The notes below the pieces were generated by a model that saw nothing but the letters and a program-made list of their open reading frames with translations, was not told where the DNA came from and searched no databases. A stretch of 64,000 bases of DNA, taken from the NCBI RefSeq assembly GCF_900142465.1, contig NZ_FRAX01000002.1, positions 124,001-188,000 of the forward strand. Reading direction: 5' to 3'. The stretch is from Fibrobacter sp. UWH6. GTDB taxonomy: Bacteria; Fibrobacterota; Fibrobacteria; Fibrobacterales; Fibrobacteraceae. Positions within the stretch are counted from its first letter, which is position 1. Each line of letters opens with the position of its first letter. Below, piece after piece: positions 1 through 64,000 of this stretch. The position numbers were made by a program, and so were the translations under genes.

Positions 1-18
1 GCCCGAAAAATTCCACGC

Positions 19-1203
19 CTACTTTCCTTTTTCCTTAGCCTTCTTACGGCGCCAGGTCTTGAATTCGCTATATAACGTGCTGACGGTATAGACGAACAGC
101 ATAAACTTGACGGTATTCGCCGGCTGATTCAAGTTGCACATGCCCCAGGCAATGGTCATAATCGGCAGGTGAATCAGGTAAGGATAGAAAGAAGCCTTGC
201 CCACTTTGCGTACAATTCCGACAGTGAAAAGCCTGGCCATAAAGCCCTTGCCGCTCAAAAGCGACACCAGGAACAATCCGTACAGCATCACCGGAACGGA
301 ATGGTGTGCAAAATAGTTCCAACCAGGATTGGCCTTGGGACTCATGATAAATAGGCTTCCGTAAATGGCGGCAAGTACCACAAACTGGGCTATGCCACTG
401 ACAAAATTCTTTTTCAGGTAGTCAAAGCAACCTTCATTGTACAATCTGAAAAGGACCATGCCGAAAAGGTATTCGAAAATTCGGACCGGAGCAAAAATGT
501 GGAAGAAACGGTATTTGGCGCCGTAGCCATCAAACCAAAGATTTCCGCTAAAGCCAAAGAAAATGGCCCACAAAATTCCCGGAATAAACAGCGTGCCAAA
601 AAGAATCCAGAGAGTACGATTATTCTGCTTGAACAACCAACGGCTAAACCAGGGCGTAATGGCATAACAGACGAAGAAGCTGGTAAGGGACCAGGAAGGT
701 TCATTCAGTTTCATGCCCAGATCGGGAACAATGGACCATGTCAAAGTCAAGTGCAAAATCAAGCTGCGCCAGGGATGCGTCATATTGGCAAGACCCTTGC
801 TCACACAATCTGAAACTTCACTCAAGCCCGGCAAATGGGTGTATCCGCTGAACTTCACGATCATGGCCACGAACATGAGCAAGGTCATAAAGAAGTGAAG
901 GCGGTACAGTTTTGAAATGCGACCGAACATAAAGGGGATAACAGGAATGCGACGGTCGGGATCGCTAAACTTACTTGCAAAAAGGAAACCTGCCAGCACA
1001 TAGAAAATACCAGCAGCAAACGCAGGAGCGCTAAGAATAGGCATCAGCCATTTATAGTCAGCCAAGTAGCCAAGGGCATTGGAACTGGCCAAGTGAAGCA
1101 GCACAATGTTCACGCTAGCCAACAGGCGAAGGCCATCCAAAGCGGGAAAGTAATTTTTCTTAGGCGCAGTCTTTGCAGAGGAATTCGTTACGGAATCGGT
1201 CAT
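19..1203 (-). CDS. Acyltransferase 3 family membrane protein (OafA/YrhL-like)
   Basis: A 394-residue polytopic membrane protein. The N-terminal motif FPALDGLRLLASVNIVLLHL matches the family-3 acyltransferase signature, in which an Arg and a His at the first membrane segment are functionally important. About ten hydrophobic segments follow and the tail is Lys/Arg-rich. Members move acetyl or other acyl groups across the inner membrane onto surface sugars or peptidoglycan; the acceptor here cannot be read. The ATG lies 4 nt downstream of the preceding CNNM stop, so it is probably the last gene of the sppA-CNNM operon. Because a polysaccharide locus begins just beyond that operon, glycan O-acylation is a reasonable inference. 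Confidence 0.85.
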   Translation of the reverse strand: MTDSVTNSSAKTAPKKNYFPALDGLRLLASVNIVLLHLASSNALGYLADYKWLMPILSAPAFAAGIFYVLAGFLFASKFSDPDRRIPVIPFMFGRISKLYRLHFFMTLLMFVAMIVKFSGYTHLPGLSEVSDCVSKGLANMTHPWRSLILHLTLTWSIVPDLGMKLNEPSWSLTSFFVCYAITPWFSRWLFKQNNRTLWILFGTLFIPGILWAIFFGFSGNLWFDGYGAKYRFFHIFAPVRIFEYLFGMVLFRLYNEGCFDYLKKNFVSGIAQFVVLAAIYGSLFIMSPKANPGWNYFAHHSVPVMLYGLFLVSLLSGKGFMARLFTVGIVRKVGKASFYPYLIHLPIMTIAWGMCNLNQPANTVKFMLFVYTVSTLYSEFKTWRRKKAKEKGK

Positions 1204-1207
1204 AATC

Positions 1208-2380
1208 TTACTGCTGTTGAGTGTCAGCGGAATTTTCGTTTGAAGTTGAATTTTGCGGGCGGGGAACAGCGACGTTTTCGCGAGTCACCACACTTTCGCG
1301 GGCCAACGCCGCCGTAGTACGGGTTACAGCACGACGCTGTTCACGCATACTGGCCAAAGCCTTGGAACGCTTACGGGCGGACTCCTGAAGGTCCACCGAC
1401 TCATCATATTCATCTACGATTTCTCGGCCAAGAATTTCTTCAAGAACATCTTCGAGACTAACGACCCCCGCAATGGCGCCCCATTCATCCACAACGCCGA
1501 CAATATGTCCACGCTGTTTCAAAAAACGGAGCAGCAACTTATCCAGAGTCAAGGAATCAGGAATCAGCTGAAGGGGACGCATCAACTGACGCAACTTAAT
1601 ATCTCGATGACCGTCAGCCAACTTGTTGTAGGCATCGCGCCTCAAAATCGTTCCAATCCAATTGTCCTTATTCTTTTCGTAAAGGGGAATTCGGGAGAAC
1701 GGCCAGTTTCCGCGTTCGTCCAGGGATTCACCCAAAGTCTTATTGGCATCCAGCGAGAACACCACCTGGCGCGGTGTCATCACCTTACGCACGGGAACCG
1801 ATTTCAGCGCAAGAATATTCTTGATCGCCAGGGACTGCTGACGGTCAATCACGTCTTCACGCAGGCCAAGGCTAACAAGGCTGTTTATATCCTCGATACT
1901 CACATCCTTCTTTTCCTCGGATTCTCGAGTCCAATGTTTCGTCAAAGTCAGACAGAGCCAGATTAGTCCAGTCCAGGAAAGAATCTTCGTAATGTAGTAG
2001 AACGGAACTGCAACTAGGGGGGCTACAATTTTGGCCTGTTTCACGCCGAGAGTCTTAGGCGTAATTTCACCAAAAAGAAGAATCAGGATGGTCAGCACAA
2101 TAGGTAAGGCCACCTGACCTGCAGGAGGCAAATTCCTTACAGCCAAGGCCGTCGCCAAGGAAGCACCAACAGTATTGGCAACCGTATTCACCACAAGAAC
2201 CGACGCAATATAACGGTCAATATTATCCTTTACATGGGACATATAGCGGGCCGTAAACTTCTTCTGTTTTTGCAGAAGTTCTATGGTAGCAGGAGGAACG
2301 CTATAAAAAGACGCTTCCGTCACAGAACAGAACGCAGACGCCCCAAGACACAGAAGAACTGTTATGACAATACCTAACAT
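1208..2380 (-). CDS. CNNM/CorC (HlyC/TlyC-type) transporter-like protein, DUF21 + CBS pair
   Basis: A 390-residue protein. The N-terminal half has about four hydrophobic segments of the CNNM/DUF21 type, with the family-typical passage SVTEASFYSV and a GEITPKTLGV motif near residue 110. The C-terminal half has paired CBS modules: PVRKVMTPRQVVFSLD, then VVDEWGAIAGVVSLEDVLEEILGREIVDEYD. The family is linked to Mg2+/Co2+ transport or homeostasis. The tail after about residue 340 is basic and Ser/Asn/Gln-rich. I choose ATG 2380 because it overlaps the sppA stop (TAATG) and sits behind a GGGAGATGGA ribosome site. A GTG at 2395 in the same frame would add five residues. Confidence 0.88.
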   Translation of the reverse strand: MLGIVITVLLCLGASAFCSVTEASFYSVPPATIELLQKQKKFTARYMSHVKDNIDRYIASVLVVNTVANTVGASLATALAVRNLPPAGQVALPIVLTILILLFGEITPKTLGVKQAKIVAPLVAVPFYYITKILSWTGLIWLCLTLTKHWTRESEEKKDVSIEDINSLVSLGLREDVIDRQQSLAIKNILALKSVPVRKVMTPRQVVFSLDANKTLGESLDERGNWPFSRIPLYEKNKDNWIGTILRRDAYNKLADGHRDIKLRQLMRPLQLIPDSLTLDKLLLRFLKQRGHIVGVVDEWGAIAGVVSLEDVLEEILGREIVDEYDESVDLQESARKRSKALASMREQRRAVTRTTAALARESVVTRENVAVPRPQNSTSNENSADTQQQ

Positions 2381-4707
2381 TATTCCATCTCCCACAAATT
2401 GGGTTCAATGGCCCACAACTGAGTCTGATTCATTTCAGTAATGAAATTCACAAAAGCCTTAGAACTAGGCATCGGCAAAGTATAAGCCTTGTCAGAATCA
2501 AGAATCATCAAATCCACATCCGTAGACTTACCTACTCCAGCAAGATCCTTTGCCGCAGCGATGGCATCATCGATACCGCCCAGCCTATGAACAAGCCCCG
2601 CAGCAACAGCCTTCAAGCCCAACATAACACGTCCGCCACCATAACTGGAATCTACCGTAGCCTGGGGAATACCAGTCGCCCTCGAAACCACGCCAGTAAA
2701 GCGGTCATAGAAATCATCCATGTATTCCTGGAGAGCCGACTTTTCCACATCGGTCCACGGACGGACAAAAGTCTCGGCATCCGCATAATCGTGAGTTTTC
2801 ACCGGTTCTGCACGAAGTCCTAACTTACTCATGAGTCCCGAGGCGTCAACCTTGCCGCCATAAATACCGATGCTACCCACGATGGCCATGGGTTCTGCCA
2901 CAATAAGGTCTGCACCACAGGCAATATAATAACCGCCAGAAGCACCCATATGACCAATGCTAGCCACCACAGGAATTCCCCTTTCGCTTACATGGCGAAG
3001 TGCCGCCCAAATCTTATCAGAGGCAATAGCGCTTCCGCCAGGAGACGAAATGCGGACAATCAACGCTTCTGCACCAGATCCAGGCAACTTGCGAAGAGAT
3101 TCCGAAACAGATCGTTCCATGCGATTATCAATGGACCCATCAATATTCAGAACAGCAAACTTTGTGCGGGGAGTCCAACTTTCATTGAAAATCTTCTTGT
3201 CTGTAGGACGCCAGGTGCGGTAACTAGCCCAAGGCGCATCAAAACCAAAGAAAGACTTGATTGCATAGGCGGGAACCTGGTCAATATACAGCATGGTATC
3301 CACAAGCCCAGCCTTCTGTGCAGCCTTCGCCGTAACCATAGGCTTTGTAGCAAGCGTATCTAGATAGGCCACTGCAGAATCGATCGACATAGTCTTGGCG
3401 ATTTTACGATTAGCAATAATCAACTCAAGAGTTTTCCACAAATCCCTATACAGGGAATCCATATTGGAACGGGCCTCCACAGACATGGAATCGGCAATAT
3501 AAGGTTCTACGGCAGACTTGAATTTACCATGACGCAGGAATTCAACTTTTACACCAAGCTTGTCAAACAGACCTTTATAGAATAAGATGTTTCCGCCCAG
3601 GCCACGCCAATTCAGATGAGCCGAAGGCTCCACCACAATACGATCTGCATTGGAAGCTGCCAAAAGGACAGATGGACGAATATCATCAAGATAGGCAACC
3701 ACCTTGCCCCCGCGAGCACGATGCTTCATCACACAACGGTTGATTTCATCGGACACTCCGATGTTTCCCTTATAGCCCGAAAAGTCAAGAATGACAAGAC
3801 CACTAGAAGGATCGCGGAACATATGCTCAAAAAGATTGCGGACCTTCCAGATACTAATGGAACTCTTGCGGAAAAATGCAAATTCATCCTCCCGTTCAGA
3901 CACTTCCATATCCAGGGGTACACGAATAATCTGGGCACTCAAACTTGAACGAGGATTGCGGGCAGAATGAAATCCCCAGGCGCCGCCCTTGGGCAACAAA
4001 TCGTCATACACATGCAAGGCGAAATTGTTGTAACCCCCGATAGGCATCGAAAAACTCAGTCGATACCCGTCATCCCCATAAATGGGTAGCTTAAGTCCCC
4101 AGCGGAAACCATAAGATTCCAGTTCTAACAAGAGACGATGATTCTCGAAATTTTCAACGTCATAGCTAAGGCTGAAAAAATACCCCAGACGAAGGGTCGC
4201 TCCAAGATTATGAATTCTCTTCTGGGATTCCGGACCGATAAAAAGCAGATTATCACAGGAATAGCCAAGAGAGAGACTGCGGAAAGGGCGAATCAGGACA
4301 CCAGGCGCATAACTCCACTCCGTCCCACGGAATTCAGAACTGCGGAAGGCCGTAATGCGTGTTCCCAAAAACAGGTAGCGGTTCAACCAGTCAGAACCGT
4401 GAGTTAGACTCCAACGTGATTCATCAAGCCCATCGGGCCCCTGCACATAATCAAAACCAGCAGCCCAATGATCCAAATTACCGCCGGCACGAATATTGGT
4501 AATTCCATTGTCAAAATCGTAGGAAACCAAGCCGCCCTTGGAATCAAAAGCAGGCACCCCCGCAGGGTTCCCCCAGATTCCATGTTCATTTTCCAGGGAT
4601 ACAAAACCCGACTCGCCAGGAATATAGGCGAAGGCCATCGAAACAAAAAAAACAATAAACACCGCAATCAATCGGGTGCTTTTCAAATAGTCAAATCCAT
4701 TCTTCAT
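2380..4707 (-). CDS. sppA: SppA-type signal peptide peptidase (S49) with N-terminal barrel-like extension
   Basis: A long S49 serine protease, about 775 residues from the ATG at 4707; in-frame ATGs at 4716 and 4776 are alternatives. [27 protein letters not shown] reads as a signal peptide in pieces: charged start, hydrophobic core, Ala-Phe-Ala end. Roughly residues 30-260 are rich in aromatic alternating strands and resemble an outer-membrane barrel-type domain, which standard SppA lacks. The C-terminal two thirds is a tandem S49 pair. The putative general-base Lys is in [15 protein letters not shown] and the nucleophile Ser in [15 protein letters not shown]. Members degrade cleaved signal peptides or membrane proteins. 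It is divergent from wzx at 4812 and starts the sppA-CNNM-acyltransferase operon. Confidence 0.85.
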
Positions 4708-4755
4708 AAACGCCATCACTATATAACATAAAAAATTCACGAATATGTTTTTTTC

Positions 4756-4763
4756 TAAATTTG
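4756..4763 (+). promoter_or_regulatory. Candidate TAnnTTTG (-7) promoter box upstream of the flippase operon
   Basis: TAAATTTG follows a T-run and matches the Bacteroidetes -7 consensus TAnnTTTG exactly. It lies 48 nt before the wzx start codon in the divergent sppA/wzx gap. No clear TTTG -33 box is visible. A GGGGAG ribosome site is present at 4796-4801. Confidence 0.45.
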
Positions 4764-4811
4764 CCGTGGAAAGCATAAATACAATTCCCTAACAAGGGGA
4801 GTCTAGGTATA

Positions 4812-6251
4812 ATGGCAGACAATTTAAAGAAAAAAACCGCGCACGGAGTCATTTGGAGTGCCATAGAGAGATTTTCTACGCAGGGTGTTCAGTTCTTATT
4901 CGGCATCATCCTTGCTCGAATGCTTACACCTGCAGACTATGGTGTAATCGCCATGCTAACCGTCTTTCTGGCCATCAGTCAGACATTCATTGACAGCGGC
5001 TTTTCAAATGCAATTATCCGAAAAATTGACCGTACAGAAAAGGATATGGCCACCATGTTCTTCTTCAATATCGGTATGTCTCTGTTTTGCTATGCAGTCA
5101 TATTCCTGTTGGCACCATTCATCGCGCAATTCTACGCTATGCCAGAACTCACTCTCGTTTTACGAGTTCTTGCTTTAAAGATTATCGTACAATCCTTTAA
5201 CGCGGTCCAGACAACAACACTTGTCATAAGAATTGACTTCAAGAAACAGGCTAAAATTTCGCTTGTGTGCGCAGTCATTTCCGGCGCCGTAGGCATCTTC
5301 TTTGCATACAATGGTTATGGAGTCTGGGCACTAGTCATCCAGGCGCTCTTCAGCACCGTACTCATGTCTACCCTATATTGGCTTGTCGTACGTTGGCGTC
5401 CCACCTGTTTTTTCTCCAGGGAATCCTTTAAGTATCTGTTCTCCTATGGTTCAAAGTTGCTCATTTCCGGAATCATTGACACCGTCTACAACAACATTTA
5501 TCCGCTTATAATCGGAAAGTACTACACCCCCGCCCAGCTGGGAGGATACTCCAAGGCCGAACATTTTGCCCAATTCCCTTCGCTCAACATCACCCGCATT
5601 CTGCAGCGAGTATCATTCCCGGTCCTCAGCAAAATGCAGAACGAACCTGAGCGTATGCGCAACGGTTATTTGAAATTTTTAAACATGTCCACCTTTATCG
5701 TATTCCCGTTAATGATGGGCCTGTTCGCACTGGCAAAACCATGTACATTACTTTTCCTGACAGATCGTTGGGAAGGTATGATCATCCTGCTTCAAATTCT
5801 TTGCCTTGCCATGATGTGGTACCCTGTACATGCAATCAACCTAAATATGCTCCAGGTTCTCGGCAGATCCGACCTTTTCCTAAAGTTGGAAATCATCAAG
5901 AAAACGGTTGGATTTACCATTCTCATCATCACCCTTCAAATGGGTGTTTTGGAAATGTGCATCGGCCAGGTCATCTCCACATGGATAAGTCTTTTCATAA
6001 ACACATTCTATTCCGGTAGGTTTTTGAAAGCCGGTTTTTTCACTCAGATGAAGTTCCTGTTCCCCGCATTCCTGAATGTATCCATTATGGCAGCACTAGT
6101 CATAGGGATAAACAGCCTGCTACCTGAGAAACAGTATGCTTTGCAGATTGCAACAGGAATAGCAGTAGGTTGCATTTACTATTTTATCACCAGTTATCTC
6201 TTTAATAAGAAGACCATTGACGAACTACTAAGCATGATCAAGAGGAAATAA
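4812..6251 (+). CDS. Wzx-type polysaccharide flippase (MOP superfamily)
   Basis: A 479-residue protein that is hydrophobic almost throughout, with about 12-14 membrane segments. The N-terminal stretch KKTAHGVIWSAIERFSTQGV, then LARMLTPADYGVIAM, is typical of MOP/Wzx-type lipopolysaccharide exporters. Such proteins flip undecaprenyl-diphosphate-linked repeat units across the inner membrane for Wzy polymerisation. It is the first gene of the plus-strand polysaccharide operon, and the next gene starts 1 nt after its stop. The ATG has a GGGGAG ribosome site about 10 nt upstream. With the Wzy-like protein at 20507 it suggests a Wzx/Wzy pathway. Substrate specificity cannot be read. Confidence 0.9.
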   Translation: MADNLKKKTAHGVIWSAIERFSTQGVQFLFGIILARMLTPADYGVIAMLTVFLAISQTFIDSGFSNAIIRKIDRTEKDMATMFFFNIGMSLFCYAVIFLLAPFIAQFYAMPELTLVLRVLALKIIVQSFNAVQTTTLVIRIDFKKQAKISLVCAVISGAVGIFFAYNGYGVWALVIQALFSTVLMSTLYWLVVRWRPTCFFSRESFKYLFSYGSKLLISGIIDTVYNNIYPLIIGKYYTPAQLGGYSKAEHFAQFPSLNITRILQRVSFPVLSKMQNEPERMRNGYLKFLNMSTFIVFPLMMGLFALAKPCTLLFLTDRWEGMIILLQILCLAMMWYPVHAINLNMLQVLGRSDLFLKLEIIKKTVGFTILIITLQMGVLEMCIGQVISTWISLFINTFYSGRFLKAGFFTQMKFLFPAFLNVSIMAALVIGINSLLPEKQYALQIATGIAVGCIYYFITSYLFNKKTIDELLSMIKRK

Positions 6252-6252
6252 A

Positions 6253-7365
6253 ATGGACAACAAGCTGATTACAGTTACCTCCCCGCTCCTCCCGTCTCTG
6301 GACGAGTTCATTCCCATGCTTCAAGACATCTGGGACCGCAAATGGTTAACAAACAATGGTCACTATCATGAAGAACTGGAAAAAGCCCTGGCAGATTACC
6401 TCGGCGTAAAATACATCAGCCTGTTCACCAACGGCACGCTGCCCCTGATTACCGCTCTGCAGGCGATGAAAATTACTGGAGAAGTGATTACCACACCCTA
6501 TAGTTTTGTGGCAACCACCCACTCAATCTGGTGGAACGGACTGAAACCGGTATTTGTAGATGTTGATGAAGAAACTGGCAACATCGACCCCGAAAAAATT
6601 GAAGCAGCCATTACCCCGCACACCACGGCCATTATGCCCGTCCATGTGTACGGAACCCCCTGCAACATGAAGCGCATCCAGGAAATCGCAGACATCTATG
6701 GTCTGAAGATTATCTATGATGCCGCCCACGCCTTTGGCGTCAAAAAAGATGGTGAATCCGTATTGAAGGCAGGCGACATGAGCACCCTCAGTTTCCACGC
6801 CACCAAGGTATACAACACCATCGAAGGCGGTGCACTGATTTGTCATGACGAAGCCACCAAAAGGCGCATTGACTTCCTGAAGAACTTCGGTTTCAACGGA
6901 GAAACAACCGTGGTCGCCCCGGGCATCAACAGCAAGATGGACGAAATCCGTTCGGCATACGGCTTGCTGAACTTGAAGCAGGTGGACAGCGCCATCGAAA
7001 AACGTCAGGCCGTAGCAAACAGATATCGCGAAGCATTCAAGAACATCCCGGGAATCCGATTCCTCCAGGATATTGAAGGTGTTCGACACAACTATGCCTA
7101 CTTCCCCATCTTCATTAGCGAAGAATACGGCATCAGTAGAGACGACCTGTACGCCAAACTGCAAGAACACAACATCTTCGGACGTCGTTACTTCTACCCG
7201 TTGATCAGCACATTCAGCGCATACAAAGGCCTGGATTCAGCAAATCCAGCAAACTTGCCCATAGCACACAAGCTGGCAAACCAGGTGCTCTGTCTGCCCA
7301 TGTTCGCCGGCCTTGACGAAGAAGGTGTGAACAGAGTTATTGACGTCGTAGTCAACAAGAAATAG
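6253..7365 (+). CDS. DegT/DnrJ/EryC1/StrS-family PLP aminotransferase
   Basis: A 370-residue fold-type I PLP enzyme of the sugar aminotransferase family. SLFTNGTLPLITALQ (about residues 56-70) is the cofactor phosphate region, YDAAHAFG carries the PLP-contacting Asp156, and SFHATKVYNTIEGGAL carries the Schiff-base Lys185. These enzymes usually convert keto-sugar nucleotides to amino sugars for glycans. It begins 1 nt after wzx and 9 nt before an ATP-grasp gene. That neighbourhood suggests the new amine could be the acceptor for amide formation by the downstream ligases; this is inference. Full length and active-site complete. Confidence 0.92.
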   Translation: MDNKLITVTSPLLPSLDEFIPMLQDIWDRKWLTNNGHYHEELEKALADYLGVKYISLFTNGTLPLITALQAMKITGEVITTPYSFVATTHSIWWNGLKPVFVDVDEETGNIDPEKIEAAITPHTTAIMPVHVYGTPCNMKRIQEIADIYGLKIIYDAAHAFGVKKDGESVLKAGDMSTLSFHATKVYNTIEGGALICHDEATKRRIDFLKNFGFNGETTVVAPGINSKMDEIRSAYGLLNLKQVDSAIEKRQAVANRYREAFKNIPGIRFLQDIEGVRHNYAYFPIFISEEYGISRDDLYAKLQEHNIFGRRYFYPLISTFSAYKGLDSANPANLPIAHKLANQVLCLPMFAGLDEEGVNRVIDVVVNKK

Positions 7366-7374
7366 GTTTATACA

Positions 7375-8382
7375 ATGAACATTCTTCTCACATCTGCCGG
7401 CCGCAGAACTTACCTAGTAAAATACTTCAAGGATGCACTGAGGGGAACAGGAAAGGTTTTTGCATCCAACAGCATTCTCACTTACACGCTATTGCAAGCC
7501 GATGATTACGTATTGACGCCAAACATCTATGACGACCGATACATTAATTTTCTAATTGATTACTGCAAAGAAAAACAAATCAGCGCTATCATTTCTTTAT
7601 TTGACATAGATCTTCCCGTTCTCGCAAAAAATCGACATTCCTTTGAAAAAGCAGGAATAAAACTTGTTGTTTCCAGCGTGGAAGCCACATCTATCTGCAA
7701 CGACAAATGGGAGACCTTTAAATTTTTATCAAATATTGGAATCAAGCAATCTCCAGCTTTTATTCGTCTAAACGACGCAAAAGACGCTCTACAGAACGGC
7801 TCTTTGAACTATCCACTTTTTTTAAAGCCTCGTTGGGGTATGGGTTCCATCGGCATATACAAAGCAGAAAACAATGAAGAGTTGGAAGTTCTTTACAAAA
7901 AACTTCATAGGGAAATTTTCAATACTTACTTGAAGTACGAATCTGCCGCCGACACGGAAAAATGCATTATCATCCAACAAGCAATCAAAGGGCAGGAATA
8001 CGGCATCGAGATTCTAAACGACCTTGACGGCAACTACGTCACCGTATTTGCAAAGAAAAAAATAGCCATGCGATCCGGTGAAACAGACGTCGCAGAAACT
8101 GTACCCACCAAGCCCTTTGAAAACGTGGCAAAAAACATTTCTTCAAATATAAAGCACATTGCTCTATTAGACGCCGACTGTTTTGTTACAGAAGATGGCG
8201 ACATTTATGTACTGGAAATGAATTGCCGTTTTGGAGGGCAATACCCGTTCACACACAATGCCGGCGTAAACGTTCCAAAGCAAATCGTGAAATGGTTAAA
8301 TAACGAAGGCACAGACAGCAAACTCATTTGCCAAACAGACGGCGTAAAAAGTTGCAAAGAACTTTTGCCTGTCACATTCTAA
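7375..8382 (+). CDS. ATP-grasp ligase, CarB-like
   Basis: A 335-residue protein with a pre-ATP-grasp domain starting MNILLTSAGRRTYLVKYF and an ATP-grasp core. The core shows FLKPRWGMGSIGIYKA (ATP-binding glycine-rich loop), IIQQAIKGQEYGIEIL, and VLEMNCRFGGQYP (metal-binding Glu/Asn). It belongs to the carbamoyl-phosphate-synthase-like group often found in glycan and small-molecule loci, where members join a carboxylate, activated as acyl phosphate, to an amine. It sits 9 nt after a DegT aminotransferase and 16 nt before a second ATP-grasp gene. The substrates are unknown; amino-acylation of an amino sugar is a hypothesis from context. Confidence 0.85.
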   Translation: MNILLTSAGRRTYLVKYFKDALRGTGKVFASNSILTYTLLQADDYVLTPNIYDDRYINFLIDYCKEKQISAIISLFDIDLPVLAKNRHSFEKAGIKLVVSSVEATSICNDKWETFKFLSNIGIKQSPAFIRLNDAKDALQNGSLNYPLFLKPRWGMGSIGIYKAENNEELEVLYKKLHREIFNTYLKYESAADTEKCIIIQQAIKGQEYGIEILNDLDGNYVTVFAKKKIAMRSGETDVAETVPTKPFENVAKNISSNIKHIALLDADCFVTEDGDIYVLEMNCRFGGQYPFTHNAGVNVPKQIVKWLNNEGTDSKLICQTDGVKSCKELLPVTF

Positions 8383-8398
8383 AACCCAAGGATTTACA

Positions 8399-9538
8399 AT
8401 GTTAACTATTGCAATTATCGGTGCAGGTGTAATGGCCAAAATCCTAGCAACAAGGGCCAAGGAACTTAATGTAAAAACACTTTGTTTTGCCTGGGCCAAA
8501 GGTGCCATAGCAAAGGATTCTGTCGATGAATTTCATGACATCGACATCTTCGACACAAACAGAATTATCGATATCTGCAAAGAAAAAAATGTTGATGGGG
8601 TTCTCGCCACTACAGAACTCACTGTAAAAATAGCATCTATTGTCGCGAACGCCCTCGGCCTCAATACAAGTCCTCTCGAAGTCATGGGGAACATCACCAA
8701 TAAAAGTTGGGTCCGCAACAAAGGGAAGAATTTCAAATTCATCAAGCAACCATTCTATAAGGAAGTCACAAACCTTGACGAGGTCATCAAGGTCGAGTCC
8801 TTCCCAGTCATTGTAAAGCCAGCTTCTTATGGTGGCAAGCGCGGCATCACAGTCGTATTCTCGGAAGACGAATTCCAAGGAGCAATCAACTACGCCAAAG
8901 AAACTATCGGGACACGAAACAAAGACGGCATCATCATAGAGCAATTCCTTGACAAAGGGCAGGAATATTCAGTCGAGTCCCTGTCCTTCCGCAAAAAGCA
9001 CTTCGTCATCCAAGTTACGCAAAAGGACAGTTCCGGCGCCCCTCATTGTGTAGAACTTGGGCATCATCAGCCGGCAGCCCTTACCGCTGAAATGCGGAAG
9101 AAAGTAGAAACAGCCATCAAGGACATGCTTGAATGCGTCGGCATTGAAAATGGACCGTGCCATACCGAAATTAAAATCATCGATGGCGAAATCTACTTGA
9201 TTGAAATCAATGCAAGGCCCGGTGGAGATTGCATTACATATCCGCTCACGGAACTGAGCACCGGGTACAAATTCCTCACAGGCATAATCCTTGCTGCCTG
9301 CAATGTCTTTTACGATCCTGAATTTTACCATTCAGAACAAAAGTTCGCTGGCATCTATTTCATATCAAAACAAACAGCCCATTTAAAGCCGCTCTTTGAC
9401 AATTGCGATGAAAAACCTTGGCTTTTCCAAAAGAATTTCGTTTCCGAGGAACTTCAAGAAATCACGCACAACGACGCAACACACCTTAACAGCCTAATCT
9501 ACTACGCCGACAAGAAAATAGATTTGGGGGATGCATAG
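8399..9538 (+). CDS. ATP-grasp ligase, L-amino-acid-ligase-like
   Basis: A 379-residue protein. MLTIAIIGAGVMAKILATRA forms a Rossmann-like pre-ATP-grasp start. The ATP-grasp core shows FPVIVKPASYGGKRGI (nucleotide loop), IIIEQFLDKGQEYSVES, and HTEIKIIDGEIYLIEINARPGGD (metal ligands in the final segment). VELGHHQPAAL resembles the conserved His-containing region of BacD-type L-amino-acid ligases. The family catalyses ATP-dependent carboxylate-amine ligation. It follows the CarB-like ATP-grasp gene and abuts the next CDS with no gap. A tandem pair of different ATP-grasp enzymes suggests two successive ligations or two activated carboxylates; neither substrate can be inferred. Confidence 0.85.
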   Translation: MLTIAIIGAGVMAKILATRAKELNVKTLCFAWAKGAIAKDSVDEFHDIDIFDTNRIIDICKEKNVDGVLATTELTVKIASIVANALGLNTSPLEVMGNITNKSWVRNKGKNFKFIKQPFYKEVTNLDEVIKVESFPVIVKPASYGGKRGITVVFSEDEFQGAINYAKETIGTRNKDGIIIEQFLDKGQEYSVESLSFRKKHFVIQVTQKDSSGAPHCVELGHHQPAALTAEMRKKVETAIKDMLECVGIENGPCHTEIKIIDGEIYLIEINARPGGDCITYPLTELSTGYKFLTGIILAACNVFYDPEFYHSEQKFAGIYFISKQTAHLKPLFDNCDEKPWLFQKNFVSEELQEITHNDATHLNSLIYYADKKIDLGDA

Positions 9539-10621
9539 TTGCAAAGAGAAATTGGCGGAAACATTCCACTCAAAGAAGATGTGCTAAATCAGCAGCCATC
9601 AACAAAAGAAGTATTCGGTTGTTCGAAGTTCAAATACAATCTTTATACATTTTCTGCAAGATCCGCCCTAAACGTGTATCTCGACGAAATCTACAGCGGA
9701 GAGAAAAATGTAGTCTTGCCGATTTACACATGCGAGACATGTATAAAGCCTTTCGTTGATCACGGATTCAACATAGAATACTACAGAATCAACGAAGATT
9801 TGTCCATCAACGAAGATTCTCTTGTAACCGAACTAGAGAAAATAGCATACAACGGCATTCTCTACGTCCATTCTTATTTTGGATTTGACACGTTATCAAA
9901 AGCAAAGCCATTACTGAAGAAGCTTCGCCAGAAAAACGAGCTGACAATTATCGACGATTATACGCAATCCTGGTTAAACAAAAAAAAAGAAATTGAAGCG
10001 GACATATACCTGTGCAGCATACGCAAATGGCTATCAACTCCCGATGGTGGAGTTTTGTCTTCCGACACACAACCTCTTCAAAGCAAGAACATTAAGCCCT
10101 TTTGTGAAGAACAAGTCAACGAATATATAGAGGCGTCCCTTTTAAAAAATCGTTTTTTAGAAAATGACCCCAGTGTAGAAAAATCGCAATTCTACCCCCT
10201 ATTCAAGCACACCATTGAATATTTCGAACACAAAGAGGCGTACGCACTTTCCCCAATATCAAAAGTCATCTTCGACACGGCGAATTATGACTTTGTGATT
10301 AACCAGCGAATCAAAAACGCAAAATTTCTTAGCCAAAACATAAACAACAATATTGTTGAAAAAATATTCAATGACATTCCACAGGGAATTGTACCTTTCT
10401 ACTACCCTATTTACATAAAAAATGGCAGACGCGCAGACCTTCAAAAACATCTAATAGAAAACAACATTTTTTGTACTATTCACTGGACTCCGTCAAAAAT
10501 CATAGCAGAAAGACCCGAAATCGCCCAAATTTACCCCAATATATTATCACTGGTTTGCGACCAACGCTACAGTACCGACGACATGACGCGATTCGTTGAA
10601 GCCATCAACAATTTCAAGTGA
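9539..10621 (+). CDS. DegT-like PLP-dependent enzyme (divergent)
   Basis: A 360-residue fold-type I PLP protein, more divergent than the one at 6253. TFSARSALNVYLDEI is the phosphate-binding region. LTIIDDYTQSW carries the PLP-contacting Asp (about 139/140) and CSIRKWLSTPDGGVL the likely Schiff-base Lys163. The start is TTG, immediately after the previous stop, with a GGGGG tract about 10 nt upstream; the next in-frame ATGs are far inside. Possible roles are an aminotransferase or a decarboxylase/racemase on a glycan precursor. Being the second DegT-like enzyme beside two ligases strengthens the idea of a dedicated amino-sugar or amino-acid decoration module. Confidence 0.8.
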   Translation: MQREIGGNIPLKEDVLNQQPSTKEVFGCSKFKYNLYTFSARSALNVYLDEIYSGEKNVVLPIYTCETCIKPFVDHGFNIEYYRINEDLSINEDSLVTELEKIAYNGILYVHSYFGFDTLSKAKPLLKKLRQKNELTIIDDYTQSWLNKKKEIEADIYLCSIRKWLSTPDGGVLSSDTQPLQSKNIKPFCEEQVNEYIEASLLKNRFLENDPSVEKSQFYPLFKHTIEYFEHKEAYALSPISKVIFDTANYDFVINQRIKNAKFLSQNINNNIVEKIFNDIPQGIVPFYYPIYIKNGRRADLQKHLIENNIFCTIHWTPSKIIAERPEIAQIYPNILSLVCDQRYSTDDMTRFVEAINNFK

Positions 10622-10643
10622 TATTTTTTAGTAAGTTGAAAAT

Positions 10644-11609
10644 ATGACACAACAACCATTGGTTTCCATCCTCTGCGCAACATACAATCAAGAAAAATAC
10701 ATTGCGCAAACCATCGAGGGCTTTCTTTTACAGAAGGTTAATTTCCCTATCGAAATCATCATCCATGATGACGCCTCCACAGACGGCACCGCAAAAATCG
10801 TACGGGAATACGCAGAAAAATACCCTGACTTAATCAAGCCTATTCTTCAGACCGAAAATCAATATTCCAAAAAAGTCAGCGTCTGGAACACCTTCGTCTA
10901 TCCCAAAGCTCAAGGAAAATATTACGCGGAGTGCGAAGGCGATGATTATTGGATAGACCCGAATAAATTGCAAAGACAAGTTGATTTTCTAGAAAGTCAT
11001 CCTGATTACATCTTTTCTCACACGGCTTTCAAATATTACGATCAGACCAACGACAAATTTCTAGAAGATAAATCAAATCAACAGAATTTGGATATTCAGA
11101 AAAATAAGCAAAGCGATTTAAGCCTCTATATCCTAGACGCCAATCAGTACCGAGTCCAAACGGTCACCACCGTCTACAGAAGTTCTCTCTGGTCCAAGAT
11201 TAACGACGACTTCGCAATAAGCAAATATTTCCTCATGGGAGATACACAGCTATTCTTCTTCGCATCGACTCTTGGTAAAATCCACTACGATCCCACAGTC
11301 ACATCAGTCTATCGTCTGACGCCCAACTCCGCTTGCCACAGAGGCGAAAAGAACAAGGCTCAATACCGATTCAATCTATCCTGCGAAGAAATGCGCGTGT
11401 ACCTTTCCAAGTACATCAAAGACGAAGCCATCATCCAGAAATTCAAAAAGGATTTTGGAAAGGCCCTTATTCGCTATGCTGTATTCGATCCGACATTTCG
11501 CTCTAAAATCAACGAGGGCGTCATTTCGGCAAAGCAGAAGATAGCCTTATTCTGCGCAAGACACAGCAGAATCGCCAGAAGAATCATAAAGAAGAAATGG
11601 AGACTCTAG
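10644..11609 (+). CDS. Family 2 glycosyltransferase
   Basis: A 321-residue GT-A enzyme. LVSILCATYNQEKYIAQTIEG and IEIIIHDDASTDGTAKI are the N-terminal nucleotide-sugar site, and YYAECEGDDYWIDPNKLQ carries the DxD-like metal site with the acidic pair. The C-terminal half is basic (ending RRIIKKKWRL), suggesting membrane association. It adds one sugar to the lipid-linked repeat unit; donor and linkage are unreadable. It is the last gene of the wzx operon. Its TAG stop overlaps the stop of the convergent CotH gene by sharing CTAG at 11606-11609. Confidence 0.9.
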   Translation: MTQQPLVSILCATYNQEKYIAQTIEGFLLQKVNFPIEIIIHDDASTDGTAKIVREYAEKYPDLIKPILQTENQYSKKVSVWNTFVYPKAQGKYYAECEGDDYWIDPNKLQRQVDFLESHPDYIFSHTAFKYYDQTNDKFLEDKSNQQNLDIQKNKQSDLSLYILDANQYRVQTVTTVYRSSLWSKINDDFAISKYFLMGDTQLFFFASTLGKIHYDPTVTSVYRLTPNSACHRGEKNKAQYRFNLSCEEMRVYLSKYIKDEAIIQKFKKDFGKALIRYAVFDPTFRSKINEGVISAKQKIALFCARHSRIARRIIKKKWRL

Positions 11610-12928
11610 GGAGTATTTTCATTAATCCATCTTCGTCTTCCGACGACCCACTTCCTTAAATTATTTACGGCTTCTCCATAGTTCCGAACACTATTGGAAA
11701 TCCACTTGCCATGTTCATGAAGGATATCCCAGCGCTTAAAGTTGTTTTGCGCAGGTAATTCTAGGGCTTCCCCAAGAGAATCAATAATTCCCTCAGCCCC
11801 TTCAAAAATTGGGCTTAACTTTTTCCAATACCGGTCAACTGTATCTGCAAAAGCCTTATTTGAAAATAATCTTGCATTCCAATAAGCATCTCTAGTTCGC
11901 CAATTTTCGCTTAACGCAAGAGCCTCGTTATAAATTCGCATTCCCCCAAAAGCTACATCAAAATCCCAGACAGGCCCCATTTTTATCGGGAAACCATCCG
12001 ACCAGGTAAAATAGACGCTGGTAAAATAATTCGCATCTGGATTTTTCGCAAATTCCTGAACCCAAAAATGTTTTGAAAAAGCGTCAATGTCAATCCATTC
12101 AGAGATTTCCTCTATAGACGCCTCTTCAACCGTCAGCAAGAATCTTTCAAACGATTCAACATGATTTAACAATTTTTCCAAAGAACTGTCCGAAGCATTT
12201 TTAGGGTAATGAATTCGGAACGGCTTATTCGTATCTAACACATTGGCAAATACAACTTGTTCTTCTTCGTTATATTTGGCGTCAAACTCCACCAGATAGG
12301 AATCCACATCTTCAGGGAGATTTACCTTATTTTTTCGGACTTCGATACTCTCTGTCAACAGGTAAACGCCCAGATATTCGCTATTTAAATAAAATTCAAA
12401 AAATTCACTTCGCGGAGAAAATTCCATTCCAATGTCAGATGCCAACCTATAAGCCAAATGATTTTTCATCAAACTTTTATCTGCATAGTTGGCGACAAGA
12501 ACCCACTCCTTATTTCGAGGCATCCCCAGCATTGATTTTTTTTCTTCAAAAACGATTTTATAGCCCCGTTTCGGCATATCATTCCAGCTGGAGTTCCCAC
12601 GTCCCTTGATGCGCATCTTTAACGATTCTCCCTGTGCAGAATCTTCCCCATACACACGCATGCTAGCCCATGTATAAACGCCCTTCTCAATATCACGCTC
12701 GCAAGAATCCGTCTCTATGACAATACGCTGAAGCCCAACAAAGGGATACTCAGAATTTTCAAATGGAAATTCATCTTCAAGAGCTATACTTTCTACGCAG
12801 GAAGCCAACGAAGATTCCGATGCGCCTTGACCAAAGGAATCATCATCCTGTGACGTTTCCGTACAGGACAATAGCATAAACGCTAGAAAAAAAAGGCAGA
12901 CCGTTCTTAAAAGCAAACAATACCTCAA
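11606..12928 (-). CDS. CotH-family kinase-like lipoprotein
   Basis: A 440-residue secreted lipoprotein. A signal peptide ends in lipobox LLSC with Cys22, then a Ser/Asp/Glu-rich spacer. The CotH fold shows MRIKGRGNSSW (about 105-115), KRGYKIVFEEK, WVLVANYADKSLMKN, YLNSEYLGVYLLTE, and the catalytic region NPDANYFTSVYF with WDFDVAFGG (Asp321/Asp324 region). CotH proteins are atypical protein kinases, known from Bacillus spore coats, and recur in polymer-degrading bacteria. The start is a TTG at 12928 with no good ribosome site; another TTG four codons later is possible. Unlike its two relatives in this window it lacks lamin-tail and C-terminal repeat domains. Confidence 0.85.
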   Translation of the reverse strand: MRYCLLLRTVCLFFLAFMLLSCTETSQDDDSFGQGASESSLASCVESIALEDEFPFENSEYPFVGLQRIVIETDSCERDIEKGVYTWASMRVYGEDSAQGESLKMRIKGRGNSSWNDMPKRGYKIVFEEKKSMLGMPRNKEWVLVANYADKSLMKNHLAYRLASDIGMEFSPRSEFFEFYLNSEYLGVYLLTESIEVRKNKVNLPEDVDSYLVEFDAKYNEEEQVVFANVLDTNKPFRIHYPKNASDSSLEKLLNHVESFERFLLTVEEASIEEISEWIDIDAFSKHFWVQEFAKNPDANYFTSVYFTWSDGFPIKMGPVWDFDVAFGGMRIYNEALALSENWRTRDAYWNARLFSNKAFADTVDRYWKKLSPIFEGAEGIIDSLGEALELPAQNNFKRWDILHEHGKWISNSVRNYGEAVNNLRKWVVGRRRWINENTP

Positions 12929-13011
12929 ATAGATTTATGTTTCTACCCCGAACAAGCCAAAACAATAAAACTTATAATTATCTATATTAGTAATAAATAC
13001 AAAAAAAAATT

Positions 13012-13548
13012 ATGACTTTCAAACAAAAATACCAGCTATTCAAGACAGAAGTCATCCGACCGTGGATACTTTCATTTCCGAGCCGCAGAATTCGTACACG
13101 CTACCTAAAAAAGATTCTGGGAAAGATGGGCGAAGGAGTCTCCTTTCTGCGCCATGTCAAGCTGTTATACCCTAAGGGCATTTCCGTCGGGGATCGAGTC
13201 ATCATCAATCAAGATGTACTTTTGGACGGCCGTGGAACGCTAGAAATTGAAAACGACACAGACATTGCAACAAATGTAATGATCTGGACCATGGACCACG
13301 ACCCCAATAGTGAAACTCACGAATCCAGGGCAGGCAAGGTTCATATCGGTCACCATGTATGGATCGCTTCAAGGGCAACCATACTTCCCGGAGTAACAAT
13401 CGGGAACGGAGCAGTCGTTGCATCAAATGCCGTCGTCACCAAAGATGTTCCCGCCAATGCAATCGTCGCAGGCGTACCCGCCAAAGTAATCGGCGAACGA
13501 AAGAATTCGCTCCAGTACAAGCACGACTTCCACCCCCTTTTCCGCTAG
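13012..13548 (+). CDS. Left-handed beta-helix acyltransferase (WcaF/maa-like)
   Basis: A 178-residue hexapeptide-repeat protein. The repeats run from about residue 45 to 160: GVSFLRHVKLLYPKGISVGD, then HVWIASRATILPGVTIGNG and GAVVASNAVVTKDVPANAIV. WTMDHDPNSETHES carries the acetyl-transfer His of the maltose/galactoside acetyltransferase group, and VAGVPAKVIGERK is the usual C-terminal signature. It likely O-acetylates a sugar of the repeat unit using acetyl-CoA in the cytoplasm. It lies 3 nt upstream of a glycosyltransferase. AT-rich DNA (12929-13011) separates it from the divergent CotH gene; TATATTAG-like sequence there could be a weak promoter. Confidence 0.9.
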   Translation: MTFKQKYQLFKTEVIRPWILSFPSRRIRTRYLKKILGKMGEGVSFLRHVKLLYPKGISVGDRVIINQDVLLDGRGTLEIENDTDIATNVMIWTMDHDPNSETHESRAGKVHIGHHVWIASRATILPGVTIGNGAVVASNAVVTKDVPANAIVAGVPAKVIGERKNSLQYKHDFHPLFR

Positions 13549-13551
13549 CCC

Positions 13552-14607
13552 ATGAAGATTTATTTTGGCATTGACGAAAACGATTGTTTCAATCCGTATG
13601 TCTCGATTCTTATAAAGCGTCTAAAAGAAATAGACGACACCCTGGAAGTTGTTTCGGGAATTCAAACCTTCTGGAATGAAGAAATATTATCCTGCAACAT
13701 CATACACATCCACTGGCCAGATATTCTTCTAAAGAACACAAATAGGACCCCAGAGGATCTGAAGTTACGTCTGCAAGCTATCAAGGAAAAGGGCGGCAAG
13801 ATTGTAGCAACATGTCACAACATCAAGCCACACTTTGCAAAGTTTCCCTGGCAAACAGAAGCCTACACAGTGGTCTACGAATTATGCGACATGATCTTGC
13901 ACATGGGGAACTACAGTCAAAACCTGTTCAAGGAATTGTATCCTCGCAGCAGACACGAAATTCTCCCCCATCATATCTATGATGACAGATACAAGGATCC
14001 CGTCACAAAAGAAGAGGCCGCAAAAAAACTTGGACTAAGCACCAAGTACACTTACATTCTATGCCTTGGAGCCTTTAGAGACCAGCAGGAACGAGATTTA
14101 CTACTCGGGCTAACCGACTTCCTAAAGAAGAATTCCATCAAGATTCTTGCCCCATCATTCTTCATCGAGCGAAAGACAAAGGGCATCCGAATTTACCTGC
14201 GCCACGCAAAGACAAAGCTAAAATGTCTATTGCTGAATTTACTGCACAACATCAAGACAAGTGCAAAAATCATTCCCGAAGAGGAGATTCCCTTATTCGG
14301 AGCGATGGCAGACCTGATGCTATTGCAGCGCGTTGTCATTCTAAATTCAGGGAACGCCTCTATGGGATTCTATCTCGGCAAAGTTGTCGTAGGCCCCGAT
14401 ACAGGAAATGTAGGTCCGTTCCTGAAGGAATCCGGGAACCCCGTATTTGAAGTAGGCAGCAAGGAATCTCTGATATCCAGCATAAAGGAAGGCTTGGCGC
14501 AGGCTGCCGCCGGGTACGGCCAGAAGAACAAGACTTACGCACAACGGCATCTATCCAGCAAGACCATTTCTAGACAGCTTCTTGATTTTTACAAGAGTCT
14601 CCTGTAA
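13552..14607 (+). CDS. GT-B-type glycosyltransferase (GT4-like)
   Basis: A 351-residue protein with a GT-B layout. The N-terminal domain has IIHIHWPDILLKN and GGKIVATCHNIKPHFAKF, which resemble the acceptor-side motifs of the enzyme encoded at 18578. The C-terminal domain has YILCLGAFRDQQERDLLL and a donor-site region around VVILNSGNASMGFYLGKVVVGPDTGNVG. It probably adds a sugar to the cytoplasmic lipid-linked intermediate. It is paired with the acetyltransferase 3 nt upstream and convergent with the PL8-like gene 5 nt away; no terminator hairpin is visible between them. Confidence 0.8.
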   Translation: MKIYFGIDENDCFNPYVSILIKRLKEIDDTLEVVSGIQTFWNEEILSCNIIHIHWPDILLKNTNRTPEDLKLRLQAIKEKGGKIVATCHNIKPHFAKFPWQTEAYTVVYELCDMILHMGNYSQNLFKELYPRSRHEILPHHIYDDRYKDPVTKEEAAKKLGLSTKYTYILCLGAFRDQQERDLLLGLTDFLKKNSIKILAPSFFIERKTKGIRIYLRHAKTKLKCLLLNLLHNIKTSAKIIPEEEIPLFGAMADLMLLQRVVILNSGNASMGFYLGKVVVGPDTGNVGPFLKESGNPVFEVGSKESLISSIKEGLAQAAAGYGQKNKTYAQRHLSSKTISRQLLDFYKSLL

Positions 14608-14612
14608 CTAAT

Positions 14613-16526
14613 TCATTTTTCAAAAACAAGGTCTTTCTTCAAGAGGTCTTTTAGAAATCCACCGTCTTCGCGGAAAATAAAGACGCAGGGAACATCAAAG
14701 AAGAACGCCTGCTGATTGAACTTGAATGAAGCAGCTCGGAACATTGTTCCACACACAATGTGGTTTGCGGCATCATAAATAATCTGACCCACAGGATCAT
14801 TTTGAAGAACTAGAATACGTTCTTTATGTCCGGAAGTCAAATGACCTGTTTTTGCCCCAACCTCCATGAGATAGGCATATTTTGCCTTTTGAGGAAGAAT
14901 TCCATGATCTATCCATAGCGAGAAAATTTTTCCATGTTCAACAAATTTCGTTGTACCGATTTCACTCCAGTTTCCTTCACGATTTTCAACCTTTACCTTG
15001 AAGGTCTGACCGTCTAGACTGCGATAACCAATTCCATTATGCAGAACCATTAACGATTCAAGAGAGTCGCCAACGGCAGGAACAGACTCAAGCGAAAAAT
15101 CCGTCGACAACAAGCGCTGATCCAGTGTTGTTCGGATCGGAGAATCAATTCTGCTAGAAATATCAGCCCCCAGGGCAACGACAGTGCCATTGATGAACAC
15201 CCAGGTTTTCTTGGCATAGATTCCCGAACGATCAACAATCATTGTTGCGACGCCAATGTTTCCTTCACTCAAGCCACCAACAAATCGAGACTCATTAGTC
15301 ACACGTTTTTCCTTCTGTTCGGACTTGTCGTAACAAGTAATCCCAGGAAGCATAGACCAATCCCATAGAGGGTAAATATCCTTAAAATCATCCGGGTGAC
15401 GGTATACAGACAGGACTCCCGCCCCTAACCAAAACCCCTTCCGATTTTCACGATTGATGCTTTCGCTACCTACCGTTTTCCTTGAAGACATCTTGAGAGA
15501 GATGTAATAATCATCGGAACGGCAAACCATCAATTCTCCTCGCTCAAAGTAATGGCAACCCGAAAGAAAATTTTCTCCTTTTATTTCCTTTTTCCACAAG
15601 GAATAATCTTCCGCACGGGAGGAATCTACACTTTCCAAATTCCTGATAATATAAACGTATCCCCCTGCATTCTTGTTATCGTCCTTACGAGAAATTTCAC
15701 GGCCTAGAACCATGGGATCCACCATCCCTTTCCACATCATCCAGCGATTTCCATGCAAGGCAAGAGCGCTCATTGCATCAAGTGTTTCCTGATTAAAGGC
15801 ATATACCGTCCCACGACAAAAGGACGCCCACTTCGCTCCAATAGACAAAGCCATTTTCCCGTACCCGCCATTATACAACAGATTGCCATGCATAAAAAAG
15901 GAATGGTCCTTCTGGTGCCCTTCCCTACTTGTAACAAGCATGGTGGACTCAATATTTTTCAGGCCATCATAAATCAGAGAATCTCTTCGCTCCAGAATTC
16001 CACGGATAACGACCAGTTCAGAAATCCATGTTCTGTTAACACCATTCCGACTCGGCAATTCAGGGAAACATCGAATAATTTTGGTCCTCAATGAATCAGG
16101 CAATTCATCCCACAGCAACAGTGCAATGGGAGCCAGCTCCCTCGGCACACCGACTTCATTCATCCACCAATTATCGTTTACAAAATCCTCTTCGCGACTA
16201 AACCAAAAAAGCAGAGACCTTATTGCGGCCTCCTTTATTTTTAGGCACTCACTATTGGCAGTCGGTCCAGCACAGGCATATGCATAGCTTTCCGCCAACG
16301 TTCTCGTCTTTTTCAAATGTTCAATGGGAGTATGCCCCTTCTCATGATATTTGGGGCCAGACCACGTTCCGTCAGAATGTAGGTCCTCAACAATTTTCAG
16401 GGATTCTTCCGGAGGAACATTCGAGGAATAGTCCTCTCTCAAACGATCTAAAAGGGAATCCAGGTCACTAGCCATGGCCGTAGATACCGCTAGTAAAATA
16501 GCGAAAATCAGTCCACAACCATTCAT
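14613..16526 (-). CDS. PL8-type polysaccharide lyase (hyaluronate/chondroitin/xanthan lyase family)
   Basis: A 637-residue exported protein with a signal peptide (MNGCGLIFAILLAVSTAMAS). The alpha/alpha-toroid half carries the PL8 landmarks: DNWWMNEVGVPRE (Trp120/Trp121), NGVNRTWISE with putative catalytic Asn164, then HSFFMHGNLLYNGGYG with His213 and Tyr222. The His-Tyr spacing of nine matches chondroitin AC lyase His225/Tyr234. GREISR follows. The C-terminal half is beta-rich, as in PL8. Family members cleave uronic-acid-containing glycans by beta-elimination. It is the last gene of the polysaccharide operon, 8 nt after a GT2 gene. A polymer-trimming or release role comparable to AlgL is inferred; a nutritional role is possible. 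Confidence 0.82.
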   Translation of the reverse strand: MNGCGLIFAILLAVSTAMASDLDSLLDRLREDYSSNVPPEESLKIVEDLHSDGTWSGPKYHEKGHTPIEHLKKTRTLAESYAYACAGPTANSECLKIKEAAIRSLLFWFSREEDFVNDNWWMNEVGVPRELAPIALLLWDELPDSLRTKIIRCFPELPSRNGVNRTWISELVVIRGILERRDSLIYDGLKNIESTMLVTSREGHQKDHSFFMHGNLLYNGGYGKMALSIGAKWASFCRGTVYAFNQETLDAMSALALHGNRWMMWKGMVDPMVLGREISRKDDNKNAGGYVYIIRNLESVDSSRAEDYSLWKKEIKGENFLSGCHYFERGELMVCRSDDYYISLKMSSRKTVGSESINRENRKGFWLGAGVLSVYRHPDDFKDIYPLWDWSMLPGITCYDKSEQKEKRVTNESRFVGGLSEGNIGVATMIVDRSGIYAKKTWVFINGTVVALGADISSRIDSPIRTTLDQRLLSTDFSLESVPAVGDSLESLMVLHNGIGYRSLDGQTFKVKVENREGNWSEIGTTKFVEHGKIFSLWIDHGILPQKAKYAYLMEVGAKTGHLTSGHKERILVLQNDPVGQIIYDAANHIVCGTMFRAASFKFNQQAFFFDVPCVFIFREDGGFLKDLLKKDLVFEK

Positions 16527-16534
16527 ACGATCCC

Positions 16535-17638
16535 CTATCGGGAATTTCTAAACTGACGAACTAAACTGGAGAAGCTGTGGGAACGCAACAAGGAAATCAA
16601 ACCACTGAAAGATTTTTTCCAGTTCGCCTGCTTTTTCTTGGCTCGATATTCCTGCATAAAACTTTCAAAGGCGGTCTTGAAAGATACTTCGTCCCATTCC
16701 TTATCCAAATACTTATCGTACATGCAATAAAGGAAACTGTCATATATCTGGCAGCCTTTCATTCCGCTTAAACCGAAATCATTCTGCTTCAGCATGGTGT
16801 AATACTTGAAGGCCACATCTACAGAGAACGTGGAAATTTCATTTACCACATTTTTCACCACAAAATTCTTCCAGGATTTTTCAACAGCCTTCAGCTCATC
16901 AGCCCTCATGGTCTTCTGTAAAAGACCAAAGGTGTTCAAGGTGCAGGGATAGGCTATATCCGGAGAAATGGACGTAATGGAAGTCCCTGTATTGATGCGA
17001 TAATGAATAAACATCTTATCGCATACGACCATCCGTTTGGCACGAACATTCGCCATGGTCGAAAAGAAGCAGTCGTTCATGCGAGCCTGTTCCTGAAACC
17101 GCAAGCCTTCCGCTTTAATGAAAGAAGCCTTATACAGTTTATCCCAGGCAGCGGTTCTGCAAAACTGGAACAAATCCTCGGCAATATCCTTGCCAGAAAA
17201 AACCGTTCCCTTGGGCACAAGACGTTCCTTCAGGGAAAACGACTTTGTGGATTGAACACCTGTTTTCTGGTCAAATGTGGCAGCCTTGCAGAACACAATG
17301 TCAGCATCATCTTTTTTTGCCGCAGTCACCATCGTTTCCAGCATATTCAATTCAAACCAGTCATCTGCATCCAAAAATGAAAGGTATTCACCTGTAGTCA
17401 CCGCAAGTCCTGTGTTACGGGCATGACCTGCATTAGACGCCTCCTGTGAAACAACCTTTATGCGAGAATCGCGGGAAGCGTAATCTTCGAGAATGGCAAG
17501 AGATCCATCTGTGCTACCATCATTAACGCAAATTATCTCTAAGTCTTTCAAGGTCTGATTGACAACAGTATCCAAGCACTCCTTTAGATACTTTTCACCA
17601 TTATGAACAGGGATAACAACGGAAACAATTGCGTTCAT
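16535..17638 (-). CDS. Family 2 glycosyltransferase
   Basis: A 367-residue GT-A enzyme. VSVVIPVHNGEKYLKECLDT and LEIICVNDGSTDGSLAIL form the nucleotide-sugar site; EYLSFLDADDWFELNML carries the DxD-type metal motif. ARMNDCFFSTMANV probably supplies the catalytic base region. The C-terminal third is basic (YRAKKKQANWKKSF), typical of membrane-attached capsule enzymes. It lies 1 nt after the upstream GT2 gene and 8 nt before the PL8-like gene, within the 24825-14613 operon. It is one of five glycosyltransferases there; order of action is not deducible. Confidence 0.9.
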   Translation of the reverse strand: MNAIVSVVIPVHNGEKYLKECLDTVVNQTLKDLEIICVNDGSTDGSLAILEDYASRDSRIKVVSQEASNAGHARNTGLAVTTGEYLSFLDADDWFELNMLETMVTAAKKDDADIVFCKAATFDQKTGVQSTKSFSLKERLVPKGTVFSGKDIAEDLFQFCRTAAWDKLYKASFIKAEGLRFQEQARMNDCFFSTMANVRAKRMVVCDKMFIHYRINTGTSITSISPDIAYPCTLNTFGLLQKTMRADELKAVEKSWKNFVVKNVVNEISTFSVDVAFKYYTMLKQNDFGLSGMKGCQIYDSFLYCMYDKYLDKEWDEVSFKTAFESFMQEYRAKKKQANWKKSFSGLISLLRSHSFSSLVRQFRNSR

Positions 17639-17639
17639 A

Positions 17640-18584
17640 TCACACCTTCTTAAAAAGGCTCTTTATCTTTTTGCAGATTTTCTTTCTAAAGATGTAGGAC
17701 TTCAAAATCATACGTACAACAAAAATTTGAACGGAACTCACACCAGCATAATTCTTATAATAATAAGATTCCGATTCAAATCGGAGCATCAGCCTCTTAG
17801 AAAAATCATAATTTTTATTTATGATTTCAGAGTGATTATGAAGAAGGTGTACCGCCGGCACATAGTGGGTTACATACCCCCTGTCATGAAGTTTCCTTGA
17901 AAGAATTAATTCCTCGGCAAATAGAAATGTATTGGGATCAAAACAGCCAACTTCTTCAAAGATTCTACGGGGAATCAGGAAAAAAGCGCCCATGACTCGG
18001 AAAACCGGATTTTGAACAAAATTTTCTTGCAAGTCACCCGAAGTCAACTTTTTAGGCAAAAAGCGAGCCAAGGGATAGCAAAGATTGTCCAACCCCCAAC
18101 GTAAAAAGAAATTCTTTTCAAAATAAGGATTCTGCGGACGTCCATCCTTACCGACAATGGACGGGCCGACGATAGCCACATTCGGCTTTTCGGTCTCGGT
18201 AATCAGGGTGTCAACCGAAAGAGTATCATCAAGGACAAGCAAGTCATTATTTGTAAAAATCAGATAATCGCTTCCCAGGAACTCGCCTGCAATTTTCGCG
18301 CCGGCATTATTTCCCTTTCCATATCCCGCATTGCTAGTATTCTTCCACAAAAGCAGACGGTAGCCATCCACATTCTTTTCTTCCAGAACAGATCCATCAT
18401 ATTCTGTTATCGAAATAGTGGAATAGGCGCTAGACAGTTTCACGAAATTGCCATCGTCAACGCTATTATCAACGACAACAAAAGAAATTTCCGCAGGAGA
18501 CTTCTTACACTTTTTTATATAGTGAGCAATGCAATTGAGCGTCGCCTCACCAGACTTGTAATCTACAAAGATAAAAGTCAGCAT
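17640..18584 (-). CDS. Family 2 glycosyltransferase (rhamnosyltransferase-like)
   Basis: A 314-residue GT-A protein. LTFIFVDYKSGEATLNCIAHY and ISFVVVDNSVDDGNFVKL match the divergent N-terminal motif of the WbbL/rhamnosyltransferase subgroup. GKGNNAGAKIAGEFLGSDYLIFTNNDLLVLDD carries the Asn-Asn-Asp version of the metal motif (NND in place of DxD). VMGAFFLIPRRIFEEVGCFD and LFAEELILSRKLHDRGY are the acceptor/base regions. The start overlaps the stop of the upstream GT gene by 7 nt, indicating translational coupling. Confidence 0.9.
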   Translation of the reverse strand: MLTFIFVDYKSGEATLNCIAHYIKKCKKSPAEISFVVVDNSVDDGNFVKLSSAYSTISITEYDGSVLEEKNVDGYRLLLWKNTSNAGYGKGNNAGAKIAGEFLGSDYLIFTNNDLLVLDDTLSVDTLITETEKPNVAIVGPSIVGKDGRPQNPYFEKNFFLRWGLDNLCYPLARFLPKKLTSGDLQENFVQNPVFRVMGAFFLIPRRIFEEVGCFDPNTFLFAEELILSRKLHDRGYVTHYVPAVHLLHNHSEIINKNYDFSKRLMLRFESESYYYKNYAGVSSVQIFVVRMILKSYIFRKKICKKIKSLFKKV

Positions 18585-19642
18585 GAAGTTTCTCCGTAAA
18601 GTTCAAGCCATTCCTTCTTATGGGATTCCCAGGAATTTCTGGCCATGTACTGCACAGCAAGCGATTCCTTTTCGCCAATCTTACCGCTAACAAAATCAGA
18701 ATACGCCTCGGCCATCTTTTCAGCAAGAATTTCCACATGTTCGCTTTCGGATTCGTAGTGATAGCCATACAGACAATCAGACTGTTTCAAAATATCCTTG
18801 ACACATGCAATATCAGGGCAGATCAAAGTTTTCCCAAGAGAGAACGCCAGCGGAATCGTTCCTGAATTCAGAGAAGAACGATAGCTGTAGGGCACAGTCA
18901 TAACGCACGCCGACTTTACATAGGCAGACAATTCATCATCCGGAATAAAACCAGGATTAAAGACAATGCGTTTACAGTTTCCAATCAAATTACGTATATC
19001 GGCTTCATAGGAAGCAGGTTCCACCTTTCCGCAAATCAAAAGAACAGGCAATTCCACATTCTCGTTTTCACCGAATGCTTTCATAAAAGCCTTCACCAGC
19101 ACCTCTATATTCTTGTAAGGCTGGATAGCCCCCGAGAACAGCATAATCGGAGAACGTTCATCAATCCCAAACTTCTTGCGAACATCAAGATCGCTTTCAG
19201 GGTAAGACCCGTAATAATCTCCATGAGGAACAAGCTTAACCTTCCCTGCATATTTTTCAAGATGGGCAATAGTCAGAGTGTCTTCGCACATCACATGAAT
19301 AACACTTGAAAAACGGGCCAGCAGCTTAAAGAGAATCTTGTTGTAAAAAGGAGTCTTTACATGAGAAACGATATTGTGAATCGTCCAGACAATACGTTTA
19401 TTCTTCTGTTTCAGAGCAAGTAAAAAATAGAGTCTCTTTAAAAAGGAGAAAAAAGTCTTACTCTGATCAAACCAGTTGATGTGATAAACATCCGATTCAA
19501 ACAAATTCCCAGAGCCTTCTTTCTTCATTTCTTTGTAGCTCACACATTGAAAATTGCCCGAAGACTCCAGCAACTTCGCCAGATTAAACAGGAAATGATT
19601 TGTTCTTTTTTGACATGACGGATAGAAACAAACTTTTTTCAT
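18578..19642 (-). CDS. GT-B-type glycosyltransferase (GT4-like)
   Basis: About 354 residues from the ATG at 19642, chosen because GAGG lies 7-8 nt upstream; a TTG at 19654 in the same frame would overlap the previous stop. The N-terminal domain has DVYHINWFDQSKTFF and RIVWTIHNIVSHVKTPF. The C-terminal domain has IMLFSGAIQPYKNIEVLVKAF (start of the donor domain) and SSLNSGTIPLAFSLGKTLICPD, a GT4-like donor pocket. The motif pattern matches the product of 13552-14607, so the two may be paralogues. It lies in the middle of the minus-strand operon. Confidence 0.85.
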   Translation of the reverse strand: MKKVCFYPSCQKRTNHFLFNLAKLLESSGNFQCVSYKEMKKEGSGNLFESDVYHINWFDQSKTFFSFLKRLYFLLALKQKNKRIVWTIHNIVSHVKTPFYNKILFKLLARFSSVIHVMCEDTLTIAHLEKYAGKVKLVPHGDYYGSYPESDLDVRKKFGIDERSPIMLFSGAIQPYKNIEVLVKAFMKAFGENENVELPVLLICGKVEPASYEADIRNLIGNCKRIVFNPGFIPDDELSAYVKSACVMTVPYSYRSSLNSGTIPLAFSLGKTLICPDIACVKDILKQSDCLYGYHYESESEHVEILAEKMAEAYSDFVSGKIGEKESLAVQYMARNSWESHKKEWLELYGETSC

Positions 19643-19650
19643 ATCGTACC

Positions 19651-20514
19651 TCAAAAAAGATGAAGAACTTTCGTGGGAATATATTCAACAAAGAAACGGA
19701 TAACACCGTAATAGAAAGCCTTAGCCTTCATTCCTGCACGCTGGTGACGTCGGAATGCGTCTTTTACCAAAGTTGCATGATAGGCCCAATTTTCCTTGAA
19801 GCTCAGTTCATCGTAGAGGGACTGATGCTTATTCCGGATGTATGAAGTATTTTCTGACCAGTTCAGCACGTTATTAGAAACGCGAGCCTTGACATTCACC
19901 TCATCTAGACAAACCACAAGGGCTTCCGGCACAAAATGAAATTCAGCCACCTGTGCCAAACGGATGCACAGTTCATACTCCTGCCAAAAAGTCAAACGTT
20001 CATCAAAATTTCCAACTTTTTCAAGCAAATTTCTAGGGAAGAAAAGGCATGAAGTGGAAGTCACGTAAGTGGTACGGATTAGGCGAGACAAGTTCCCAGA
20101 AAATTTCTGTGGAGGAATGACGGTATGAAGAGTTTCACCTTCACTTGAAACTTTTTTGAAAGTTCTTCCACAAAAAATGACGGAGCCCGGATGTTGATCG
20201 TGGAGAGCTAACTGTTTTTCAAGCTTATTAGGAAGCCACTCATCATCATCATCAAGAAATGCAATAAACTTGCCTGTGGCCCGAGCAATACCCTGATTAC
20301 GGGCATAATTTCCACCTCGTGAATCCTTGGCATCAATGCGAACGTAAACGATGCGAGGATCTACGGCATAAATTTTCTGGGTATCATCAGTAGAGGCGTC
20401 ATCCACAACGATACATTCCAAATCCCCCGTGGTCTGCGACAGGGCGCTCTGAATTGCCTTTTCTAAAAGTTGACAACGATTTTTTGTCGTAATGACAACA
20501 GAAAACTTATTCAC
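19651..20514 (-). CDS. Family 2 glycosyltransferase
   Basis: A 287-residue GT-A enzyme. FSVVITTKNRCQLLEKAIQS and LECIVVDDASTDDTQKIY form the nucleotide-sugar site; KFIAFLDDDDEWLPNKLEKQ carries an extended DDDD metal motif. WQEYELCIRLAQVAEFHFVP resembles the catalytic-base segment. The start codon is GTG and overlaps the stop of the wzy-like gene by 8 nt, so translation is probably coupled. The C-terminus is aromatic and basic, suggesting membrane association. Donor sugar unknown. Confidence 0.9.
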   Translation of the reverse strand: MNKFSVVITTKNRCQLLEKAIQSALSQTTGDLECIVVDDASTDDTQKIYAVDPRIVYVRIDAKDSRGGNYARNQGIARATGKFIAFLDDDDEWLPNKLEKQLALHDQHPGSVIFCGRTFKKVSSEGETLHTVIPPQKFSGNLSRLIRTTYVTSTSCLFFPRNLLEKVGNFDERLTFWQEYELCIRLAQVAEFHFVPEALVVCLDEVNVKARVSNNVLNWSENTSYIRNKHQSLYDELSFKENWAYHATLVKDAFRRHQRAGMKAKAFYYGVIRFFVEYIPTKVLHLF

Positions 20515-21859
20515 TTACAGCCTCCTCTTCAGTAATCTTCTGAGATTCACCGCTTAAACTTTCTTCCCGCATTTCGTCATCTTCTTCAACACGGCATGCG
20601 CCCATACAATACCCCATCAGCATGTAGGCAAATACGTTATTGCCGCCAATCTCACCAGACATACAGGCAGACACAAAAAAGACTACCGTAACCAGCATAC
20701 CTCCCTGTCCATAGTCAAAACGTCGTCGTCTAAAGAAATAGAAGAACGCGAACAGGAACAGCAGAAAATAGGATGAGATTCCACAAAGGCCGTAGTCAAT
20801 GAGTTGGAAGAAAATCACCGATTCCAGGCCACCAATTTCCTTATCGGTAACGCGGTCATTATAGGCGTCGCGCTCCATCACCGTCTTACTTGTATAACGA
20901 ACCCCATTTCCATAAATGGGACTGTTCATGAAATGAACATAAGAAAACAGAAGTTGTTCCTGTCTCATCGATATGGAACTACCTTGTCCCTCGACAGAAA
21001 ATTCTTCAACAAATTTATGTGCAAAATTTGCCACTGCAAACGCAAGCACAACAACGGCAAGGAACTTAATCTTAACATTGACCTTACCTAAGAAGAACAG
21101 CAGCAAACCAAGTAAAGAACAAGCAAGAGCCGTTCTTGATCCGGAAAGGCACACTAACAGGAACAGGGCACCCCATACAAACCACACCTTGTTGCGAGGC
21201 CACGGAATTCTTTTCATGCAACAGGTAAACATCATCAAGGCACAGCTCATCATACAGCCAAACGCAGAGGGATGAATCGTCGTCACGAATATTCTGTTTC
21301 GATAGCTTCTTGAAGCAGAAACGGCACTGTTCAAATCATAAAAGCCATCATAATTCGGGAACGCCTTACAAATCAGGGGGAAGATATAATTCGTACGCAG
21401 CACAAACTCGATTACACCCAGCACACATATGACAGCTACAGGATAGAACCACTTTTCCTCAATCTTTATTTCCTTAAAATACAAGCCACCCATATAGGCA
21501 ACAATAAGGTAGGCATAGCTCTCCATGAAATAGCGGAATGCATTATAAAGGCCCTTCGAACCGTCCCCATTCAATACAGCAGTTCCTGCGAGAGACATCA
21601 TCAACAAAAACAGAGGGATACGCAAGGGATGTTTGATGACACCATCAACCAGAGCAGAGCTATTCCTTAAAACAGCCAAGCCAAAGAAACCGTAGAGGAA
21701 AGCCTGTTGGGGAGAAATCTGAGGGCTTTGGGTAAAGCTGACGCATTGCGGAAAAAGGATAACGCTTGCAAGAATCCAAGGATAACTCTGATTCTTATTC
21801 CCAAGAATCATCATTGCAAACAAAGCAAAGAACGCCAGCAGAACCGCAACACTAATCAT
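20507..21859 (-). CDS. O-antigen polymerase/ligase family protein (Wzy or WaaL-like)
   Basis: A 450-residue polytopic protein with about 11-12 hydrophobic segments. A large periplasmic loop around residues 295-355 contains MRQEQLLFSYVHFMNSPIYGNG, cut here to its recognisable core LLFSYVHFMNSPIYGNG; this Gly-Asn-Gly loop matches the Wzy_C/O-antigen-ligase region. VWGALFLLVCLSGSRTALACS has the conserved S-R-T. Such proteins polymerise repeat units or ligate polymer on the periplasmic side. With the Wzx-like protein at 4812 a polymerase role is most likely. The tail is acidic (MREESLSGESQKITEEEAVSE region), which is unusual. It begins 3 nt after the upstream GT4 stop. Confidence 0.85.
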   Translation of the reverse strand: MISVAVLLAFFALFAMMILGNKNQSYPWILASVILFPQCVSFTQSPQISPQQAFLYGFFGLAVLRNSSALVDGVIKHPLRIPLFLLMMSLAGTAVLNGDGSKGLYNAFRYFMESYAYLIVAYMGGLYFKEIKIEEKWFYPVAVICVLGVIEFVLRTNYIFPLICKAFPNYDGFYDLNSAVSASRSYRNRIFVTTIHPSAFGCMMSCALMMFTCCMKRIPWPRNKVWFVWGALFLLVCLSGSRTALACSLLGLLLFFLGKVNVKIKFLAVVVLAFAVANFAHKFVEEFSVEGQGSSISMRQEQLLFSYVHFMNSPIYGNGVRYTSKTVMERDAYNDRVTDKEIGGLESVIFFQLIDYGLCGISSYFLLFLFAFFYFFRRRRFDYGQGGMLVTVVFFVSACMSGEIGGNNVFAYMLMGYCMGACRVEEDDEMREESLSGESQKITEEEAVSE

Positions 21860-21862
21860 ATT

Positions 21863-22918
21863 TTAACTCAACAAATCCTGGTAGCCTCTTTCCAAGCAGC
21901 CCTTCACAACATCACCTGTAAAATGAGTGCTGGCACGTTCCCAACCCGCCTTTCCCATCTTCAGTCGCAAGGCCTTATCATTAACGATAGTCTCCAAAGC
22001 CTTCGTCAGGGCAAGAATGTCTCCGGGTTCACAAAGAATTCCGCAAACTCCATCTTCAACCACTTCTGCAGTTCCACCAACGAAGGTCGAAATCACAGGC
22101 AAACCAAAGCCGAGTGCTTCAACCAAACTCATACTAAAGCGTTCTGCATAGGAAGGAAGCACAAGCAAATCATACTTGGGCAACTGTCTGATATAATCCC
22201 CATGTTTCATCCAGGGCGACACGCTGATCAGACTTGATTTCGAGGACTTTTCAACACATTCACGAACCTTGTCCACTTCACCATCGCCAAAAAGGAACAA
22301 CTCCACAGGCACAGAAAAAGAAGACTTATCAAAGGCTTCAATCAAATCATACACGCCCTTACGATTTCCGAATCTTCCTGAAAAAATCACCTTCACAGGA
22401 TTTTCATGCAAAGAAAGATCCTCCGGAGCACCGGCAATACTTTCGCCAGGATTCGGGATTACCACGAAATTTTCGGAAGAAGGAGACACCGATCTAACAA
22501 TATCCTTCATTTCCGAAGAGAGAATGAAAATCTTTTCGGAATGAACGAAATAATCCTTCAACATTAGCTTTACAATTGAAGGCGCTCCATTGCAGAATTT
22601 ATCAAACAGGCTTCCGTGAATGTGACAAACGTACTTTCGACCGCGAAGACGGAGGCAGCGGCTAATCAAATATTTGCGAAAGAAACTTCCATAACTAGAA
22701 GTGTGAATCTGAAAGAAATCAAACTGGCTCGGCGGGCAAATAAGAAGACGCAAGCAAAGCAAAAAAAGAACCGGAAGAGACTTCACAAAGGAGCCATTGT
22801 AGCTAGCAATAAAATTGCCCTCAGGCAATTTAAAAAGCTTCTTATAACTCACAAGAACAGAACTGATTCCACCCTGAACATAAAGAGCCGGCCCAATATG
22901 ACAAATTTTTTCAATCAT
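21863..22918 (-). CDS. GT4-family glycosyltransferase
   Basis: A 351-residue GT-B enzyme. The N-terminal domain has HIGPALYVQGGISSVLVSYK (Gly-Gly loop) and KYVCHIHGSLFDKF. The donor domain has VKVIFSGRFGNRKGVYDLIEAF and DLLVLPSYAERFSMSLVEALGFGLPVIST, with the conserved E-x7-E region of GT4 (Glu in AERFSMSLVEAL). Its ATG overlaps the heparinase-family stop (ATGA). It transfers a retained-configuration sugar to the lipid intermediate; donor unknown. Full length. Confidence 0.92.
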   Translation of the reverse strand: MIEKICHIGPALYVQGGISSVLVSYKKLFKLPEGNFIASYNGSFVKSLPVLFLLCLRLLICPPSQFDFFQIHTSSYGSFFRKYLISRCLRLRGRKYVCHIHGSLFDKFCNGAPSIVKLMLKDYFVHSEKIFILSSEMKDIVRSVSPSSENFVVIPNPGESIAGAPEDLSLHENPVKVIFSGRFGNRKGVYDLIEAFDKSSFSVPVELFLFGDGEVDKVRECVEKSSKSSLISVSPWMKHGDYIRQLPKYDLLVLPSYAERFSMSLVEALGFGLPVISTFVGGTAEVVEDGVCGILCEPGDILALTKALETIVNDKALRLKMGKAGWERASTHFTGDVVKGCLERGYQDLLS

Positions 22919-24825
22919 GAAAGCACCTTAATCTTCGTTTCAAAACTTGAATTTCCAGAACACTTCTTTTGTGCGTACAGCACCTTGCAAGGGACCTTTT
23001 CCCCAAAGTGTTCAGAATACCACCCCATCACAGGAGATTCTTCGCCAGACACAATACGATATTCCAGCGACGGATCCGTAGTGATTTGCACCTGACGAGC
23101 CCCGGCAACAGAGATTACAAAGACACCCTTGGAAGTTTCAACCACCTGCGCACAAGGACTTAAATGGAAGGGTATTTCCGCATCATGAGATCCGTCAGAC
23201 TTTAAAGAGTCCGTGATTATAAATTCTTCCTGGTCCCGCAAGAATTCGACCTTTCGAGAATGACAGACGCCAAGCTTATCATAACCACTGTGGGTTGCAA
23301 CAACAGAATCATTTTCAACCTGCAAGGCTCTGCACTTAAAATGATTCAACCACATGGTAGGTCCGGCCTGAGTGGCCTGATCCATAAAATCAACGCGGAC
23401 TGTATTATGGGCAACAGTTCCCATAAAGTATTTACGCCAAACCTTGTGAGTATGATAAGTAAACGTACCCGAATCCACAACAACAGGGAAACCGTCCACA
23501 TGCAAGATAATGCTCAATGCATCGGCATGACCATGTGCAGCGATACTCAAGAAGCCCAAAGGAGCCGCATCAAAATGGAGAAATGTTTCCCTTCCTCCAG
23601 CCATCTTTCTAAAAATGTAATGACCGCTTTCTGTCAGGAACACATTCTTGTCAGGATTATCGCCGTCGGCGTTCAAAGCGTCAAAAGCAGCCTTTCCCTG
23701 ATTGTCAAAAATCAATTGGTTCTTATCATCCCAGCTCAAGTCGGAACGTTTTAGGGAAGCATCAGCAAAATAGGTTGCAAAAGATGTCAGCAGCGATCTA
23801 AAGTTATTGAAATGACCACCAGCATCAGGACGCAACAGGAATCCATCATCCCCATCTCCATACATGGGATAATTGTAGTTCACATCCAGCATGGCATTCA
23901 AGTAACGAGCCATCTGATGAAGGCGGTCCTTATACGACGACGACAACGGACACCCCGCCTCATCTCCCATCACGGAGGCAAGCAAAAAGAAGTCATCAAT
24001 AAATTGGATGTACTCGGCAGCCTCTTCTCGATTTACGCCATCGGACACATTCTGCAAGAGAATTTCTCTTTCAAGTCCTGCCTTGGCATAAGCACGATAT
24101 TTTTCACGTTTTGGAAAATCCCAGCAACATGACGCAATAAAGAGGCCAGCATATTCTGCAACAAGGTGATTATTCGCAGACGAATACAGCGACGGATGCT
24201 TCCTTGAAAATTCAATATGCTGGTTCACGAGGGGAAGCCATACTTCACGGACAAATCGTCCGAAGTTTTCGTCAGACTTACAAAGATTTTCAGCATCCAA
24301 CAACTTCCAGCAATACGCCCAGTTAATTAGACGGATGTTTACCTCGATATTGCTGTACCAGTTTACCCCCCGCAAATAGGGATTCGAATCCATCCACGAT
24401 GAAACATGATAGACAAATAGATCTAGTAAATCACGATTTCCCGATTCCTTAAAAAGTTTTGCAATACACGTCAGGAACAGCATGCGGTTAACTTCCCACA
24501 CATGCTTGGCGCTGCCAAATTCATCGGAACGAATATTAATCTTATGGGCAAACGTTTCAGGGAACGATCTTCCCGACGAAAGATCACGATGCCAGTCTAT
24601 CGGCTTATAAATATCAACAGCCGATTCAAAGATAGGATACATCAAGTGAGCATTTTCATCAGCAACCAAACGGGGCGGAACTTTCCCCTCTAAATTGCAT
24701 TTTGCAACGTTTCGTTTAAACAGACGTTTATCAAGAACATGCGTGCGGAATCGCTGACCTACACGATAAAAAACCTCTTCGGGAGAAAAGGTCTTAATGC
24801 GTTGAATATACCATACTAATGACAT
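22915..24825 (-). CDS. Heparinase II/III-family protein (polysaccharide-locus type)
   Basis: A 636-residue protein. The N-terminal alpha-toroid half contains LRGVNWYSNIEVNIRLINW and SDGVNREEAAEYIQFIDDF. The C-terminal beta half carries the signature SIAAHGHADALSIILHVDGF, VVVDSGTFTYHTHKVWRKYF, then GTVAHNTVRVDFMDQ. These are standard for heparinase II/III-like proteins in capsule and O-antigen loci, whose lyase-type catalytic His and Tyr reside there. No clear signal peptide is visible, as is usual for this subgroup. It is the first gene of the minus-strand polysaccharide operon, with a TAnnTTTG box 7 nt upstream of its ATG. Substrate is unknown; a uronate-containing polymer is inferred. Confidence 0.88.
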   Translation of the reverse strand: MSLVWYIQRIKTFSPEEVFYRVGQRFRTHVLDKRLFKRNVAKCNLEGKVPPRLVADENAHLMYPIFESAVDIYKPIDWHRDLSSGRSFPETFAHKINIRSDEFGSAKHVWEVNRMLFLTCIAKLFKESGNRDLLDLFVYHVSSWMDSNPYLRGVNWYSNIEVNIRLINWAYCWKLLDAENLCKSDENFGRFVREVWLPLVNQHIEFSRKHPSLYSSANNHLVAEYAGLFIASCCWDFPKREKYRAYAKAGLEREILLQNVSDGVNREEAAEYIQFIDDFFLLASVMGDEAGCPLSSSYKDRLHQMARYLNAMLDVNYNYPMYGDGDDGFLLRPDAGGHFNNFRSLLTSFATYFADASLKRSDLSWDDKNQLIFDNQGKAAFDALNADGDNPDKNVFLTESGHYIFRKMAGGRETFLHFDAAPLGFLSIAAHGHADALSIILHVDGFPVVVDSGTFTYHTHKVWRKYFMGTVAHNTVRVDFMDQATQAGPTMWLNHFKCRALQVENDSVVATHSGYDKLGVCHSRKVEFLRDQEEFIITDSLKSDGSHDAEIPFHLSPCAQVVETSKGVFVISVAGARQVQITTDPSLEYRIVSGEESPVMGWYSEHFGEKVPCKVLYAQKKCSGNSSFETKIKVLS

Positions 24826-24832
24826 TCTCTTT

Positions 24833-24840
24833 CAAAGATA
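24833..24840 (-). promoter_or_regulatory. Candidate TAnnTTTG promoter box for the minus-strand polysaccharide operon
   Basis: On the minus strand TATCTTTG lies 7 nt before the heparinase-family ATG at 24825, preceded by a T-rich tract and a TTGACTTG segment about 19 nt upstream. A purine-rich AAAGAGA lies between box and start. Transcription from here would give a very short or no leader for the eight-gene operon. Confidence 0.5.
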
Positions 24841-24884
24841 GAAAAATAGAACAAGTCAACTAAAAATGGAATAAACAAAAAAAC

Positions 24885-24917
24885 TTGAAAAAGCCCAATT
24901 TCCTTATTACATTATAC
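24885..24917 (+). promoter_or_regulatory. Candidate sigma-70-like promoter of the lamin-tail/CotH gene
   Basis: TTGAAA at 24885-24890 is followed after 17 nt by TACATT at 24908-24913, overlapping TTATAC. The start codon ATG is at 24920, only 6 nt beyond the -10-like element, and there is no ribosome site. This suggests a leaderless message, or that a later start is used. Confidence 0.4.
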
Positions 24918-24919
24918 AG

Positions 24920-27133
24920 ATGATGATTGAATTAAAAAACACACTTTCCACAATATCGACAATGCTATTGACGGCATTTATTCTTTCATCGATATCCAAC
25001 TGTGCAACATTTGCCTCAGACGAGGAAGACTCCTCCGAGGAACAGCGTTTACAGGATCGGGCTCACATTTCCATATCAGAAATTCAAATTCAAAATTTAG
25101 ATTTTAAAGACGATGCAGGTCAATTACCTAGTTGGATCGAACTATACAACTCAAAAGATTCAACCGTCAGCCTCAAAAACGTCTACTTGACAGATAACAT
25201 AGCGGAACCCGACAAATGGAAATTTTCCAGCGAGGAAATTCCAGCCAAATCATACAAAATCGTCTTCTGCGATCAAAAAGATTCAAATTTTCATACAAAC
25301 TGGAATCTAGGCAAAAAGGGCGGCAGTATATATCTGCTAAATTCCAAATTTGACGTATTGGATTCAGTCACCTACCCTCAGTTGACAAACGGAATCAGTT
25401 ACGGGAAAAACAATGACGGGATCTGGGGATACTTCTCAAAAGCCACCCCAGAAAACGCAAACGTAGATTCAAACTGGTATTCGGAAATAGCCAAAACCAT
25501 AAATCTAAATACAAAATCCGGATTCTACAAAGATCCTTTTATCCTGCAGGCACCGACGCCATCCGACAAGGAAACCATCCGCTGCACACAGGACGGATCT
25601 GTACCCAGCAAAAATTCCCCCATTTTCAGTAAGAGTCTCCTCATCGAAAAAAACACCATCTTGCGTTGCGCCGGTTTTAAAAACGGAGCACTTACCATAA
25701 ACACGACAACCAGATCCTACTTTGTCGGCGAAAAAATAAAGATGCCTGTAATCTCCGTTAGCGTAGACCCCATCTTTTTCAAGGAATCCTACTATTACGA
25801 CAATCACTCATGTTCTGACCCCAACGCGGATGCCGGATATCTCAATGAAACGGAATACCCCGTCCACGTCGAATATTTCGCAAAAGGAAGTTCATCCAAG
25901 AAAGTCAGTTTTGAAATTGATGCAGGAATTTCCATTGCAGGAGGCTGCACCCGATACTACCCAAAGAAATCCGTCAACATCAAAATGAGAAAAGTCTATC
26001 AAGACGGCAAACTCACCTACACGCTTTTCGACACTCGCCCCAACAACAATAAATTCAAATCTTTCCGTCTTAGAAATCTCGGCAATCGATTCTACAAGGA
26101 TTATGTAGGAGACGCCGCATTCACAAGCCTTCTGGAAGGGACAACCATAGATTACCAGCGTTCACACCCCGTAGTAGTTTTCTATAACGGCGAATACTAC
26201 GGAATCCACAACATACGCGAAATATTAAACGCTGATTATATAGAGACCAACTACGGAATCAACTCAAAAACCGTAACCGTCGTAGAACATCACCGCGAAA
26301 ATTTCAGCGGAAAATCAATTAAAAAATACGTTGATTTCATCAGGTACATCGCCAATTCCGATTTTTCAAGGCAAGACGAATACGACACCCTGCAAACAAA
26401 ATTGGACATAATAAACTTTACGAACTACATGGCTTTTGAAATTTACAGCCTCAACGACGATTGGCCAACAAATAACGTTCGTGCCTGGAAATCAGATTCC
26501 ACACGTTGGAAATACATGGCATTCGACATAGATCATGGTTTTAACCTTGATTCCTATGAATGGCAAAAAAGCAACCAGAACATATTCGACTGGATCCGAG
26601 ACCGTTCAACCCCATGGTCATTTGCCAAGGTTTACACTCAACTCATTCAAAATGATGACTTCAAGAGAGCCTTCATCAATCATTCCGCCATTCTGTTTAG
26701 TCACTATCTAACCGCCGAAAAAGTTTCCAATGCAGTTAAGACGATTCTAGCCCAAATTGACTCCGACGAAATGGACCGTGACATGGAACGATTCCCTCGC
26801 TCCGTTTCTAAAGACGGCGAGGACATCATAAAATGGGCCGTAGAACGCGACAAATCCGTCATAGAAGATTACAGAAAAGAATTCAACCTAGGCAAGACCA
26901 CACCTATTTCTTTCGAAGCCAAGGGAGCTGGCTACATAACCATCGACGGAATGCGGCTTCCAGAAAATCATTCAAAAACATTTAGTGGAACATTCTTTAG
27001 AGGAAACAAACTCCTAATAGAGGCCATCCCCGAAAGCGGACACAACTTTACCCAATGGGACGACGGCGTTACAGAAAATCCGCGCCTAGTTTCCCCAGAA
27101 AAGAAGTCTTCCTATACAGCAAACTTTAAATAA
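24920..27133 (+). CDS. Lamin-tail + HEX_C + CotH domain surface lipoprotein
   Basis: A 737-residue exported protein. An N-terminal hydrophobic segment ends in SSISNC (lipobox-like, Cys28). Residues about 45-180 form a lamin-tail-like domain: PSWIELYNSKDSTVSLKNVY, then KKGGSIYLLNSKFDVLDSVT. A chitobiase C-terminal-like segment follows (TIRCTQDGSVPSKNSPIFS). The CotH kinase-like domain spans about 270-640, with SFRLRNLGNRFYKDYVGDA, VFYNGEYYGIHNIRE, the NDDWPTNN motif and AFDIDHGFNLD. The C-terminus is an InlB-type repeat (AIPESGHNFTQWDDG). The same architecture occurs at 31117. A cell-surface protein-kinase or adhesion role is inferred. It is divergent from the polysaccharide operon, and a terminator follows. 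Confidence 0.85.
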   Translation: MMIELKNTLSTISTMLLTAFILSSISNCATFASDEEDSSEEQRLQDRAHISISEIQIQNLDFKDDAGQLPSWIELYNSKDSTVSLKNVYLTDNIAEPDKWKFSSEEIPAKSYKIVFCDQKDSNFHTNWNLGKKGGSIYLLNSKFDVLDSVTYPQLTNGISYGKNNDGIWGYFSKATPENANVDSNWYSEIAKTINLNTKSGFYKDPFILQAPTPSDKETIRCTQDGSVPSKNSPIFSKSLLIEKNTILRCAGFKNGALTINTTTRSYFVGEKIKMPVISVSVDPIFFKESYYYDNHSCSDPNADAGYLNETEYPVHVEYFAKGSSSKKVSFEIDAGISIAGGCTRYYPKKSVNIKMRKVYQDGKLTYTLFDTRPNNNKFKSFRLRNLGNRFYKDYVGDAAFTSLLEGTTIDYQRSHPVVVFYNGEYYGIHNIREILNADYIETNYGINSKTVTVVEHHRENFSGKSIKKYVDFIRYIANSDFSRQDEYDTLQTKLDIINFTNYMAFEIYSLNDDWPTNNVRAWKSDSTRWKYMAFDIDHGFNLDSYEWQKSNQNIFDWIRDRSTPWSFAKVYTQLIQNDDFKRAFINHSAILFSHYLTAEKVSNAVKTILAQIDSDEMDRDMERFPRSVSKDGEDIIKWAVERDKSVIEDYRKEFNLGKTTPISFEAKGAGYITIDGMRLPENHSKTFSGTFFRGNKLLIEAIPESGHNFTQWDDGVTENPRLVSPEKKSSYTANFK

Positions 27134-27138
27134 AAAAA

Positions 27139-27162
27139 GCCCTCAAAGTGAGGGCTAATTTT
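27139..27162. terminator. Bidirectional intrinsic terminator between convergent genes
   Basis: Perfect 6-bp stem GCCCTC/GAGGGC (27139-27144 and 27150-27155) with a 5-nt loop. It is preceded by A-rich DNA and followed by TAATTTT, so it can serve both the CotH gene and the convergent GT4 gene. Confidence 0.8.
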
Positions 27163-27166
27163 ACTG

Positions 27167-28366
27167 TTAAACCTTCAGCAGCTTCTTATAGGCCCCGATA
27201 AGCTTCGGGCGTTCATATTCCCAGCTTAACTCGCTTTCGACACGCTTGCGGCCAAAGCGGCCCATTTCTGCAGCCTTTTCGGGATTTTCAAGCAACCAGA
27301 GAATCTTTTCTGCAAAATCTTCCGTGCTAGTATTCTCTGCATAAAGAGAAGCTTCCTGAGCGCTGAACTTACCTTCCTTCAAGGTGAACTGCACAATCGG
27401 CTTTCCAAACGCCATGTACTCCATAATTTTATTCATGGTAGACTTGTCGTTCATTTCAGAGGGCAGGTCCGGATTCACACACACATCCGCAGTATTCAAC
27501 ACATCGGCCAGATACTCGTCCGACACGCGACCCGGGAATTCCACATAATCAGAAAGACCCATGGACTGATTCATCTGACGGAGTTCTTCAAGAGAAGGAC
27601 CGCCGCCCATAATGCAGAAACGGATATCCTTGCGACCTTTCTTATTTACGATGTAGTCGACAGACTGGAGCAGCAGATCAATACCTTCCTGCTTTCCCAT
27701 AACGCCAATATAACCAACGAGATGCTTAAAGCCCTGCTTCACTTCAGGCTTGGCCGGGCCCACTTTCAGCTTCTGGATATTGGGACCGCTACGGACAACC
27801 GTCACATCTTCTTCCCGCTTTTTACCACGACGGATGGCAATTTCCTTGTAGGATTCATTAGTGACGATAGCGTGTTTAGCAAAATGGTACGTCAAACGTT
27901 CTACCAGGAGCATAGCCTGGTAACCCAAGCCCTTCTTACCGAACTTGGCAATCCACAGTTCCGGATTGATGTCATGATGATCAAAGAGGAACTTGCAGCG
28001 GGTCAATGCATAAAACGGGAATGCCGCAATGAAAATCAAGTCAGGAGGATTGCAGGCATGGATTACATCCTGCACGCCCTGCTTCCGGAACACCTTCAAG
28101 AGCAGTCTAAATTCATGAAAGAGAGCACAGAAATATTCCTTGAAATAATCCAAGGTTCTGTTTGCTTCAGGAAGCGGATGACGATAAATCTTGATACCGT
28201 CAAGTTCTTCGTACGCCAAGGGATACTTCTTTGTCTGGGGACAAATCACAGTAACTTCGGCACCAGCATCATGAAGCGACGTTGCTTCCTGCCAGACGCG
28301 CCTATCAAAAGGAACCGGCAAGTTTTCAACAACGATACAGACTTTCTTTCCGCACAACTCAGACAT
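27167..28366 (-). CDS. GT4-family glycosyltransferase (WbuB-like)
   Basis: A 399-residue GT-B enzyme. The N-terminal domain has VCIVVENLPVPFDRRVWQEA, a start typical of WbuB/WcaI-type enzymes, and VIHACNPPDLIFIAAF. The donor domain has VGYIGVMGKQEGIDLLLQSV and NKIMEYMAFGKPIVQFT with the conserved Glu. It starts 6 nt after the AlgD-like dehydrogenase stop and ends at the shared terminator. The three-gene set of UGDH, AlgD-like enzyme and this GT suggests that it may use UDP-glucuronate or GDP-mannuronate; this is inference from the neighbourhood only. Confidence 0.9.
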   Translation of the reverse strand: MSELCGKKVCIVVENLPVPFDRRVWQEATSLHDAGAEVTVICPQTKKYPLAYEELDGIKIYRHPLPEANRTLDYFKEYFCALFHEFRLLLKVFRKQGVQDVIHACNPPDLIFIAAFPFYALTRCKFLFDHHDINPELWIAKFGKKGLGYQAMLLVERLTYHFAKHAIVTNESYKEIAIRRGKKREEDVTVVRSGPNIQKLKVGPAKPEVKQGFKHLVGYIGVMGKQEGIDLLLQSVDYIVNKKGRKDIRFCIMGGGPSLEELRQMNQSMGLSDYVEFPGRVSDEYLADVLNTADVCVNPDLPSEMNDKSTMNKIMEYMAFGKPIVQFTLKEGKFSAQEASLYAENTSTEDFAEKILWLLENPEKAAEMGRFGRKRVESELSWEYERPKLIGAYKKLLKV

Positions 28367-28372
28367 AAAATA

Positions 28373-29686
28373 CTACCAGCAGAAGCCCTCATAATTGGGC
28401 AAGCATTCTACAGAAGAATCCTTCACACGGTCCAGATCGAAGAAACGTACGTTCGTGTACTTACGGATCATCGCAGGAATATCGGGATTACGCACGGTCA
28501 CAATCACCAGGGAACTGCACTTCACCACATCCTCGGTGCAGCCCTTCAAAAGGGGCAGCAAATGAGGAATTCGAGAATTCAAATCCTTAAGGTTCGTTTC
28601 TTTTTCCAGAGCCAGGTTCAGGAATCTGTCAAAGATACGGACATTGTAACCGGACTTCATCAGAGCCTCGACCATACGAGTAGAAGCAGAATTTCTCAAA
28701 TCGTCAGTGCCGGCCTTAAAGGTCAATCCAATAACGCCCACATCCTTGCATCCAGAATTCTTGACCAGTTCAACAACTCTATCGATGTGAGCATCGTTAC
28801 TCTTTTCAATGGAGTCAAGGACAGGTACACTGACATCATTATTTTCAGCAAGGAACTTCAAACCCTTAAGATCCTTAGGCAAGCAAGAGCCACCATAGGC
28901 AAAACCGGGCTTGAAATAGTACGGAGAGATATTCAGCTGAGTATCCTTGCAGAACAAGTTCATCACCTGATGGCTATCGATTCCCAGAGACTTACAAATT
29001 GCGCCAACCTCGTTACCGAATGTCACCTTGAGGGCATGGTAAGAGTTATTGACAAACTTGATAATCTCAGCAACCTTTTCGGGAACTTCGGCAATTTCAC
29101 TGCCAAGAGGTTCATACAAGGTACGCAAGGTCTTAACCGCAATCTCGTTCTGAGATCCAATAACGGTAATGGGAGGATTCAGGAAGTCCTTTACTGCAGT
29201 CCCTTCACGCAGAAATTCCGGATTGGAAACAACAGCAAAATCCATATTGACCTGCTTGCCGGAAATTTCAGCGATACGTTCTGAAATCATAGCGTTAGTT
29301 CCAGGAGGAACCGTACTACGGATAATGACAATATGGAACGAGTCCTTCTTCTTGAGTGCAGAGCCAATACTTTCTGCAGCGGTTATCAGATAAGAAACAT
29401 CCAGATGTCCATCAGGTGCATTGGGAGTTCCAACGCACAGGAAAGACAAATCCGTATTCAAGACAGCCTCTTCGACAGACTCGGTTGCAGAAATCAACCC
29501 AGCCTTGAAGCCTTCTTCCATCAATTCATCAATGTCTCTTTCGACAATGGTCGGAAGACCCTTGGAAACACGGGAAACCTTGTTTGCATCAACATCGCAG
29601 CCCACCATCTTGTTGCCCAGTTTCGCCAAGCATGCAATGCCGACGCAACCCACATACCCAAGCCCAAAGACACTAATTGCTGCCAT
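28373..29686 (-). CDS. Sugar-nucleotide 6-dehydrogenase, AlgD/GDP-mannose-dehydrogenase-like
   Basis: A 437-residue NAD-dependent sugar-nucleotide dehydrogenase. The Rossmann start is AISVFGLGYVGCVGIACLAK. CVGTPNAPDGHLDVSYL and VVSNPEFLREGTAVKDFLNPP are family motifs. The catalytic Cys is in FAYGGSCLPKDLKGLKFL at residue 268, the same number as in Pseudomonas AlgD, and the length is nearly equal to AlgD. It oxidises the C6 hydroxyl of an NDP/GDP sugar to a uronate in two NAD+ steps; GDP-mannose is the best guess, with UDP-glucose or UDP-HexNAc possible. It sits between the UGDH and a GT4 gene. Confidence 0.88.
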   Translation of the reverse strand: MAAISVFGLGYVGCVGIACLAKLGNKMVGCDVDANKVSRVSKGLPTIVERDIDELMEEGFKAGLISATESVEEAVLNTDLSFLCVGTPNAPDGHLDVSYLITAAESIGSALKKKDSFHIVIIRSTVPPGTNAMISERIAEISGKQVNMDFAVVSNPEFLREGTAVKDFLNPPITVIGSQNEIAVKTLRTLYEPLGSEIAEVPEKVAEIIKFVNNSYHALKVTFGNEVGAICKSLGIDSHQVMNLFCKDTQLNISPYYFKPGFAYGGSCLPKDLKGLKFLAENNDVSVPVLDSIEKSNDAHIDRVVELVKNSGCKDVGVIGLTFKAGTDDLRNSASTRMVEALMKSGYNVRIFDRFLNLALEKETNLKDLNSRIPHLLPLLKGCTEDVVKCSSLVIVTVRNPDIPAMIRKYTNVRFFDLDRVKDSSVECLPNYEGFCW

Positions 29687-29701
29687 AAAAAATAATCCTT
29701 T

Positions 29702-31072
29702 TTACTCCGCCTTACCCTTACCGATACTCGTCACTTCGAAACCAATCTTGCGAAGAGCATCTGCATCCAAAATATTACGGCCATCAAACACGAAGGCAGG
29801 CTTAGCCATGGAACTGTAAATACGGTTCCAATCCAGTTCAGCAAAGCACTTCCATTCAGTGCAGACCACCACCGCATGTGCGCCCTCGGCGGCCTTATAC
29901 GGATCTTCGTTAAATTCAACCTGATCCAGTACATCCTTCAGGTCACGCTTTGCATCGGGAATAGCCTTCGGATCAGTTACAACCGGCAGTGCATGTTCAG
30001 AAAGGAGGTCGCGAACAACCAGGTTTGCGGGACTTTCACGAGTATCACCCGTATTTGCCTTAAAGGCGAAACCGAAGACGGCAATCTTCTTTCCGGCGAT
30101 GGTGTTGAACATGGTTTCCAGCATACGGTCCACCACGCGATGGGTCTGCCATTCGTTAATCTTTACCACGCTTTCCCAATAGGCAGCCACTTCAGGCAGT
30201 CCATAGTAACCGCAAAGGTAAACCAGGTTCAAGATGTCTTTCTTGAAGCAGGAGCCACCGAAACCGATAGAAGCCTTCAGGAACTTAGGACCGATACGCT
30301 TGTCCTTGCCCATGACAAAGGCAACTTCATCCACGTCGGCACCGGTACGTTCGCACAGGGCGCTAATGGAGTTGATGGAGCTAATACGCTGAGCCAGGAA
30401 GGCGTTTGCAGTAAGTTTTGTCAGTTCAGAGCTCCACAGGTTCGTGGTCAGGATGCGATCACGGGGAACCCAGTGGGCATAGACATCGACCAGCTTCTGG
30501 CAAGCGGCCAAGCCGGATTCAGTCTGGTGACTACCGATAAGAACACGGTCCGGTTCAAACAGATCCTGGATGGCGGTACCTTCAGCCAAGAATTCCGGAT
30601 TAGACAGAACTTCGAAGTGGAGTCCCTTATCATTGGAATTCAGGATGCGTTCCATTGCGGCGGCAGTACGAACCGGCAAAGTGGACTTTTCCACGATAAT
30701 TTTGCCTTCATCGGCAATTTCAAGAATATTTCGAGCGGTTTTTTCCCAGTACTGGAGGTCAGAAGCCTTTCCGGCGCCATGACCGAACGTCTTGGTCGGA
30801 GTATTCACAGACACAAAGATGATGTCCGCTTCCTTAATTGCAGCCGGAATATCGGTACTAAAGAAAAGATTACGGCCACGGGCACGCTTAACGACGTCAT
30901 CCAGTCCCGGTTCAAAAATCGGGAGGTTTTCGCTATTCCAGGCATCAATGCGGGCCTGGTTAATATCAACGACAGTAACTTTTACATCAGGACACTTGTC
31001 GGCAATAACGGTCATGGTGGGACCACCGACGTAGCCCGCACCAATGCAAAGAATCTTTGTAGTAAAACTCAT
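29702..31072 (-). CDS. ugd: UDP-glucose 6-dehydrogenase, eukaryotic-type (UGDH-like)
   Basis: A 456-residue dehydrogenase resembling animal/plant UGDH more than the short bacterial Ugd. It has [60 protein letters not shown], and catalytic Cys275 in [33 protein letters not shown] is also UGDH-typical. It makes UDP-glucuronate from UDP-glucose with two NAD+. It starts the ugd-dehydrogenase-GT4 operon. A TAAATTTG box lies 7 nt upstream of the ATG. No TTA, CTA or TCA codon interrupts its antisense phase, suggesting strong codon selection. Confidence 0.92.
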
Positions 31073-31079
31073 AATACCC

Positions 31080-31087
31080 CAAATTTA
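31080..31087 (-). promoter_or_regulatory. Candidate TAnnTTTG promoter box for ugd
   Basis: Minus-strand TAAATTTG after an eight-T run, 7 nt from the ugd ATG. A TTTG occurs 22 nt upstream, close to the -33 position of the Bacteroidetes consensus. No purine-rich ribosome site is present. Confidence 0.5.
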
Positions 31088-31116
31088 GAAAAAAAACGTT
31101 TTGGACACCCAAAGTG

Positions 31117-33921
31117 CTACCTAAAAGTGGCTGTTAGGGAGGTTATTTCCTCGGGGAGAATTGTTCGGGTAGCGTCCATGACACCATCAGCCCAGCCAGC
31201 CCACACACCACCTGACACCGGAGCAGCGGTAAGAGTCACGGGAGTGCCGGCAAAGAACTTGACAGTCATAGAGTTACGATCCAAGGACAACCCATGGACA
31301 AGGATGGTTCCATGCCCCTCCACAGATAGGGAAACCTCCGCCACCTCGCCCAGACCGAAGAATTCCTGCAGTTCCGTCACGATTACGGCCTGACGGGTTT
31401 TGGCAAAACTCTTAATCTTATCAAATTGACTACTCATGTAAGAGGATTTATGGTTCCAACGATCCTGATCCCTGGAAATTTCCGACTCAATTTCACCCAT
31501 CATGGACTCGATTCGAGCAAGAATCCTACTGGACTCAAAATTCATGGAAAGGAGAGTTGTCATACGATTTATGAACGCAATTTTAAACGTCTGATTTTTA
31601 AGGAGCGTCCTTAAAAGGAACGTAGATTCCGGTCCGTTGGGCCAAGATTTGCCCTCCTCCGTAGTAGTAAAGTCAAAAATATTGCTTTGATCCGTGGAAC
31701 TGCCACCAAAACCAAAGTCAGTATCGTAAATGAACCATTTCCATTTTGTTGCGGGATTTTCACAACGCCACTTCTTAAGATTGTTGGCAGGCCAGTCCCT
31801 ATTATTTGCAAAAATTTCCGTCTGCATGTAATTCATCAAGTTGTCTACATCAATCTGTTCCGAAACATAGGCATAATTTTCATCCAAAGACAAATCATGA
31901 TCTTCCATCCAGGACATCAAATCGGTGTAGCCAATAGCGGACCCAGCCGATGCGGCATTATCCGCCTTCAGCAAGTCAATTTCATCGGGGTCGTATCCAT
32001 AATGGGTTTCGAAATAATATTCCGTAGAGCGTTCACGGATGTTGTGAATACCGTAGTACTCGCCATTGTAATAGACGATTGCGCCACGCCCTCTCTGATA
32101 GTCAACGCCAAGCCCTTCTGAAATAGAACTGGCCAAACGATCTCGAATATAGTCGTTGTTAAAATTGCTACCATTATTCCTTAACAGGAAAACTTTAAAC
32201 TTAGTTAAATCCGGGAAATCAGGGAACAAGGGATAGTTCAATCTTTTGTCGCCATACTTTTCTCGGAATGTAATTGCCACGGATTTTTTTTCATTCTGAC
32301 GACTGTAGTTTCCGAAAATTTTCAGTCCGGCGTTCTTGGCAAAAGCAGGAGCGCCCTGCCCCACTTCAAGTAGTTCAACAAAAACAGGAACTTCCTTGTC
32401 TTCCCAATAGTTGGCACCGTAGTGAGGTTCCGCATGTTCGGCATTGGGACCTTCCATGTAGATTCCCGTATCAGGGTCAAACAGGGAATCGGGATCGCTA
32501 GTTATAAAGACCGTCGGAACACTGGGCGTCGTTTCAAAAAGGTAAGTTCGGTTCAAGACTTCTCCAGGGAGGGCGCCCGGAATAAAGCTGGCGCAGCGAA
32601 CTACAGCGGAGTTGTCCACCTTCAACGCCAAAACCAGTTGGCTATTCTCCGTAGGAACGGCTCCACCAAATTCACAGCGCACCATACTTTCCTTCGGGAA
32701 CGACACTACAAACTCATCCTGGTAAAAACCTGACGGAGGCAAATCAGTCAAAGTATCCAAAGCAGGCGACCTTTCCGAAACCACATCGGAAACTGTCACA
32801 CCATAAGGCGTCGCATCGGCAAAGCCCCAGCGGCCATCACCCAAAGACCAGGTCTTTTCAACAGGCAGTTTGGGGTACGCCACAGAGTCCATAATTTCCA
32901 ACGCATTTTTCATCAAGTATAGCGAACCACCTTCGTTCTTGATTTTGAAGGACGTATGAGGTTCATGCCCTCTGTTTCGCGCGATGTAAGAGAAGGCCTT
33001 CACGGTCACTTCCTGCTTTTCCTGACTTTCCGGGCTCATCCTAGTTCCATAAATGATGGACAAGTCAGGGAACGTCTTCCCCGTAGGAAGCAAGGCGCGA
33101 TACACCGTAGAAGAATCCCCCGTTCCCGTAAAGACCAATTCGTAACCTTTCCAGTCATCAAGTCCCGTTTGACCCAAACGGAAGGACACCTTTCGATCCC
33201 TGGTGATAAAGGCATGAAGCAAAATCTCATTGGTAGCCGAAATGTCCAGCACATCATTTTCGCCGCTACTCCTCGTCCCCACAAAGGACGAAATGGAAGA
33301 CCAGCCCAGTTTCTCATTTTCGCCTAGACGCATCCGGGCGCCAAACATCCGTCCATTATTTTCCGTAAAGCACAATTTTTTCTGTCCGTCTAACGGTTCA
33401 GAATAGCTTTCTCCCGGGGGATCATTCTGGGCATCTGTCCAACTCCAGCAACCCGTTCCAATCAAGCTGATTGAATCATGAGGAGCAACAAAATCAGGCA
33501 AATTTTTCCCGGATAGATAAACCAGCATGAAGGAATCTGGCTGTAGAACCACATCTCCAAAAATCCATTTTTCAGGCTTGTCCAGTGAATTGGTCAAAGC
33601 CATTCCCTTTAGATTCACCGGTTCGCTGGAAGAATTATACAGTTCAACCCAACCGGCATCACCACCCTCATGATCATCATAGACCGTATTGATGGGATCC
33701 ACTTCTGTAAAAATAATCGGGCCGCCCACATAGGAAAACTTCGGGGGTTCCGTAACCGTAGAATCTTCCGATGACGAGCTCATTTCAGATTCAACAACCT
33801 GAACACTTTTGGTTTCACCACTCTCGCTGGAACACGCTACAAACACCAAGGTCAGCATTAACACCCAGAATTCAATTACCAAAGAATTTAGGCAAATTTT
33901 TTTATAGTCTAACATAAGCAT
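31117..33921 (-). CDS. Lamin-tail + HEX_C + CotH domain surface lipoprotein, with an inserted domain
   Basis: A 934-residue lipoprotein (lipobox VFVAC, Cys30) followed by a Ser/Glu-rich spacer. A lamin-tail-like domain starts about residue 70 (AGWVELYNSSSEPVNLKGMA). It appears split: its last strands (KNEGGSLYLMKNALEIMDSV) come only after about 160 extra residues containing SFRLGQTGLDDWKGYELVF, which look like a carbohydrate-binding-type beta module. A chitobiase C-terminal-like segment and CotH domain follow: VYYNGEYYGIHNIRERS, NNRDWPANNLKKW, IYDTDFGFGGS. The end is an InlB-like repeat (GVWAGWADGVMDATR). Same architecture as 24920-27133. ATG 33921, or ATG two codons later. A surface kinase or adhesin role is inferred. 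Confidence 0.85.
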   Translation of the reverse strand: MLMLDYKKICLNSLVIEFWVLMLTLVFVACSSESGETKSVQVVESEMSSSSEDSTVTEPPKFSYVGGPIIFTEVDPINTVYDDHEGGDAGWVELYNSSSEPVNLKGMALTNSLDKPEKWIFGDVVLQPDSFMLVYLSGKNLPDFVAPHDSISLIGTGCWSWTDAQNDPPGESYSEPLDGQKKLCFTENNGRMFGARMRLGENEKLGWSSISSFVGTRSSGENDVLDISATNEILLHAFITRDRKVSFRLGQTGLDDWKGYELVFTGTGDSSTVYRALLPTGKTFPDLSIIYGTRMSPESQEKQEVTVKAFSYIARNRGHEPHTSFKIKNEGGSLYLMKNALEIMDSVAYPKLPVEKTWSLGDGRWGFADATPYGVTVSDVVSERSPALDTLTDLPPSGFYQDEFVVSFPKESMVRCEFGGAVPTENSQLVLALKVDNSAVVRCASFIPGALPGEVLNRTYLFETTPSVPTVFITSDPDSLFDPDTGIYMEGPNAEHAEPHYGANYWEDKEVPVFVELLEVGQGAPAFAKNAGLKIFGNYSRQNEKKSVAITFREKYGDKRLNYPLFPDFPDLTKFKVFLLRNNGSNFNNDYIRDRLASSISEGLGVDYQRGRGAIVYYNGEYYGIHNIRERSTEYYFETHYGYDPDEIDLLKADNAASAGSAIGYTDLMSWMEDHDLSLDENYAYVSEQIDVDNLMNYMQTEIFANNRDWPANNLKKWRCENPATKWKWFIYDTDFGFGGSSTDQSNIFDFTTTEEGKSWPNGPESTFLLRTLLKNQTFKIAFINRMTTLLSMNFESSRILARIESMMGEIESEISRDQDRWNHKSSYMSSQFDKIKSFAKTRQAVIVTELQEFFGLGEVAEVSLSVEGHGTILVHGLSLDRNSMTVKFFAGTPVTLTAAPVSGGVWAGWADGVMDATRTILPEEITSLTATFR

Positions 33922-33929
33922 ACCCGATT

Positions 33930-33937
33930 CAAATATA
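33930..33937 (-). promoter_or_regulatory. Candidate TAnnTTTG promoter box for the 934-residue CotH protein
   Basis: Minus-strand TATATTTG, 8 nt upstream of the ATG at 33921 and directly after the terminator hairpin of the upstream permease gene. No Shine-Dalgarno-like sequence is evident apart from a weak CGGG. Confidence 0.45.
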
Positions 33938-33947
33938 TACAGAAATG

Positions 33948-33963
33948 CCCGCCTAAGGGCGGG
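33948..33963 (-). terminator. Terminator hairpin downstream of the DMT permease
   Basis: Six-bp stem CCCGCC/GGCGGG with a 4-nt loop. On the minus strand it is followed by CATTTCTGT, a weak U-tract. It separates the permease gene from the CotH gene. Confidence 0.6.
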
Positions 33964-34010
33964 ACTTGCAATCTATATCACACAAGGGCAAACAGATCTT
34001 TCACGAATCA

Positions 34011-34856
34011 TTAGGCCTTTTCGCCTTTCTTTAAACGAGGGCGACGAACCACGAACAGGGCCGCTCCCGTAAGAACAAGCGCAACAGAAATCATCTTTCC
34101 AAGAGGGAATGCCTCGCTAAAGACCAAGGCTCCCGCAATCGTAGGAACAGCAGCACCGACAGCAGCGCTGAACGGGATAATAAACAGGGCTCTACCCCGA
34201 GAAAAAGAAACTTGGGAATACAAGAAGGCAATGCCGTAAGTGACAATATAACCCAAAGTTCTAAAGTCTAGAAGAAGGACTCCCACGGAAGAAAGAGTCA
34301 CATTGTCAAGGTCAAAATCCATGGCGAGGCTCTTATAGAATGCAGCCGAAATTCCAAAACCCACACCCATAATCAGGGAGTCCACCATTTCGCGATCCTT
34401 AACCCAAAGGTGAGCAACAAGGGTAGCACCGCAAACGACCCCGGCATAAGCCCACAACATAGAAACATCCTGTACGCTGGTCGCTTCGCCAAGGGATTCT
34501 ACAGAATAAAGAAGGCCTACCACCACAAAGCAGATCGCTACAACAATACGGCGAGTCAAAACTTCTTTCAGAATAACAAAACCCATCAATGCCGTCAAAA
34601 CCGGATTCAGCACCATCATAGGCTGCACCTGACTCAAGTCATAGCGTGCCATGGCTATGTAATAACCAATAGTCGCAAGGCCGGAACAGCTGATGCCCAA
34701 CCACCAAAAGCCATTACTCAGGACGCCTTTCAGAAACTGCCAAGGATTAGACACACCACCAGTACGTTTGCCCACGGTGGAAACACCCGATTTTTCAAGG
34801 ATATTTCCGCAGGCAAAAAGAAACGCGGGGCCAATGGTCAAAAGAAGAAAAAGCAT
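34011..34856 (-). CDS. DMT-superfamily permease (EamA-like)
   Basis: A 281-residue membrane protein with ten predicted hydrophobic segments in two similar halves, the EamA layout. PMMVLNPVLTALMGFVILKE in the first half and the matching IPFSAAVGAAVPTIAGALVF segment in the second are typical end-of-repeat motifs. The tail is basic. Substrates of such permeases range from amino acids to nucleotide sugars and lipid-linked sugars; nothing here selects one. It stands alone, with a terminator downstream and a repeat-containing gap upstream. The ATG is preceded by CTCCCC and no purine-rich site. Confidence 0.85.
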   Translation of the reverse strand: MLFLLLTIGPAFLFACGNILEKSGVSTVGKRTGGVSNPWQFLKGVLSNGFWWLGISCSGLATIGYYIAMARYDLSQVQPMMVLNPVLTALMGFVILKEVLTRRIVVAICFVVVGLLYSVESLGEATSVQDVSMLWAYAGVVCGATLVAHLWVKDREMVDSLIMGVGFGISAAFYKSLAMDFDLDNVTLSSVGVLLLDFRTLGYIVTYGIAFLYSQVSFSRGRALFIIPFSAAVGAAVPTIAGALVFSEAFPLGKMISVALVLTGAALFVVRRPRLKKGEKA

Positions 34857-34889
34857 GGGGAGTTAATAGTGAAGAGTGATGAGTGATGA

Positions 34890-34938
34890 GATTCCTTGAG
34901 TGTCATTCCGAGCGAAACGAAGTGGAGTCGAGGAATCT
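34890..34938. repeat. Intergenic palindromic repeat (CATTCCGAGCGAA type)
   Basis: A 49-bp element bounded by inverted arms GATTCCT (34890-34896) and AGGAATC (34931-34937), with the core TGTCATTCCGAGCGAAACGA. Very similar intergenic elements (TCATTCCGAGCGAAGCGAGGAATCT type) are known from many Bacteroidetes, Fibrobacter and deltaproteobacterial genomes. Only one copy is seen in this window. Confidence 0.6.
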
Positions 34939-35010
34939 AGCGGTTTAGATATCAATTACGAATTATGAGTTAATAAGCTAGGAGCCTTCGGCGCGATTAT
35001 TTACCTCAAA

Positions 35011-35025
35011 GGAGCCCCAGGCTCC
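35011..35025. repeat. Inverted repeat downstream of the Slt gene, possible weak terminator
   Basis: GGAGCC/GGCTCC, 6-bp arms with a 3-nt loop, 33 nt after the Slt stop. On the minus strand it is followed by TTTGAGG, so termination would be weak. The flanking minus-strand sequence GACGCGAGGCGAC resembles the GACGAGAGGCG found inside gluQ. Confidence 0.4.
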
Positions 35026-35057
35026 GCCCTCATACCTCGTACCTGTCGCCTCGCGTC

Positions 35058-37427
35058 TTACAGTTCGTCGTAAATTTCCTGATAGATCCAGTAATTGCCC
35101 ATGACGCGCTTTACGTAGTCGCGGGTTTCCCAATAGCTCACATCTTCAGCACGGACATCCCAAGGGAGGCCCTGGCCTGCAGCCTGCCAACGTTTGGTGG
35201 GCTTGGGACCTGCATTGTAATTGCCCAGGACATACATATAGTCATCGTTATACTCAGCCTTCAGATCCACAAGGTAACGGATGCCCAGACGGATGTTCAT
35301 ATAGGCATTGTACAACTGCTTCGGATCGAAGTTCTCGATATTTTCCAACTTTGCCAGGGTCTTTCCTGTAGCGGGCATAATCTGCAGCAAGCCGCAGGCG
35401 CCAACAGGAGAAGCAATTTCAAAGTTGAAAATGGATTCCTGACGCATAACGCTATACACGAAGAAGGGGTCGATGCGATCACCGGAATGGAACTTCACCT
35501 GATCGCGATAAGGAATGGGGAACAGGTAATGCAGGACGGCAATGGGCGGAGCCATAAGACGGCGACGGTCCATATTGTTCTGGAACTGACGAGCCAGACG
35601 GTAACCGGCAGCAGTTTCGCCCACTTCATAGAACAGCTGACCATATTCATAAAGGAAGTCCAGACGCTTAGCATTCTTCTTGCGAGCTTCATCGTAAAGA
35701 GCGAATGCCTGATCCGTAAAGCCATAATGGAACAAGGTCTTTATGCGGTTATAACGTTCCGGGCTATAAGTAGCGTCAGGCTTGCCCAGCTTTTGAGAGT
35801 CACGAATCCAGGCCAAAGTCTGTTCGGGCGACATGGGAATACCATGGGCATAGGGAACGTCCTTCGCATCCATCAGCTTGTATTCCACCAGCTTCATGCG
35901 ACTACGATGAGCGTAGTAGGCCAGCGGGAAATCGCGGATACAATCTAGGTAGGCTTCGCGGGCCAGGGAATCCTTGCCCAATTTCATGTAGGCATCCCCC
36001 AGGAACATACGGGCGCCACTTCCACTCCAGAGGAACTGATCCTTGGTCGCATCGGTGAAAGCATCGATAGCTTCCTGCCACTTTTCCTGCTTGAAGTAGA
36101 CAAAGCCAATGCGGAACTTGGCCCACTGACGCTTAACATTATTTTTGAAACGCTTGTGAGAAAGTTCGCGGTAGCAAACTACGGCGCTATCATACTTCTG
36201 ATTCTGCTCGTATTCAAAGCCACGAACCCACAAATTGTTGGCGTTTTCCTTGCTGTACTTGCTTACGTCGGCCAGCAGGGAATCGAACATCTTAATTTCG
36301 CGGGCATACTTGCTAGAGTTGTTGCGAAGCAGACGCAGGGTAGACTGAATCCACAGAGGACGCATTTCCACAGAATCCAGCAAGAATCGGAACTGCTTAA
36401 TGGACTCATCTTCCCGCTTCAAGCCGCGAAGAGCGACAGCGCGTTTTTCCCAAAGGTTAATTCGAGTATCCATGTCCAGGCTGCTCACAGGCAACTTGCT
36501 CTGGATAGAATCTTCAGGAAGAGCCACCGCAGATTCCGGAGACTTGGCAAGCAAGGCCGCATCAAGAATCTGAATGGAATCCAGCAAGGTCAGGCAGCTA
36601 GCAGCCTCATCCTTGGCGCAGGCCATCTTGGCGTAAGCAACCTTTTCGGGCAAAGACTCCGGAGCGCCCTGCACTTTACGCAGGCGACGAATGGCCGAGA
36701 AAGCAGAATCCTTATAAGAAGTAGAACTTGTCAACAACTGCATGTAGACGCGTTTCGCATTCTTCAGCTGCTTGAACTGTTCCAGATACTTGGCATAACG
36801 ATACTTAAGGGCAGAAGCATCGTCAGACTTAGGATACTTATCAATAAAGGCCTTGATGGAATCTGCATGGGCACGATCACTCAAAGTAGAATCGGCCATG
36901 GCGGCCTCGATACGGAGGCGGCTTGCCTGACGGTCCCAGGAGGCATCCTTTTCCATGGCCTTGTTCTTCTGGAGGGTTTCGCGCATCTGCTTGAAGTCAC
37001 CCTGCTGGAACTTAGCCTTGGCCATACGGAGAACGACGGCACCATCCAAGGCCGTATCACGGCCCATCAATTTGCTGTAAGCGTCAAAAGCACTATCCCA
37101 CTGTTCCTTATAGAAGAACTGGGCCGCATTGGCAAAGTCACGAACATCCCTAGGCTGGGATTCGTCCAGGCTCAAGGCGCGGGCACGATCATATCGAACC
37201 ACCATGTCCTGGAATCGATTTGGGGGAATCTGTTCAAGTTCTGCATACGGATTTACAGGTTCCACAGGCATAGAAGCCACAAGGCTGTCAGTTGCCTGAA
37301 AGGGCTGCGGAACGGCATTATCTATAATAGGTTTATTCTGAACAGAATCCGTCTGGACGGAGTCAACCTGAGCATATGCGCCCACTGCACACATGCTTAT
37401 TATTGCAACAAAAACACCAAATTTCAC
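35058..37427 (-). CDS. slt: Slt-type soluble lytic transglycosylase with TPR-like superhelix
   Basis: About 789 residues from the GTG at 37427, which lies 7 nt after the ptsI stop and gives a clean signal peptide (KFGVFVAIISMCAVGAYA then Gln). Upstream in-frame codons overlap ptsI and encode no plausible leader. Residues about 60-600 are alpha-helical TPR-like repeats (KWQEAIDAFTDATKD, LGKDSLAREAYLDCIRDFP). The C-terminal catalytic domain has FVYSVMRQESIFNFEIASPV with the catalytic Glu, GACGLLQIMPATGKTLA, and YVLGNYNAGPKPTKRW. It cleaves peptidoglycan to anhydromuramyl products in the periplasm. It is the last gene of a seven-gene minus-strand operon. Confidence 0.9.
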   Translation of the reverse strand: MKFGVFVAIISMCAVGAYAQVDSVQTDSVQNKPIIDNAVPQPFQATDSLVASMPVEPVNPYAELEQIPPNRFQDMVVRYDRARALSLDESQPRDVRDFANAAQFFYKEQWDSAFDAYSKLMGRDTALDGAVVLRMAKAKFQQGDFKQMRETLQKNKAMEKDASWDRQASRLRIEAAMADSTLSDRAHADSIKAFIDKYPKSDDASALKYRYAKYLEQFKQLKNAKRVYMQLLTSSTSYKDSAFSAIRRLRKVQGAPESLPEKVAYAKMACAKDEAASCLTLLDSIQILDAALLAKSPESAVALPEDSIQSKLPVSSLDMDTRINLWEKRAVALRGLKREDESIKQFRFLLDSVEMRPLWIQSTLRLLRNNSSKYAREIKMFDSLLADVSKYSKENANNLWVRGFEYEQNQKYDSAVVCYRELSHKRFKNNVKRQWAKFRIGFVYFKQEKWQEAIDAFTDATKDQFLWSGSGARMFLGDAYMKLGKDSLAREAYLDCIRDFPLAYYAHRSRMKLVEYKLMDAKDVPYAHGIPMSPEQTLAWIRDSQKLGKPDATYSPERYNRIKTLFHYGFTDQAFALYDEARKKNAKRLDFLYEYGQLFYEVGETAAGYRLARQFQNNMDRRRLMAPPIAVLHYLFPIPYRDQVKFHSGDRIDPFFVYSVMRQESIFNFEIASPVGACGLLQIMPATGKTLAKLENIENFDPKQLYNAYMNIRLGIRYLVDLKAEYNDDYMYVLGNYNAGPKPTKRWQAAGQGLPWDVRAEDVSYWETRDYVKRVMGNYWIYQEIYDEL

Positions 37428-37434
37428 TTTTCTC

Positions 37435-39276
37435 TTACTTCTTGCTGTTATCGGCCTGGCCCACCACACTAAGCACGCCCAGGTCTCTAATAGCCTGCGC
37501 ATACTTCTTGTGAAGATAGGCGTTTACGCTTTCGGCATCGTCCATCTGAAGCACGGTCAGAGCCGTTTCCCTGACATCTTCAAAGTTGATGGATCGAATA
37601 ATCTTCTTCGTAGACATGACGTTCCATGGAGTCATGGAAAGTTCATCAATTCCAAGGCCAACCAGCAGCAAGACGCTCATGGGGTCAGCACTCATTTCAC
37701 CGCAAACCGCCACAGGAATACCTTCACGATGGGCGGCCTTGACAGTTTCATAAATCATGCTAAGCACCGCCGGATGGTGCGGCTGGAACATGTCTGTAAT
37801 AAGTTCGTTGGTACGGTCCACAGCGAGGGTGAACTGAATCAAGTCGTTTGTACCAATGCTGAAGAAATCCACTTCCTTGGCAAGCTTGTCAACAATCATG
37901 ACAGCGGCAGGCACTTCAATCATCACGCCCACCTTCACCTTGGCACACTTCTTACCTTCGGCTTCAAGTTCATCACGGCAGCGTTTGATGCATGCCTTTG
38001 CACGGCGAAGTTCCGTCATGCCAGAAATCATGGGCAGTAAAAGTCTCAGGTTGCCCTTGGTATTTGCCAGGAGCAAGGCCTTCAGCTGGGTACAGAAAAT
38101 ATCTTCGCGATCGAGGCACACACGAATGGAGCGCCAGCCCATAAAGGGGTTAGACTCACTCACTGCATTAATGCCACTAACCAGTTTATCACCACCAGCA
38201 TCCAGAGTACGGATCGTCACTGGGCACGGAGACATTGTCTCGAGAATATAGCGATAGGCATCGCGTTGTTCATCCTGCGTGGGAGCATCCTTGCGCAGGA
38301 ACAAAAATTCAGAACGATAAAGGCCAATACCCGTTGCACCGAAATCCGTTACTTTATCTGCTTCACCCGGAATTTCGATATTGGCGTGGAGGGTAATATA
38401 CTTACCATCACGGGTCATAGGTTCCAGCTGTCGCATGGTAAACAGTTCGCGACGCTGGCGTTCAAAGACTTCCTGCCTTTCGCGGAAATCCTTAATGTCT
38501 TCTTCGTTGGGGTTTACGACAACCTTGCCGCTAGAGCCATCAACAATGACGACGTCCCCAGCCTTGATAATGGCGGCTGCGTTACGCAAACCAGAGACTA
38601 GGGGAATCTGGAGAGAGCGTGCAAGAATGGCCACATGGCTAGTACGGCCACCGGTATCCATGGCGAGACCGCTCACCTGCCCCGGCTTAATGGACATCAA
38701 CAGGCTAGGCAGAAGTTCATGGCCAACCAGGACAACGCCTTCTTCATGAGCCACATCCTCCAGCACAGGTCCGGAGTCTTCCATGGCGGCCATCAGACGA
38801 TTGTACAAATCCCTAAGGTCAGCCGCCTTGTCTCTCATGGCCGCAGAATCAATAGATTCAAAGCGGTCAATGTAAGCCCCAAGAACCACATGCACAGCCC
38901 AGCGTGCATTCTTACGGTCCTTGCGAATCTTATCGATAATACCATTTACCAACCCGGGGTCCTGAAGAATCATCAGGTGGGTTGCAAAAATCAGGCTATC
39001 CTTCATGCCTGCGCGGCTTTCGGATATTTCCTTGATCTGGGCGATTTCCTTGGCCGTCTTGCTAACAGCCTTCAAGAAAAGCTGTTCTTCGTCTGCCAGT
39101 CGACTTTCAGGAAGAGTTTCCTCTACTACAGAAATTTCTCGGTTCGAAACCGGGAAAACCCGGCCCATAGCGAAGCCGGGAGAAGCGGGAACGCCGGTCA
39201 GTACAGTGCGTCGCAACGAACCGTGAACCGGATTCAAGCCATCATTCTTAGCAGGGTTCTTCGTTGAAGTGGTCAT
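37435..39276 (-). CDS. ptsI: Phosphoenolpyruvate-protein phosphotransferase (PTS Enzyme I)
   Basis: A 613-residue Enzyme I. The N-terminal domain carries the phospho-His loop MDTGGRTSHVAILARSLQIP. The PEP-binding TIM barrel has GATGIGLYRSEFLFL, MGWRSIRVCLDREDIF, and VDFFSIGTNDLIQFTLAVDR; the Cys of the active site is in IPVAVCGEMSADP. It transfers phosphate from PEP to HPr. The start overlaps the ptsH stop by 29 nt, which is long and suggests coupling. No sugar-specific EII gene is in the window, so a regulatory PTS is possible. Confidence 0.95.
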   Translation of the reverse strand: MTTSTKNPAKNDGLNPVHGSLRRTVLTGVPASPGFAMGRVFPVSNREISVVEETLPESRLADEEQLFLKAVSKTAKEIAQIKEISESRAGMKDSLIFATHLMILQDPGLVNGIIDKIRKDRKNARWAVHVVLGAYIDRFESIDSAAMRDKAADLRDLYNRLMAAMEDSGPVLEDVAHEEGVVLVGHELLPSLLMSIKPGQVSGLAMDTGGRTSHVAILARSLQIPLVSGLRNAAAIIKAGDVVIVDGSSGKVVVNPNEEDIKDFRERQEVFERQRRELFTMRQLEPMTRDGKYITLHANIEIPGEADKVTDFGATGIGLYRSEFLFLRKDAPTQDEQRDAYRYILETMSPCPVTIRTLDAGGDKLVSGINAVSESNPFMGWRSIRVCLDREDIFCTQLKALLLANTKGNLRLLLPMISGMTELRRAKACIKRCRDELEAEGKKCAKVKVGVMIEVPAAVMIVDKLAKEVDFFSIGTNDLIQFTLAVDRTNELITDMFQPHHPAVLSMIYETVKAAHREGIPVAVCGEMSADPMSVLLLVGLGIDELSMTPWNVMSTKKIIRSINFEDVRETALTVLQMDDAESVNAYLHKKYAQAIRDLGVLSVVGQADNSKK

Positions 39277-39520
39277 TGAACAAACCTTCCAGCAAGGAAG
39301 CTACATTCTCTTCATCTTCACCATCGATTTCGAACTTTACTTCGGAACCAGCGGGAATAGCAAGCATCATCACGTTCAGGATGCTCTTGGCGTTTGCCTT
39401 GGCCCCTTCAAAAACGATGGAGATGTCGCTCTTAGCCTGGCCGGTAATATCAACAATCATACCGGCGGGACGCGCGTGAATACCCAACTTGTTTGTGACC
39501 ACTAATGTCTTAACTATCAT
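39248..39520 (-). CDS. ptsH: Phosphocarrier protein HPr
   Basis: A 90-residue HPr. The active-site His15 is in NKLGIHARPAGMIVDI and the regulatory Ser region is in NAKSILNVMMLAIPAGSEV, the position phosphorylated by HPr kinase in other bacteria. It accepts phosphate from Enzyme I, encoded by the overlapping downstream gene. It starts 7 nt after the MCE gene stop, with GAGGAAAAA as ribosome site. Confidence 0.95.
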   Translation of the reverse strand: MIVKTLVVTNKLGIHARPAGMIVDITGQAKSDISIVFEGAKANAKSILNVMMLAIPAGSEVKFEIDGEDEENVASLLEGLFNDHFNEEPC

Positions 39521-39527
39521 TTTTTCC

Positions 39528-40448
39528 TCAGAAAATATCCACGTTGACGTCCAGACCGTCCTGCAGAATAATACGGAACAGGCTATCAGCCGAATGAACC
39601 GTCTTCACGATGTCGTCATGCAGGGCTCTGTCGTTCAACAAAATACCGGCGGTGTTGTCCTTGGATTCCAATTTAGTCTGGACTCTTCCAACCAAATCAT
39701 CTAGGTGCTTGGTCACACCTTCCAGTTCGCCAATCAAATTATTTGCGTTACCCATCACCTTATCGGTACTTGCAAACATATTGTCAATGGGAGACTTTAC
39801 ACCATCAATAAGGCCATTCACCTTTTCCGTCACCTGGTTCAAGCCTTCCAGACTCTTCTTCAGCTGGGGATCGGTGGTATTCAGCATAAGCATCAGACGG
39901 TCTTCCAGCTTTTCAGCCTTAACAAGCAGGGTCTTGAAACGATCCTGGAATTCCGGATTGACGATAGTCTGGTTCAGAGCCTTCTTTACAGATTCCAGAA
40001 GGACCTTGGTACTATCGCAAACTTCACCGGCAAGGCCGATGGCTTCTGCAATACCGGCGTCGAACTGGCCCGAAATGGTATCACCCGGGACGAAGTAGCT
40101 TGTGGAATCGCCGAGAATCATACCGATCTGACGTTCACCCATGATACCGATATTCTGCACTCTGATTTCGGAATCCTTGGGAATCTTCACGTCGGTACGA
40201 AGTCGGATCGTCACCACCACGCGGTGTCCAGAAAGTTCGATATTCTCGACCTTACCTAGACGAACACCGTTCACCTTCACAGGGTCATCCAGCACAAGGG
40301 TACTGACCTGGGTAAAACGCAGGTAGTAAGTGTTGAATGTTTCGCGAGGATCCTTTTCGTTCAGGAAAAATACGCCAAATACAAGAATAATGAGCGCCAG
40401 TATTACAACCAGGCCCACAGAAAAATACAGTGCAGAATACTTTTTCAT
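39528..40448 (-). CDS. MCE/MlaD-family lipid-transport protein
   Basis: A 306-residue protein with one N-terminal membrane anchor (SVGLVVILALIILVFGVFFL) and an MCE domain (about 35-115): YYLRFTQVSTLVLDDPVKVN, GVRLGKVENIELS, and IRVQNIGIMGERQIGMILGD. The C-terminal two thirds is helical, with heptad-like regions around LKKSLEGLNQVTEKVNGLID. MCE proteins form rings that shuttle phospholipids between inner and outer membranes. The usual MlaE/MlaF partners are absent from this window. It follows trmH by 19 nt and precedes ptsH by 7 nt. Confidence 0.88.
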   Translation of the reverse strand: MKKYSALYFSVGLVVILALIILVFGVFFLNEKDPRETFNTYYLRFTQVSTLVLDDPVKVNGVRLGKVENIELSGHRVVVTIRLRTDVKIPKDSEIRVQNIGIMGERQIGMILGDSTSYFVPGDTISGQFDAGIAEAIGLAGEVCDSTKVLLESVKKALNQTIVNPEFQDRFKTLLVKAEKLEDRLMLMLNTTDPQLKKSLEGLNQVTEKVNGLIDGVKSPIDNMFASTDKVMGNANNLIGELEGVTKHLDDLVGRVQTKLESKDNTAGILLNDRALHDDIVKTVHSADSLFRIILQDGLDVNVDIF

Positions 40449-40467
40449 TTGGCTTTTAATCTAGTTA

Positions 40468-41133
40468 TTATTCTTCGATACGTTTGATAGGACTATTATT
40501 TTCAATGCCATTTACATGGCGATCCAGCCAATCATACAGCAAAGCGTCGCGTTCTGCCTTGGGGAGCAGGAACTTTTCGCGGCCTTCCTTCTGCATGTAT
40601 ACATCCAGATAGGTCATCAGCACGCCACCAGCCACAGAAACATTCATGGATTCGGTAATGCCATACTGAGGCAGCTTGAATTCATAGTCGGCATGGGCCA
40701 GGGTGTCCGGGTGGTTACCATGGAACTCGCTGCCCAGGTAAAAAGCGGTAGGCTGGCTCAAGTCCAGATCCAGAACGGAGTTGGTAGTATTGGTGCTGGC
40801 CACGGCAATCTTATAGCCCTTGGCACGAAGCTTTTCCATGCAGAGCATGCGCTTCTTGTAAAGGTAAAGGCTCATCCACTTGTAGGAACCCTTCAAGATG
40901 GACTTGTTCACGCTATAGGCGTTATCTTCTTCGATCACGTGCACATCCTGCAGGCCAAAGACTTCAGCCGTACGGATCACTGCAGAAATGTTATGGGGAT
41001 CGAACAGATCTTCCAGCACCATGCAGAAATGCCTTGTACGACGGTCAACGACAGAAGTCAACAGTTCCTTTCGACGGTCCGTCACACGGGCCAGCAGGGA
41101 TTCCAAGCTTTCCTTTTCGATCAAATCACTCAT
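40468..41133 (-). CDS. TrmH/SpoU-family tRNA 2'-O-methyltransferase
   Basis: A 221-residue SPOUT methyltransferase. Motif 1 DPHNISAVIRTAEVFGLQDV, motif 2 TAFYLGSEFHGNHPDTL and motif 3 ESMNVSVAGGVLMTYLDVYM form the knotted SAM site; the Arg in AVIRTAE and the Ser-Met-Asn in motif 3 are catalytic/SAM contacts. It best resembles TrmH (Gm18 of tRNA), but a 23S rRNA relative cannot be excluded. The start overlaps the preceding gene's stop by 8 nt (ATGAGTGA). Confidence 0.88.
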   Translation of the reverse strand: MSDLIEKESLESLLARVTDRRKELLTSVVDRRTRHFCMVLEDLFDPHNISAVIRTAEVFGLQDVHVIEEDNAYSVNKSILKGSYKWMSLYLYKKRMLCMEKLRAKGYKIAVASTNTTNSVLDLDLSQPTAFYLGSEFHGNHPDTLAHADYEFKLPQYGITESMNVSVAGGVLMTYLDVYMQKEGREKFLLPKAERDALLYDWLDRHVNGIENNSPIKRIEE

Positions 41134-42214
41134 TTTTTTCCTCTAAAACTTGATTGTCCTTCACTATAATTGGAACTGCGTCCAAATCCTGTTTACGCTG
41201 CGCGACGCGTTCCTTCTGAACCTTTTCGAAGTCGCCTAGTTTCCAGGGCGCCCCATTCACCACGCTTTCAAAATCCAGAACATACTGAATATTATCCACT
41301 GACTTCAGGGATGCATTTTTCAGCATGGGCTCCTTGTCCCCAGAGAAATACTTGCCGGCAGCCTTCTTCACATCTCCCACAATATGGTCGATCTTTTCAT
41401 TTACCACTTTCTTGAACACACCCATCTGCATAATGGAATTCAAGACGGAGTTGGCCGGGAACACAATAGCCGTTAATTTGTACTTAAGTTTCATCCTCGA
41501 AACGGGATCCATGTCCAAATAGGCAATTGCAGTACCATGCAGGGACCATTTCAAGACCTTGGCATGTCCGTATCCGAAGAACAAGTTGCGCAAGCCCAGC
41601 TTAGTACCGGCACTATCCTGCAAGGCCCAGTAGAATTCTCCAGAAAGGCTGCGGCCATTGCTGCCATTAAAGAACCGACGATTCCGATGAGTATACTCGA
41701 GGGTGTAGTTTTCATCCAGGTAAGCGTTAATCAGCTGTGCTGTAAAAGGCATATTGTCAAAGAGGTAGCTGATCACATCTTCATTTAGCGGAAGGGTCCC
41801 CTCGTTCACGTAAATCGCACGATACTTGCGTCCTAGGCGAGCGAAAACCTCATGCACCATAGGCTGCTTGGGATCAGGGTTGAAACCACGACTTACAATT
41901 TCCTTGTAGGGAGCGCAGAATTCATCGTTGTACTTCACCTTAGGCCATGGTTTCAAGTCTTCTTCGAAACAACCTTCAAAATCCACATTCAGGCAGGCCT
42001 TGAGCCCCGAGCAAAGAGAACGAACGTCATCTTCATTCCCGAGTTTTTTCTTCAGGAATTCATGTTTACCGATTTTCTTCAAGGAATCTGCCGAGATCGC
42101 GGTAACAAAAGAAGCCGCAGAATTCGTCGTTCCAGAATCCTGGGCAAACGCCGGCAACGCAAGTCCAAGGACAAGCAGTACAAAACCAGCAATTTTAAAG
42201 AAACCGGCTATCAC
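41126..42214 (-). CDS. Secreted protein of unknown function
   Basis: A 362-residue protein I do not recognise. A signal peptide ends around LVLGLALPAFA then Gln, so it is probably periplasmic or outer-membrane associated. There are four Cys in the first third (SLCSGLKACLNVDFEGCFEE and DEFCAPYKE), potentially two disulfides. The middle is rich in aromatics (YTHRNRRFFNGSNGRSLSGE, then FYWALQD), suggesting a beta-rich lipid- or ligand-binding fold. The last 30 residues are charged. The start is GTG, overlapping the M16-like stop by 1 nt; the end overlaps trmH by 8 nt. Its position between an M16-like lipoprotein and trmH/MCE genes gives only a hint of an envelope role. Confidence 0.8.
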   Translation of the reverse strand: MIAGFFKIAGFVLLVLGLALPAFAQDSGTTNSAASFVTAISADSLKKIGKHEFLKKKLGNEDDVRSLCSGLKACLNVDFEGCFEEDLKPWPKVKYNDEFCAPYKEIVSRGFNPDPKQPMVHEVFARLGRKYRAIYVNEGTLPLNEDVISYLFDNMPFTAQLINAYLDENYTLEYTHRNRRFFNGSNGRSLSGEFYWALQDSAGTKLGLRNLFFGYGHAKVLKWSLHGTAIAYLDMDPVSRMKLKYKLTAIVFPANSVLNSIMQMGVFKKVVNEKIDHIVGDVKKAAGKYFSGDKEPMLKNASLKSVDNIQYVLDFESVVNGAPWKLGDFEKVQKERVAQRKQDLDAVPIIVKDNQVLEEKNE

Positions 42215-43773
42215 TAGTTACGAAATTCCAGGCTATCCAGGGGGACAACGGTAAAAGGTTTAATCGATTCAAGTTTTGCCACAGGAGCCACAATGGAAAC
42301 GGTCATCTTGGACCTGTCAAAGTACTTTGCCACCATGGCCTTTACCTGTTCCGGAGTCACAGCGTTGATTTCCTTGACATAATCCAGATAATGGTCAAAG
42401 GACTTTCCAAGCAGTTCGCCCTTGGCAAAAATGATTGCCGTAGAAGAAGGGCTGTCAAACAGGCTGGGCAGGCTTTCGATCAGGGATTTCTTGGCCTGGG
42501 CTAATTCTTCTTCGGTAGGACCTTCCTTGGCCAGCTTTTCCACTTCTTCAAAAATCAATTTCATGGCAAAGTCCACCGATTCCACCTTGGTCTGCAAGGC
42601 GATGGTGGTCATGGCCGTATCGCGATAATCATTACCGACGGAACTATAGACACTGTAGGCAAGACCTTCATCACTGCGGACTCGATTCATAAGACGGCTA
42701 GTAAAGCTTCCGCCGCCCAAGATGAAACTGGCCACTGCAGCCGGATAGTAATCCGCATGGGGACGCTTTACAAAAGGCTGGTTCATGGAAATGTTGGCCT
42801 GGGTAATATCCTTGTCCACCACGTAAATTCCAGGCTTGTTCAGGAAGGTCAGCGGTTCAGGCTTCGGGCGAGCTACCTTGGCAGAATCCACCTTCCAGTT
42901 CGCAAAGAATTCCTTTAGGGCAACAATTGCAGAATCCTTATCCACATCGCCAGACAAGGCGAAAATGATTTTCTTCGAAGAGTAGACACCTTCTGCCAGA
43001 CGCTTCACATCGGCAGGAGTGACAGCCTTGTATTCCTCGGCGTTGGCATCCCAAAGTCTTGCGTTGGGGGCATAATTAACCTTGCTCTTCAAGGCAGACA
43101 GAACCTTAGCCGGGGTATCGTATCGACGGTCGTAGGCCGTCACATAGTTAGCCTTTATAATTTCAAGCTGTTCCCCATCAAAGGCGGGAGCCGTAAGAAC
43201 CTGACGGGCCATATTCATCATGCCCGGAAAATCCTTGGACAGGCAGTTGATATCGAACATGGAGCTGAAAGTTCCAACAGAGGAACTGAGACCAGCACTA
43301 ATGAATTCCAGGGAATCATCCAGGGCATGGGGAGTTATTCCACCACCGCCACCACGGCGAAGCATGGAACCCACCACGGAACTGGCCGCCTCATCCTTCA
43401 AGGAGCTAGGCACATCCGATTCATCAAAGTAGACCGTAAAGTCAACCAAAGGCAGACTTCTATCGCTAACGATATAGCCCACGATTCCCGAGGCGATTTC
43501 TACGCGGTAATCCTTGGGATGGGGAGCCACATACTGGAACTCGGGGAACTGAACATCCTTATAGCTCCCGGGAAGTTTTTCTTTTGCAGAAACTTCAACC
43601 GTTTCTACCGTTTCAGCCTTTGCAACGTCGGTCGCAACAGCGGATTCCACAGGAACCGTTTCGTCAGCCTTTTGAGTTGCCGGAGCAGAAGCGCAGGCAC
43701 CAAGGGCAATCGCCAGGGAAGACACGCAAACACCGGCGGCACCATAAAAAAATCTGGAATGTCTATTAGCCAT
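42214..43773 (-). CDS. M16-family peptidase-like lipoprotein, zinc motif absent
   Basis: About 519 residues from the ATG at 43773, selected because GAGGGG lies 4 nt upstream. The signal peptide ends in lipobox ALGAC. After an acidic/Val/Thr spacer come two M16 domains: VSDRSLPLVDFTVYFDESDV to about residue 290, then NISMNQPFVKRPHADYYPAA to the end, with the second-domain signature FTSRLMNRVRSDEGLAYSVYS. The position expected to hold the HxxEH zinc motif reads SSLKDEAASSVVGSMLRRGG, with no His or Glu pair. It is therefore probably a non-catalytic M16 subunit, like the partner chain of processing-peptidase pairs. It starts a seven-gene operon and is divergent from gluQ. Confidence 0.85.
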   Translation of the reverse strand: MANRHSRFFYGAAGVCVSSLAIALGACASAPATQKADETVPVESAVATDVAKAETVETVEVSAKEKLPGSYKDVQFPEFQYVAPHPKDYRVEIASGIVGYIVSDRSLPLVDFTVYFDESDVPSSLKDEAASSVVGSMLRRGGGGGITPHALDDSLEFISAGLSSSVGTFSSMFDINCLSKDFPGMMNMARQVLTAPAFDGEQLEIIKANYVTAYDRRYDTPAKVLSALKSKVNYAPNARLWDANAEEYKAVTPADVKRLAEGVYSSKKIIFALSGDVDKDSAIVALKEFFANWKVDSAKVARPKPEPLTFLNKPGIYVVDKDITQANISMNQPFVKRPHADYYPAAVASFILGGGSFTSRLMNRVRSDEGLAYSVYSSVGNDYRDTAMTTIALQTKVESVDFAMKLIFEEVEKLAKEGPTEEELAQAKKSLIESLPSLFDSPSSTAIIFAKGELLGKSFDHYLDYVKEINAVTPEQVKAMVAKYFDRSKMTVSIVAPVAKLESIKPFTVVPLDSLEFRN

Positions 43774-43830
43774 TTGCCCCTCAAGATAGCAAAAGAAACG
43801 ACCGCCCATTTTTCAGGATTCAGTATTTTA

Positions 43831-43838
43831 TAACTTTG
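43831..43838 (+). promoter_or_regulatory. Candidate TAnnTTTG promoter box for gluQ
   Basis: TAACTTTG lies 4 nt before the gluQ ATG. If used as a -7 element, the transcript would begin at or next to the start codon, and no ribosome site is present. Confidence 0.5.
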
Positions 43839-43842
43839 GGCC

Positions 43843-44796
43843 ATGTCAGGAAAAATCCGTTTCGCACCAAGCCCCACCGGCTACCTCCACGAAGGCCATC
43901 TGCTTTCGGCACTTTACGTCTGGGCCGCCGCCAAGAAATGGGACCTGCACATCCACCTGCGAATTGAAGATCACGACCAGGGAAGAGCCCGCCAAGCCTA
44001 CATCGACGGCATCCGCGAAGACCTGGAATGGCTCGGTTTTGAGCACCACAGCGAAAGCATCCAGAGCGAACGTCATCACATCTACCAGGCTGTCCTGGAA
44101 GAACTTTCCCAGAAGGACCTAGTGTACCCCTGCACCTGCAGCCGTAAGCAGCTGGAGGCCGAAAATCCCAGAAGCGAAACTGGAGAAATTATCTACCAGG
44201 GGAAATGCCGAATTTTAGATGAGAGACGAGAGGCGTTTGGCCACCTTCAGGTGGGAGACAAGGAACCGGAAAATAATGGGATGGGGCTTGCGCCCCATAG
44301 CCTCAGGGTTAGAATTTCTAACAAAATAATAAACTGGAAAGACTATCGTCTCGGAGACTTCAGCGAGAATCCGTCAGAACAATGCGGAGACTTTCCCATC
44401 CGGGATCGCGACGGTTTCTGGACTTACCAATTCGCCGTCTGCGTCGATGATTTGCATCAAGGAATAACCCATATCGTTCGAGGCGAAGACATCCGCAATT
44501 CCACGGCACGTCAGATTTACCTCTCAGAATTAATCGCCAACGTCTGTGCCGATTCCACCCGCATACAGATGCCCGCCTACAAGCGCCCCTTCTACCTGCA
44601 CCATGCCCTAATCGTGGATCCCAACGGCAAGAAGCTTTCCAAACGTGAGCTAGCTCACAGTATTCGGCAAGATAAGGAAGATGGCATAACCCCCGAAGCC
44701 CTCATTGGCCGAGTACTTTACAAGGCAGGCTTCCAAAATACCCCCACCCCACAGCCCCTAAATGCGGCAGTTGAACAAATAATCCATACTTTATAA
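43843..44796 (+). CDS. gluQ: Glutamyl-Q tRNA(Asp) synthetase
   Basis: A 317-residue class I glutamyl-tRNA-synthetase paralogue without an anticodon-binding domain. RFAPSPTGYLHEGHLLSALY is the HIGH-type motif, LRIEDHDQGRARQAYID the glutamate pocket, and GKKLSKRELA the KMSKS-equivalent. YPCTCSRKQLE with a later YQGKCR provides Zn ligands. It glutamylates queuosine on tRNA(Asp). Residues about 125-152 (starting DERREAFGHLQVG) are extra relative to the usual spacing between the Zn Cys and the LRVR strand, and are encoded by palindromic DNA. A TAnnTTTG box lies 4 nt upstream of the ATG. Confidence 0.9.
   Translation: MSGKIRFAPSPTGYLHEGHLLSALYVWAAAKKWDLHIHLRIEDHDQGRARQAYIDGIREDLEWLGFEHHSESIQSERHHIYQAVLEELSQKDLVYPCTCSRKQLEAENPRSETGEIIYQGKCRILDERREAFGHLQVGDKEPENNGMGLAPHSLRVRISNKIINWKDYRLGDFSENPSEQCGDFPIRDRDGFWTYQFAVCVDDLHQGITHIVRGEDIRNSTARQIYLSELIANVCADSTRIQMPAYKRPFYLHHALIVDPNGKKLSKRELAHSIRQDKEDGITPEALIGRVLYKAGFQNTPTPQPLNAAVEQIIHTL
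44216..44298 (+). repeat. Palindromic repeat DNA inserted inside gluQ
   Basis: In-frame segment starting GATGAGAGACGAGAGGCG. It contains two perfect inverted repeats: CCACCT/AGGTGG (44241-44254, 2-nt loop) and ATGGGGC/GCCCCAT (44281-44298, 4-nt loop). The first part resembles sequence in the intergenic region near 35050 on the minus strand. It encodes about 28 residues not expected in GluQ. Confidence 0.5.
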
Positions 44797-44841
44797 AGTT
44801 TACGTAATTTTTACGCGGGGGAAAAAATTTATATTCATAGT

Positions 44842-47800
44842 ATGGCTCAAGTGTCTCCTTCTGCAATCATATCGAAAATTCGTCAAGAAGCAGCTCTTTT
44901 TGATTCAAAAGATCGTTTACTGAACTTTTCTACCAAGGGTGACTTCCAATCTCCTCTTATTATGGAGGCTGGCGACCTTTTCTTCGAAAAGTGGAAAAAT
45001 TCCAATGGCCCGCTGCCGCTGGATTCCTTCTTCCCTGTGAGCGACAAATTTAGCGCACAGCAGAAAGCTGAAACCATTGAATCCGTCTGCACCGTCCTTA
45101 AAGAAAAAGACGAAGATTTCGGCAGATCGGACCTGTACCTTCTTCTGGGCTTCCTGAAGTGGGACGGAAACGCACTTGCACCAAGCCTTTTAATCCCCCT
45201 CGATGTCGACACGACAAAGAAGACTCTCTACATTTCCAACAGGACTCCTATTGAGAACGTAGTCCTTAGGGAACGCCTCAAGGATTCCGTCCCCCTGCCC
45301 AAGGCAGGCGATGCAATCATCAATGGGCAGTTCAGCCTCTTGCTGTACTTCTCCATGTTCGAAAAGTCCATCGCATCCATGAAGAGCTGGAAGTTCACTC
45401 GTCATGGTCTTTGCCTGGGATTTTTCAACACCGGTCGACTCCTCCTGAAAAACCGTTTTGAACAGGGATGGAACGACAAGAAAATTGACACAGCCCCGGT
45501 ACTTTCATCCCTTCTTCGAGAAGACGGCTTTAAGGTAAAGGAATCCATCTTCGAGGAAAAAGATTTCAATCAGGTATTCAATCCCTGTGAACATCACTTC
45601 CTCTATACCATCGATTCCCATACTAGCAAGGCAGCCATAGACGCCCTGGATCCAGAAGTAGAAGCCTACGCAATCCAGGCGCTGCCGGGCACCGCAAAGA
45701 TGAAGGTTGCCGCCAACATCGTAGCCGATTCTGTCGCCCAGGGGAAGAACGTCCTTGTGGTCAGCCGCAGAGCAACCACAGCCAGGGAATTTCTGAACAC
45801 ATGGAAACCGCCTTTCCGCACGTTCGCCAACGTTGACCGCAATGCTGTCGCCCAGGAACTCCATAAGGCCCGCAAGGATTTTTCAGACTACTATGACGCA
45901 GTCAACAAGCCCCTGCAGCCATCCGGCATCATGCTTTCGGGCCTTCTCAAGGAATTCATCAAGGCCAGAGCCCCCAAGCAGAAATTCCCGGAGACCATTT
46001 TCCAGGGAGTGCCCGAACTTAGCTTCGAAAGGTACGAAGCCCTTAAAAAAGATCTTGCAGAGCTGACTGAGCTATACTTCGAGAAAAACGGCATCGAAGC
46101 CCGTACAGCCTTCCAAGGCGTCAAGGTTCCTAGCCTCACACCAGAGCAGAAAAACTCTCTGGCCGATGAACTGAACCGCGCCGCCGAACGGGCCAGTGAA
46201 CTGGATACCATCCTCAAACGACTTCAGGAAGCAGGCCTGTTCCCCACAGGAATCTTCCTGGCCGGTCTCTCCGATATCCTTGAACTATTCAAAGACAACT
46301 TTAGCGAAAGCACACCCACCTACGACCAATGGCAGCTCCGTTCCAGCAACTGGGACGCCTACAGAGAAACATTGTCCATGCTGCCCGAAGCGGGCGACAA
46401 GTGGGTCCGCTACCGCCGTCAGACGTCCGACATTTACACCGACAATGCCGTAGACGAAAACATCCTTACCGCACGCGAAGACTTCGTTGAAAGTCAGAAG
46501 GCCACCCTAAAGGGTCTGTCAGACCGTTACCGTTCTTCTAGGCGCCAGCTCCTCCAGGTTCTCCGCAACCCCAAGGAAGTCCAGTCCGACGCCCAGCTTA
46601 TCGACCTGATAGACACCCTTCTGGAACTGCAGGACAACAAGAAGGCATACAAGGAATCAGCCGTTCTGGGCAATCACCTCCTCGGAAAAGATTGGCTCTA
46701 CGAACGTTCCAACTGGATTGAACTGAATACCAAGATTCAGTACTTGTACGACTTCCGCGACAAGCACAAGGACAATCCTCGTTTTGAACTGCTCCTGCAA
46801 ATTCTTGAACAGTGGAGTCTCTTCAAAGACCTACAGCCCAAGTTGGGCGATCTTTGCGAAGCCGTACGCAGTCTCCAGCAAGCCATCCGCAAGATTACCA
46901 AGGAAATGAACCTAGAGGAACCTCTAGAAAGCCAAAGCATTGAAAAGTGGTTGGGCACAATCAAATCCTGGAACAAGAACTGGGATAGCTTGGACACCCA
47001 TCTACAACTGTCTGCCCTTACAAAGAAAATCGCAGACTACAACTGCCCCAACCTTTCAGCATTCCTAAAGGATCCCAGCAAGGCCAATCGGGAAATCCCG
47101 CAGGCCGTAGCTCATCATTGGGCAGGCTCCCAGGTGCAGACAGCAACCAAGGTTTTCCCGGAACTGTTCTCCTTGAATCCCAAGGCACACGCCCAGAAAG
47201 GCAAGGAATACAGAGACATCCAGGACCGTTTCTGCAACGCGAACTTCAGGGAATTACACGACACTCTTCAAGCCTCGCCCGAAAGGTTGACATCCATCAG
47301 TCTCAGCGATTCTTTCTGCCTGCCTGAAGACAGACACTTTGACATCGCCATCATTCTTGATGCAGAATGCGTCTCTGTCGTAGAATCCATTCCTACCCTG
47401 CTCAGCGCAAACAAGATTATTCTTGTGGGTGACCCCCACTATCCCGCTCTGGAACCGCTCACTTACGACGCCTTCCAGGAACCGCCGATTTCTCATACGA
47501 CACTGTTCCACGATAGCATTCTGTCAGCCTCTCTTCGCCAGGGCATTTCTACTCGCGAACTGTGGTTCTCGACCCAGTATTCCGACGCGACCCTGGTAAG
47601 TTTCGCTAACCAGAAAATCTATAGCCGCGGCATCAGACAATTGCCTGTTCCCAGTCGCGAAAAATTCACCGGTATCAAGCTCAAGGTCGTCCAGAACAAG
47701 GTGAATGCAATCGCACAGGCAGCCATCCGCCATGCAGAAAAGAACCCCAGCAAGACCCTAGGTATCGTGGCATTCCATCAGACGACCTGCCACGAAATCG

Positions 47801-48954
47801 AGGAATGCATCAAGAATATGGTGGCGGCAGGTTCCGCAACGGCACGATTCTTCACACAGCAGAATCCGGATATCCGCTATTACGTCAAGACCCCGGAACG
47901 AGCCGCGGGACGTTTCCGCGACGTGATCCTTGTTTGCGCCGAATCCGAAGGCGTTACTGGAGTCAACGGCGACAACAAGATAGCCGTCTGTTCCACTCTG
48001 GCAAAGCACGAAACCCACGTCTACATTTCCGAAACGGATCTCGCCAAGCAGGGCAATGCCAAGCACAATCTCTTCTGGGACTGGATCACCTACCTGCAGG
48101 CCAAGGACTTCACCGAAAAGAACGACCTTCATACAGCAGGGTCCGACATTCACGATTCCATCGTCGACGCCCTTAAGAAAGAAAACTTCCAGGTCGAAGA
48201 CTCCTTTACCAAGGGAGGCATTCCTGTGGGACCGGTCGTGGCAGACGCCAATAATCCTAGCCGCTTCCTAGCACTCATCGAAGACGACTGCACTACGGAA
48301 CGTTTCCGTGAATCCGTGGAAGACCGCGACTATATCCGTCCTACCATCCTGAAACAGACTGGCTGGAAGGTCCTGGCGCTCTGGCTCCCCTTCTGGTACA
48401 TGGCAAATCAGGATGAAGTCAGCCACCTGGTAACAACGCTCGCCATCGAACAAAGTATCGCTCCGCCTCCCGCCAGCGACGAAGAACCGGAAGATGAAGA
48501 CGAACTGGAAATGCCCGTCAGCGAAGGACCGCAGGTGGTGGCCTACCAGGTGCAACACCCTAAGATCGAGGGCACGCCCCACGACAAGCCTATTGCTGAA
48601 CTGCCGGCTGCAGCCATTATCACCCAGCTGAAATTCTACGTAGATCACGAGGCACCGATTCACGAAGAGATCCTGATCCAGCGAATTCTGGAGCTGCATC
48701 ACGTGGATCGCGCAGGTCCTGTACTCCAAAAGGCACTGACCGAAGCCCTGAACCAAGGTCTTCAGAAAAAGCGCTTCGTCAAGACCGGCCCCTTCTACTA
48801 TTCCCTCAAGCCCCAGGAATTGGTTCCCCGCAACAGGAGCGGCCGCCCGGACTTCGAGAGGAACCTGGTTTTTGTTGGTCCTGAAGAACGAGCCCTGCTC
48901 CCCTCCAGCATGGACGAACACGCTATCAAACAGGCACTCGGCCTGCTAGTGTAA
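44842..48954 (+). CDS. DUF4011/DUF3320-family SF1 helicase homologue with degenerate catalytic motifs
   Basis: A 1370-residue protein laid out like the large SF1 helicases that have an N-terminal DUF4011 region (about 1-250), a split helicase core, a REase-like MTES_1575 segment and a C-terminal DUF3320 domain (about 1250-1330, PIHEEILIQRILELHHVDRAG). The helicase motifs are recognisable but broken. Walker A reads QALPGTAKMKVAAN (around 279-292), with Ala and Met in place of Gly and Ser/Thr. Walker B reads IILDAECV, lacking the DE pair. The arginine motifs read STQYSDATL and VCSTLAKHE. The REase-like IDLAV position reads VGPVV. A structural or regulatory pseudo-helicase is likely. A long coiled middle region spans about 430-780. 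A strong terminator follows. Confidence 0.82.
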   Translation: MAQVSPSAIISKIRQEAALFDSKDRLLNFSTKGDFQSPLIMEAGDLFFEKWKNSNGPLPLDSFFPVSDKFSAQQKAETIESVCTVLKEKDEDFGRSDLYLLLGFLKWDGNALAPSLLIPLDVDTTKKTLYISNRTPIENVVLRERLKDSVPLPKAGDAIINGQFSLLLYFSMFEKSIASMKSWKFTRHGLCLGFFNTGRLLLKNRFEQGWNDKKIDTAPVLSSLLREDGFKVKESIFEEKDFNQVFNPCEHHFLYTIDSHTSKAAIDALDPEVEAYAIQALPGTAKMKVAANIVADSVAQGKNVLVVSRRATTAREFLNTWKPPFRTFANVDRNAVAQELHKARKDFSDYYDAVNKPLQPSGIMLSGLLKEFIKARAPKQKFPETIFQGVPELSFERYEALKKDLAELTELYFEKNGIEARTAFQGVKVPSLTPEQKNSLADELNRAAERASELDTILKRLQEAGLFPTGIFLAGLSDILELFKDNFSESTPTYDQWQLRSSNWDAYRETLSMLPEAGDKWVRYRRQTSDIYTDNAVDENILTAREDFVESQKATLKGLSDRYRSSRRQLLQVLRNPKEVQSDAQLIDLIDTLLELQDNKKAYKESAVLGNHLLGKDWLYERSNWIELNTKIQYLYDFRDKHKDNPRFELLLQILEQWSLFKDLQPKLGDLCEAVRSLQQAIRKITKEMNLEEPLESQSIEKWLGTIKSWNKNWDSLDTHLQLSALTKKIADYNCPNLSAFLKDPSKANREIPQAVAHHWAGSQVQTATKVFPELFSLNPKAHAQKGKEYRDIQDRFCNANFRELHDTLQASPERLTSISLSDSFCLPEDRHFDIAIILDAECVSVVESIPTLLSANKIILVGDPHYPALEPLTYDAFQEPPISHTTLFHDSILSASLRQGISTRELWFSTQYSDATLVSFANQKIYSRGIRQLPVPSREKFTGIKLKVVQNKVNAIAQAAIRHAEKNPSKTLGIVAFHQTTCHEIEECIKNMVAAGSATARFFTQQNPDIRYYVKTPERAAGRFRDVILVCAESEGVTGVNGDNKIAVCSTLAKHETHVYISETDLAKQGNAKHNLFWDWITYLQAKDFTEKNDLHTAGSDIHDSIVDALKKENFQVEDSFTKGGIPVGPVVADANNPSRFLALIEDDCTTERFRESVEDRDYIRPTILKQTGWKVLALWLPFWYMANQDEVSHLVTTLAIEQSIAPPPASDEEPEDEDELEMPVSEGPQVVAYQVQHPKIEGTPHDKPIAELPAAAIITQLKFYVDHEAPIHEEILIQRILELHHVDRAGPVLQKALTEALNQGLQKKRFVKTGPFYYSLKPQELVPRNRSGRPDFERNLVFVGPEERALLPSSMDEHAIKQALGLLV

Positions 48955-48980
48955 AAAGTCTAACGGTTATACAAGAAAAA

Positions 48981-49010
48981 GGTACTGCGGACAACCGCAG
49001 TACCTTTTTT
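48981..49010. terminator. Strong bidirectional terminator
   Basis: Perfect 10-bp stem GGTACTGCGG/CCGCAGTACC (48981-48990 and 48995-49004) with a 4-nt loop, followed by six T and preceded by AAAAA. It serves the pseudo-helicase gene and the convergent SPOR gene. Confidence 0.95.
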
Positions 49011-49060
49011 AATCTTTGCAGCAAGGAATCTCACAGCCCCAAAGGTCCGACAATTCCCTT

Positions 49061-49480
49061 CTACTTAACCTTTACTACAAACGCATTGATATTATAGGCA
49101 GAAAGTTCGCGAGCCTTATCTTCAGCGGCTTTCTTAGTAGTCCATCCACCGCCACGAAGCTTGTAGAACGGAGTATCGAATACAACCTGGATTGCATAAC
49201 CCGTGCTAGCGGAAAGCTGGGCACGACGACGCTGAGCCGCATCAAAGTCAGCAACAGCTTCGAACTGCAGCATATAGTAACCGTCAGACTTGCCGGACTT
49301 GGTATTTGCCTTAACCACGGCGGCATTCTGCTGGGAATCAGCAGAATCTCTGAGGGACGCATTCAATACAGGCTTATATTCATGGCCCCTGAAAAGGGAA
49401 TCCAGATCTGTGGGTTCGGCAGCAAACGCAGCAGAAACACCCAGAGCAAAAAGCGATACAACAGCTAAAATTTTTCGCAT
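49061..49480 (-). CDS. Small secreted SPOR-domain protein
   Basis: 139 residues from the ATG at 49480, which gives a clean signal peptide (MRKILAVVSLFALGVSAAFA). Upstream in-frame codons run through the terminator of the neighbouring gene and are unlikely to be translated. The C-terminal 75 residues form a SPOR-type fold: GYYMLQFEAVADFDAAQRRR, YAIQVVFDTPFYKLRGGGW, then KARELSAYNINAFVVKVK. SPOR domains bind denuded peptidoglycan at septa. There is no membrane anchor, so it is presumably a free periplasmic protein. A TATATTTT box lies just upstream (one mismatch to TAnnTTTG). Confidence 0.85.
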   Translation of the reverse strand: MRKILAVVSLFALGVSAAFAAEPTDLDSLFRGHEYKPVLNASLRDSADSQQNAAVVKANTKSGKSDGYYMLQFEAVADFDAAQRRRAQLSASTGYAIQVVFDTPFYKLRGGGWTTKKAAEDKARELSAYNINAFVVKVK

Positions 49481-49494
49481 GGAGAAAATATAAT

Positions 49495-49525
49495 AAAAAA
49501 GGAGCGGATAAATCCGCCCCTTTTT
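49495..49525 (-). terminator. Terminator of the 1550-residue fibro-slime gene
   Basis: Minus-strand stem GGGGCGGAT/ATCCGCTCC (49501-49520), 9 bp with one G-U pair and a 2-nt loop, followed by six T on the minus strand. A T5 on the plus side makes it partly bidirectional. Confidence 0.9.
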
Positions 49526-49545
49526 AAAGCACTTGTTATCAAGAC

Positions 49546-52500
49546 TTAGTTGTTCTTCTTGAAGTCTTCCCATGTGCGATCAATGGGATATGCATTCTTA
49601 GACTTCTTGATACCGAACATGGAAGTCTTGTCCTTGCGGTTTTCCTTAGAACCGTTGATTCTGACGTAGGTATCGATCTTGGTGATGTATGCACCAGTAC
49701 CAACCAAGCGGCCATTATCAGAAGTCATGTTCCAACCGATGTAGTAGTTGGTGCCATGAGTAGTACAGTTCTTGCCAGCACCACCGAAGAAGTACTTCTT
49801 GTTGTGCTGGAAGTTCAGATCGTCATCGCAGTAGATCTTTGCAGAGGAACTTGCCACATAAGCACCCAGGTTGGTGAAGTATTCAACCTTGTAGTAGAAG
49901 TAGAAGTCACTCATATCAACGTCTTCGTTAGCAACCTTCTTCTTGTCGTACAGAGCCTTCATATCAGACTTGACCAAGTGACCCGGGATACCCCACTTGC
50001 TCTTGATGACCTGTTCGTTTCCGTCCAGAGAAGAGACAGGGATCGCGGTAATCGGGCTTGCGCAAGAATCAAGGAGACATTCAGCAGCATTGCCAGTGTA
50101 GGCGAAGTTCACATCGTAAACACCCACTTCGGCGTCACCGGTAACCAGCACCCAACGAGAGGGCAGACGCTTGGTTTCGTTGTAACCAGTGGGAGAGTTC
50201 CAGTGGTAATCTACGTCAAAGGAAGTACGCATTTCATTTGCACCGTAAGCGGTGGAATCCATGTTATCGCGCCAGATAAGCTTAGTCAGGTCGCCGCCCA
50301 GACGCAGGTAGTCACCAGCATGGGGAGACAGAGCGTTACTAGACGTCTTGTAAATCACGTCAATCTTGCCGTAGCCATCTTCACGAGAACTAGGAACAGG
50401 AACGATAGAAGAGGTCACCACAGTACCAGTCGGACCAGTTGCAGAAGCGAACTTGGCAACAGAGTCAAGGCTAGTTGCAGAATTCAGGTAGAAGTCGAAG
50501 GAAGTAGTGTTGGTCGGATCCAGCAAGGTCACCGGTTCAGAGAGAATCACGGTCAAGTTGTCGTAACCACTCAGTTCACCATCCTTATTCTTCTGGGAAA
50601 TCACGATTGCTTCGATAGGTACAGGAGCGATACGATCCACGATGTTGCCTTCAAAGCCCTGCTTGATGTGCTTACCATTATCATCGAAGGATGCATAAGA
50701 GTAAACCTTACCGGTACCAGCAGTCTTAATGCGGCTAGAAAGGGTCAGGCCGCCAACTTCGAGGCGATTGTCGCAATAGCCAGTAGCAGCATCGAGATTC
50801 AAGCAGGAATACTGAGTCTTATTGACGATAACATTGCAGTACTTAACGGAGTCAGCCTTAAGGGTAGACATACCGTCCTTGAAGGGATAAATCGTATCCG
50901 CAGCAACAGAATCCCACAAGATGCAGATCTGTTCCGGCAGAGAGTCCTTATGAATATTGCGGTTGAAGTAGATGGCGATAGAGTCACCCACACCGTCCAG
51001 ATATTCGCTAGCAACATAGTCGCTATAAATCTTCATAGCTTCAACAGGAGCACCCTTTACGTCGAAGATATCAGCAAACTGCGGCACAGGTACCGGCGGT
51101 TCACGGAAGTAAATCGGGTGGTAGTGAGCCATGATAGCATCGCTACCGTTACCAGAAATGGAGATTCTGGCCGGGTTGCTGTTAGCAGGATTTTCAGCAT
51201 CATAACGATAGGTCTTACATTCATTACCGCTGCAACGGATCTGCACTCTTGCAAAGCCATTTTCGAAGGGTTCAGATGCAGAAAGTACAAGACCTTCAGA
51301 TGCCACGCCGGCAGCCATAGTCAAGCCAACGTTACAATCGTCGCACTTGTAGTAGGCAAAGGAACCATCGGCCTGCTTGGAGGGCTTCAGAATAACCATG
51401 TTGAAGTCCTGATCGGTATCAGTCCAACGTTCTTCGAAACCAGGAGCGGCGGGATCATCACCAGTAATTTCCTTCCAGTTGGAATCCCTGGAATCTACGA
51501 AGGCAAGCTGCGGCAGGTAGAAGGTCAGAGACAGAGCCTGCTTACCAGATGCGGTAGAAATCTTGTAGGTTTCCATGGAGTAATTCATATCACCAAGGTC
51601 AACAGTGACATAGACGGTATCAATACCACCATCGGGGCCAAAGCTGCGAGCAGCACCCGGATCAATGGGGGTAAAGGAGCCATCTGCTTCCTTAACGAAG
51701 TACTGCAGGTAGTTCTTTCCATCAGCGCGATCAGTAGTAGACTTCAAGGTGTAGCTAACGCTTCTTGCGTCATTGGGCTTGATCAGCACGGAATCAGAGG
51801 ATACCTGGATTGCAGAAATATAAACCGGGACCAAATCGCTACCCATAGCGAAGTCAACCACTTCGTACTTGGACTTTTCAACACCCATGAAGCCACAGGT
51901 TGCCTTTGTACAGGGGTTTTCTGCTTCGGTAGTATCCAGGGCGGTAGCGTTATTGAAGACAACTTCCACTTCACCCTGAGACTTGTAAGTATAAACCTTG
52001 TTCTTGTCGCCATCGATATAGGCCCAGACAGTCCAGGTTCCCGGCGGCAGAGCAATCTGTTCGTAGGTGAACTTGGGCACAGCCGGGTTAGACAGGTCAA
52101 TACCCGGAATAGAAGCGTCATTGGCCAGAAGCTGTGCAGAAGAGAGATCGGCAGGGAACTTGGTACCAGCGACCAGATAGTACTGGAACTTGAAGCTCGT
52201 ACATTCAGACTTATTAACGAAGTCAGCACCGCAGCATTCGATGGCCTTATCGTCACCAGAAACTGCAGCAGCACAAGAACCTTCACCAGTCTGAGTATAG
52301 CACATCTGGTATTCAGGATTCTTGGGAGTGTAGTTTTCAGTCTTTTCCTTGGTAAGGGCAGTCTTCTGCTGGATGTACATATTGGTCTTGATACGAACGT
52401 TACTCATATCAGTACGACGGTCGCAGAAGAAGATGTCAATGTCATAGGTCTTGTTAGCAACGAGAGCACCCTGAGCACCAGTAAATTCATCCAGGTTCAC

Positions 52501-54198
52501 GTAACCAGGAGCGGCAAGGTGGGTACCACCCAGGTCCACTGCCAACTTGTTATCGATATAGACCCAAATGTCATCGTCACCGCGGAAGGAGAACTGCATA
52601 CCCGGACGGTAAACGAAGTGTGCGTGAGACTCGAAGCAGAACATCTGGTTGTTCATGCCAGAAATACGGGCATCCCAGGAAGTGTTGTCATAAACGTCGG
52701 GATTGGTACCGGAGTCGAATTCGCCGGCAGCCACAGGATAAAGGTCGATATAGGGGAGACCGCTCTTGGGTTCCAGGTCAGACCAGTCGGCCACGACACC
52801 CAGCTGAGCCTTAGCTGCAGCAGAAACCTTAGCCGGAGTACCGACACCGTATCTGACGTTGCCCAAACCCTTACGAGTAGCAGCAGCAGTAGCGCAAGTA
52901 CCAACACAAGTACCGAGAGTAACGGAGTCCTTAAGGTCATTCAAAATGGTAAATGCACCGGTGGGTTCGTTATAGCTATCGTATTCCCACATACCGTCAG
53001 AAGACTGGGTAAAGAGCACGTCGCGGCAATGCATAGCATTGACATTGGGAGTTTCGCGGAACATCACGTCAAAAGCTTCCTGACTTACAAAGCAGCCAGA
53101 AGCAGCATTGTAAGTCGGCTTCTTGGTCAGAGGATCCAGGAAGTCACCAACGATACCCTTGGTCACACCGATACAGGGAACAGTATTTGCAGCACCGCCA
53201 CCCGGGAAACCATAGGGAGCAGAAGCCACATAGCAACCGTTAGAAGCCACAGCAGGATAAGCATCGCAAGTGAATGCGCCATGGAGGGCGGCATCGGTAT
53301 CATAAAGGATTGCAGCCAAAGTATAGGAGCAGTTACCTTCGATTTCAGGGTCAACTACAGAGAAGAGCTTGCCATCCGGAGCTTCATCCGGGTCAGCAAT
53401 AAAGTAAAGTCTATCTACACCGTATGCATCGAAGAATGCTTCAACGTCAATGGCTTCAAGAGTGTTGTTCCAACCGTTGACACCGATTGCGTCGGCCAAC
53501 ATTTCGTCGGAATCCTTAAAGAGAACAAAAGAAGTGGGAAGATCTTCGTCCATCCACACAGCGTAGTACCATCCGCACATGGTGGGGTCAACCTTGAAGG
53601 GCTTACCACCAGCGTAGGTTCCATTGTCAGAATACATGGGAACGGAGGCCTTCCATTCTTCATCGTCCGGAACCAAGATGTAGAAGTACTTGATGTTGGG
53701 CTTTTTACCGTAAGAGATAAGAGTCTTGCCGGCCTGCTTGGGGTTTTCAAGAATGTAGACATCACCCTTGCTGTTGGGGCAGGCGAAGTCACGGTTGTTC
53801 ATGGGATAGTTGGGATCCTTGGCATTATCCTTCGGGATACCATTCCACTTGGCCGTCGTAATATAGCGGATCGTAGAATCCGACATCATCGTATACACGG
53901 TGAACGTGGAGTCGTAGGCTTCACCACCGATCTTGGAAAGGTCATATTCGTAATAACCAGTCGTTGCATTGTAGGTCATTACAGACGTAACCTTCTGCTT
54001 GTTATTCATAGCAGTGTAGAAAGTCACTGTCGGGGCATTATTAGCGCCCCATTCCAGAGGCGGCTGAAAATGCAGCGTACCGGAACAGCTAGACCAGGCG
54101 CTCTGCACTCCCATGAGCACCATACATGTACCCAGAATCCACTTAAAGGCTCCCGCGAGGAGAGTATTCTTCTTGTTCTTCATAGTATTATTATCCAT
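49546..54198 (-). CDS. Giant fibro-slime/PA14-domain surface protein
   Basis: About 1550 residues from the ATG at 54198, which follows GGAAGG by 10 nt; ATGs at 54219 and 54183 are alternatives. The signal peptide is KNTLLAGAFKWILGTCMVLM with cleavage near AWS. The fibro-slime/PA14-like core around residues 430-650 has FSFRGDDDIWVYIDNKLAVD, LGGTHLAAPGYVNLDEF and FFCDRRTDMSNVRI. A long beta-rich region with Ig/FlgD-like modules follows, ending near GRLVGTGAYITKIDTYVR; no type IX sorting tail is evident. Such proteins are outer-membrane proteins of Fibrobacter implicated in cellulose adhesion. The antisense phase is open for 1491 codons, so TTA/CTA/TCA codons are absent from nearly the whole gene, consistent with high expression. 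Confidence 0.88.
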   Translation of the reverse strand: MDNNTMKNKKNTLLAGAFKWILGTCMVLMGVQSAWSSCSGTLHFQPPLEWGANNAPTVTFYTAMNNKQKVTSVMTYNATTGYYEYDLSKIGGEAYDSTFTVYTMMSDSTIRYITTAKWNGIPKDNAKDPNYPMNNRDFACPNSKGDVYILENPKQAGKTLISYGKKPNIKYFYILVPDDEEWKASVPMYSDNGTYAGGKPFKVDPTMCGWYYAVWMDEDLPTSFVLFKDSDEMLADAIGVNGWNNTLEAIDVEAFFDAYGVDRLYFIADPDEAPDGKLFSVVDPEIEGNCSYTLAAILYDTDAALHGAFTCDAYPAVASNGCYVASAPYGFPGGGAANTVPCIGVTKGIVGDFLDPLTKKPTYNAASGCFVSQEAFDVMFRETPNVNAMHCRDVLFTQSSDGMWEYDSYNEPTGAFTILNDLKDSVTLGTCVGTCATAAATRKGLGNVRYGVGTPAKVSAAAKAQLGVVADWSDLEPKSGLPYIDLYPVAAGEFDSGTNPDVYDNTSWDARISGMNNQMFCFESHAHFVYRPGMQFSFRGDDDIWVYIDNKLAVDLGGTHLAAPGYVNLDEFTGAQGALVANKTYDIDIFFCDRRTDMSNVRIKTNMYIQQKTALTKEKTENYTPKNPEYQMCYTQTGEGSCAAAVSGDDKAIECCGADFVNKSECTSFKFQYYLVAGTKFPADLSSAQLLANDASIPGIDLSNPAVPKFTYEQIALPPGTWTVWAYIDGDKNKVYTYKSQGEVEVVFNNATALDTTEAENPCTKATCGFMGVEKSKYEVVDFAMGSDLVPVYISAIQVSSDSVLIKPNDARSVSYTLKSTTDRADGKNYLQYFVKEADGSFTPIDPGAARSFGPDGGIDTVYVTVDLGDMNYSMETYKISTASGKQALSLTFYLPQLAFVDSRDSNWKEITGDDPAAPGFEERWTDTDQDFNMVILKPSKQADGSFAYYKCDDCNVGLTMAAGVASEGLVLSASEPFENGFARVQIRCSGNECKTYRYDAENPANSNPARISISGNGSDAIMAHYHPIYFREPPVPVPQFADIFDVKGAPVEAMKIYSDYVASEYLDGVGDSIAIYFNRNIHKDSLPEQICILWDSVAADTIYPFKDGMSTLKADSVKYCNVIVNKTQYSCLNLDAATGYCDNRLEVGGLTLSSRIKTAGTGKVYSYASFDDNGKHIKQGFEGNIVDRIAPVPIEAIVISQKNKDGELSGYDNLTVILSEPVTLLDPTNTTSFDFYLNSATSLDSVAKFASATGPTGTVVTSSIVPVPSSREDGYGKIDVIYKTSSNALSPHAGDYLRLGGDLTKLIWRDNMDSTAYGANEMRTSFDVDYHWNSPTGYNETKRLPSRWVLVTGDAEVGVYDVNFAYTGNAAECLLDSCASPITAIPVSSLDGNEQVIKSKWGIPGHLVKSDMKALYDKKKVANEDVDMSDFYFYYKVEYFTNLGAYVASSSAKIYCDDDLNFQHNKKYFFGGAGKNCTTHGTNYYIGWNMTSDNGRLVGTGAYITKIDTYVRINGSKENRKDKTSMFGIKKSKNAYPIDRTWEDFKKNN
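53150..53259 (-). repeat. 110-bp tract identical to 58546-58655 (fibro-slime copy 1)
   Basis: Every one of 110 bases matches the copy in the second fibro-slime gene, including silent positions, although the flanks diverge. It encodes the segment from SNGCYVASAPYGFPGGGAAN to the KGIV following PCIGVT. Confidence 0.95.
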
Positions 54199-54252
54199 CA
54201 ATGGTTTTCCTTCCAACATTCTTTGGCATAACGGAAAGACCGGCCATTCCGA

Positions 54253-54300
54253 AATGCCACACCGGCTTGAAATTTATCCTTTTCTAGCGCAGAATGCCAC
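54253..54300. promoter_or_regulatory. Paired AATGCCAC direct repeats flanking a TAAATTTC box
   Basis: AATGCCAC occurs at 54253-54260 and 54293-54300, exactly 40 bp apart. Between them, minus-strand TAAATTTC (54269-54276) is one mismatch from TAnnTTTG. This is a possible promoter and operator for the fibro-slime gene. The whole divergent gap 54199-54486 is AT-rich and holds no other gene that I can see. Confidence 0.3.
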
Positions 54301-54486
54301 TCATTTTTTGAAATTTAAGTAAAAAAAGCGGTACGTTCTGTATACAAATGGTGGATATGTCGCATATTCGTGCATACATCACGCAAAATCGCGATAACAA
54401 AATTTTACATTTCATTTTTAGTTGCTTTTTTGAGCAAACCCTCTCATAAATTGTTAGATTTTCATACGGAATTCCAGGAGAGATTT

Positions 54487-55371
54487 ATGCAGGATATGGA
54501 CCAGACAATCGCCACCGCTGGCAACACGATCAAGTTTCCCACAGCGGAAATGCGCCCCCACCTGATAGTCCTGTACCCGCCCACTCACTTTAAGCAGATC
54601 CCCCTGTCCAAGGGAATAACAGTCCTTGGCCGCGGAACCGACGCAAACGTTCGACTGGACGATGAACTGGTCAGCCGTAAGCACTGTCAACTTTACTTTG
54701 ACGGCCGTTTCGTTACTGTTTCCGACATGGGCAGCACCAACGGAACCTATGTAGACGGCAATCCGGTCACCACCTGCAAGCTGGAATCCGACAATAGACT
54801 GCAAATCGGAAAAATGGTGCTGAAGGTCGATTATAAGGACCCCACCGAAGAAGCTTTTGACCAAAAACTGTATGAAGCCGCCACGAAGGACCCCCTGACA
54901 CAGATCAACAACCGCAGAACCTTCATGGACCGCAGCCTGGGAGAACTGGCCCTGGCCCGCCGCAATAACTATTACGTCCACTGCATCATGCTGGACATCG
55001 ACCACTTCAAGAAGGTCAACGACACCTGGGGACACCAGTGCGGAGACGCCATTCTCAAGGAAGTGGCCACCATCATCAAGGATGAAAAGCGAGAATCCGA
55101 CCTTCTTGCCCGCTACGGCGGTGAAGAATTCGTGCTGTTACTCTCTGGCGTAGGTGTCGAAGACGCAAAGAAAAGTGCCGAACGTTTCCGTTCTGCCATC
55201 GAGCGTCACCATTTTTCCTGGAAAGACACGATTGTTCCCGTGACAATCTCCCTAGGTTTGTCAAGCAGACAGGGAGAGCAAATCGGTAAAATGGAAGATC
55301 TGATAGCCTCAAGCGATAAACTTCTCTATATCGCCAAGGAAAACGGCAGAAATCAGGTGGTTTCCGAGTAA
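54487..55371 (+). CDS. FHA-GGDEF protein, diguanylate cyclase
   Basis: 294 residues from the ATG at 54487, chosen for the AGGAGAG ribosome site 4 nt upstream; an in-frame ATG at 54370 lacks one. An FHA domain (about 25-115) has ITVLGRGTDANVRLDDELVS, RKHCQLYFDG and DMGSTNGTYVDG, with the phosphothreonine-binding Arg, Ser, Asn residues. A GGDEF domain follows: MLDIDHFKKVNDTWGHQCGD and active site RYGGEEF (211-215). An inhibitory I-site RESD lies exactly five residues before GGEEF. It should make c-di-GMP in response to a phosphoprotein. It is divergent from the fibro-slime gene and close to CotH-rich loci, so a link to Thr-phosphorylation is worth testing. Confidence 0.93.
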   Translation: MQDMDQTIATAGNTIKFPTAEMRPHLIVLYPPTHFKQIPLSKGITVLGRGTDANVRLDDELVSRKHCQLYFDGRFVTVSDMGSTNGTYVDGNPVTTCKLESDNRLQIGKMVLKVDYKDPTEEAFDQKLYEAATKDPLTQINNRRTFMDRSLGELALARRNNYYVHCIMLDIDHFKKVNDTWGHQCGDAILKEVATIIKDEKRESDLLARYGGEEFVLLLSGVGVEDAKKSAERFRSAIERHHFSWKDTIVPVTISLGLSSRQGEQIGKMEDLIASSDKLLYIAKENGRNQVVSE

Positions 55372-55424
55372 AGCCCTCCAAATCTTGCCTTACAGGGAGC
55401 CTTTTTCTAAATTGCGCTCCCGAA

Positions 55425-56810
55425 ATGACAAAAATACACTCAGAAAGACTGAATTCCTTCGGAACAGCCAGCATCCCCAAGCTGGTTTTGCAGTTTTCCG
55501 TTCCCGCCATCATCAGTATGGTGGTCAATGCACTATATAATATAGTGGACCGTTTTTTCGTAGGTCAGGGCGTGGGCAGCCTGGGCATCGCAGGCATCAC
55601 CCTCTGCTTCCCCATCGCCCTATTCATTATGGCCATGTCCATGATCGTGGGCGTAGGCGGCAACACCCTTTTCTCGATCCGTCTGGGCGAAAAGAAGTAC
55701 CAGCAGGCAGCCATCATCCTGAACAACTCCTTTGTGCTGCTTATTATAATGGCAGTGGGAGCCTTCGCCTTTGGCGAAATCTTCATGGAACCCCTCCTCA
55801 GGCTGTTCGGCGCCAGCGACCAGACCCTCCCCGTAGCCAGCAGCTACATGCGCATCATCTTGCTGGGTGCAGTTTTCCAGACCGTGGCCCCGGGCATGAA
55901 CCACTTCATCCGTTCTATGGGTCACCCCAAGACAGCCATGTTCCGCGAAATTATCGGCGCCGTCACTAATGTGGCACTGGACTACATCTTTATCATGCGC
56001 CTCCACTGGGGAATCGAGGGCGCCGCCTGGGCAACCATCTGCTCCCAGCTGGTCAGCAGCATTCTCATCACCCAGTTCTTCCTGAAAAAGAGTACGCCGG
56101 TGAAGATCAATCGACGCTACATGAAGTTGCGCGCCCCCTTTGTGCGCAAGATCTACATTCTGGGCCAGCCTCCTTCTGTAATGCAGATTTGCAACAGCCT
56201 CATGAACGCAATTCTCGCCTGGAGCCTGACTACCTACGGAAACAAGAGCATTGAAGCCACCTCCACCATGTCCGGCGGCGACATGGCCATTTCCGCTTTC
56301 GGCATCCTGAACAGCATCGTCTCTATTATCGTGCTGCCCCTGCTTGGTTTTGTAAACGGAACCCAGCCCATCGTGGGGTACAATTACGGAGCCAAGCTCT
56401 ACACCCGAGTCAAGAGCGTGGTCAAGTTTGCCTACCTTTACGCCATGATTTTCATGGTTCTGGCATGGGCTTTGGTCCAGTGGCAGGCCCCCGCCTTTGT
56501 AGCCCCCTTCGCCCCAGGCGACCTGAGAATGCAGGAAGTGGCTGCCAAGGCATTGCGCCTGTTCACCTGCACAATTTTCATGGTCCCGTGCGGTATGATT
56601 GCAGGTAGCTTTTTCCAGGGAACCGGAAAGGCAGGCAAGTCTATGTTCCTAAACGCTTGCCGTCAGCTGATCCTGTTCATCCCCTTCTTGATGATCCTCC
56701 CGCTGTTCTTCGGCCTAACCGGAGTTTTCTGCGCCCAGCCCGTAGCCGACGTGGGAACCGCATTTATCGGTTTGTATATGCTCCGTAAGGAATGGAAGCG
56801 AATGGTTTAA
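55425..56810 (+). CDS. MATE-family multidrug/Na+ exporter
   Basis: A 461-residue membrane protein with 12 hydrophobic segments. VLQFSVPAIISMVVNALYNI, VDRFFVGQGVGSLGIAGITL and GMNHFIRSMGHPKTAMFREI are MATE signatures; the second half repeats the pattern (LGFVNGTQPIVGYNYGAKLY). It exports cationic drugs or metabolites using Na+ or H+. It is tandem with the FHA-GGDEF gene (53 nt gap, no terminator seen), so co-transcription is possible. A terminator hairpin follows. Confidence 0.93.
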   Translation: MTKIHSERLNSFGTASIPKLVLQFSVPAIISMVVNALYNIVDRFFVGQGVGSLGIAGITLCFPIALFIMAMSMIVGVGGNTLFSIRLGEKKYQQAAIILNNSFVLLIIMAVGAFAFGEIFMEPLLRLFGASDQTLPVASSYMRIILLGAVFQTVAPGMNHFIRSMGHPKTAMFREIIGAVTNVALDYIFIMRLHWGIEGAAWATICSQLVSSILITQFFLKKSTPVKINRRYMKLRAPFVRKIYILGQPPSVMQICNSLMNAILAWSLTTYGNKSIEATSTMSGGDMAISAFGILNSIVSIIVLPLLGFVNGTQPIVGYNYGAKLYTRVKSVVKFAYLYAMIFMVLAWALVQWQAPAFVAPFAPGDLRMQEVAAKALRLFTCTIFMVPCGMIAGSFFQGTGKAGKSMFLNACRQLILFIPFLMILPLFFGLTGVFCAQPVADVGTAFIGLYMLRKEWKRMV

Positions 56811-56858
56811 CCAGCAATCCGTTGAACTAATTAAACGTTTATCAATAGACATGCAAAA

Positions 56859-56880
56859 AGCCAGCGCCTTTGCGCTGGCT
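56859..56880. terminator. Bidirectional terminator between MATE and fibro-slime genes
   Basis: Perfect 9-bp stem AGCCAGCGC/GCGCTGGCT with a 4-nt loop. The better U-tract is on the minus strand (TTTTTGCAT), so it fits the convergent fibro-slime gene best. Confidence 0.85.
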
Positions 56881-56909
56881 TAATGTTTATCTAAACCGTT
56901 AGATTGTCT

Positions 56910-59555
56910 TTACTTGAACTTCACAATTTCATGGTGACGGCCGGAACGGACAACGAAGGTACCCTTGCTAGGAGCGACCACCTTAGTCTCGCTCGTTGAA
57001 ACGGTCCCAGAAGCTACAACAGATCCAAGCATATCCATCACCTCGTAGGATTTGGGCTGAGATGCGATCTCTTCGTTAAAGACAATCACGAAAGTAAAGG
57101 GAGCAACCATCTTTACGCGGAATGTAGGTTCAGCATAATTGCGGTCTTCATCATCCTTTTCATCACTGCTGTCATTCTTTCCATTTTCCTTAGAACTGGA
57201 GCTGGAAGGATCGACATTGCCGTTACCGTTTTCTGCTCCTTCAGGATTCTTACCATCTTCGGTAGCAGAAGCAGATGAACCGGCAACAGGATTTTCTTCG
57301 GAACCGCCATTGCTGTTAGAAGAGCCGTCCAATTCGCCTCCGTTGGAACCACTATCGGAGCTGCTGATTTCTTCTTCGAAGGTTCCATTTTCATCAATGG
57401 TAAAGGTCATGATCTTCTTTGTAGATTTATTGATTTCAATAAAGATGCTCCAACGGCCGGGAGCCAGCTTCATCTTGTCATAATAGATCATAGGTACCGA
57501 GGGATCAGTCAGATCAATGCCACCCACGTTCACTTCACCGGCAGTCAACATCTTTGCGGTAGACTTATCCAGGGTTCCTCCGCTTACTAGATAATAAGAC
57601 GGAGTCAATCCCAGGGAAGCAAGTTCATTACCGCAAGTTTCTACGTTCTCACCACCATTCAGGGCAGCAGCGCAGGATCCGCCATTGCTTACGCTATAGC
57701 ATACACCATAAGTGTAAGTTCCGCTGGCAGTTTTTTTCTTGCTCACCGTTAGACTCTTCTTCTGCTGAAGATACATATTGGTACTGATACGGATGTTACT
57801 CATATCGGTTCGACGGTCACAGAAGAAGATGTCGATATCGTAAGTTTTTCCAGCAACGAGATTACCCTGAGCCCCCTTAAATTCATCCAGGTTTACATAA
57901 CCAGGAGCAGCCATATGGGTTCCGCCCAAGTCAACAGCGAGTCGGTTGTCGATGAACACCCAGATATCATCATCGCCGCGGAAGGAGAACTGCATACCGG
58001 GGCGATAAACGAAGTGGGCATGAGACTCAAAGCAGAAGTGCTGATTTCCCTTGCTCTTTATGCGCAAATCCCAAGACAGATTGTCGTACACGTCAGGATT
58101 CGTTCCCGAATCAAACTCACCAGAAGCCGTGGGGTACAGGTCAATATACGGAAGCCCCGTCGTAGGTTCGATGTCGGCCCAGTTTTCCACTTTACCCAAC
58201 AACGAAATTGCAGCGCTAGAAACATAGCTCAGTGAACCAGCACCATATCTCACATTTCCGAGTACGTTACGGAGTGTAGCGGCAGTGGCGCAGGTACCAG
58301 TACATACCCCGGCAGCAACAGAATCCTGAAGGTCATTCAAAATGGTAAATGCGCCAGTAGGTTCATTCTGACTGTCATATTCCCACTTGCCGTCTGCTGT
58401 CTGAGAAAAGGGCACATCGCGACAATGCACGGAATTAACGCCCGGAGTTTCGCGGAACATCACGTCAAAGGCTTCCTTACTGGGGAAACAGCCACTGGCA
58501 GGATTATAAGTCGGCTTCTTGGTAACAGGATCCAGATTTTCATTGACGATACCCTTGGTCACACCGATACAGGGAACAGTATTTGCAGCACCGCCACCCG
58601 GGAAACCATAGGGAGCAGAAGCCACATAGCAACCGTTAGAAGCCACAGCAGGATAGGCATCACAGGTAAAGGAACCATGGAGAGATGCATCGGTATCATA
58701 GAGAACAGCCGCCATGGAATAGGTACAGTTACCCTCAATTTCAGGATCATTCAAGGAAATCACCTTGCCATCGGGGGATTCGCCCGGATCAGCAATAAAG
58801 AACAGTTCGTCAACGCCATAGCCTTCATACAATGCGGCAGAAGCGATAGGAGTCAACTTAGAAGCGCCCCATCCATCAATACCAATTGCATCATCAAGAG
58901 ATTCATCTTCAGCCTTGAAGAAAATCAGATTTTCAGGCAGTTCTTCATCCATCCACACTGCGTAATACCAGCCGCACATATCGGGAGCGACCTTCAGATA
59001 CTGGCGGTTTTTATAGGTACCATCACCGGAATACATGGGAACGGAAGCCTTCCACTCTTCATCGTCGGGTACAAGGACATAGAAGTACTTGATATCAGGC
59101 TTTTGGGAAGAAATCAAAGTAGATCCAGGCTTCTTGGGATTTTCCATCACATAGACATCGCCGTCATCTGTCGGACAGGGAATATCAAGATGGCTAGGAA
59201 TAAGCATAGAATACATAGATTCGTAGCCGTTCCATTTAGACGCAAGAACATAATACAGTTCAGTACGGCCATAAGCAGAAGATCCCGAATTGACCTTAAC
59301 CATATGCTGGATACCAAACTTTTCCTCAGGGCTCGAATACACGCTTTGATTTACCTTAATATCATAAAAACCGGTAGCCGAATTGAACATGTCTTCTGTA
59401 ATGGCAAAAGTCTTGTTCAAAATGACGACATCCATTGCGCCAGACCATTCAGCCGGTTTCTGAAAATGAATTGTTCCAGAACATGTGGCGAAAGCACTTT
59501 CGGAGCAAGCAAAAATCGCAGCGACACTCAGCAAACTTTTAATAAACTTCTTCAT
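56910..59555 (-). CDS. Fibro-slime/PA14-domain protein with C-terminal sorting tail
   Basis: An 881-residue secreted protein. The signal peptide is MKKFIKSLLSVAAIFACSES, with cleavage near AFA. The N-terminal region and fibro-slime core parallel the protein at 49546, with FSFRGDDDIWVFIDNRLAVD and FFCDRRTDMSNIRI around residues 500-610. A Ser/Gly/Asn/Glu-rich linker (about 745-805) precedes a C-terminal module ending GTFVVRSGRHHEIVKFK. This resembles type IX (Por) secretion sorting domains. Surface display and adhesion to plant polysaccharide are inferred from the family. GGAGG lies 6 nt before the ATG. It follows the outer-membrane barrel gene by 12 nt, in the operon 61248-56910. Confidence 0.9.
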   Translation of the reverse strand: MKKFIKSLLSVAAIFACSESAFATCSGTIHFQKPAEWSGAMDVVILNKTFAITEDMFNSATGFYDIKVNQSVYSSPEEKFGIQHMVKVNSGSSAYGRTELYYVLASKWNGYESMYSMLIPSHLDIPCPTDDGDVYVMENPKKPGSTLISSQKPDIKYFYVLVPDDEEWKASVPMYSGDGTYKNRQYLKVAPDMCGWYYAVWMDEELPENLIFFKAEDESLDDAIGIDGWGASKLTPIASAALYEGYGVDELFFIADPGESPDGKVISLNDPEIEGNCTYSMAAVLYDTDASLHGSFTCDAYPAVASNGCYVASAPYGFPGGGAANTVPCIGVTKGIVNENLDPVTKKPTYNPASGCFPSKEAFDVMFRETPGVNSVHCRDVPFSQTADGKWEYDSQNEPTGAFTILNDLQDSVAAGVCTGTCATAATLRNVLGNVRYGAGSLSYVSSAAISLLGKVENWADIEPTTGLPYIDLYPTASGEFDSGTNPDVYDNLSWDLRIKSKGNQHFCFESHAHFVYRPGMQFSFRGDDDIWVFIDNRLAVDLGGTHMAAPGYVNLDEFKGAQGNLVAGKTYDIDIFFCDRRTDMSNIRISTNMYLQQKKSLTVSKKKTASGTYTYGVCYSVSNGGSCAAALNGGENVETCGNELASLGLTPSYYLVSGGTLDKSTAKMLTAGEVNVGGIDLTDPSVPMIYYDKMKLAPGRWSIFIEINKSTKKIMTFTIDENGTFEEEISSSDSGSNGGELDGSSNSNGGSEENPVAGSSASATEDGKNPEGAENGNGNVDPSSSSSKENGKNDSSDEKDDEDRNYAEPTFRVKMVAPFTFVIVFNEEIASQPKSYEVMDMLGSVVASGTVSTSETKVVAPSKGTFVVRSGRHHEIVKFK
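58546..58655 (-). repeat. 110-bp tract identical to 53150-53259 (fibro-slime copy 2)
   Basis: Perfect match over 110 bases to the first fibro-slime gene. The bases immediately outside differ at both ends, and surrounding protein sequence is similar but not identical, which points to local gene conversion. Confidence 0.95.
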
Positions 59556-59567
59556 GTCACCCTCCTA

Positions 59568-60710
59568 TTACAAGAACCAGAAGGTTAAATTAAACTGTCC
59601 CTGCCAAGTCTTGGGCGCATCATCAGCATCGTTTAAGGCAGTGATACCCATAACAAAACGCAAGCTCATGTCAAGGGCCTTTGTACCGATGTACTTCGTG
59701 GAACCGACACCAATGACTGCATCCATTTCAAACACATCGCTCACGTCATGTTCGCGGAAAGTCTGCTTTCCGAAATCATCTTCGATAACAGTCTTACTCT
59801 TGGAATAAAGGGCGAAAGACGCCTGGGGGCCCACTTCCAGGAAAGCCACATTCGGCAAGGCGAAACGAGCCAATACCGGCACATCGATACGAAGCTGCTT
59901 GACGTAATATTCAATGGTCATGTCTGACTTTTCGGGAAGTCGATCAGAATCATCCCAAGTAAGAATCACAGATATGTCCGCTTCGCTGCTTGCATAACGA
60001 TAAGCCCCGCCCACTTCCACATGGACACCGGCAAATTCACTGGGCATGTACAGCACGCTAAGGCCGGCATTATAACCAAGACCCCAGAAATTGCCCAGAA
60101 TATCATCGGCCCCGGAAGTCTTGATGGAATAGCCCGAAGCACTCTTACCGAGGGAACCGAATCCAAGCTTTGTGTCGTAGAAATCGTTATAGGTTCCAGC
60201 AGCAAATACACCCGCGAAGAATTTCTTGCGGTCATCATTTGCGGGAACAGACGAAGTGGAGTTGACCGCAGGTTGTGAACCAAAAGGAACAAAGCTATCG
60301 CCATCCTGTGCAGCAGGAACGGCAGCAGGTGCCGCAGCATTTGCATTCCCAGTAAAAGTCCATTGCAGTCCTTCTTGCTGAGCCGCAGCAGGAGCGGCAG
60401 TGGCAGGAGCGGCCGCAGTTTTAGATTCGGCAGAGGGAGCCGGGGCGGGAGCTGCCTGACTAGGAGCAGCCGGTTCCGCAATTTCTACAAAACCGTGATC
60501 CTGAGGTGAGGGAGGCACAGGCGGAATTTCATCCTCCTGAACCGCCACAGGCGCAGGCAACGCTTCAGCGGGAGCAGCATTCCCATCGGCAACGGCACCC
60601 GTTGCAGGAGCGGCGGGCTCATCATCCCATCCAACATCAGCAGAATCCCAGTTTCCCTGGGCAAAGGCGGAAGCAAAGCAAATTCCCAGCAGGGCCATCA
60701 GTCGCTTCAT
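59568..60710 (-). CDS. Outer-membrane beta-barrel protein with Ala/Pro-rich linker
   Basis: A 380-residue protein with signal peptide MKRLMALLGICFASAFA. Residues about 25-170 are an Ala/Pro/Glu-rich low-complexity linker (PAPAPSAESKTAAAPATAAP is representative). Residues about 180-380 look like an eight-stranded outer-membrane barrel of the PorT/OmpA-like class: KKFFAGVFAAGTYNDFYDTK, MPSEFAGVHVEVGGAYRY, and a terminal strand TWQGQFNLTFWFL ending in an aromatic. The linker could span the periplasm or contact peptidoglycan. GGAGA lies 6 nt before the ATG. It sits between a lipoprotein gene and the fibro-slime gene, so it may anchor or export that protein; this is inference. Confidence 0.82.
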   Translation of the reverse strand: MKRLMALLGICFASAFAQGNWDSADVGWDDEPAAPATGAVADGNAAPAEALPAPVAVQEDEIPPVPPSPQDHGFVEIAEPAAPSQAAPAPAPSAESKTAAAPATAAPAAAQQEGLQWTFTGNANAAAPAAVPAAQDGDSFVPFGSQPAVNSTSSVPANDDRKKFFAGVFAAGTYNDFYDTKLGFGSLGKSASGYSIKTSGADDILGNFWGLGYNAGLSVLYMPSEFAGVHVEVGGAYRYASSEADISVILTWDDSDRLPEKSDMTIEYYVKQLRIDVPVLARFALPNVAFLEVGPQASFALYSKSKTVIEDDFGKQTFREHDVSDVFEMDAVIGVGSTKYIGTKALDMSLRFVMGITALNDADDAPKTWQGQFNLTFWFL

Positions 60711-60731
60711 ATCTTCTCCTTAAAGTTAAAA

Positions 60732-60751
60732 GTCAACTGTACCCAGTTGAC
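60732..60751 (-). terminator. Inverted repeat between lipoprotein and barrel genes, possible attenuator
   Basis: Perfect 7-bp stem GTCAACT/AGTTGAC with a 6-nt loop. On the minus strand it is followed by TTTTAA, just before the GGAGA site of the barrel gene. It may partially terminate, or separate expression levels within the operon. Confidence 0.5.
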
Positions 60752-60762
60752 TCCCATCATTA

Positions 60763-61248
60763 TTAAAAAATTTTCTTGGCGTCGGTCAGTTCGCCACCCT
60801 TTTCGTGGAACAGAACCAAAGTACCGCCACCCATCTTCCGGAATACGGCAGTCAATCGGGTCACCACATCGGATTCCTCGAAGCCGATCTCATTGGCAGC
60901 GGTTTCGCCAATGACCAAACCCACAGCTACCATCTGAGGAGAAACCCTACGCAGGTAGTTCAGCAAGTCTTCGTCGCTATTCAGGATATCTGTTGCGGTA
61001 GGCTTTTCCAGTTCAGCGGGATCACGCATGCTCACCAGCAGCGGATACATTTCGTCAGAAACCATCTGCTTGGCGTTCAAGTACAGCGTATTGCCAACAA
61101 AAAGGCTAATGGAATCGTTCAGGACCTGACGGACTTCGACAACCACGTCACTCTGGACAGCCATTTCCTGAATTTCCAACTTAGAAGGTCCGCAAGCCAC
61201 AAGGGCCATAGACAGGGCGGACAGCAAAACAATCGCAAACTTCTTCAT
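60763..61248 (-). CDS. Small lipoprotein of unknown function
   Basis: A 161-residue lipoprotein. The signal peptide ends in lipobox ALVAC (Cys19). The mature part is acidic and alpha/beta in pattern (SLFVGNTLYLNAKQMVSDEM, ESDVVTRLTAVFRKMGGGTL). I do not recognise a family. A GGAGGA ribosome site lies 3 nt before the ATG. It is the first gene of the lipoprotein-barrel-fibro-slime operon, so it may help assemble or anchor the outer-membrane complex; only context supports this. Confidence 0.8.
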   Translation of the reverse strand: MKKFAIVLLSALSMALVACGPSKLEIQEMAVQSDVVVEVRQVLNDSISLFVGNTLYLNAKQMVSDEMYPLLVSMRDPAELEKPTATDILNSDEDLLNYLRRVSPQMVAVGLVIGETAANEIGFEESDVVTRLTAVFRKMGGGTLVLFHEKGGELTDAKKIF

Positions 61249-61334
61249 GATTCCTCCTATAGAGTTTGCGAGAATATAAGAAAATTATAATAAGCCTCAA
61301 AGACCTATTCAAAAAACATCCCCCTCACATCCTT

Positions 61335-62114
61335 TTATTTTTCGAGGATATGCAAAGCCCTTTCAATCAATTCCGGCTTAAGATCGAACACCCGGCTCAA
61401 AGTTTCCACGCGATCGGGCACCTCAATCCGTTCCATACGGGAGCCATTGGCATCTCGGGTTACCAGATTTCCCTTCTGGTAATAGTACTGCACGCCCCGT
61501 TCGCGGTCTAGGCGGTTCAGCACCGGATAAGTCATCATTTCCCTATAAAAACTTTCGTTCCAGTGCTGCTTAAATTCCTCTACAGAAACGCCCTCCACCG
61601 GATAGTCAAAACGCAATTTCATGGGAGCGCCCGCACCCCCAGTCCAAAGGGACATGGCGTCGGCAGAAGGACGGTCCAGACGGACGCAGTTAGGAACCAG
61701 CGGAAAGAACGCAGTTCCCGTTCCAAAGGGAGGCGGCTGGGGAATCGGCAGCGGATCAAAAATCAAGTACCCCGGATCAAAAAGATATTCCGTTGCAGGA
61801 GCCAATGGAGACGACGTATTGTCGGGCAGAATCAACGCGCAATGGATATTCCGTTCCTTACGTTTATGGCCCATGACCAGGCGAGGCTTAAAACCCATAT
61901 CCACAAAAACCTGATACAGGTGCCAAGTCATGCTAAAGCAGGTGCCGCCACCCATCCAGGCGTCCACATCGTTCTGAAAACTATCGTCCAGCTTCTGGGC
62001 GGCAGACGAACTTCCCGTCTGTTCAAGACGGATAATCTTCGTCAGGTTCTCGTAAGTCACCTTTGATAGTTTATCGCAAATTTCGCGAATCTTTTTCCAC
62101 TGTTCAGAAGTCAT
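61335..62114 (-). CDS. Arylamine N-acetyltransferase/transglutaminase-like protein
   Basis: A 259-residue cytoplasmic protein without signal peptide. A plausible papain-like triad is ordered as in the NAT/transglutaminase superfamily: Cys59 in MGGGTCFSMTWHLYQVF, His91 in RNIHCALILP, and Asp113 in YLFDPGYLIFDP. The residues between them (MGFKPRLVMGHK) match the helix-strand pattern of NAT. Arylamine acetylation, or an uncharacterised acyl or protease-like function, is possible. There is no operon partner: 58 nt separate its ATG from the azlD stop upstream, and 86 nt its stop from the next start. Confidence 0.7.
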   Translation of the reverse strand: MTSEQWKKIREICDKLSKVTYENLTKIIRLEQTGSSSAAQKLDDSFQNDVDAWMGGGTCFSMTWHLYQVFVDMGFKPRLVMGHKRKERNIHCALILPDNTSSPLAPATEYLFDPGYLIFDPLPIPQPPPFGTGTAFFPLVPNCVRLDRPSADAMSLWTGGAGAPMKLRFDYPVEGVSVEEFKQHWNESFYREMMTYPVLNRLDRERGVQYYYQKGNLVTRDANGSRMERIEVPDRVETLSRVFDLKPELIERALHILEK

Positions 62115-62172
62115 TTTTTACGGACAGTTAATTTTCGATTTATGGGGTAAAGTTAGAAGTGTACCGCAAACT

Positions 62173-62490
62173 TTATAAAAACAATAAAAGGCCGTCTACA
62201 CCAAGAACCGTAACACAAGCCACCACGGCAACGCCAACAAGACCCGCGCCAAACAAGGAAGCCACCACGGCAGCCACAAGAGCGCAGGCGCCAGAAAGTT
62301 TGCTATCGGTTGAATAGAATATGGCAGGGACAGTCATGGCCGCAAGAACCGTGTAAGGCACATAAGCCAAAAAGGAACGCCAGAACGGGCTCTTCAATTT
62401 TGACTTCAGCAGCACAAAGGGAACGGCGCGCAAAAGGTACGTCACCACAGCCATCACCGCCAGATACATAAAGTATAGCTTCAAGTTCAT
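62173..62490 (-). CDS. azlD: Branched-chain amino-acid exporter small subunit (AzlD)
   Basis: A 105-residue protein with about four hydrophobic segments. VTYLLRAVPFVLLKSKLKSP near the start is the AzlD signature region, followed by FLAYVPYTVLAAMTVPAIFY. It pairs with AzlC to export branched-chain amino acids (or analogues) and is usually co-encoded. Its ATG overlaps the azlC stop (ATGA), indicating coupled translation. Confidence 0.93.
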   Translation of the reverse strand: MNLKLYFMYLAVMAVVTYLLRAVPFVLLKSKLKSPFWRSFLAYVPYTVLAAMTVPAIFYSTDSKLSGACALVAAVVASLFGAGLVGVAVVACVTVLGVDGLLLFL

Positions 62491-63188
62491 GTTTCAGCCT
62501 CCTCATCCTTGACAGGAAAAAGAGCCGCGCAAATCAGGGAAGCGATCAAGGCGCAGATGATAATGGCAAAGCCCACGGTAACACCGCTTAGGGCCGGCAC
62601 AAACTTAAAGGCGAGACTACAGCCTATCGCGATAGCCACAGCAAGCATCGTCGGCTTATGTGCCTTCATCTGGGGAACCACGATGGCAATGAACATACCA
62701 TACAGTGCAACCCCCAGGGCATTAGTCACAATAGCCGGTAAAATTTCGCCACATATGGCACCAGACAAAGTTCCCAGGGACCAACCTATATAAGGCAAGG
62801 TGGCCAGGCCCAAAAAGTAAATCGGGGTGACCGGTTCCTTCTGTACCATGGAAACGGCATAAATTTCGTCGGTAATACCCATGGCCAGGAACAATCGCTT
62901 TCCAGTACCGAAACTAGGCGCCACCTTCTGGGAAAGGGAAATGGCCATCAGGCTGTAACGCAGATTGATAAAGAAAGTCGCAATAGCCATTTCGATGAAT
63001 GTGCCTGCCGCATCAGCCATAATCTGCAAACCGGCAAACTGCCCTGCAGAAGTCAAGTTAGTCATGGAGATCAAGGTGACCAGAGGCCAAGTCAATAATT
63101 TGGACCCGGCAATGCCAAAAGAAAAGGATACGGCAAAATATCCAATTCCAATGGGAAGTCCGTCTTTTACACCTTTCGTAAATTTCAT
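62487..63188 (-). CDS. azlC: Branched-chain amino-acid exporter large subunit (AzlC)
   Basis: About 233 residues from the ATG at 63188. A TTG upstream in frame (63242) would place the start inside the preceding terminator and is rejected. Six or seven hydrophobic segments are present. GVKDGLPIGIGYFAVSFSFG and LTSAGQFAGLQIMADAAGTF are AzlC motifs; FINLRYSLMAISLSQKV is the conserved mid-region. It is the large subunit of AzlCD. A TATATTTG box lies 5 nt upstream of the ATG, and no ribosome site is evident. Confidence 0.92.
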   Translation of the reverse strand: MKFTKGVKDGLPIGIGYFAVSFSFGIAGSKLLTWPLVTLISMTNLTSAGQFAGLQIMADAAGTFIEMAIATFFINLRYSLMAISLSQKVAPSFGTGKRLFLAMGITDEIYAVSMVQKEPVTPIYFLGLATLPYIGWSLGTLSGAICGEILPAIVTNALGVALYGMFIAIVVPQMKAHKPTMLAVAIAIGCSLAFKFVPALSGVTVGFAIIICALIASLICAALFPVKDEEAET

Positions 63189-63193
63189 GAGGC

Positions 63194-63201
63194 CAAATAT
63201 A
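63194..63201 (-). promoter_or_regulatory. Candidate TAnnTTTG promoter box for azlCD
   Basis: Minus-strand TATATTTG, 5 nt before the azlC ATG and just after the terminator of the upstream gene. If used, the message would be nearly leaderless. Confidence 0.5.
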
Positions 63202-63202
63202 C

Positions 63203-63228
63203 AAAAATGCCCGCTATTTCTAGCGGAC
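63203..63228 (-). terminator. Terminator of the carbohydrate-binding protein gene
   Basis: Minus-strand stem GTCCGCTA/TAGCGGGC with one G-U pair (63209-63216 and 63221-63228) and a 4-nt loop, followed by ATTTTTG. It ends the partial gene at 63259 and isolates azlCD. Confidence 0.85.
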
Positions 63229-63258
63229 ACTTCGTCTAACAAATTTAGGGAATGAAGA

Positions 63259-64000
63259 TTACTTCAGCATGATGCGCTTGGTCATGTTGGCAGAGCCAGC
63301 ACGGACGCGTACGATGTAGCTACCGCCAGCCAGAGTTTCCAGGGCAACATCGCAATTGACGTTGCGGAGACTCATCATGGGGCGACCCTGCATATCGAAC
63401 ACATCAACATTCACAAGGTCAGCACCACCAATCTGGAGGGTACGGCCATGGAGAGCCACAGACAGCGGATTAGCAACAACGGTATTCAGAGCGACGGTAG
63501 AAGCAGAAGAGCTGGGATCCTTGCTATCGCTGCTTGCCGGCGGAACAATCTTGAGACCATCGCACTTGAAGTTATCCACATAGAGGTAGTTGGGTTCAAC
63601 TTCAGCCTTGATTTCCCAGTGGAAAGCAGAAACCAGAGACTTATCCAGAACCACTTCAGCACCCCAGCCATCCTGTTCCAGGTCAGACCAGGCGATCTTG
63701 GCAGTAGTCCAGGAGGTAGAAGCCTTCATAGCAACCATATGGCGGTCATAATCAGTCAGAGCGCCCGTGCCATCACCCTTGAGGACAGCCTTGAAGTTAT
63801 GAGCGGAACCGATGTAGTCGTAAGAAATTTCGGTGCAGCTGGAAAGATCGTAGGCTTCATCTTCTTCGCCCAGGTTCAAACCGAGAGCCACATAAGGATC
63901 ATACTTGTTATCACCCTGATCCAGAACGACATCCTTAAGGCCAGCCATAGTGGTGGAACCGTTGGTTGCCGGGAAAATTACCACATAGCCACCATTTTCA
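63259..64000 (-). CDS. C-terminal part of a secreted carbohydrate-binding protein with sorting tail (partial)
   Basis: The reading frame stays open to the window edge (reading ENGGYVVIF before the first internal GTG), so only the last 247 residues are present. Residues to about 160 form a CBM11/CIA30-like beta-sandwich: LSSCTEISYDYIGSAHNFKA, VAMKASTSWTTAKIAWSDL, then a YLYVDNFKCDG end. A short Ser-rich linker follows. The last 70 residues are a sorting-type module: DLVNVDVFDMQGRPMMSLRN, then LAGGSYIVRVRAGSANMTKR. This is typical of type IX-secreted Fibrobacter glycoside hydrolases and binding proteins. The catalytic part, if any, lies beyond the window. A terminator follows its stop. Confidence 0.85.
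   Translation of the reverse strand, partial: ENGGYVVIFPATNGSTTMAGLKDVVLDQGDNKYDPYVALGLNLGEEDEAYDLSSCTEISYDYIGSAHNFKAVLKGDGTGALTDYDRHMVAMKASTSWTTAKIAWSDLEQDGWGAEVVLDKSLVSAFHWEIKAEVEPNYLYVDNFKCDGLKIVPPASSDSKDPSSSASTVALNTVVANPLSVALHGRTLQIGGADLVNVDVFDMQGRPMMSLRNVNCDVALETLAGGSYIVRVRAGSANMTKRIMLK

Follow-up and report, generated by a model that had tools for sequence, protein, structure and literature searches.

The closest named relatives of the protein considered here are PDC-S37, ProA and Hhe, families of anti-phage or candidate anti-phage proteins that have a DUF4011-like N-terminus, an SF1B helicase core split by an insertion, an MTES_1575/Vsr-like REase domain and a DUF3320 domain. We found no paper on the combination of DUF4011 and DUF3320 or on PDC-S37. 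RecC, as described in PMC1185551, contains an inactivated nuclease-like domain, and it handles DNA by means of nuclease-like and helicase-like domains that are inactive; AddB, in the account of PMC4824097, reads Chi with a helicase-like domain. In the window analysed here (the whole stretch of 64,000 nucleotides from Fibrobacter sp. UWH6), one gene encodes a protein with the same layout as PDC-S37, ProA and Hhe, and its catalytic motifs are broken. The locus comprises:

43843..44796, plus strand: gluQRS (glutamyl-Q tRNA-Asp synthetase); best NCBIfam match GluQRS, 226 bits, under the cut-offs of 256-277
44830..44835, plus strand: TATATT, resembling a -10 element and separated from the ATG by 6 nt, present in 72/72 orthologues
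44842..48954, plus strand: pseudo-helicase-nuclease gene; open frame of 1370 aa, with orthologues and a dN/dS of 0.03-0.09
48975..49010, no strand assigned: terminator hairpin with a stem of 16 bp, located where two genes converge (-25 kcal/mol, z -9.9)

The open frame that the initial annotation had reported at this position is indeed there and specifies a product of about 155 kDa. Pfam recognises the MTES_1575 REase domain (38.8 bits, cut-off 38.2) and DUF3320 (27.8 bits, cut-off 25), while DUF4011 at residues 75-146 scores 16.6 bits, under its cut-off of 22.2. The PADLOC model for PDC-S37 gives 408 bits, with residues 332-810 as the best-scoring stretch, and the equivalog models for ProA (NF058533, 286 bits against a cut-off of 1500) and Hhe (NF042953, 123 bits against 2000) exclude the protein from either family. 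When a profile of 56 orthologues was aligned to the intact homologues with hhalign, residues 90-1350 were matched over 1213 columns (probability 100, E 1.5e-47). Homology thus spans the whole domain layout and places the protein in the DUF4011-helicase-Vsr superfamily of PDC-S37 type, which bears out the earlier description of a full-length DUF4011/DUF3320 helicase homologue. Its parts, all on the plus strand, are:

44842..45621: N-terminal DUF4011-like region, residues 1-260; sub-threshold Pfam DUF4011, aligning to intact homologues from residue 90
45622..45876: first part of RecA1, residues 261-345, with a dead Walker A (Gly in 0/74)
45679-45702: dead Walker A, ALPGTAKM, residues 280-287
45877..47301: large helical insertion, residues 346-820, all-helical in the model
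47302..48126: end of RecA1 plus RecA2, residues 821-1095; dead motifs, UPF1/IGHMBP2-like fold
47356-47370: dead Walker B, LDAEC, residues 839-843
47572-47586: TQYSD, residues 911-915
47989-48009: CSTLAKH, residues 1050-1056
48154..48456: MTES_1575/Vsr-like REase domain, residues 1105-1205
48226-48240: VGPVV at the position of the PD motif, residues 1129-1133
48277-48291: IEDDC, residues 1146-1150
48607..48951: DUF3320 C-terminal domain, residues 1256-1370

The initial annotation held that almost every catalytic motif is broken, and all five of the altered stretches that it named (ALPGTAKM, LDAEC, TQYSD, CSTLAKH and VGPVV) lie at the motifs to which it had assigned them; IEDD and the RDY...GW framework (residues 1162-1175) survive, as it had said. 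Retention counts for 72-74 sequences of the pseudo-enzyme clade, scored against four intact homologues (L061, L062, L063 and L122), generalise the claim; identity to these homologues is only 15-25%, so that single columns may be misaligned, although the alignment is anchored on either side of each motif block. Neither the first nor the second Gly of Walker A is retained in any of 74 sequences, and its Ser/Thr position is kept in 3. The Walker B Asp is lost throughout (Leu in 73), as is the Glu (Asp in all 74). Motif III Gln persists in 7/74 and motif IV Arg in 1/74, whereas motif V Gln and motif VI Arg are found in 0/73. The Walker A, Walker B and arginine motifs of a catalytic SF1B helicase are therefore missing, their key residues being retained in 0-4% of sequences except for the Walker A Lys. 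In the PD-(D/E)XK/Vsr-like nuclease domain, which the profile still recognises, the catalytic Asp of the first motif is absent (0/72) and the E-x-D is retained (72/72), together with Arg1166, Trp1175, Trp1181 and Trp1185. The loss is ancestral to the sampled clade: the ATPase and nuclease motifs disappeared before the carrier genera diverged.

Because the Walker A Lys (K286, 58/74 or 78%) and the nuclease E-x-D survive, binding of ATP or metal without turnover is possible. One might go further and suppose that the residual P-loop binds nucleotide without hydrolysing it and thereby drives a conformational change, so that the protein would serve as a sensor and not simply as a passive scaffold. 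The retention of P282-G283 (73-74/74) and of K286 and the invariance of D840 among the 74 orthologues point in this direction, but the Lys has been replaced in several branches (by Trp in one genus clade and by Phe, Ala, Leu, Gly or Arg elsewhere) that show no sign of gene decay, and neither the Gly and Ser/Thr of Walker A nor the two arginine motifs remain, their positions varying freely. We therefore regard such a switch as unlikely. In contrast to the lost ATP-side residues, K1016 and R1026-D1027 of motif V (the latter in 73/73) are retained, a pattern consistent with retained nucleic-acid contacts, as is the pI of 10 predicted for residues 261-345; the pI of 5.8 for the protein as a whole tells against such a role. 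Moreover, the clade has 39 invariant positions at which each of the four intact homologues carries a different residue. They include Trp 497, 504, 521 and 760 of the helical insertion, and we read them as constraint for a new role.

The structure prediction proposed in the initial annotation gave a confident UPF1/IGHMBP2-like helicase fold. An AlphaFold model covering residues 171-1370 (pLDDT 86.4) matched IGHMBP2 over 367 residues (Z 19.4, 3.2 A) and, further, UPF1, Senataxin, UvrD and Dna2. The model contains the two-RecA, UPF1-like arrangement of SF1B helicases, and matches of this type indicate that the helicase fold has survived the loss of its motifs; the pseudo-enzyme, as modelled, keeps an SF1B fold. 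These matches barely probe the REase and DUF3320 domains, which were judged from the same model and from Pfam; residues 1080-1370 folded as a single sequence reached a pLDDT of 38. The DUF3320 domain is the best-conserved part across the family, with 54% identity to distant genera.

How old is this loss, and is the gene maintained? Orthologues were sought in 168 genomes of the phylum, including 80 of the same genus and 31 others of the family. A single-copy orthologue occurs in 78 of the 80 (the genome under study also has one copy); the two that lack it have completeness values of 65% and 71%. Outside the genus, 15 of the 31 others carry it, at 29-38% identity. The gene is absent from the remaining 16, one of which is 94% complete and belongs to a genus that otherwise carries it (G165). 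A sixteenth family match (G122) was rejected as an orthologue, being a fragment with an intact GPPGTGKS. All named records with an orthologue are Fibrobacter, F. intestinalis included. Genome contigs scanned with the single protein as query gave no match; scanned with the alignment, they gave only Fibrobacteraceae and one distant intact homologue. In the tree, the pseudo-enzymes form a single clade against the four intact outgroup homologues (SH-aLRT 100), whose long branches limit the reading to this: no intact protein lies inside the clade. The same residues are thus changed in orthologues across the genus, as the initial annotation had asked, and the gene is ancient and vertically inherited: within the genus it belongs to the core, occurs once per genome and keeps the same locus.

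Whole-gene dN/dS (Nei-Gojobori) between close species pairs is 0.03-0.09 and is low in every domain, dead ones included, which implies that the dead domains are maintained; the exceptions, N-terminal values in pairs with the frame-disrupted G059, are an alignment artefact. For the adjacent gluQRS the value is 0.08-0.17, with largely the same pairs compared, and purifying selection on the pseudo-enzyme is thus strong, and tighter than on its neighbour. Among about 77 copies, two are frame-disrupted in draft assemblies, one by an in-frame TAG (G028, L036) and one by a split frame (G059, L047); these lesions are either real or assembly errors. Motif loss together with two disrupted copies is what a decaying pseudogene or a chance open frame might leave behind, yet the protein is conserved to about 30% identity between genera, and orthologue distribution, dN/dS and the shared motif losses refute decay, to which we attach next to no probability. 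The combination that the initial annotation had named as fatal to its proposal, intact-motif orthologues with relaxed selection, did not occur; instead, genus-wide orthologues, shared losses and a dN/dS far below 1 uphold selection for a non-catalytic role. Catalytic residues have been lost in a gene under purifying selection, and we conclude that it very probably encodes a conserved, functional pseudo-enzyme.

The genomic setting might hint at a partner. In 72 of 74 loci the gene is preceded by gluQRS, in the same orientation and as a rule at a distance of 10-70 nt, even where the other neighbours differ, as they do between genera. It is conceivable that the pseudo-enzyme is a translation- or tRNA-linked factor that works with GluQRS. 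However, it is intact where gluQRS has moved elsewhere in the genome (L049) or is missing (L139), and genera without it have gluQRS followed by other genes. It also possesses a conserved promoter-like box of its own, and the adjacency may be merely ancestral, so that we consider a partnership improbable. The GluQRS tree is poorly resolved, and gain or loss of the pseudo-enzyme cannot be placed on it. The box, TATATT, stands 6-9 nt before the ATG in 72/72 testable orthologues (spacer of 6 nt in 62), as compared to only 21 of 81 gluQRS starts, and is probably the promoter of a leaderless mRNA. TATATT-N6-ATG occurs 67 times in the genome under study against 18 for the reversed control (about 3.7-fold), and a frame of at least 80 codons follows in 27 of the 30 cases inspected, versus 22% for any ATG; leaderless promoters are thus probably widespread in Fibrobacter. 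Starts of this kind include, by eye, UvrA-, MutL- and DnaE-like frames. A sigma-70 consensus scan returned no promoter and no plus-strand terminator at the gene ends; box and hairpin are nevertheless evident by comparison and folding. The strong terminator of the initial annotation is a real hairpin, and the transcript would end there, at 48975-49010. Further downstream, fibro-slime domain proteins are encoded at 49546-54219 and 56910-59555, and many Fibrobacter loci share this pair.

Defence genes usually have a sporadic distribution. With anti-phage or candidate anti-phage proteins as its closest named relatives, the pseudo-enzyme might have an immune role, descending from a ProA- or Hhe-type protein and acting as a sensor, guard or inhibitor. 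Against this stand its distribution, which is not that of a sporadic, mobile gene (78/80 genus genomes), its fixed locus and its low dN/dS; a pattern-based scan of viral contigs found no relatives. The suggestion that the protein belongs to defence as usually understood thus finds no support in a slowly evolving core gene that occupies one locus and no sporadic island. The initial annotation had also proposed an inhibitor of an active paralogue. Among 61 genomes (the present one and 60 of its genus), full-length intact PDC-S37/ProA-like homologues were found in only three (G006, G033 and G047; 1215-1407 bits to PDC-S37) and the search found none in the genome under study; because intact copies are sporadic and the dead copy is universal, inhibition is disfavoured, and an immune role as a whole seems to us doubtful. 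Among intact relatives, ProA-type proteins occur in two Fibrobacter genomes (L061:4008-9956, 1999 bits; L062:4131-9998, 2043 bits; NCBIfam cut-off 1500), and predicted DNA methyltransferases lie, by eye, near the L061 and L063 homologues. L161:1342-5958 (G049) encodes a helicase of 1538 aa that has a Vsr-like end and in which GPPGTGKT, DEASQ and QGDERD are intact; the genes beside it resemble, by eye, those of a Tn7-like transposase and an ATPase of TnsC type.

How might a doubly dead helicase-nuclease be of use? The best overall explanation, which we regard as probable, is that of an ancient dead helicase-nuclease kept as a non-catalytic platform that binds nucleic acid. We envision a scenario whereby the protein neither hydrolyses ATP nor cuts DNA and forms a rigid multi-domain platform, in which the helicase cleft and DUF3320 would contact nucleic acid and the big helical insertion would bind partner proteins. 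As in RecC, the dead helicase and nuclease domains might serve to thread DNA, to read out a signal and to keep active subunits in place. This specific mechanism is plausible at best, and we put it forward with reserve. The scaffold or nucleic-acid sensor of the initial annotation thus stands as the likeliest kind of role, albeit as one that we infer. A corollary, offered more tentatively still, is that an anti-phage-type helicase-nuclease may have been domesticated in Fibrobacteraceae into a RecC-like housekeeping platform, independently of the RecBCD/AddAB lineage. If so, this would be a second independent origin of the RecC-like dead-platform design. Whichever the mechanism, a core protein of a genus that is prominent in rumen and gut, with the build of an immune enzyme minus catalysis, offers a clean natural test of what giant helicase-nucleases do beyond catalysis and bears on how defence proteins may be domesticated.

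Compared with known systems, the pseudo-enzyme departs from PDC-S37, ProA and Hhe in its broken motifs and in being a core gene rather than a sporadic one, and it is devoid of the long N-terminal extension of ProA. It should not be mistaken for RecC or a RecC substitute, a candidate that we rejected: RecC models are not among its NCBIfam matches, and the same genome carries a separate RecC-RecB-RecD-like operon on contig C2 (L166:4433-14056), with every subunit under its equivalog cut-off. A PDDEXK_1 search of this genome gave no match even though RecB is present, and is therefore uninformative. The PriA pseudohelicase of Deinococcus radiodurans, as presented in PMC4504706, is likewise a bacterial core protein kept after loss of helicase motifs, but it belongs to a different helicase superfamily and has neither nuclease nor DUF4011/DUF3320 domains. 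A DUF4011 gene flanking the hotspot cDHS1 in P. aeruginosa is, in the description of PMC10250203, also a fixed core gene. RecC and AddB, as portrayed in PMC1185551 and PMC4824097, are large relatives of helicase-nucleases that have dead helicase and/or nuclease sites and serve as DNA platforms; they stem from the SF1A RecBCD lineage, unlike the SF1B pseudo-enzyme, and RecC, along with AddB, is the best-documented parallel to the platform proposed here.
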